From IMG/VR virus record IMGVR_UViG_3300017989_000436, positions 1 through 24,045 of that record: a stretch of DNA of 24,045 nt; one strand, 5' to 3'. Each line of letters starts with the position of its first letter. Within the stretch, counting starts at the first letter, position 1. The translations under genes and the position numbers were made by a program. Source of the DNA: a virus. Below are positions 1 through 24,045 of this stretch, one piece after another. The notes below the pieces were generated by a model that saw nothing but the letters and a program-made list of their open reading frames with translations, had not been told where the DNA came from and made no database searches.

Positions 1-123
1 AGAAGCTGTATCGCTGGCTGCAATAGCCTCAGGCGTGGCATCTTGCGAGACCATTTCGCCCACGTACAGGATTTCTGCATCCTTGACTGTTCTGGCATCA
101 ACGTAGCTGAACTTTGCATCGCC
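1..123. repeat. Terminal direct repeat, left copy (circular contig overlap)
   Basis: The first 123 bases are identical to the last 123 bases of the window (23923-24045). The same reading frame runs through both copies and continues into unique sequence on each side. This is what a circular molecule, or a circularly permuted phage genome, looks like after linear assembly. A true 123-bp physical terminal repeat cannot be excluded from sequence alone. The repeat lies inside the decoration-protein gene, which argues for an assembly overlap rather than a packaging end. Confidence 0.95.
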
Positions 124-155
124 AGACGTGTAGCCTTTCTATTTGCTCCTGCCAT
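1..155 (-). CDS. Capsid decoration protein, 5' part (Mu gp33-like), with apparent frameshift
   Basis: This is the N-terminal part of the gene that continues at 24045-23656 once the circle is closed. The expected start is the ATG at 155-153: it follows an AGGAGA ribosome binding site by 8 bases and comes just after the scaffold gene. That ATG encodes MAGANRK, but the conserved protein (GYTSGDAKFSY...) lies in the -1 frame. The body frame is closed upstream by TAG at 141-139, and its first later start is a GTG at 63. Bases 138-135 read A-AAG, where a lysine tRNA could re-pair one base back. Either this is a real -1 frameshift, or an indel sits near the contig junction, or translation starts late at the GTG. 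Confidence 0.6.
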   Translation of the reverse strand, partial: MAGANRKATRLAMQSSATLMPEQSRMQKSCTWAKWSRKMPRLRLLQPAIQL

Positions 156-183
156 AGTATATTTCTCCTATTTGGCGTTTGCG

Positions 184-747
184 TTAACTTATGATCCTTG
201 ACTTCATCATCTTGTCATGCCATTCCTGCATGTCCTTCGATGGTTGCGTAGGGTCATTTTCCTCTTCGAGAATTGTCTTGGCCTTTGGGGCCTTGTCAGC
301 GAACTGCTGAAGGGCATCGAACTCTAGGTTCTGGGCCCATTCCTTCAAATCGTTTGTTATCCTGCCTGACTTTATGAGGCTCTCCACGATGGTGTCCCTC
401 TTCATGGCTTCAAGCCTGCCCTTGAGCTCCTCGTTCTGCTTGGCTATCTCAAGCAGCTTCTTCTGGTCTTCCAGCTCCTTCTTGAGCATCTCGTTCTGTT
501 CAAACACGTCAGTGTTGCTTTCCCTTAGCTCTTCGAGTTCCTTCTTGAGCTGTTCGTTCTGGGTCATCGCATCCTTGACGAGATCACTCTGGGCCTCTTC
601 AACCTCATTATCGTTCGATTCGGGCTCTTTTTCTGAAGGCTCCACTGTTTCAACCGTTTCTTCAACGGGGGCTTCCACCTCTTCAGCAACCTCTTGAACG
701 ACTTCAGCAGGTATCTCTACCTTCATTGCATCACCTTCATTCGACAT
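184..747 (-). CDS. Capsid scaffolding protein (candidate)
   Basis: A 187-residue, very acidic protein with an E/V/P-rich N-terminus (about residues 9-50) and a long heptad-like coiled coil (about 60-120; repeated 'EQNEMLKKELE'-type segments). The C-terminal tail is more basic. This composition, plus its place between portal and capsid genes, is typical of phage internal scaffolds, which direct capsid assembly and leave before DNA packaging. No serine-protease domain is visible, unlike Mu gpI or HK97-type protease-scaffolds. The gene overlaps the portal stop by 11 bases. An alternative start at M8 (726) has a better-spaced AAGG. Confidence 0.7.
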   Translation of the reverse strand: MSNEGDAMKVEIPAEVVQEVAEEVEAPVEETVETVEPSEKEPESNDNEVEEAQSDLVKDAMTQNEQLKKELEELRESNTDVFEQNEMLKKELEDQKKLLEIAKQNEELKGRLEAMKRDTIVESLIKSGRITNDLKEWAQNLEFDALQQFADKAPKAKTILEEENDPTQPSKDMQEWHDKMMKSRIIS

Positions 748-1903
748 CTTCGCCTGTCTCCTGTTCTTCAGTTACGGTTTCACCGGGAGAACCATCTTCA
801 ATGGTCTCCTCTGCCATCTCGTCATCGAGAGTGGCCTCCATCTCACCAACCCCGAACTTGAATCTGCAATCGCTGTCCTCCGGTATGCCGAGAATGGGTT
901 TTATCTTTTCGATAAGTTGAGTTGTCAAGGTGTCCTCGAGAGTTTCGCAGTCATCAACGATACGCTGTTCGAGGACTTCCATATGTACCTCTGCGGTACT
1001 CCTGTTGGAGTTCTCTGCGGATGAGGTGGACTCCTGGCCGAGGATTACTTTCGTGATGGATGACCTGAAGTCAGCCTCTGAAGTGAAGAAGTACTCTCCA
1101 TCTAGAGCCTGGCTTTCCTTGAAGTCCACCATGACGTCAGCCGGGAAGACTGCCCCGTCGACGTCTGAATAGTTGGATATTAGGTCCTCTGCGGTTTCCC
1201 ACGCCTTTTCATAGCTGTCCCTGTCACCTGGCATATTGACGAGGAGGAACCCCTTGCCGTACTTGCGTTGAAATTGAAGACGGGCATCCATGGCGGTACG
1301 CTTGAGGACGTAGAGCCAGCCTATTGCGTGACCGAGCCATCCCCTTGCGGGGTCCTCTGCATGGTGTAGATAGTGAGCTATCATCTTCTCTTTGTTGAAT
1401 GGAACGCCCGTGGGTGTTTCCTGTGTCCACAGCTTGGGGTAGTAAACTGAGTCATGGAAGGTAAGAAAGTGGCTTGGTACGTGATTGAATCCGATGATGC
1501 CCTCACCATCGGTAACGATCTCGTTGAAGCTGAGACCGGTGAGGTAGCTGTTGCCGAGACATGCCTCGATGAGGCCGTCAACGGTAATGAGGCCCCTCGT
1601 GGGGTCTCCCTTGATGTTTCGAAGGGCTTCTTCGATCATCTCAGCATCCTGAGTATTTTCACTCTCTACAGTCCATTCCTTGCTCGTGACGTAGCTCGTA
1701 CGGGTCGATATGGAGTGTAGGATGTCGGGATCTTTCTCTGCGATTTCTTCGAAAAATTTGAATAATTCTGTAGTTTCCCCGTTCTGAATTGCAGAATTGA
1801 AAAGCGTTGTATACGCAGATGCTGTGATTCCGGGGGACTTTTCGCTTATGATATAACGGTCTTCAGGAAGGAAGACTATCTGTCCAGAAGTGATTTTTGG
1901 CAT
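737..1903 (-). CDS. Portal protein, Mu gp29-like (DUF935 family)
   Basis: 388 residues. The order of features matches DUF935 portals: an early 'LHSISTRTSYVTSKEW' segment, then 'LTGLSFNEIV', a 'GVPFNKEKMIAHYLHHAEDPARG' region (about 165-190), a 'QRKYGKGFLLV' segment and 'ITKVILGQESTSS' (about 284-296). Portals form the dodecameric ring at one capsid vertex, the channel for DNA and the docking site for terminase and connectors. It lies directly downstream of the large terminase and upstream of the scaffold, the canonical order. An AGGG eight bases before the ATG supports the start. The length is shorter than Mu gp29 (about 500), consistent with a trimmed C-terminus. Confidence 0.85.
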   Translation of the reverse strand: MPKITSGQIVFLPEDRYIISEKSPGITASAYTTLFNSAIQNGETTELFKFFEEIAEKDPDILHSISTRTSYVTSKEWTVESENTQDAEMIEEALRNIKGDPTRGLITVDGLIEACLGNSYLTGLSFNEIVTDGEGIIGFNHVPSHFLTFHDSVYYPKLWTQETPTGVPFNKEKMIAHYLHHAEDPARGWLGHAIGWLYVLKRTAMDARLQFQRKYGKGFLLVNMPGDRDSYEKAWETAEDLISNYSDVDGAVFPADVMVDFKESQALDGEYFFTSEADFRSSITKVILGQESTSSAENSNRSTAEVHMEVLEQRIVDDCETLEDTLTTQLIEKIKPILGIPEDSDCRFKFGVGEMEATLDDEMAEETIEDGSPGETVTEEQETGEDVE

Positions 1904-1941
1904 GTATAAAACCCTGTATAAGTTGCAACCTCTACGTTGAT

Positions 1942-1947
1942 ATTATA
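1942..1947 (-). promoter_or_regulatory. Possible -10 element upstream of portal
   Basis: On the minus strand the 67-bp gap between the large terminase stop and the portal start contains a consensus TATAAT. No good -35 lies 16-18 bases upstream. The 10-mer AATATCAACG overlapping it recurs at 6146-6155 on the plus strand. It could be an internal promoter for the structural genes, perhaps for a phage sigma factor, or simply chance in a short AT-rich gap. Confidence 0.25.
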
Positions 1948-1970
1948 GACTGTGAGATTGGAAATTATGA

Positions 1971-3398
1971 TCAGTAGGTGAAACGTTTCCTCGCCCTGTC
2001 ATCGAGCTTCTTGTTCCTGGCGATGCGATCCCTTATGGACTCGATGCGTTCCCCTTCGTCATTTCCGTCGTATGCCTTGGGGGCTGCATTGCTAACACCT
2101 GTCAGGTCAGCCTGCCTCCTTTCGGGAGCCTGTGTCATGGCCATCATCATGGCAGAGAACATGTCACCGTGGGAGTGGTTCTGCCTCACTGCCTGATATA
2201 CGATGTTGCCGGAGTTGGTGATCACCCTGTCTATCGAAAGGAAGTCATCCTCTACCTGCTTGTCGGCCTCCATCCTTATCCATCCGTTCTGGAAATAGCG
2301 TTTAACCTTCACACAGGCCTCCTCCTTCGATTTCATCGTAGGATCGAAGGCTACCACCCTTGACTCCCCAAGACGGCCCTTGAGGATAGTCGTTGGATGA
2401 CGTCCGATACCGGCGTTGTCGGAGACGATTTTGTCACATTTATATCTCTTGGCATACCCTACGACAGTGTCCAGCTGAGTAGCGATGGGGGTCCCTCTTG
2501 GGAAGTAGTAGGTCTCGACGATCTCAGCCTCCTGCATGGATGCCCTGATGACACAGATGGCTGCATAGTCACCGTGTAGGCTCTCTGCGGAGTCATAACC
2601 GAGGTAGTACATGCCGTGGTCGATGGAACCCTTCTCACGAAGCTCTATGGCATCCCTGACCTCCTTGAAGGACAGCAGTGAGCATGCATCGTCAGCCGGT
2701 ATGCAACAGAACTCCTGAGCGAAGGTGAACTCGTCATAGGTCTCCTTCAGCCAGTCTATGAAGTCCTCACGCTTCTCGTATGGTTCGTTGCCGTTCTTGA
2801 TCATGGTGGGGTTGACCACTTGTTCCACAAAACCCTGATCCACTGCATCGTATATAGTTGTTGAGTGGAGAGACCACTCCGACTCCGGTTTCCTTGCTTC
2901 CATGACGAGACGATTGAATAGGCTGTTACGACTCCTGTGGGTGGAAAGGATGGAGAGGTTGCCCCCTGCCGTTATGATGGGCTGAGCCACCGTCATCAGC
3001 AGTTCAGGGTCGTTGTGGAGGGCGAGCTCGTCTATGTAGAGGGAGCCACCCTTACCGGCGGCGGCGTTGGGGTTGGAGCTTACCGCTATGAGACGAGAGG
3101 AGCCTCCTGCGTGTGGAATCTCGATGGACAGCCTCTTGATGTACTTCTTGTCTATCGTAGCCCCTGACGGCATGATGGCGTTCCACATGTGTATCCATCT
3201 GGCAACGTTGGCAACGAACTCCGTGGAGAGAGTCTCATCGCGGGATATGACGATGATGTCATGCCCCTTCTTGGCCATGAGCTCCTTGAACACGCCGTAT
3301 GACGTGGAGTAGGTACCACCGATACGACGGCTCTTCTCGAGGATCTTAAGGCGTGACTGGTCATCAATCCACTTCTGCTGGTATTCAAGCCATTTCAT
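1971..3398 (-). CDS. terL: Terminase large subunit, Mu gp28-like
   Basis: 475 residues. The N-terminal packaging ATPase shows a deviant Walker A at about 22-30 (KSRRIGGTY), a hydrophobic Walker B ending in DE at 119-124 (SLYIDE), and a coupling motif LSTH at 151-154. The C-terminal nuclease domain shows the expected acidic residues: D269 in 'YYLGYDSAE', D327 in 'IVSDNAGIG', and D412 in 'HSHGDMFSAM'. The enzyme pumps DNA into the procapsid and cuts it. The early RRxGGT motif and overall size fit the Mu gp28 branch. Its start overlaps the sigma-like gene stop by 4 bases (ATGA), so translation is probably coupled. Confidence 0.92.
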   Translation of the reverse strand: MKWLEYQQKWIDDQSRLKILEKSRRIGGTYSTSYGVFKELMAKKGHDIIVISRDETLSTEFVANVARWIHMWNAIMPSGATIDKKYIKRLSIEIPHAGGSSRLIAVSSNPNAAAGKGGSLYIDELALHNDPELLMTVAQPIITAGGNLSILSTHRSRNSLFNRLVMEARKPESEWSLHSTTIYDAVDQGFVEQVVNPTMIKNGNEPYEKREDFIDWLKETYDEFTFAQEFCCIPADDACSLLSFKEVRDAIELREKGSIDHGMYYLGYDSAESLHGDYAAICVIRASMQEAEIVETYYFPRGTPIATQLDTVVGYAKRYKCDKIVSDNAGIGRHPTTILKGRLGESRVVAFDPTMKSKEEACVKVKRYFQNGWIRMEADKQVEDDFLSIDRVITNSGNIVYQAVRQNHSHGDMFSAMMMAMTQAPERRQADLTGVSNAAPKAYDGNDEGERIESIRDRIARNKKLDDRARKRFTY

Positions 3399-3913
3399 TG
3401 TTCTAGGATCTCCCTTAGCTTGGCGAGGCCCCTAACGATCATGCTGTTTAGGGTCTGGTACTTGATCCCGGTTATGTTGGAGAGCTCCTGCTTGGTGTAG
3501 CCCTCCATATGATGTAGCCTGATCAGGGATGCTATGTCGGGGTCGATCATGGACAGAGCCTGATCCAGATCTCCCTTGAGACCCAGATTGGGTGTCGTGG
3601 TACCCGATTTGGGGTCCTGATAGGCATACTCCTCACTGACGTAGGTAATCTCGATGTCCCTCAGTACCGGGACGTGGATGACGTCCACCTTGTATCTCAC
3701 GTACCTGTTGATGGCCTCGTTTATTCTCAGGTAGGCATAGGTGGAGAACTTGGTGTCGAAAGTGGGGTCGTAGGTCTCACAGGCCCTTTTCAATCCCATG
3801 AAGCCCTCCTGTATGAGATCGTTGACCAGGTCCGGGTTCGAAGTGTACTGCCAGGCGATGGAGTACACCATCTTCTCATGGTTCTCTATGACTGCATTGT
3901 TGAATTCTATCAT
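3395..3913 (-). CDS. Sigma70-family RNA polymerase sigma factor
   Basis: 172 residues with clear sigma70 region 2 (about 10-80). It contains 'DLIQEGFMGLKRA' and 'FDTKFSTYAYLRINEAI', the core-binding and -10 recognition helices. A 'VPVLRDIE' segment like the start of region 3 follows. Region 4 lies at about 121-170 ('YTKQELSNITGIKYQTLNSMI', HTH). Region 1.1 is absent and region 3 is short, so it resembles a small alternative sigma. It is placed between TerS and TerL with ATGA overlaps at both ends, so it is co-translated with the packaging genes. It probably directs host polymerase to phage promoters late in infection; that role is inferred. Confidence 0.85.
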   Translation of the reverse strand: MIEFNNAVIENHEKMVYSIAWQYTSNPDLVNDLIQEGFMGLKRACETYDPTFDTKFSTYAYLRINEAINRYVRYKVDVIHVPVLRDIEITYVSEEYAYQDPKSGTTTPNLGLKGDLDQALSMIDPDIASLIRLHHMEGYTKQELSNITGIKYQTLNSMIVRGLAKLREILEQ

Positions 3914-4395
3914 CGCAGCAACGCCTGCTCGAACTTCTCGACGAGCTCAGGTGTGATTTCCTTCTCTTCCTGCTTTTCAGGCTGTCTCTTGAGAGCCCAG
4001 ATGTCGGACAGCTCCTTCAGACACACCACCTGTAATCGCGTGTCCTTGGTCTCCACTGCCTGACGATGCAGGTCAAGATAGTTGTTCACGACGAAGGCAT
4101 AATGCTCCTCATAGTCGTGAGTGGCTATCTTCGCCACCTCCTGTCTGCAATATTTCAGCAGGCGGTAAGCCTTGTCTCTCCCCATGTCATAGCCATGGTT
4201 CTTCATGCGTTCCTGGAGCTGAAGGCCATTGCAGCCCTTCATGACCTCCGCTATGGCGATGGTGAGCATCTCCTCCGCGTAGCCGGATGGAAGCATCTCA
4301 GGGTCATCGAGAACCTCAGGCTCTATGGCTTCCACCACGAGGGTCTCTTTCTTGGTATCGCTCCTCTTCTTCTTTCTCTGTCTCTTCCTGGCCAT
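3910..4395 (-). CDS. Terminase small subunit (candidate)
   Basis: 161 residues with a strongly basic N-terminus (MARKRQRKKKRSDTKK), then an acidic linker. A helical core at about 40-90 looks like an HTH ('LQLQERMKNHGYDMGRDKAYRLLK'), followed by a long helical C-terminal half that could oligomerise. Size, charge and position upstream of the large terminase fit a small terminase subunit, which recognises DNA and feeds TerL. The assignment is mostly positional because small subunits diverge strongly. One unusual point: a sigma gene separates it from TerL. Confidence 0.6.
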   Translation of the reverse strand: MARKRQRKKKRSDTKKETLVVEAIEPEVLDDPEMLPSGYAEEMLTIAIAEVMKGCNGLQLQERMKNHGYDMGRDKAYRLLKYCRQEVAKIATHDYEEHYAFVVNNYLDLHRQAVETKDTRLQVVCLKELSDIWALKRQPEKQEEKEITPELVEKFEQALLR

Positions 4396-4414
4396 ATTCC
4401 GAATCCCTCCTTAC

Positions 4415-4939
4415 CTAACCTTTTATAAAGTCTTGTACAGTGGGGCAACCCTTCCACTTCTTCAGCTCCTTGCCGGACTTGCCTACCCTGACCAGCGAAG
4501 GACACCAGGTAGCCCTGAAGAACTTGGAGAGCTCCACCTTGTTGACGTAGACACCCTTTAGATGCCACATCATCTTCTGAACCATCGAGAAGCTCTTATC
4601 GTCATGGAACTTCGAGAAGCTCCCCTTCACGTCAATCCACAGCAACCCATGAGTATGTCTGAGCCCCAGCCTCTTGTACACGTTCATGGGACCGAAGAGT
4701 ATGAAGTCTGCCGTATACGACAGAGGGTGAAACAGGAAAGTGTCCACCTCCTTCGTCTTCGTCTTGAGTTGCTTCGTCTCTGTGACGGAAGCCCTCGGAA
4801 AGATCTCCACCGTGTTGGGATGGTACCCCGCTCTTCCGATGACGTCGTGATGGACGGCCTCGACACACCACAGGGCGAACTGATACTCATCGAGGCTGTC
4901 ATACTCATCAGGATCCATTGGTATCATCAGGTTGTTCAT
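4415..4939 (-). CDS. DUF1064-like PD-(D/E)XK nuclease (candidate)
   Basis: The chosen start is the ATG at 4939, which overlaps the zinc-ribbon stop (TAATG) and gives 174 residues. A longer in-frame start at 4957 lies inside that upstream gene. The core looks like a PD-(D/E)XK fold: 'YTADFILFG' (D78), then 'LLWIDVKGSF' (D103, K105), then a helix with 'FSMVQKMMWHL' and a final strand. DUF1064 phage proteins show the same ADF...DVKG...K pattern. These are thought to act as small phage nucleases, possibly Holliday-junction or packaging-related. Here the neighbouring TerS candidate suggests DNA processing at packaging. Biochemical role is inferred. Confidence 0.55.
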   Translation of the reverse strand: MNNLMIPMDPDEYDSLDEYQFALWCVEAVHHDVIGRAGYHPNTVEIFPRASVTETKQLKTKTKEVDTFLFHPLSYTADFILFGPMNVYKRLGLRHTHGLLWIDVKGSFSKFHDDKSFSMVQKMMWHLKGVYVNKVELSKFFRATWCPSLVRVGKSGKELKKWKGCPTVQDFIKG

Positions 4940-5082
4940 TACGCCATCTCTCTCCATTTGTTACCGCATCCACGGCATTTAAGGTGATAGGTGTCAACGA
5001 ACATGCCCCCATGGACAAGTTCGATCTTGACGTCCTTGCTTTCGCATTCGGGACATACGAAGTCTAGGTTGTCATCCATCAT
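4939..5082 (-). CDS. Zinc-ribbon microprotein (47 aa)
   Basis: A short gene, start overlapping the stop of the HTH gene (TGATG) and stop overlapping the nuclease start (TAATG). The 47-residue product has two CxxC knuckles: C10-P-E-C13 and C36-R-G-C39-G, with 22 residues between them and an aromatic 'NKW' after the second. This is a classical zinc ribbon. Such ribbons bind nucleic acid or RNA polymerase, or act as adaptors. The tight coupling on both sides strongly supports it as a real gene. Function is unknown. Confidence 0.8.
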   Translation of the reverse strand: MMDDNLDFVCPECESKDVKIELVHGGMFVDTYHLKCRGCGNKWREMA

Positions 5083-5327
5083 CAGTCGGCCCCCAGCTGT
5101 TTCTTTACGAAAGTCCTGTTTGCTCTCCTGGATGCCTCACGGTCATACAGGAACGTCATCAGCCTAACGAGCTGTTCACGCCTCTTGGGGCGTGGGCAGC
5201 TTCTTCCGACACGGTAAGAGTTGACACTGTCAACGCCAACGTCGAACAGCTCTGCCATGTCTGTGGCATCCCACTTCATGAAGCGTTGGAACTCGAGCAT
5301 GTTGTCCTTGAATTCTTCTTTTGTCAT
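5082..5327 (-). CDS. Cro/repressor-like HTH regulator
   Basis: The product is 81 residues from the ATG at 5327. An earlier ATG at 5336 sits too close to the AGGG. Residues about 18-45 form a Cro/XRE-type HTH ('DATDMAELFDVGVDSVNSYR'), followed by a basic patch (GRSCPRPKRREQ). The protein is about the size of Cro. Its start is preceded at once by a perfect 14-bp inverted-repeat site (5339-5352) that recurs at 6001-6014, so autoregulation and control of the divergent early region are likely. It begins the packaging and structural gene series, immediately after an intrinsic terminator. Confidence 0.65.
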   Translation of the reverse strand: MTKEEFKDNMLEFQRFMKWDATDMAELFDVGVDSVNSYRVGRSCPRPKRREQLVRLMTFLYDREASRRANRTFVKKQLGAD

Positions 5328-5338
5328 ACTTGACATCC

Positions 5339-5352
5339 CTAACTCGTGTTAG
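5339..5352. promoter_or_regulatory. Operator-like site O1 (CTAAC-N4-GTTAG)
   Basis: The 14-mer CTAACTCGTGTTAG has 5-bp arms with perfect dyad symmetry. It lies 11 bases upstream of the HTH gene start and overlaps its likely transcript start and leader. An exact reverse-complement copy lies at 6001-6014. Two identical 14-mers in non-coding DNA of one phage, one next to an HTH gene, suggest an operator for that protein. Confidence 0.6.
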
Positions 5353-5364
5353 ATATTTTGCCTT

Positions 5365-5391
5365 AAAAAAGGGCCGGCAACTCACCGGCCC
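5365..5391 (-). terminator. Rho-independent terminator after 5411-5899 gene
   Basis: Read on the minus strand, GGGCCGG (5391-5385), a 7-base loop and CCGGCCC (5377-5371) are followed by six T residues (5370-5365). The 7-bp stem is entirely G-C. It starts 20 bases past the stop of the 5411-5899 gene and lies just before the operator and HTH gene. It therefore separates the first minus gene from the packaging and structural series, unless read through. Confidence 0.85.
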
Positions 5392-5410
5392 ACACTTGTG
5401 GTGAATAAAT

Positions 5411-5899
5411 CTATGCGAAGAAGACCTCTTGCGGACACAGGCGATTCAGCCTGGCTTCCTCTTCCTCTCTGACTTCGAGGATGCCCTCTGCAACGCTACG
5501 GGCTATCTCAGTGTCCTCGTCCTCGATGAGGGCGAGAGTGGTGGACCCCTTCAGGCTCCTGATGACGTCCACGTATTCCTCTTCGAGACCATCGAAGGAT
5601 TCGGCAACCCTGTTGACGAAGCCTGTGTTGTTGAGGATCATGTCGAGGTATTCCGCAGCGTACACTCCAAACTCCCTTACGGACATCTTGGAGTACCGGT
5701 CAATCCAATCCGAAGCGATGTTGCTCATGTAGGGGATTGCATAGGATGCCTTGTAGGCGAGATCTCTCTCGCTGTCGGGCATCTCTTCGTTCCTTCGAAC
5801 GTTGACGATAAGCTCAGTCATCTTGGTTCTGAGTTCCTCTCCCCACACTCTCTGGCTTTCGCTTCTGGCTGTCATCTGTCTCAGTTTTCTCATCTTCAT
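5411..5899 (-). CDS. Hypothetical protein, first minus-strand gene
   Basis: 162 residues, helical and charged, with a basic N-terminus and an acidic C-terminal half ('EYVDVIRSL', 'EDEDTEIARSVAEGILEVREEEE'). No membrane segment, signal peptide or recognised motif is visible. The ATG at 5893 (M3) is better spaced from AGAGG than the ATG at 5899. It is the only gene between the strong sigma70-like promoter at 5938-5966 and the terminator at 5365-5391, so it forms a monocistronic early-type unit. Position suggests an early host-takeover or regulatory protein; nothing in the sequence shows the activity. Confidence 0.7.
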   Translation of the reverse strand: MKMRKLRQMTARSESQRVWGEELRTKMTELIVNVRRNEEMPDSERDLAYKASYAIPYMSNIASDWIDRYSKMSVREFGVYAAEYLDMILNNTGFVNRVAESFDGLEEEYVDVIRSLKGSTTLALIEDEDTEIARSVAEGILEVREEEEARLNRLCPQEVFFA

Positions 5900-5937
5900 T
5901 ACCTCTCTTCACTTAGGTTTTTTGTTTCCTTACTAAC

Positions 5938-5966
5938 AATATAGTTAAACTTTTGTACTTTTGCAA
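5938..5966 (-). promoter_or_regulatory. Sigma70-like promoter, leftward
   Basis: On the minus strand, TTGCAA (5966-5961) and TATATT (5943-5938) are separated by exactly 17 bases in an AT-rich stretch. It drives the 5411-5899 gene, whose start is about 40 bases downstream. The operator copy O2 lies about 35 bases upstream of the -35 box. Confidence 0.7.
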
Positions 5967-6000
5967 GGGGGTTTTACAAAAAACTTTCACTTTTTCCTAA

Positions 6001-6014
6001 CTAACACGAGTTAG
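6001..6014. promoter_or_regulatory. Operator-like site O2 (CTAAC-N4-GTTAG)
   Basis: CTAACACGAGTTAG is the exact reverse complement of the site at 5339-5352. It lies in the intergenic region between the leftward and rightward promoters, next to the first cluster of ACGCGTA repeats. It is a probable binding site for the HTH protein encoded at 5082-5327. Confidence 0.55.
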
Positions 6015-6017
6015 CCC

Positions 6018-6246
6018 TTTTACGCGTACGCGTGTACATACGTGTATATCCTCGTTTTCTATGTTGTTAAATTCTTTATTCTAGGTCCCTTAAGGGACTT
6101 TGAATAATATATATTAATATTATCTCTTACGCGTACGTGTAAAAGAATATCAACGAAGTTGATTGTATTACAACACATCATTAGATTCGCGTATACGTAC
6201 GTACGTGTAAAGGTCGTCAGTATTACGATTTGACTATTTCGTAATA
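6018..6246. repeat. Iteron/palindrome cluster, candidate replication origin
   Basis: No credible gene lies between about 5944 and 6401. This part holds three related tracts of alternating ACGCGTA/ACGTGTA (6018-6048, 6127-6142, 6188-6211); the middle one is TTACGCGTACGTGTAA, nearly palindromic. Also present are a perfect 14-bp palindrome GTCCCTTAAGGGAC (6085-6098), an AT-only-like block at about 6102-6121, an inverted repeat ATCAAC-GAA-GTTGAT (6149-6163), and an 8-bp inverted repeat TATTACGA/TCGTAATA with a 10-base loop (6221-6246). Repeats plus an AT-rich block between divergent promoters resemble a phage origin or a multi-site regulator region. The role is inferred. Confidence 0.5.
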
Positions 6247-6262
6247 ATCGTGATAAAAGGGC

Positions 6263-6291
6263 TTGCAACAGGAAGGGATTCGGATTAGTAT
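6263..6291 (+). promoter_or_regulatory. Sigma70-like promoter, rightward
   Basis: TTGCAA (6263-6268) and TAGTAT (6286-6291) are separated by 17 bases. The -35 hexamer and spacing are the same as in the leftward promoter at 5938-5966. Transcription would start near 6298 and run through a structured leader into the 6402 operon. Confidence 0.55.
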
Positions 6292-6327
6292 TAGGGTAAT
6301 AGATAAAAACGGAGTGAAGAACCGATA

Positions 6328-6405
6328 ATGATATCACGAGCTCCCGGAGACTTTCGAGTCTGTTTCTTCACCCGGGAGCTCATTTTTTTTGGAGAGTCAA
6401 AATGA
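6328..6405 (+). CDS. Possible 25-codon leader peptide
   Basis: ATG at 6328 opens a 25-codon frame (M-I-S-R-A-P-G-D-F-R-V-C...) running through both arms of the terminator hairpin and the U-tract. It ends at TGA 6403-6405, overlapping the ATG of the next gene (ATGA). The ribosome binding site is poor (GGAG is 13 bases upstream), so translation is uncertain. If translated, a ribosome would unfold the terminator and couple to the next gene. Confidence 0.3.
   Translation: MISRAPGDFRVCFFTRELIFFGESK
6338..6390 (+). terminator. Terminator/attenuator hairpin in leader of 6402 operon
   Basis: GAGCTCCCGG (6338-6347) pairs perfectly with CCGGGAGCTC (6372-6381) and is followed by A and eight T residues (6383-6390). 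The 24-base loop contains a small AGACT-TTCG-AGTCT hairpin (6348-6361). It lies about 40 bases downstream of the likely transcript start and only 12 bases before the first gene, so it cannot be an end-of-operon terminator; it should attenuate transcription. Bases 6314-6321 (GTGAAGAA) are complementary to loop bases 6364-6371 (TTCTTCAC), offering a second pairing. Confidence 0.8.
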
Positions 6406-6980
6406 AGATTGACGAGAAAGAGCAGAGAAGAAGACAAGCCGTCGTAAGGAAGATGTGGTCCGAAGGGATCAGGGACTTCGATGAGATGGTAGAGAAGAGC
6501 GGTATCGACAAGAACGGTATCCAGGTAACCTTTAACACCCTGAAGAATTCCCATGTGTTCGATGATGTCACCATAGACGTCGACGAGACATGCATGAAGA
6601 CCCTGAATATCATCAGGAAGATTGCCACCGCAATTGCTGCCGGATGCAACAATCAGAAGTCCATAGGGGTACATACTGGAATGACCGGTAAGCAGGTTTA
6701 TGCCGTCGTTGAATTCCTGAAGAAGACCGGTGACGTCAGCGAAGAATACAGGTTGACAAGGCTCGACGACCGTGACATGAGGCTCGTATGCATTGAAGAC
6801 CTTCTCAAGTACAGCGGTCGTCATACCGTCCGTCAGATAGAGGACAGGCTCGAGATTCCCAAGTCAACGGTACACCGCATCCTCACTGAAAACCCCGACA
6901 AGTTCGTCCAGAAGAAAGAGGTCATCAATGACAGAGAGGTTGGCTTCTGGCATCACCTTGAAGAAGTGGAGATCATGTGA
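6402..6980 (+). CDS. Multi-HTH DNA-binding protein (regulator or initiator)
   Basis: 192 residues. Three HTH-like segments are visible: about 24-51 (ending 'QVTFNTLKNSHVF'), about 83-110 ('SIGVHTGMTGKQVYAVVEFL'), and about 140-163 ('HTVRQIEDRLEIPKSTVHRI', the best match, IclR/winged-helix type). A GGAGAG five bases before the ATG supports the start. It is the first gene of the rightward operon, directly beside the repeat-rich region. It could be a transcription regulator or the replication initiator binding those repeats; the sequence does not decide. No ATPase or nuclease motif is seen. Confidence 0.65.
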   Translation: MKIDEKEQRRRQAVVRKMWSEGIRDFDEMVEKSGIDKNGIQVTFNTLKNSHVFDDVTIDVDETCMKTLNIIRKIATAIAAGCNNQKSIGVHTGMTGKQVYAVVEFLKKTGDVSEEYRLTRLDDRDMRLVCIEDLLKYSGRHTVRQIEDRLEIPKSTVHRILTENPDKFVQKKEVINDREVGFWHHLEEVEIM

Positions 6981-7213
6981 TGTTAGACATAAATCACGAA
7001 TGGTCAGAGGGCGAAAACGGCTCCCTAACACTGACGTCCTCGGACACCGTCAACAGGGTCACCACGGTCTTTCCGAAGTCCGAGGTGATCATGTACACCA
7101 AGGACAACACCATGGAGGAGTTCAAGAAGTACATCGAGAACTTCATCACGCTCAAGATGGTCATCAACTGCTCTGCGGTACCGCCGGAGCTCCTGGAGGG
7201 CAACAATGAATGA
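6980..7213 (+). CDS. Hypothetical protein (77 aa)
   Basis: Start is ATG 6980 (TGATG overlap with the previous stop, GGAG eight bases upstream); a GTG one codon earlier is possible. The 77-residue product looks like an alternating beta/alpha small domain: 'VNRVTTVFPKSEVIMYT' then the helix 'MEEFKKYIENFITLKMVI'. No membrane segment or known motif. Its stop overlaps the next gene by 8 bases. Function unknown; coupling suggests it works with its operon neighbours. Confidence 0.65.
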   Translation: MLDINHEWSEGENGSLTLTSSDTVNRVTTVFPKSEVIMYTKDNTMEEFKKYIENFITLKMVINCSAVPPELLEGNNE

Positions 7214-7805
7214 AGCATACGAACTCAACGTGGTCAACGAGTGGATTGACAAGGCTGTCGGGAAATGGCAGAGACAGCAGGACGGCTCCATCATGGTGGA
7301 GATCCCACAGGTTGTCGTGGATGCGGTTACCCAGTGGGTGGCCGTTGTCTGGGAGAAACGAAAGGGCAAACGCCTGTGGCGTAACGACAATGAGGACTAC
7401 ACCCGTCACGTTGCCGGGACCCTCGGTGAAATCGCTGCATGTGTCATCCTCTCGAAGACCGAGTACTCGAATGAGGTCCTCCATCCCGATTGGAGCATCT
7501 TCGAAAGCAACACCGCGTACAGGGACTCCGACATAGGCAACTACAGTGTCAAGACATGCAGGATGCGTTCTGACTGGTCCTGGATAGCCGAGAAGGGCGA
7601 TTGCATAACGCGTAAGAGCTGTGGGCAACCCATCGTACTCATGAGGGCGGACGGCTTCATCAGGATGTATATGCTCGGTGTATGGCTTCCAAGGGATCTG
7701 TATCCGTATTGGCGTGAGCCCTTCGCCCGTCATCTCAAGGACGGGAAGGCTGCCCTGTATTACTCGGACATAAAGAACGTTCAAAAGTACCACCCGGAGG
7801 TTTAA
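7206..7805 (+). CDS. Possible PD-(D/E)XK nuclease-like protein
   Basis: 199 residues, start preceded by GGAGGGCAACA. The middle resembles a restriction-endonuclease fold: helix with 'HVAGTLGEIAACVIL' (E75), then 'LHPDWSIFE', 'RDSDIGNYSVKTCRM' (D109, K116) and a strand 'QPIVLMRADGFIRMYMLGVW'. This GE...D...VK order is typical of PD-(D/E)XK phosphodiesterases in phage operons. It could act in DNA processing or host DNA degradation. Alternatively it is an unrelated beta-sandwich; the catalytic assignment is by eye only. Confidence 0.45.
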   Translation: MNEAYELNVVNEWIDKAVGKWQRQQDGSIMVEIPQVVVDAVTQWVAVVWEKRKGKRLWRNDNEDYTRHVAGTLGEIAACVILSKTEYSNEVLHPDWSIFESNTAYRDSDIGNYSVKTCRMRSDWSWIAEKGDCITRKSCGQPIVLMRADGFIRMYMLGVWLPRDLYPYWREPFARHLKDGKAALYYSDIKNVQKYHPEV

Positions 7806-7806
7806 G

Positions 7807-8286
7807 ATGGACAAAATGGAACGCAACGCCATAAGGGTGGACATCATGCAGGCGATGGACAGCGAAGACTGTGTCTTCGAATACTTCGAGGCCATGCTGT
7901 CACGCTGGACACCGCAGCAGATCCTGAAGGTATCGGCAGAGGATCTAGATGAAGAAACGACGGAATTCTGTAATGAGTTCCTTCTGACAATACAGGTCGA
8001 ATTGCTGAACGAAGCCATAAATTACGTCAAAAAGAGCCATCTATATTGTAACGACGAAGCCATGAAGATGCTCGAACGCTGGGTAGTGTCGGAAAAGGTC
8101 GATATTGGCTTTGTGAGGTCTTACAATGATTACGGAGCGGCAACCGGCATGGACATTCTGGTTGACTGTGGAGTATGCAGATACATCACCAATGAGGATG
8201 AAGAACGCGTAGCCAGGCTCAACTTCAGGCCACCATGCCGTAACAATGACGACGAGAAGCCACACTGGGGTAACTTGCTGGAATGA
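7807..8286 (+). CDS. Hypothetical acidic protein (159 aa)
   Basis: Begins two bases after the previous stop and overlaps the sigma-like gene by 4 bases (ATGA). It is acidic and helical in the first 110 residues ('ERNAIRVDIMQAMDSEDCVFEYFEAML', then 'LLTIQVELLNEAINYVKKSHLY'). The C-terminal third carries several cysteines (VDCGVCRYI, PPCRNN), too few and too spread to call a zinc site confidently. No known family recognised. Confidence 0.65.
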   Translation: MDKMERNAIRVDIMQAMDSEDCVFEYFEAMLSRWTPQQILKVSAEDLDEETTEFCNEFLLTIQVELLNEAINYVKKSHLYCNDEAMKMLERWVVSEKVDIGFVRSYNDYGAATGMDILVDCGVCRYITNEDEERVARLNFRPPCRNNDDEKPHWGNLLE

Positions 8287-8825
8287 TGGACTACGACCAG
8301 ATATACAGGGAAGTACCGAACCTTGCATTGGCCACCTCTGAGTTGATAAAGCAGCTCAGGGGTGAACTTTTATCAAAGGAAGAGATCGTGTCCCTGTCAT
8401 GGGAAGTCCTCGAAGAGTCTCAGAGGAGACTTGACGAGGAGCGTGGAGCCCTGCCTACCATAATGAGGTTTGTCGTCATGAACGTCCTCGGCAGAAGGCG
8501 TGAGACGAAGTACACGGTCAGACTGCCGATATCGGCCCTCAAGAGGGGTACCGTCGTCAACGTTACCTCCTCCAACACTGAAAGCGGTAAGGACATGGAC
8601 TTCGAGGCTCCGGACAGCAGAGGCAGGATGCATGAGGAGTACAGCTGGATGTTCGAACTCATAGAGGACGTCCTGAAGGAGCGTTACGCCATAGCAATCC
8701 ATCTCTACTACATAATGGAGATGTCCATATACGATATCTCCAGGATCTACGGGGTATCACCGCAGCGTGTGGACCAGATCGTCAAGCGTGGCATCGAGAA
8801 GATCAGGGCTAAACTGAAAAAATAA
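8283..8825 (+). CDS. Sigma70-like factor with C-terminal region 4
   Basis: 180 residues. Region 4 is clear at about 128-178: 'LKERYAIAIHLYYIMEMSIY' followed by the HTH 'DISRIYGVSPQRVDQIVKRG' and 'IEKIRAKLKK', the usual '...IEKIR' ending of sigma region 4.2. The N-terminal half (about 33-75) is helical and might be a worn region 2 ('EEIVSLSWEVLEE ... PTIMRFVVMNVLG'), and 'VRLPISALKRG' resembles the start of region 3. It probably redirects host RNA polymerase or acts as an ArpU/RinA-like late activator. It closes the main rightward operon and shows little similarity to the sigma at 3395-3913. Confidence 0.65.
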   Translation: MMDYDQIYREVPNLALATSELIKQLRGELLSKEEIVSLSWEVLEESQRRLDEERGALPTIMRFVVMNVLGRRRETKYTVRLPISALKRGTVVNVTSSNTESGKDMDFEAPDSRGRMHEEYSWMFELIEDVLKERYAIAIHLYYIMEMSIYDISRIYGVSPQRVDQIVKRGIEKIRAKLKK

Positions 8826-8848
8826 TCAATTATCTTGTAGTTTATGCC

Positions 8849-8876
8849 TTGACAACTACAGTCACATGTGTATATT
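8849..8876 (+). promoter_or_regulatory. Sigma70-like promoter for the 8908 gene pair
   Basis: TTGACA (8849-8854, consensus) and TATATT (8871-8876) are 16 bases apart. A TATAAT at 8882-8887 is too far from the -35. It lies in the 82-base gap between the sigma-like gene and the 53-residue gene, so these two small genes can be expressed separately from the main operon. Confidence 0.65.
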
Positions 8877-8907
8877 CACACTATAATCCAAAACAAAAGG
8901 AGTGATC

Positions 8908-9069
8908 ATGAACTTCGTTGACAAGAACGGAAAGAAGATGAGCCAGAAGGAGATCGACAAGGCGATCGACAAGGCAATCCTCAAGGCATGCAACAACGAC
9001 ATGACAAAGGTCAATCGTTTCGCCAATGCAATACAGAAGGCTGAAGAAAAACGCAAGGGAGGTAAGTGA
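8908..9069 (+). CDS. Small basic helical protein (53 aa)
   Basis: ATG at 8908 with AGGAG five bases upstream and its own promoter. The product is lysine-rich (13 K) and predicted helical, with a repeated IDKAI-DKAI motif at about residues 16-24. No membrane segment. The stop overlaps the next start (ATGA). Basic small helical proteins of this size in phages often bind nucleic acid or host targets; no function can be read from the sequence. Confidence 0.75.
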   Translation: MNFVDKNGKKMSQKEIDKAIDKAILKACNNDMTKVNRFANAIQKAEEKRKGGK

Positions 9070-9263
9070 TGAAAAGGAAAGATGCAGCAAGGCAACTGGC
9101 AGATGTATTGACGATAGTCACCTTGATTCCCCTTGGTCTGTTTACATGGATAATTTACTTGATGCTTGGTGTATTCTGGGGTGTTCTTTTTGGGGCTTTC
9201 TCAGGATACGTGTTCTACCTTTCGGTGGCAGTATGTTCGGGTGAATCCGATCAGTCCGAGTAG
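9069..9263 (+). CDS. Small membrane protein, holin-like candidate (64 aa)
   Basis: ATG 9069 overlaps the previous stop. The 64 residues contain a basic N-terminus (MKRKDAARQ), two adjacent hydrophobic helices at about 12-32 and 34-57, and a short acidic tail (ESDQSE). Two TM helices and charged ends fit class II holins or phage superinfection/inner-membrane effectors. It has no endolysin next to it on this strand, but it converges with the lysis-like cluster at 9251-10425. Its 3' end overlaps the convergent gene by 13 bases. Confidence 0.6.
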   Translation: MKRKDAARQLADVLTIVTLIPLGLFTWIIYLMLGVFWGVLFGAFSGYVFYLSVAVCSGESDQSE

Positions 9264-9616
9264 TGGCTCTTGCCACATAGCCTAACGGCCTTCCACATAG
9301 CCCAAGCGATCAGCTTGGGCTTTTCCAGTTTCAGTAGGGCATCATGAAAACACTTATCAGCAATGTCTCTAGGAAGGAGTCCGGTCCCGTAGAGGTGATC
9401 ATGAATGATCCCGGGTAGCAGGTTCGGACCGGTTGTGGGAGCCCCGCATACTCTCCAGAAGAATCTTGGGATGGAGGATCCATCGCATACGTAACCCTTA
9501 GGAACCGTCCACTGCATCCCGTTATACTCCACCTGGAACTCTTCGCAGACCTCGACCGTTTCATCAGGGTAGATCCTGACCATCGGAGCTGTATCGCTTA
9601 TCCTTATCTTGCTCAT
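9251..9616 (-). CDS. DUF1353 family protein
   Basis: 121 residues; GGGGG seven bases before ATG. The family pattern is clear: 'VPKGYVCDGSSIPRFFW' (about 38-54), then 'GIIHDHLYGTGLLPRDIADKCFHDALL' (about 69-95) and a final 'AMWKAVRLCG' helix. Conserved His-Asp residues in the second block look like a metal or catalytic centre. DUF1353 is widespread near tail and lysis genes but I know of no firmly established activity. As the last minus-strand gene, after a membrane/lipoprotein pair, it is a candidate cell-wall enzyme in a genome with no other visible endolysin; that is inference. Confidence 0.75.
   Translation of the reverse strand: MSKIRISDTAPMVRIYPDETVEVCEEFQVEYNGMQWTVPKGYVCDGSSIPRFFWRVCGAPTTGPNLLPGIIHDHLYGTGLLPRDIADKCFHDALLKLEKPKLIAWAMWKAVRLCGKSHYSD
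9299..9324 (+). terminator. Possible terminator for rightward transcripts
   Basis: AGCCCAAG (9299-9306), a 7-base loop and CTTGGGCT (9314-9321) form a perfect 8-bp stem ending in a short run of T (9321-9324). It lies 36 bases after the last plus-strand stop, within the convergent DUF1353 gene. The T-run is short, so termination may be partial. Confidence 0.5.
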
Positions 9617-10145
9617 GATCGTACCCCCTATGCTTTAGCAGATACATGACCCTTACGACGGCAACGACAACGCCACCTATAAGGAGCCACGTGAATATAT
9701 GAATAGTGGTGGCAAGAGACAGGAATACAGTCCCGATGACCATGAATGCGGAAAGGAGAACCGCGAAGGTCTTGTACCCCTTGAGAACGACTCCTGCCAC
9801 CACTGAAAGTAGAGCCAGGGCATACGAGGCGTATGCCATAACAAGAAGAACACGTCGTTGCTTCTCTTTTGACTCGATTTTATAAAGTCTTTCCTTCTTG
9901 AGGGCTTCCAGCTCAGTCTTCAGCTCATCCTCACGGAACTGCCTTCGAAGCTTCTCGTCGTACTCCTCATCGGTGAGCTGCCTCTTCTCGGATGACCATA
10001 CGCTGCATCCCAGTATCTCTATACCGGAGGACTCGATATTGCCTTCGAGCCTCCCTTCATAGGTCTTGCAACCACTAAGCAGGATCAACGTCCCGAACGC
10101 TATCCATCCTATGATTGGGGACATCTCTTTGATCACCCTGTTCAC
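9564..10145 (-). CDS. Lipoprotein with coiled coil and three membrane helices
   Basis: GTG at 10145 is chosen: GGAGGAG lies seven bases upstream, and the product then begins with a textbook lipoprotein signal (MNRVIKEM, hydrophobic core, lipobox LLSG-C26). An ATG seven codons earlier exists. After C26 come about 30 residues, a charged coiled coil (about 57-98, 'EEYDEKLRRQFREDELKTELEALKK'), three hydrophobic helices (about 99-121, 125-145, 148-170), and a charged tail. An N-terminal lipid anchor plus C-terminal membrane segments linked by a coiled coil resembles unimolecular spanins, though those usually have one TM helix. It overlaps the upstream gene by 71 bases, as spanin genes often do. 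Confidence 0.6.
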   Translation of the reverse strand: MNRVIKEMSPIIGWIAFGTLILLSGCKTYEGRLEGNIESSGIEILGCSVWSSEKRQLTDEEYDEKLRRQFREDELKTELEALKKERLYKIESKEKQRRVLLVMAYASYALALLSVVAGVVLKGYKTFAVLLSAFMVIGTVFLSLATTIHIFTWLLIGGVVVAVVRVMYLLKHRGYDHEQDKDKRYSSDGQDLP

Positions 10146-10425
10146 GCTTACGCTCCTCCGCTCCATGTACTGCGATGACAGCCACTATTATCGATATGAT
10201 CACAGCTATTACGGCAGCGGTGGCCGAAATCCTCTCTGATCTGTTTCCCGTGTTGAGCTTCTCGTCGTGACGGGCTACCGTCTGTACGAGGCCGTCATGC
10301 CCGTCTAGGGCTCCGCAGTGGGCTTCCACCTTCGCAGCCATGCCTTCGACCTTACCGCTGACTGTATCGACCTTTCCTTCGATGGTGTTCAGCTTGGCCA
10401 GTATCAGTTCGTCAATTTGGGACAT
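10075..10425 (-). CDS. Coiled-coil protein with TM helix (XhlA/holin-accessory-like)
   Basis: 116 residues: N-terminal heptad coiled coil (about 4-60; 'LAKLNTIEGKVDTVSGKVEGM'), one very hydrophobic helix (about 67-87, 'AAVIAVIISIIVAVIAV'), and a charged tail that shares DNA with the following lipoprotein gene in another frame. Coiled coil plus single C-terminal TM is the layout of XhlA-type lysis accessory proteins, although here the tail after the TM is long. An AGGG nine bases before ATG supports the start. Role in lysis is inferred from layout and neighbours. Confidence 0.6.
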   Translation of the reverse strand: MSQIDELILAKLNTIEGKVDTVSGKVEGMAAKVEAHCGALDGHDGLVQTVARHDEKLNTGNRSERISATAAVIAVIISIIVAVIAVHGAEERKREQGDQRDVPNHRMDSVRDVDPA

Positions 10426-10652
10426 TGTTCGTCACCCTCTCTCATCTCTGTTAATCTCTTGTTCAAAATCATGCATATGTCACGGCATCCCCTGTAATCC
10501 TGACACTTCATATCACCATGCCGGCAATGACGGCCGACACACGGCTCCTTTGTACCATTATGGGTTTTTGGAGCCTTCTTTTCTGCCTTGGGTCTCTTTC
10601 TGGCTTTATTAATGGCTCTTGCATGCTCAAGTCTTTCCGGTGTATTTATCAT
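10404..10652 (-). CDS. Small basic Cys-rich protein (82 aa)
   Basis: The first 35 residues are strongly basic (KARKRPKAEKKAPK). A cluster of five cysteines and two histidines follows within about 25 residues (PCVGRHCRHGDMKC...GCRDIC), suggesting a metal site or disulphide knot. Its start overlaps the stop of the large Cys-rich protein by 4 bases and its end overlaps the coiled-coil gene by 22. Family not recognised. It could chaperone or attach to the Cys-rich virion protein, or be a zinc-binding regulator. Confidence 0.6.
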   Translation of the reverse strand: MINTPERLEHARAINKARKRPKAEKKAPKTHNGTKEPCVGRHCRHGDMKCQDYRGCRDICMILNKRLTEMREGDEQCPKLTN

Positions 10653-11677
10653 ACGTCCTCCACGATGGCATAATCGGAGCCATCACCATAGTACTTTCCG
10701 GCAGCATCGTTGGAGTAAGGATCGCAGTCTCCGACACCGTCAGTGGAGTATGAGGCAACCCCTGCATAGTACCCGTCACCCTCTCCGTCATCCCATACGA
10801 GTACACTCCATTCAGTGGAGCCGTCACACTCGAGCAGTACATACCCACTGAGAGTCCCGGGGTCGTCAACGCTCCACGTACATCCTGACCCATCCCAGGT
10901 AACCGTATAGGTACCGTTCCACGCGTTGAACGGAGACCATGAGAAGTAGACCTCAACGGAGTATGCTGACTTCAGGGCGGGGCTGCATGAGTTACAGGTT
11001 ACGTCACAGGCATCACAGTCGGCGAAGTCAACCCAAGAGGTCATGGTGGTGGGTGACCCGGTACAGGTCATCTCACCTACAAAGTAATAACATTTTGAGT
11101 TGTAATAAAGGACGTCACCGTATGAATAAGTGGAGAGGTCGTCATCGACACAGATCTCGCCTGTACCGAGAGTACTCGAAGAGGTGTCAGTGAGGGATAC
11201 CGTTGCCGTTGCTCCCGTTGAGCTCGTACAACTGCTCGTACTGACACAGTCACCTGCTCCGCATCCGTCAAGAGTATACCCTCCGGCAGGATTGCATGAC
11301 GTCGTGGGGCCGTCCATATCGAAGTAGCAGTCAATGTCTATGCCGAGCTGTATGTCCCATGCTGAAGTTACCCACGTAAGTGATAGGGTTGCCCCACCAC
11401 CGGGTGAACCTGTCCATTCACAACCTGAAGACCACGTAAGTGTGTAGGTGTTGTTATTGTAGGTTGCGAAGTCACCTCCAAGACCTGAGAAGGTGACGTA
11501 CAGCGTGTCCGGTATGGGAGGGTCACAGGTGTTGCATGTGTTGCTGTCCTGACCACACTCACGAAGCTTGTAGCAGGTGGAGGCCCCTCCACAGCAGCAA
11601 TCCTCATGAGTGGCGATGGCGTTCCCCTCAGTGAGTATCTTGGCTCCTGTACCGGGATCGTATAGGTAGATAGCCAT
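10649..11677 (-). CDS. Cys-rich tail tip/adhesin-like protein
   Basis: 342 residues, AGGAGG five bases before ATG. Exceptionally rich in Cys, Gly, Ser, Thr, Tyr and Trp, and poor in Lys and Arg. Two related domains are visible: about 48-88 ('CNTCDPPIPDTLYVTFSGL...YTLTWSSGCEW') and about 230-275 ('CNSCSPALKSAYSVEVYF...YTVTWDGSGCTW'), each a C-x-x-C followed by a beta sandwich-like stretch with an aromatic T-W and a G-C-x-W. It is probably an extracellular, disulphide-bonded virion protein at the tail end, possibly receptor binding. The cysteine content is far above every other gene here. Confidence 0.65.
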   Translation of the reverse strand: MAIYLYDPGTGAKILTEGNAIATHEDCCCGGASTCYKLRECGQDSNTCNTCDPPIPDTLYVTFSGLGGDFATYNNNTYTLTWSSGCEWTGSPGGGATLSLTWVTSAWDIQLGIDIDCYFDMDGPTTSCNPAGGYTLDGCGAGDCVSTSSCTSSTGATATVSLTDTSSSTLGTGEICVDDDLSTYSYGDVLYYNSKCYYFVGEMTCTGSPTTMTSWVDFADCDACDVTCNSCSPALKSAYSVEVYFSWSPFNAWNGTYTVTWDGSGCTWSVDDPGTLSGYVLLECDGSTEWSVLVWDDGEGDGYYAGVASYSTDGVGDCDPYSNDAAGKYYGDGSDYAIVEDV

Positions 11678-11686
11678 ATCAGCCTC

Positions 11687-14293
11687 CTATGGGCAACTTG
11701 TGGTGGTCCAACCGGTGACTGTCGTCCATGAGGATTCGGTACCGCCGTCCATGACCTTGATGGATCTTGTCTTGATCTGTAGATTGTTGCTGGTATCGAG
11801 CTGTACTGCGGTCACTACGGTTATGGTATCACCTGATGACCACTGTGGGTCATCAAGGTTACCGGCAACGCTCAGCATGGCCTGTTTGCCAGCAGTAGGG
11901 GCATCGGGGTCGATGTTCCAGTTGTCGTTGATCCTAGTGGTACCGGTGTTCGTTGTGGAGAGCCTCTCGTTGCCTGTGGAGTCGAGGACGTTCAGGACGT
12001 CTGCGTTACCACCACCCTGTACGTACAGGTCCATCTTCTCCAGCTTCAGCTTGTCATAATCCGTACCGGCAACCTCACCGCCTATGGAGAGCTCCTGATC
12101 GGTTGTGGACTCTATCACAGCCGTTCTCTTATTTGCTGATGGCTTGAAGCTTATATGGAGCTGATTGTTGGTACCTGAGGCATCAACGTCATCAAATATC
12201 TTAACATGACCCTCTGACAGGTTCTGGATGTGAAGGGGCTCCCCTGACGAGACGTCGTTACGAGAGTTGATGCTTGACTTGTTGGCTTCCTGGACGATCT
12301 CCAGGTAGTTGTCCTCGAGCTTGTCCTCCATCCTGAGGAATGAGGCATTGTCACCGTTGGAACGGATAACGAGGGTTACGTCCTCGTCGTCGTCAGGATT
12401 CTCCATGACGGTCTCGCCCTTGGAATTCCAGAAGTATCCGTCCGTACCGTCATGGGAGAGCCCTATGAACTCTCGTGGATCAGCTGCCTCATCGTCGTCC
12501 CTGACTTCGAAACGGCCATTGTCGTCGGTGTAACAGTTGGAGCCTTCTATTAGCTGTCCGGTACCCTCTATCATACGAGGAAGCTGCCAGTTCTCTCCGT
12601 GATACTTCGTGGTTATGGAATTATTGAAGTTGACACCCGGCATGTAGTTGACGTCCGACATTATGAGCTGCTTCCACTTGCCGTCGGAATCGAACTCTCC
12701 AACCTTGTATCTGAGTACGAGTGTACGGGCATCATCCCACTCCTGCTCCGCTCCCATGGTACCTAGCTGAAGGTCGTTGGTTGGAGCGAGGGTGTCATCT
12801 ACCATCTGTACAGTGGGTGTAGAGAACGCAGGGAAGCTGTCATCGCCGAAATCAACCTCGACGACGAAATAGACATCTGAGTTGGCAGTCTGGGCTATTA
12901 CCTGATCGTCAGTGGTGGATATGGTGATGTTGTTGTAGTTGAAGTTACCCTGCTGGAATCTCCACTTGGGTGTCAGCGTAGGAGGGGTTCCACCATCCGT
13001 CGTAAGCAACGGTACAGCCTCGAAGGAGTGTCTCTGAGGCTTGAACTTGTGGAACTCAGGACATTCGAAGGCATGCTGTCTCCATTCTGTGACAGCGCCG
13101 TCGGCGAATTCCGCGTAACCTATAAGGAAGAAGGTCTCCCCAGTCTCCTCGTCAGTAGGTACGTAGTCAGCTCCGACTTCGAGAGTGGCTGTCCATCCAC
13201 CTGTCTCCTCCTTGTAGATCCTGTAATAGACGTAGGAGTTGGAACTTATGGAGACAGTCTCGGCAGCAGCGAAGTCTATTGACTGTGATTCACCACCGTC
13301 CTCGAGGTCATAGATGGTTATCTGGTCCTTGAAATCGTCACGGAGGAATCCCACCTCTATCTGGGTGTCGTCAGATGGATATATGCGAGACTTGAATGGA
13401 TGGTCAATGCCGAGCTCGTCATCATCTTCCTCTATGGTGGGAACGCCACCGCCCCCGGGCATACCGCTACTGAACAGGAGCTGTACGACACGCTCCAGGT
13501 AGGTCTGCGTGAGATCCCTGTCATACCTCGCTACCGGGGCGTAGAGATCTCTCTTGAACATATCCGCATCGGTTACGAGTGACTGTGGGTGGAACGCAGG
13601 GTCGTTTATCAGGAGCCATGCGTTTATGAGGTCTTCGAGACTGTCGGGGCTTGTCTCGTCCCATTCCTGCGAAAACGACCATGCATCGTCAGTTGCAGGA
13701 TCCAGTACGACAAGCTCTGCCTGTGTGTCGTTTTCGAACTCAGCCCCTGCCGACCACGTTACCGTGACGTACATCTTGAGGCCGTCACCGCTGAAGTAAA
13801 CGCCATCACCTATTACGGGGATGACAGGGAGGAGCTTCCAGTGATAGGCAACGATCATCCCAAGTGAAGGGTCAGTTGCCGGATCGACAGCTATCTCGTT
13901 GGGAACTCCGAAGGCCACGGACGTGAATTCGGTGTACACGTCCTTGATTCCGGTGTACCTGAAAGCATCGCCGACCTTCTTCCTTTCGAAGACGTACTCT
14001 GTCACTATCTGCGGTACCGAGAAGCCGTCAACGTACGGGTAGTAGTCCTCTTCACGGTCAGCCCCTATGATTGCCGTCGTCGGGAAGCCGGGCTTTATGG
14101 TACCTATATGTGGGAAGGCATATGCATCGAATGGAAGCTGTATGCCGAACCCGTCCATTGACCCGGGTGTCAATGAGTTGAGACCCACGTTTATGTTGTC
14201 GAGAGCTCCATTGAGATCGTTCCACTCACGCTGTGAAAGCGGGACTGCCCCATTGCGATTCTGCTGATACCCTATGGGCCTGTTCTTTTTCAT
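11687..14293 (-). CDS. Large tail fibre/tail tip protein
   Basis: 868 residues, the largest gene. The N-terminus (about 1-130) begins with a short basic segment and looks like an attachment domain. A Gly/acidic hinge lies near 275-290 ('SGMPGGGGVPTIEEDDDE'). Beyond this are beta-rich repeats, including short segments of the shaft/fibre type with 'LEKMDLYVQGGGNADVLNVLD' and 'LSTTNTGTTRINDN' in the last 120 residues. No peptidase, lyase or hydrolase motif is seen. Position after the tape measure and two smaller tail proteins fits a distal fibre or baseplate-hub fusion that recognises the host. Confidence 0.7.
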   Translation of the reverse strand: MKKNRPIGYQQNRNGAVPLSQREWNDLNGALDNINVGLNSLTPGSMDGFGIQLPFDAYAFPHIGTIKPGFPTTAIIGADREEDYYPYVDGFSVPQIVTEYVFERKKVGDAFRYTGIKDVYTEFTSVAFGVPNEIAVDPATDPSLGMIVAYHWKLLPVIPVIGDGVYFSGDGLKMYVTVTWSAGAEFENDTQAELVVLDPATDDAWSFSQEWDETSPDSLEDLINAWLLINDPAFHPQSLVTDADMFKRDLYAPVARYDRDLTQTYLERVVQLLFSSGMPGGGGVPTIEEDDDELGIDHPFKSRIYPSDDTQIEVGFLRDDFKDQITIYDLEDGGESQSIDFAAAETVSISSNSYVYYRIYKEETGGWTATLEVGADYVPTDEETGETFFLIGYAEFADGAVTEWRQHAFECPEFHKFKPQRHSFEAVPLLTTDGGTPPTLTPKWRFQQGNFNYNNITISTTDDQVIAQTANSDVYFVVEVDFGDDSFPAFSTPTVQMVDDTLAPTNDLQLGTMGAEQEWDDARTLVLRYKVGEFDSDGKWKQLIMSDVNYMPGVNFNNSITTKYHGENWQLPRMIEGTGQLIEGSNCYTDDNGRFEVRDDDEAADPREFIGLSHDGTDGYFWNSKGETVMENPDDDEDVTLVIRSNGDNASFLRMEDKLEDNYLEIVQEANKSSINSRNDVSSGEPLHIQNLSEGHVKIFDDVDASGTNNQLHISFKPSANKRTAVIESTTDQELSIGGEVAGTDYDKLKLEKMDLYVQGGGNADVLNVLDSTGNERLSTTNTGTTRINDNWNIDPDAPTAGKQAMLSVAGNLDDPQWSSGDTITVVTAVQLDTSNNLQIKTRSIKVMDGGTESSWTTVTGWTTTSCP

Positions 14294-14297
14294 CTAG

Positions 14298-14888
14298 CTA
14301 CCCCAGGTAGGTTTCGAATTTAGTCCACGGCTCTACGATCTCGAACCTGAAAGTCACCCTCGAAGTGTTGTTCTGGTTGTCCTGTATGTCTATCCCCCTT
14401 ATGAACCACCTGACAGTCGTCTTGGTGGAAACGCCGTCAATGGCATATATCCACGTGAGCCCCTGTTCGAAGGCATCCACGAAGAAGCCGTCCTGTGACG
14501 GGTTGGAAGGGCCTACCTCGGAATTGGAGAAGCTCTTGACCGTGTATTCAGGCCCTGTGGCAATGTCAAGTATGCAGGCTGTCTTTATGAGAGCCATATT
14601 CGTCTGGGTCTCTGTCGTCGAACTGTTACCATAGGCAACGGACTCCGTGAGGACGTCACAGTGTCCGATCCAGGTGTGTACCATCCTGAACTGGTCATAT
14701 TCCATGCCCGGATAGAGTACCTTGGTACCACCTGAGTTGGCAACGTTCTTCGTTGCCCTCTTGACGGTGTAACTGTCCCTTACGAGGCCCGTCATGTCGG
14801 CTCCGCTTGCATTGTCGTAAGCGAGCTTTATCGAAGTGATGGTTGCATCACTAACACTGCCCTGAAGTACTAGCCTTGGGAAAGACAT
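14298..14888 (-). CDS. Tail protein (distal-tail candidate)
   Basis: 196 residues; AGGAGG seven bases before ATG. Mostly beta-strand with few charged runs: 'ITSIKLAYDNASG', 'KVLYPGMEYDQFRMVHTW' and a C-terminal 'VTFRFEIVEPWTKFETYLG'. Lies between the tape-measure/14902 genes and the fibre gene, the position of distal tail or tail-tip adaptor proteins. No family recognised by eye, so the role is positional. Confidence 0.6.
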   Translation of the reverse strand: MSFPRLVLQGSVSDATITSIKLAYDNASGADMTGLVRDSYTVKRATKNVANSGGTKVLYPGMEYDQFRMVHTWIGHCDVLTESVAYGNSSTTETQTNMALIKTACILDIATGPEYTVKSFSNSEVGPSNPSQDGFFVDAFEQGLTWIYAIDGVSTKTTVRWFIRGIDIQDNQNNTSRVTFRFEIVEPWTKFETYLG

Positions 14889-14901
14889 ATGGCCACCTCC
14901 T

Positions 14902-15351
14902 TTAGGATTCTACACCAGTTATGATGACGTCTATGTCTGCGGTTGCCCCGGATCCGTTTGAGAAGTGTAGCTTCGAGTTTGTGGTGACGTCGATGTCGGA
15001 CAGGAACGAGACACCCTCTCCGGCTGACAACGGTGGCAGATCCTCAACTATCGGGGTCGTACCGGTGACGATGGTTACGTCAGTGGTATTGTCCGTAGAT
15101 GCGGATATGTACAGAGCGGAAACGGTAATCATGTCGATGGTGTTGCCGAAGACATCCGAGAGGGATGCATCGGACACGTCGATACTGCTGGTACCGCCGT
15201 CTGCTATAGTGATTCTCGCATGGTACATCACGCCTGCCGAAACAGTCTTTTCAAGGGACTGGTTGACGTTTTCCTGCGGGGTTGCGAGATCATACCCTGC
15301 AAGCGTGTTCAGAGCTGTTATGCTCATTCTGATTTTTCCTGATAGGCTCAT
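14902..15351 (-). CDS. Small beta-rich tail protein
   Basis: 149 residues. Beta-rich, with T, S, I, D-rich stretches ('ISASTDNTTDVTIVTGTTPIV', 'ATADIDVIITGVES'). No Cys and no membrane helix. Starts 15 bases after the tape-measure stop; ATG at 15351 (GAGAGG nine bases upstream) or M9 (15327, AGGA nine bases upstream) could both be used. Likely a small structural piece of the tail tip; family unknown. Confidence 0.6.
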   Translation of the reverse strand: MSLSGKIRMSITALNTLAGYDLATPQENVNQSLEKTVSAGVMYHARITIADGGTSSIDVSDASLSDVFGNTIDMITVSALYISASTDNTTDVTIVTGTTPIVEDLPPLSAGEGVSFLSDIDVTTNSKLHFSNGSGATADIDVIITGVES

Positions 15352-15366
15352 TTTGAGTATCCTCTC

Positions 15367-16710
15367 TTATTCGTATACGTTCTTTCCGTCAGGACTGATG
15401 ACTTCGACCTTCAGCGGTTTCTTGCCGTTGGCGATCCTTCTTGCGTTAAACTCATCCAGCATCTTCTTGTCAGCCTTGCCCCAGTTGACGTTGTCTGGCA
15501 TATTGTACAGTTTTTCGGCAATCTTCTTACCGGCCATCTCACCGAACTTGAACCCGGCAATACCAACGCCAGCAAAGATACCTGCCGTTCCGATAAAGCC
15601 CCTTGCTCCCCATGCTGCCTTACCGAGCATCCCTGCCCCTCTACCGAGCATTCCTGCCCCTCTGCCAAGCATACTGGCTCCACCACGGGCTAACCCACCG
15701 GCTCCACCGGCTCCACCCAAGAGGCCTCCGAGAAATATTCTCTTACCCATCTGTATCTGTCTGATTAGCGTAAACAATTTACCCAACGCCCAAAGGTCAA
15801 ACAACACCAATCCGCCAAAAAGCAACTTCTTCCAATTCTTGGCAATGGCAGTTACTACTTTCAGCATAGCAACCATCAATTCCAATATTAACTTTATATC
15901 ATCAGCGGTTATGCTGTCAAACAGCTCCTTCAGTGATTTTGCCACGTATTCAAGACCACCGTCGTTGACGAACTCCTCAAGAACCTTACCTATTCTGGTT
16001 ATTACGTCCTCTATGGACTTCATCACCTCTTCTGATCCGCTTACGTTCAGAAGGAATTCGTCCCACGTACCTGACAGTCTTGATATGGATGCTCCAATAC
16101 CTGTGTCATAGAAGGCCTTCTGCTCCTTACCCATGGCTATGAGCCTTTCCTGAACCTTGACGATGTCGTTCATGCCGTTGGCCCCTTCGACGACGTCATT
16201 CATGAAGCTCTTGCCACCAACGCCAAGTGACTCCTGTATGCGGTCACGGAGATCCTTGTCGAGAAGCTCGCCTTTCTCTATCTTGTTGAGCATTCTCCCT
16301 ATTGCCCTTGTGAGGTCGTTGACGTTTGCCCCGGCCGTCTTGGCGAAGAACCCTATTGACTCTACAAGGGGCATCCCAGGGTCCTTGCCAACGGTATTCG
16401 ACAACGTTATGTAGCTGTCGGCAAGCTTGTCAGTTTCAAGCGAAGAGGTCTTGGCAAGTTGTATGGCCTCCTTGTATATGGCCAGTCCCCTGTCCTTGCC
16501 GAAGGTGGCCTGCATCCTCTTCTGGAGCTGCTCATACTTGATTGCCGTCTTTATTGATGCAACGCCAAAAGCTGCTGTGGCAGCCACCATCGAGCTTATA
16601 GCTGCGGTGGCGATCTTTGCGGTTGACACTGCCGTCACGCCCACGCTCTTCATCTTCCTGTTATAGTCGGAAGTGTCTGCCGTAACTCTTGCTCTCAGTT
16701 CATTGCTCAT
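15367..16710 (-). CDS. Tail tape measure protein
   Basis: 447 residues. Helical N-terminal half with 'RARVTADTSDYNRKMKSVG' typical of tape measures, an Ala-rich hydrophobic stretch (about 30-55), a tape-measure N-terminal-type domain ('YEQLQKRMQATFGKDRGLAIYKEA'-like start, then 'LSNTVGKDP'), and hydrophobic segments at about 275-330. A Gly/Ala/Met-rich repeat (about 345-375; MLGRGAG repeated) follows. Located right after the frameshifted chaperone pair, as always. Very short for a tape measure: at 0.15 nm per residue the tail would be about 65-70 nm. Confidence 0.85.
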   Translation of the reverse strand: MSNELRARVTADTSDYNRKMKSVGVTAVSTAKIATAAISSMVAATAAFGVASIKTAIKYEQLQKRMQATFGKDRGLAIYKEAIQLAKTSSLETDKLADSYITLSNTVGKDPGMPLVESIGFFAKTAGANVNDLTRAIGRMLNKIEKGELLDKDLRDRIQESLGVGGKSFMNDVVEGANGMNDIVKVQERLIAMGKEQKAFYDTGIGASISRLSGTWDEFLLNVSGSEEVMKSIEDVITRIGKVLEEFVNDGGLEYVAKSLKELFDSITADDIKLILELMVAMLKVVTAIAKNWKKLLFGGLVLFDLWALGKLFTLIRQIQMGKRIFLGGLLGGAGGAGGLARGGASMLGRGAGMLGRGAGMLGKAAWGARGFIGTAGIFAGVGIAGFKFGEMAGKKIAEKLYNMPDNVNWGKADKKMLDEFNARRIANGKKPLKVEVISPDGKNVYE

Positions 16711-16921
16711 CTTTCAACCTCTCATTCAGCTCTTTGACGAGCCTCCTGTTGACAACCCTTGTGTGTCTCTCTGCGATTGGCCTTTCAGAGTTGCTAATCT
16801 GTATCATCGACAGGATCTTCATCGTTCTTGAAATGGGTGTATTCCACAGTATTTCGTCCACAGTCATTCCAAGCTCATTGGCAACTGGATACGCCAGTCT
16901 TAGGGCAAAGTCAGCCGTCAC
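16700..16921 (-). CDS. Tail assembly chaperone frameshift extension (gpT-like)
   Basis: A 73-codon frame in the -1 phase relative to the gene before it. It has no ribosome binding site at its nominal GTG; it begins at the stop of the upstream gene and overlaps the tape measure by 11 bases. It is best read as the C-terminal extension made by a -1 slip on the A9 run, giving a fusion of about 290 residues joined as '...SKKKAVTADFALRLAY'. In lambda the equivalent gpGT binds the tape measure and recruits tail tube subunits. Confidence 0.8.
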   Translation of the reverse strand: MTADFALRLAYPVANELGMTVDEILWNTPISRTMKILSMIQISNSERPIAERHTRVVNRRLVKELNERLKDEQ

Positions 16922-17577
16922 TGCTTTTTTTTTGAGACCTCACCGCGTGGATCTTCAACGGCTATTTCGTCTATGGAAGAGGCTACGTCACTGAGTAGCT
17001 TGTACATTCCTTCGAACACTTCCTGAAGCTGATCCCCCGTGAAGTGTTCGCTATAGAACTTGATGGCATCCATTTCGAAAGCCACCCTCGCCCTTGAGAT
17101 CTCCTCAACCTTGGAGATCACCCTGTCACACATTTCCGGGTTGTCCTTACAGACATCCTTCAACCTGTACAGGTCCTCTATCCGTTCAGCTATTGCCATT
17201 ATCGGCATGAGAACCTCTTCACCGGCATAGAGGACGTACATTGCCTTGGCAACGTCCTCGAAGGATACATCCTCTCCCTCTTCAAGCTCACCTGACACCA
17301 GCGGGCTATCTATGAGGTTGAGCAGTACCAGGTTTCCAACTGCCACGTCGAACTCAAGAGGACCGATCATCCTCTTGGCTCCTATTGATGTCAGGTCGTA
17401 AGCCTGTGATCTTTCAGCTGTCTCAAGGTCCAGCTCCTCGAACCTGCTATCAGCGAAATCACTGATACCATCCCCAACCTTGAGATTGTCAAGGTCCTCA
17501 GGATTGCAGTCGTTAGGATCAAGGCCACCCTGAAGGGCAGCCACAAGCTTATCCCTGTCAAATTCGACTTCGGACAT
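16918..17577 (-). CDS. Tail assembly chaperone (gpG-like)
   Basis: 219 residues, acidic and helical, ending '...EVSKKKQ' at TGA immediately after the A9 run. Lies between the tail tube and tape measure, the position of lambda G. It coats and shapes the tape measure during tail assembly and is absent from the mature virion. The C-terminal reading frame overlaps the 16700-16921 frame, with which it makes a frameshifted fusion at lower abundance. Confidence 0.8.
   Translation of the reverse strand: MSEVEFDRDKLVAALQGGLDPNDCNPEDLDNLKVGDGISDFADSRFEELDLETAERSQAYDLTSIGAKRMIGPLEFDVAVGNLVLLNLIDSPLVSGELEEGEDVSFEDVAKAMYVLYAGEEVLMPIMAIAERIEDLYRLKDVCKDNPEMCDRVISKVEEISRARVAFEMDAIKFYSEHFTGDQLQEVFEGMYKLLSDVASSIDEIAVEDPRGEVSKKKQ
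16925..16933 (-). promoter_or_regulatory. Programmed -1 ribosomal frameshift site (A9)
   Basis: On the minus strand the 0 frame reads TCA AAA AAA AAG CAG TGA; a slip back by one on the A AAA AAG heptamer gives AAA AAA AAA GCA and enters the downstream 73-codon frame. A purine-rich GGTGAGG lies four bases before the A-run and could stimulate slippage like the internal Shine-Dalgarno of dnaX. Position (end of the chaperone gene, before the tape measure) matches conserved practice in long-tailed phages. Confidence 0.9.
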
Positions 17578-17591
17578 ATCCTGTCACCTCC

Positions 17592-17948
17592 TTACGGTGT
17601 GAACAGATTCGGATAATTCGTAGCCGTGACGTCTACGGTCTTGAAACCGTCGACAGTCATTGCCGAAGACAGAGACGAGATGTAGTACGTGGTACCGTCA
17701 TAAGTGAACGCGGTTCCAATGGACGGAGTACCGGTAGGAGTACCCAGCTCAAGGTAGTTGAGACTGAGTTCCAGCTTGTCGTCGTATTCCTGTATGGAGT
17801 ACGTGTGACCGTCGGGACCCTTGGCTTCAGCCCTTTCGGTGGTACCGTTGATGGTAACCGACTGGACGAGACCGTATGACTCCTCAACACCATTAGTGGT
17901 ATCAATACTGAAGACCAGTACTTTACCTGCTTGTAGTCCTGCTGCCAT
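17592..17948 (-). CDS. Major tail tube protein (candidate)
   Basis: 118 residues, nearly all beta-strand with alternating T/S/V/Y ('DKLELSLNYLELGTPTG', 'FTYDGTTYYISSLSSAMTVDG', 'KTVDVTATNYP'). Sits directly before the chaperone pair and tape measure, the canonical slot for the tail tube subunit. It would stack as hexameric rings around the tape measure. Small for a tube protein, but small single-domain tubes are known. Family not confirmed by search. Confidence 0.65.
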   Translation of the reverse strand: MAAGLQAGKVLVFSIDTTNGVEESYGLVQSVTINGTTERAEAKGPDGHTYSIQEYDDKLELSLNYLELGTPTGTPSIGTAFTYDGTTYYISSLSSAMTVDGFKTVDVTATNYPNLFTP

Positions 17949-17969
17949 ATTGCTTTCCTCTTTTTATGG

Positions 17970-18413
17970 TTAAACAGATACTGTCGTGGCGATTACCAAA
18001 ACAGTGAAATTCTTCTGCCAGAGCTTCGTATCCGGAACGTCAACGGAACCCTGAGGTATTACACCATTATTATAGACTAAAAGCCCATCCTTTATGTTGA
18101 GCGTAGTCACGATGTCCGACTGGTTGATCAGTGTCCTTGCATCACTGCGGATGCCGTTGGCTATCTTGCCGTCGAGATCTGATCTCTTGGACGTAAAGCA
18201 TCCTATGTCAACGGAGACTGTCCTTCCAACGAAGAAATTGACTGTACCGTCAAGCTCTTCCGTCTCCATTGCCTTTACTCTTATCATGGGAGTGAGATCC
18301 TTGTCGGTGTTGTCCTCCCACCTTGCTATGGTAACGTCATCGCCCATGTACGTCTGAAGGGCATCCACCAATGCATCCTCAATCAGTGTCTCTACATCTA
18401 GTGTTCTTGCCAT
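17970..18413 (-). CDS. Tail terminator/completion protein (candidate)
   Basis: Start at ATG 18413 (AGGAG eight bases upstream), giving 147 residues. A longer in-frame reading from 18461 overlaps the previous gene and lacks support. N-terminal helix (LDVETLIEDALVDALQTYM) then strands 'MIRVKAMETEELDGTVNFFVGRTVSVDIGCFT' and a final 'KNFTVLVIATTVSV'. This alpha/beta layout and the slot between the HK97 gp10-like protein and the tail tube match tail terminators, which cap the tube and join it to the head. Confidence 0.6.
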   Translation of the reverse strand: MARTLDVETLIEDALVDALQTYMGDDVTIARWEDNTDKDLTPMIRVKAMETEELDGTVNFFVGRTVSVDIGCFTSKRSDLDGKIANGIRSDARTLINQSDIVTTLNIKDGLLVYNNGVIPQGSVDVPDTKLWQKNFTVLVIATTVSV

Positions 18414-18414
18414 T

Positions 18415-18804
18415 CTAACTGCTCCTGTTGAACTTGCGGGCGAGCTTCTTCTGTACCGCATTCAATCGCTTTTTCATTCTCTTCTCGTTCTTCGCAAGTG
18501 ACTTGCCGAGCATCCTTCTGGGCTTAGTCTTCGAAGTACCGTACTCAACTGCAAGGGCATATGGTACAGCGTTACTGACGGTGTTGGAACGCTGATTTTT
18601 GGTCTTCTTTCCAGCCCTCTTTATTCTCCATCCATTTCTCAGCCTGCCACTGTCAACCGGGGTGTTGTTACGGGCATCAACGAGGATGTCATCGCCTGTC
18701 CTGTCGACAACCTTAGAGACCTTGGTATTCATCTCGATGGCGTTCCTCCTTACCGTTGAGTTAAACCGGTCAGCGGATCTACCCCATTTGAAGTTTACTT
18801 TCAT
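18415..18804 (-). CDS. HK97 gp10-like head-tail joining/tail completion protein
   Basis: 129 residues, very basic. The family signature is readable: 'NTPVDSGRLRNGW' (about 49-61), 'VSNAVPYALAVEYGTSK' (about 75-91) and 'PRRMLGKSLAKN' (about 94-105). This family sits at the neck between capsid and tail. The start overlaps the upstream gene stop by one base. Confident family assignment; a non-Mu piece next to a Mu-type head module, so the module is mosaic. Confidence 0.85.
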   Translation of the reverse strand: MKVNFKWGRSADRFNSTVRRNAIEMNTKVSKVVDRTGDDILVDARNNTPVDSGRLRNGWRIKRAGKKTKNQRSNTVSNAVPYALAVEYGTSKTKPRRMLGKSLAKNEKRMKKRLNAVQKKLARKFNRSS

Positions 18805-19460
18805 CAGTTCTTATCCGTGTGTTCGTACCATTCCAGTCTTATCTGAAGACCGGCAGGCTGGTTGTTGTCGTTCTGCAACACGAAAGCGTAGGATTCCCCA
18901 GCTGCGAGGACGATCTCACTGGTCCTGCTCACCTGGCTACCTACAGCTCTCCCCACGTAACTCTTCTTCAGCGAGAATACGGATCCACCTGTCCAAGTGG
19001 CATCCTGACTCACGTAGCCGTCAGCAAGGGCTCCCGTACCAACACCCTGAAGGACGGAGGTTTTCGTACTGTCAAGCCTGCTGTTCTTGCAGGAGACGTC
19101 CGTACCCGTACCGAGAGTGAGGGTGACCCCTCTGTATGCCGTCATGGTACCGGCTGCCCCGGTCACGTAAGTCCACAGCATATGAGGGAGCTTCGTTCCT
19201 TCAGGTATGGTGAAGCATATGTTGATATTGCCTCCCACTGCAACCGCATCATTATGGTTCTGTACGCGGAAGAACGACCCTGAATGGATCTCGTGATGGG
19301 CATAATCGATTATCTGGAGGGTGTTCGTGGATGAGTCAATGCCGTCCACGCCGGATATCTTCTGGACACCGGTAATCGCCGTCTCAAGGGCTCCTTCAGG
19401 AGTTACCTGGACGTAGTTGTGACCCTCTGAGTCCTTCTGTCCGAACAGACGAATCGCCAT
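18804..19460 (-). CDS. Beta-rich virion protein, unknown
   Basis: 218 residues. Begins MAIRLFGQKDSEGHNYVQV; contains 'HHEIHSGSFFRVQNHNDAV', 'INICFTIPEGTKLPHM' and ends with 'GLQIRLEWYEHTDKN'. The pattern of strands and an 'IHSGSFF' turn is one I associate with abundant virion surface proteins of unknown role in uncultured phages, but I cannot name a family. It lies among other structural genes between connector and neck proteins. Possible capsid or neck accessory protein. Confidence 0.6.
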   Translation of the reverse strand: MAIRLFGQKDSEGHNYVQVTPEGALETAITGVQKISGVDGIDSSTNTLQIIDYAHHEIHSGSFFRVQNHNDAVAVGGNINICFTIPEGTKLPHMLWTYVTGAAGTMTAYRGVTLTLGTGTDVSCKNSRLDSTKTSVLQGVGTGALADGYVSQDATWTGGSVFSLKKSYVGRAVGSQVSRTSEIVLAAGESYAFVLQNDNNQPAGLQIRLEWYEHTDKN

Positions 19461-19472
19461 GGGAACACCTCC

Positions 19473-19892
19473 TTAGGCGTATTCGCGGACCTGACGGGGC
19501 TTATCGCCGTGGGAGCTGAAGTCGATATCGTAGTCGTAGGGGCTCTCGAGAGAGGCTACTCTTCCATCGTGATCGTCCCAGATGGCTTCAACCCATGCGA
19601 GGTTCTCCAGAGCTGCCTCGTCACCCTCTGATGCCTTCTGAAGGGTCAGGGCGTAAGCATATGGGCTCAGGCTCTTTGCAACCTGATACTCTGCTGAAGA
19701 GAAGAACGAGGATTCGATCATGTCCCTTCTATCTTCGAGGATCTCTGCATCCGTCTTGTCACGAACGTCGTTATCGCCTACGGCAACGAGACGGCCACTG
19801 TCACACTCGTACTTGAGGCCTTCCTTCTCGAAGCCACCTTCGATGGGTTCTCTACTGTTGATCACCCTTCCGTTGTCAATTTTGAAGTACAT
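19473..19892 (-). CDS. Hypothetical acidic protein
   Basis: 139 residues. Begins with a beta hairpin (MYFKIDNGRVINSREPIEGG), then 'DAEILEDRRDMIESSFFSSAEYQVAKSL', and a helical region. The overall look, an N-terminal hairpin around 'NGRVI' followed by helices, is reminiscent of tail-fibre assembly proteins, but there is no clear match. AT-rich spacers of about 10 bases separate it from its neighbours. Function unknown. Confidence 0.55.
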   Translation of the reverse strand: MYFKIDNGRVINSREPIEGGFEKEGLKYECDSGRLVAVGDNDVRDKTDAEILEDRRDMIESSFFSSAEYQVAKSLSPYAYALTLQKASEGDEAALENLAWVEAIWDDHDGRVASLESPYDYDIDFSSHGDKPRQVREYA

Positions 19893-19902
19893 TATACTCC
19901 TC

Positions 19903-20421
19903 CTATCTGATGAATCTTATGTTGATGTCAAAACTGCTTCTGACGGCTGCCGAAGACACGAAGTCTATATTGGTGATCTCGTCAGCCGTATTTTCCCATA
20001 TTGCATAGGAATCCCAAAGCTCGTCATTCGTCCAGTCGTCACCCCAGTATGCAACGAGTTGCTTGTGACCGGAACTACCGCGTGGGTATATCCTTATCTT
20101 GGCCATGGACTGCCCATCGACGATGAGGTGTGTCCTGAAGCCGGATGCCCTGTTGGTAACGCTCGATACCAGATTGAGGTATGTCGTGTTGGAGAGTACC
20201 CTATGGTAGTTGAGATAGTTACCCGTGGTGTTGTCCTGATTGAATATGATATCCACACCTATGGATGAACCCTCGTTTGCTCCGCCATTTGGCTTGAGGA
20301 ACATCTCTACCACGGAGGCCCACGTCGGAACGGCAATACCGGTACCGCTTGGGGTCATCCCTGCATCGTACTGGTAATTGAGGCTGTCGACGTATCCTAG
20401 TTCTGAAGTTAAATTGCTCAT
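19903..20421 (-). CDS. Tandem virion paralogue C (172 aa)
   Basis: Third in transcription order of three adjacent genes of 167-172 residues. Shares with the other two a 'VPTWASVVEMFLKPNGG' beta start, a middle 'NLVSSVTN' region and a closing '...RSSFDINIRFIR' strand. Beta-rich and free of membrane segments. Overlaps the preceding gene by 4 bases (ATGA). Probably arose by duplication with the next two. Capsid/neck decoration or fibre subunit suggested by location. Confidence 0.65.
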   Translation of the reverse strand: MSNLTSELGYVDSLNYQYDAGMTPSGTGIAVPTWASVVEMFLKPNGGANEGSSIGVDIIFNQDNTTGNYLNYHRVLSNTTYLNLVSSVTNRASGFRTHLIVDGQSMAKIRIYPRGSSGHKQLVAYWGDDWTNDELWDSYAIWENTADEITNIDFVSSAAVRSSFDINIRFIR

Positions 20422-20921
20422 CGTACGAACCTCACTGTAAGATTGAATGAAGAGGCCACACTAGTACTCGTAAAGAACTGGAGTGAAGTTATGGCATTGA
20501 CGTTGTCAAGGAACCTGTATATCCTTGTTGCCATTTTTCTGTTTGAACCAATCTTTTCACATCCCTCCTGTACTATCTCGTTGTACTTGTCGGTGACTCT
20601 GGGGTAGACGACGGTGTATCCCAAGGCAACCGCATTTGCAGTACTGCTGAGAGTGGTTAGCTCCATCAACGTATCTGTACTGTTGCCAAAGTTGTAACCT
20701 GTATGAGTGGCTAACCTTGAATAGAATTCGTACACACTTCCGGTATTGTCATTTGCCCTCATGGACAATACAGCAGATCCACCGATTGTACCTCCGTTTG
20801 TTGCCACGTCGACATGTACCTCAGTAACGTCGGTTGGGACGTCAACGGATATCTTGTTGGACCAGTCTACGGTCTCGTTGGATACCACCCTTCTATAAGC
20901 TGTATAGTTAAGATTTGACAT
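20418..20921 (-). CDS. Tandem virion paralogue B (167 aa)
   Basis: Middle gene of the tandem trio. Starts MSNLNYTAYRRVVSNETVDWSNKISVDVP, where 'DWSNKISVDVP' matches 'DWTDKVSIDVP' in paralogue A. Ends '...SVASSFNLTVRFVR' like both others. Stop/start overlap with its neighbours is 4 and 1 bases. Divergence between copies is high (mostly pattern-level), so this is an old duplication or repeated exchange. Confidence 0.65.
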   Translation of the reverse strand: MSNLNYTAYRRVVSNETVDWSNKISVDVPTDVTEVHVDVATNGGTIGGSAVLSMRANDNTGSVYEFYSRLATHTGYNFGNSTDTLMELTTLSSTANAVALGYTVVYPRVTDKYNEIVQEGCEKIGSNRKMATRIYRFLDNVNAITSLQFFTSTSVASSFNLTVRFVR

Positions 20922-21433
20922 TATACGAACCTCACGTTCATTGAGAATGAGACTGCCGTCGAGTTACGGCTGTATACCTGGAACGAGGAAACCCTGTCCG
21001 TGTCGTTGAACCACTTCAGGTTCCTCGACATGAACGAGTCAGTTGAGGAGTCCCACTTAACGAGGCCATACAAATAGGAGTTGGTACCCTGCTGACTGCA
21101 TTCGGGGCAGAAGACGACCCTGGAGGCTGCATTCGTGTTTCCCGACGTCAGAGCCTCGTAAACCTCCCAGTCAGACTCGGTACCGGACACTGCGTTAAGG
21201 TACGAGGTACCGTTGTGGTACTTGGCCTTGTATCCGTAGTTGTTCGTCGTGGTATCGTTGTTGAGACGTATGGCGATGACGTTGTCGGCTCCTGACTGGA
21301 GGGCTCCTCCCGGGAAGAAGTCAACGTACACCATGGATGCCCACGAGGGGACGTCTATGGAAACCTTGTCAGTCCAGTCTATATCGGAGTTAGTAAACGT
21401 ATAAGAGATATCGGGACCTGTCTTGTGACTCAT
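20921..21433 (-). CDS. Tandem virion paralogue A (170 aa)
   Basis: First transcribed of the trio; Shine-Dalgarno GGAGG precedes its ATG. Shares 'VPSWASMVYVDFFPGGALQSG' with paralogue C's 'VPTWASVVEMFLKPNGGANEG' and ends '...TAVSFSMNVRFV'. Beta-rich, with an isolated 'CPEC' pair (about residue 110) not seen in the others. Likely a surface-exposed virion protein; function unknown. Confidence 0.65.
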   Translation of the reverse strand: MSHKTGPDISYTFTNSDIDWTDKVSIDVPSWASMVYVDFFPGGALQSGADNVIAIRLNNDTTTNNYGYKAKYHNGTSYLNAVSGTESDWEVYEALTSGNTNAASRVVFCPECSQQGTNSYLYGLVKWDSSTDSFMSRNLKWFNDTDRVSSFQVYSRNSTAVSFSMNVRFV

Positions 21434-21443
21434 GACCCACCTC

Positions 21444-21899
21444 CTATATGATATGCCAGTTTGTACCGTCCGATACGATCTTGAGACTGTTGCCGGCCAC
21501 TACCGAGTAGGTAAGTGATCCATCGATGGTCTCCGTTCCGTTTCCGTCCACCGTAATGAGATTACCGGTGTTGGCTGCGGAGTTCTTGATGTCGTACACC
21601 TTTCCGGTGATGGAGGCTGCCGTCGGAAGCGTTACAGTGAACGCATTCGTGGTACAGATAACCATGTCGTCGTCGGCATCCAACGTCTGGTTTGCCGTGT
21701 AGGTGGAGACGACCCTCTTCACGCCAACCGTGAACTCGAGAGCTGTACCGCCTGAATTGACGGCTACCTGCTTGCCACCCTGTCCGGAAAGGGACGAAGG
21801 GGTATCGGTGAGTCCCACGAAGGTGGAACTTCCACCACCGCCTCCACCGCTTGCCAGGAAGACAAGTTCGCCATCAATAGTGATTGCTTTGTCGGCCAT
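21444..21899 (-). CDS. Head/neck fibre-like protein with poly-Gly hinge
   Basis: 151 residues. A short N-terminal strand (ITIDGELVFLAS) leads to six glycines, then the phage-fibre motif 'FVGLTDTPSSLSGQGGKQV' and 'GTALEF', and a C-terminal 'TVTLPTAASITGKVYDIKN' with 'GNSLKIVSDGTNWHII' of the kind common in small virion fibre and capsid-fibre proteins. Located near the capsid genes rather than the tail tip, so it may be a head or collar fibre. Confidence 0.65.
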   Translation of the reverse strand: MADKAITIDGELVFLASGGGGGGSSTFVGLTDTPSSLSGQGGKQVAVNSGGTALEFTVGVKRVVSTYTANQTLDADDDMVICTTNAFTVTLPTAASITGKVYDIKNSAANTGNLITVDGNGTETIDGSLTYSVVAGNSLKIVSDGTNWHII

Positions 21900-21911
21900 G
21901 ATATATCCTCC

Positions 21912-22238
21912 TTAGCTTCCGTACGTCAATGCGGTGAGGTCGGTAGCAACGTTGTCGAAATCGGTGTCTGCATCTGCCCAGGTCCTTGTACCATTGGTGT
22001 CAACCTTGCAAGCTCTCCATGAGGCAGCGGACAATGCCGTACCGGGAAGGGCCCATGCAATATAGGTATCGGTACCGTCAATCTGAACTTCTCTCTTGTA
22101 ACCATCAAGGTTTACTGCCTTGACGTCGTTTTCATCAGTTGCGGTTCCGGAGCTGTTGACGTTGATTGACCCATCGGTTTCGACGGCTATAACGGTATCG
22201 ACTCCACTGGAGTCCGTACCTTTTAGGAATAATGCCAT
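21912..22238 (-). CDS. Small virion protein, unknown
   Basis: 108 residues, acidic and beta-rich: MALFLKGTDSSGVDTVIAVETDGSINVNSSG, then 'YKREVQIDGTDTYIAWALPG'. N-terminal half resembles the 'xxGxDGSxxxxxVDxDGSL' repeat often seen at the start of phage structural accessory proteins. Lies between connector and fibre-like genes. Family not known to me. Confidence 0.55.
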   Translation of the reverse strand: MALFLKGTDSSGVDTVIAVETDGSINVNSSGTATDENDVKAVNLDGYKREVQIDGTDTYIAWALPGTALSAASWRACKVDTNGTRTWADADTDFDNVATDLTALTYGS

Positions 22239-22254
22239 TTCACATCTCTCCTGT

Positions 22255-22665
22255 TTAGAAGCCCTCGATGGGGCTGGTTGTCGTTGAAATCTTGATAGAG
22301 GCTGCCCTGCCCGTAGTCTTGTCAGACTCGGATGGGAGACTCGTTATCTGTTTGGCGAGCATATCCAATTGCTTCAGAACGCCCTTATACTCTTCGAGAA
22401 CGCCGGCAGGAAAATCCTCCTGGTCAGCGAACTGAACATAGGTCTTGTAACGGGCAATGGGTATGATGAGGCTTCGAATGAAGTTAACCGCCTGCGTTTC
22501 CGTGGCGGGTATCGTGTAACGGGAAGCTATGGCAGCGTTCACCATGCCTTCGGCCTCTTCGAGAACGAGGGTAAGGTGATCGTCGTCTACGGTTCCGTCA
22601 GTGGTGTAGACGGCGAGAGTACGCCCCAGTAGCGTTTTGGCATCAGCCAGAGTGATATAGTCCAT
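22255..22665 (-). CDS. Head-tail connector, Mu gp36-like (DUF1320)
   Basis: 136 residues. DUF1320 pattern: 'MDYITLADAKTLLG' start, 'LVLEEAEGMVNAAIASRYTIPA' (about 28-53), then 'IPIARYKTY' and '...VLEEYKGVLKQLDMLAKQI'. Helical bundle of head-completion proteins that close the portal and receive the tail. Directly after the capsid gene as in Mu, from which it is separated by a GC-rich hairpin. Confidence 0.8.
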   Translation of the reverse strand: MDYITLADAKTLLGRTLAVYTTDGTVDDDHLTLVLEEAEGMVNAAIASRYTIPATETQAVNFIRSLIIPIARYKTYVQFADQEDFPAGVLEEYKGVLKQLDMLAKQITSLPSESDKTTGRAASIKISTTTSPIEGF

Positions 22666-22694
22666 TTCGACCTCCTATCATCAGTGGTAAAGAT

Positions 22695-22721
22695 GGGGCG
22701 GCGCGGCGAAGGCGCCGCCCC
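22695..22721 (-). other. GC-rich hairpin after major capsid gene
   Basis: A 10-bp perfect stem of only G and C (22695-22704 with 22712-22721) and a 7-base loop lies 19 bases past the capsid stop. On the minus strand there is no U-run after it, so it is not a classic terminator. Its location suggests protection of the capsid mRNA from 3' decay, or partial termination to lower expression of the next genes. Confidence 0.7.
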
Positions 22722-22739
22722 TGGTGTTACCGTAATCTA

Positions 22740-23642
22740 CTAGGACACGTATCCTGCGTAGATCTTGTGAGGAGCTCCGGCAGCGGCAGCCATACGGCCA
22801 TCAGCCATATAGTCTACGGTCTTGCTGCGGGCCACTTCCTGAGCGTTGCTCAAGACGGGGCTCGGAACTTCCCTGATCTGGAGGAGGACACCCTTGATGA
22901 TGTCGGTAGTGTCCGCCAGGAACCAATAGTCGTCGTAGGTACCAACGAGGTACGGGCTTACGATGACCTGAATACCGGTCGTACGATAGAAGTTCTCTAC
23001 CGCAACGCTGGAAGTTGCTCCGTCCGTGAGGAAGTAGTTCTTCACGATATCGAAGGCGGTCTTTTCCAGTTTCGGGCCAACCACGAGGACGTTCGGCATG
23101 ACGGCCAGGGGCTCGTCAGAGTGGTCCTTGTAGCTCATCATGGCGATCCTTGCCGTAGCGAAGGTGGTAGCCGTCAGAGCGGACGTGGTGTAGTTGGCGA
23201 TGGTGTTGTCACCATAGGTCCTGCTGGAAGCAGAGAACAGGGCAACGCCGTCGTATGCCAACGGGTTCGAAGTAAGAACGCTCATGATGAGCGATTCTTG
23301 CTTTTTGAACCATCCCTGAACCATAGCCGGGACGAGGTCGACGTACATGCCGATCTGGTCGTCTTCGAGCTGGTTCTTGGGCATCTTCACCGAGCATTCG
23401 TAGTCCTTGTTGGTCACTTCGAACTGTTGACTTGCAACGTCCTTGAACTGACGAGCGCCATTCCATTCGCTCCATCCGCCCATAGCTTCCATGAAGGCAT
23501 AGTGGTTACTGGCAGTAGTGGAAGTGTACTGCGTGGCGAGTACCGTAAGCTGACGTTGAGGGGCTGCCTCGAAAGCTGCGGTCCATTTGGCATCCAGTTG
23601 CTTGTTCAGATCCTGGAGGGTAGCATCATTAATATTAGCCAT
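22740..23642 (-). CDS. Major capsid protein, Mu gpT-like
   Basis: 300 residues. Matches the Mu gpT type of HK97-fold capsid: 'APQRQLTVLATQYTSTTASNHYAF' start, 'GGWSEWNGARQFKDV' (about 55-69), 'EVTNKDYECSVKMPKNQLEDDQIGMY' (about 74-100), then 'YDGVALFS' (about 129-136), 'PLAVMPNVLVVGP' and C-terminal 'GVLLQIREVP'. AGGAGG precedes ATG. Forms the icosahedral shell. No N-terminal propeptide or delta domain is obvious, consistent with a separate scaffold. Confidence 0.9.
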   Translation of the reverse strand: MANINDATLQDLNKQLDAKWTAAFEAAPQRQLTVLATQYTSTTASNHYAFMEAMGGWSEWNGARQFKDVASQQFEVTNKDYECSVKMPKNQLEDDQIGMYVDLVPAMVQGWFKKQESLIMSVLTSNPLAYDGVALFSASSRTYGDNTIANYTTSALTATTFATARIAMMSYKDHSDEPLAVMPNVLVVGPKLEKTAFDIVKNYFLTDGATSSVAVENFYRTTGIQVIVSPYLVGTYDDYWFLADTTDIIKGVLLQIREVPSPVLSNAQEVARSKTVDYMADGRMAAAAGAPHKIYAGYVS

Positions 23643-23655
23643 TGTTTAATCCTCC

Positions 23656-24045
23656 TTAAACCTTCTTGGCAGGATCGAAGTCGACGTAAACGCCATCGGA
23701 CGTTACTTCAACGACGACACCGGCTGCGATATCGTTCGTGGGTCCTGCTGCTACTGCAACAGTACAGGCATCCTCGACGTAGCAGAGGGTACCGATGTCG
23801 GTCTTGGCCACTGCGTTCGTTGCCGAGTTGTCCATGAGATGAATCCCGGTAGAGATGAAACTGACGGTTTCACCATCGTCGGTGTTATCGACGTACTGGG
23901 TACCAACGCCAAGAACTACGGTAGAAGCTGTATCGCTGGCTGCAATAGCCTCAGGCGTGGCATCTTGCGAGACCATTTCGCCCACGTACAGGATTTCTGC
24001 ATCCTTGACTGTTCTGGCATCAACGTAGCTGAACTTTGCATCGCC
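23656..24045 (-). CDS. Capsid decoration protein, main part (Mu gp33-like)
   Basis: The body is about 130 residues, rich in V, A, T and D. Its architecture is typical of small decoration proteins in Mu-like head modules: an N-terminal stretch resembling the 'ILYVGEMV' strand, and a C-terminal run with 'IGTLCYVEDACTV', 'AAGVVVEV' and 'GVYVDF'. Such proteins bind the outside of the assembled capsid lattice and stabilise it. The gene lies between scaffold and major capsid, with 13 bases to the capsid gene, as expected. It is cut by the window edge: the 5' end lies at 1-155. The shortest intact reading uses GTG at 23985 (109 residues). Family assignment rests on pattern and position, not on a search. 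Confidence 0.65.
   Translation of the reverse strand, partial: GDAKFSYVDARTVKDAEILYVGEMVSQDATPEAIAASDTASTVVLGVGTQYVDNTDDGETVSFISTGIHLMDNSATNAVAKTDIGTLCYVEDACTVAVAAGPTNDIAAGVVVEVTSDGVYVDFDPAKKV
23923..24045. repeat. Terminal direct repeat, right copy
   Basis: Exact second copy of bases 1-123. Joining the two copies gives a circle of about 23,922 bp and restores the decoration-protein gene across the junction. Confidence 0.95.

Follow-up and report, generated by a model that had tools for sequence, protein, structure and literature searches.

The stretch of DNA analysed here (the window) is a virus record of 24,045 nt, IMGVR_UViG_3300017989_000436. Bases 1-123 and 23923-24045 are identical, and this 123-bp terminal repeat marks the window as the circular assembly of a genome of 23,922 bp; the repeat has a length that would suit an assembler k-mer better than a biological repeat. 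The genome carries Mu/B3-like portal, terminase, and gpT-like capsid genes. Its only plus-strand operon spans 6402-8825, and the remaining annotated genes are all on the minus strand. Two sigma-like proteins are encoded, one beside the terminase genes and the other closing the early operon (Table 1). The first gene of this operon, 6402, has only weak helix-turn-helix matches; its structure model, like that of gene 5411-5899, is of low confidence, and a PDB fold search gave no significant match. The nearest relative of the window, IMGVR_UViG_3300022698_000224 (G001), has a capsid 80% identical and a terminase 66% identical, and the plus-strand operon genes of the window are missing from it.

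In one Lentisphaeria-containing class, 49 of 198 genomes have capsid homologues with 30-42% identity, and the capsid matches in a phylum-wide sample fell nearly all in the same class. This distribution suggests that the class is the host group. Homologues of the gpT-like capsid are common there (e.g., loci L114-L133); few phages of this class have, to our knowledge, been described.

Table 1 Features of the leader element and its surroundings in the window
Feature	Position	Strand	Remarks
Sigma-like protein	3395-3913		Adjoins terminase genes; counterpart in G001, 36%
Putative promoter TTGCAA-N17-TAGTAT	6263-6291	+	8/12, sigma70-like; transcript start near 6298
Alternative helix, leader strand	6310-6321	+	CGG 6310-6312, bulged A 6313, GUGAAGAA 6314-6321; partner 6364-6374
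Linker, 16 nt, unpaired	6322-6337	+	G001: equal length, other sequence
25-codon ORF through the hairpin	6328-6405	+	Start codon not conserved in G001
Terminator 5' arm GAGCTCCCGG	6338-6347	+	Hairpin fold; G001 counterpart GCCCACCGG, 4 compensatory pairs
Inner hairpin AGACT-TTCG-AGTCT	6348-6361	+	Stacks on terminator stem; G001 AGCC-CUAGA-GGCU
10-nt 3' bulge GTTTCTTCAC	6362-6371	+	Alternative helix, 3' strand: 6364-6371
Terminator 3' arm CCGGGAGCTC	6372-6381	+	First 3 nt (CCG) also in the alternative helix
U8 tract	6383-6390	+	Expected RNA 3' end; preceded by A6382
Shine-Dalgarno GGAGAG of gene 6402	6391-6396	+	Sequence
Gene 6402, first in operon 6402-8825	6402-6980	+	192 aa; predicted three tandem helix-turn-helix-like units
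Sigma-like protein	8283-8825		End of early operon

Putative promoter and terminator ahead of the plus-strand operon

The sigma70-like promoter that the original prediction placed ahead of the operon exists as read but is weak, falling under our scan cut-off of 9/12. A divergent promoter on the minus strand (5966-5938, TTGCAA-N17-TATATT, 9/12) is followed by a similar leader, which lends the plus-strand promoter some support. The two divergent leaders, 5966-5899 on the minus strand and 6263-6336 on the plus strand, are alike to a degree equalled by 30 of 2000 shuffles; TTGCAA-N17, AAAAAC, AGTGAAGA, and TAATGA are common to both. The exact palindrome CTAACNCGNGTTAG occurs twice in the window, at 5339-5352, directly before an XRE-like gene (5336-5082, minus strand), and at 6001-6014, between the divergent promoters, and is likely the operator of this small XRE-like helix-turn-helix protein. 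Also between these promoters lies an AT-rich array of direct and inverted TACGCGTACGTGTA-type repeats (6016-6211), which could be operators or replication-origin iterons.

A perfect 10-bp stem with a U8 tract had been read ahead of the first gene, and our analysis confirms it: all 10 of 10 pairs form, 8 of them GC, and the stem carries an inner hairpin of 5 bp. The hairpin has a folding energy of -24.2 kcal/mol (z -5.1). It ends a leader of about 93 nt, and its U8 tract stops 11 nt upstream of gene 6402. The window genome holds two strong terminator-like sites, of which this is one, and 20 shuffled genomes gave no site with a stem of at least 10 and a GC count of at least 8. The other site (5371-5391, minus strand; GGGCCGG...CCGGCCC followed by T6) lies between genes 5411-5899 and 5082-5336. 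It was also true, as first noted, that no upstream gene on the plus strand needs terminating, the other annotated genes being on the minus strand of a circular genome. In the window, an intrinsic terminator therefore stands between a promoter and its first gene with no upstream gene to serve, as in attenuators.

A leader strand complementary to the terminator bulge

The predicted complementarity over 8 bases between the leader (6314-6321) and the terminator bulge (6364-6371) exists as well. It extends past a bulged A, through CGG 6310-6312 and CCG 6372-6374, into an 11-bp helix that overlaps the terminator at this CCG, the core 8 bp staying clear of the terminator stem. By chance, an 8-nt complementarity arises in 2.7% of cases when both parts are shuffled and in about 1% with genomic stretches, and dinucleotide-shuffled leaders attain the energy of the alternative fold in about 2%. 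Putting random genome stretches in place of the leader was uninformative as a control, since those rich in GC self-fold. Judged in the window by itself, the complementarity is thus weak and modestly significant (p about 0.01-0.03), and regulation is, from the window alone, plausible but unproven.

In folds of the growing RNA, the alternative helix reached a mean pair probability of 0.91-0.92 for 3' ends 6372-6378 in the window and of 0.80-0.94 in G001. In both phages it leads until all but 2-4 nt of the terminator stem have been made, after which the terminator rises to about 1.0. These folds are thermodynamic, computed with RNA polymerase absent, and at equilibrium they favour the terminator, so the leader helix alone may fail to stop termination. 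RNA polymerase shields roughly the last dozen nucleotides of its transcript, so that the exposed RNA would be near the switching point when the polymerase is in the U-tract. We infer that the leader helix would be positioned there to choose between read-through and release.

Compensatory changes in the nearest relative

A covariance model was made from the window element alone, with the terminator as its sole structure, and run over 79 sources. Its best match besides the window, in about 1 Mb, was in G001 (locus L088, 6293-6380), with 23.5 bits and an E value of 0.0044 in 26 kb or 0.17 in about 1 Mb. There the parts follow in the order CGG-A-GUUAAACA, 16 nt, GCCCACCGG, AGCC-CUAGA-GGCU, UGUUUAAC, CCGGUGGGC, UUUUUU. 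Although neither the leader strand nor the bulge has the window's sequence, the two still form 8 consecutive pairs, and the bulged A and CGG:CCG are kept. As the leader:bulge helix was left out of the search model, its conservation is independent evidence. The two sequences together have 23 pairs with 95.6% of cells paired; 8 pairs differ at both positions, of which 3 belong to the leader:bulge helix, 4 to the terminator stem, and 1 to the inner hairpin. No shuffle out of 500 was as good, and slid structures yielded 0-1 double changes. The extended 11-bp antiterminator taken alone has weaker column statistics (29 of 500 shuffles), because its CGG:CCG pairs are invariant. Both the 24-nt spacing from helix to helix and the 16-nt length of the linker are identical in the two phages. 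An alternative pairing that overlaps the terminator through CCG, as expected of the attenuator class, is thus conserved with 3 compensatory pairs. The original prediction had named related phages lacking the hairpin and the complementarity as evidence against it; when this comparison was run, G001 proved to have both, with compensatory changes.

In G001, a good promoter (TTGAAA-N17-TATGAT, 10/12) occupies the same position relative to the element, and the gene 3' of the element encodes a DnaD-like replication protein rather than the tandem helix-turn-helix-like protein of the window. Position 6262 of G001, just before the element, is the end of an upstream gene, and the hairpin could double as the terminator of that gene. 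Nevertheless, the genome layout, the downstream genes, and their orientation all differ between the two phages around the same element, which argues that it is tied to the promoter and the early operon, and so to early-operon control, not to the end of an upstream gene.

Specificity and searches for further members

A sequence-blind descriptor (stem of at least 8, loop of 14-35, a T-run, and, beside the 3' arm, at least 7 nt with a complement in the 45 nt upstream) picked out a single site in G001, and 150 shuffled versions of that genome had none. The 1.55 Mb of fetched DNA contained 64 distinct long-loop terminator-like hairpins, and only those of the window and G001 had a qualifying partner. 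No third member appeared in the 198 genomes of the inferred host class, in a 388-genome sample of the phylum, or in 96 other virus records, so the known members are two only. A host-class match, L135, was false, sitting within a carbamoyl-phosphate-synthase-like gene; the other host-class model matches listed were discarded by eye for want of a matching leader pairing, L146 and L147 of the phylum sample as ordinary terminators, and L115 and L092 of the locus scan as weak and lacking the pairing. Searches of viral_contigs yielded no close relatives through proteins 6402, 5411, or 7206 or the terminase alone, and no copy of the exact DNA pattern of the element. Likewise, the leader, the G001 leader, and the flanking genes had no match in phage and plasmid collections, nor had gene 6402 any in the genomes of the inferred host class. 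No Rfam covariance model matched the element at its gathering score, and with no Rfam match a known riboswitch was rejected.

Discussion

We consider it probable that the element is a cis-acting transcription-attenuation leader of an early phage operon. At the sequence level, both phages have the terminator, the alternative helix and its overlap with the stem, compensatory conservation, and a place before an early operon. Switching in vivo, the default state of the switch, and whatever would trigger it are inferred, along the following lines. Transcription would start near 6298, and the emerging leader, CGG-A-GUGAAGAA, would pair with UUCUUCAC-CCG of the terminator bulge and 3' arm. The 11-bp helix would occupy three bases of this arm and delay the terminator. 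Once the remaining 3' arm had emerged, offering a 7-nt toehold (GGAGCUC), the terminator could displace the leader helix, and release of the polymerase at U8 would leave an RNA of about 93 nt and hardly any operon mRNA. Stabilising the leader helix, be it by a phage or host protein, a ribosome, or the elongation rate, would lead to read-through, and a factor blocking the leader strand would enforce termination.

Conditional termination with an alternative pairing, as first proposed, is thus supported by the two helices kept in G001, which may either compete or join in a pseudoknot. The pseudoknot is the main structural rival, because the 8-bp part of the leader:bulge helix does not overlap the stem. 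The same pairs could coexist as the 8-bp helix with the full stem, or as the 11-bp helix with the lower 7 bp, and would then form one folded domain, binding a ligand or protein or acting on RNA polymerase, instead of exclusive folds. Both helices covary, and the length of the linker is kept while its sequence is not, as such a domain might have it. However, the leader CGG and the bulged A, which only the overlapping 11-bp helix requires, are kept in both phages; two members are too few for a conserved binding pocket to show, and no Rfam family matches. We regard this domain as unlikely, if deserving of weight.

It is less likely still that the terminator is constitutive and relieved by a phage antiterminator protein in the manner of lambda Q and tR', the leader pairing being incidental. 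A more distant Mu-like phage, L064, does have a late leader with promoter and terminator (5630-5780) resembling PR'-tR', followed by lysis and terminase genes. At L064 5630-5827, TTGACA-N17-TATTCT within an inverted repeat precedes a leader of about 80 nt, a two-tier terminator with T8, and an endolysin-like gene. Nevertheless, compensatory change has preserved the leader pairing, and a scan of ten proteins from around the element, most of them of unknown family, recognised no Q-like or N-like protein.

We give little credence to countertranscript attenuation as in plasmid pT181, in which an antisense RNA would cover the leader strand and let the terminator form. The window does offer a promoter-like site on the minus strand (6357-6328, TCGAAA-N18-TATCAT, with TG before the -10), from which an RNA starting near 6321 would cover 6314-6321, but this site is weak and none was found at the counterpart position in G001.

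Translation of the 25-codon ORF might also melt the terminator and couple to gene 6402, as the original prediction suggested in pointing to peptide-coupled control. The ORF does span the hairpin, and its stop overlaps the ATG at 6402; the same frame in G001 is open for 23 codons and likewise ends at ATGA. The ORF itself thus stands, but the peptide-coupled control drawn from it is unsupported, its ATG being absent in G001, where the only start is a TTG inside the base of the hairpin with no ribosome site. In the window, GGAG lies 13 nt ahead of the ORF ATG, too distant for a normal ribosome site, and there is no run of regulatory codons. As no translated ORF with a start and a ribosome site is conserved between the two phages, leader-peptide attenuation was rejected as very improbable, and the ORF is probably untranslated.

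Equally improbable, and also rejected, is a trans-acting small RNA of about 93 nt whose bulge pairs with the start of divergent gene 5899-5411: among 37 gene starts, this one forms the strongest duplex (-11.2 kcal/mol, equalled by 2.4% of random stretches) and AGTGAAGA is in both divergent leaders, but the G001 word GTTAAAC occurs only once there, in the leader itself (the hairpin's own complement aside), and therefore has no second target.

Beyond attenuation in these two phages, it is conceivable, at somewhat less than even chance, that the element represents a class of phage leader RNA not described before, whose conserved helix between a terminator bulge and an upstream leader strand responds to a cellular or phage signal (a ligand, a protein, or the elongation rate) and so controls early and replication genes of phages that infect Lentisphaeria-like hosts. 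For most phages of uncultured bacteria, we know of no control of early-gene timing. This RNA is compact, and compensatory change has preserved it in two phages with differing downstream genes, which points to a portable early switch that acts at termination, not initiation. If confirmed, it would be a further family of non-coding RNA known from phages and a clue to how transcription is controlled in those infecting Lentisphaeria-like hosts.

Comparison with known systems

The predicted logic is that of the known terminator/antiterminator attenuators, and the element itself is absent from Rfam. In lambda, PR'-tR' has the same order of promoter, short leader, intrinsic terminator, and operon, but the operon is a late one, controlled by the Q protein and a DNA site, and we know of no conserved leader:bulge helix there. 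The preQ1 and fluoride riboswitches are small pseudoknotted leaders coupled to a terminator expression platform; the present element differs from them in having no Rfam match or recognisable conserved pocket and in lying before viral early genes.

The putL and putR RNAs of phage HK022 are likewise short structured RNAs near the start of a phage early transcript that affect termination. They consist of two stem-loops (about 70 nt) that bind the zinc-binding domain of the RNA polymerase beta' subunit, have no terminator of their own, and act processively on distant terminators (PMC9378689). The present element instead includes its terminator, in a single two-tier hairpin with U8, and so falls outside the put type.

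The repC leader of plasmid pT181 adopts one of two folds, an intrinsic terminator or an alternative pairing determined by an antiterminator strand further upstream (PMC4878617). Its antiterminator sequesters the 5' arm of the terminator, and its control is by antisense RNA (PMC4878617). In our phages no antiterminator pairing with the 5' arm was seen, the leader strand taking the bulge and three bases of the 3' arm instead, and no convincing antisense RNA was found. Both nonetheless set a terminator against an alternative pairing at the 5' end of a replication or early operon, and the pT181 replication leader is the closest mechanistic parallel to this element.
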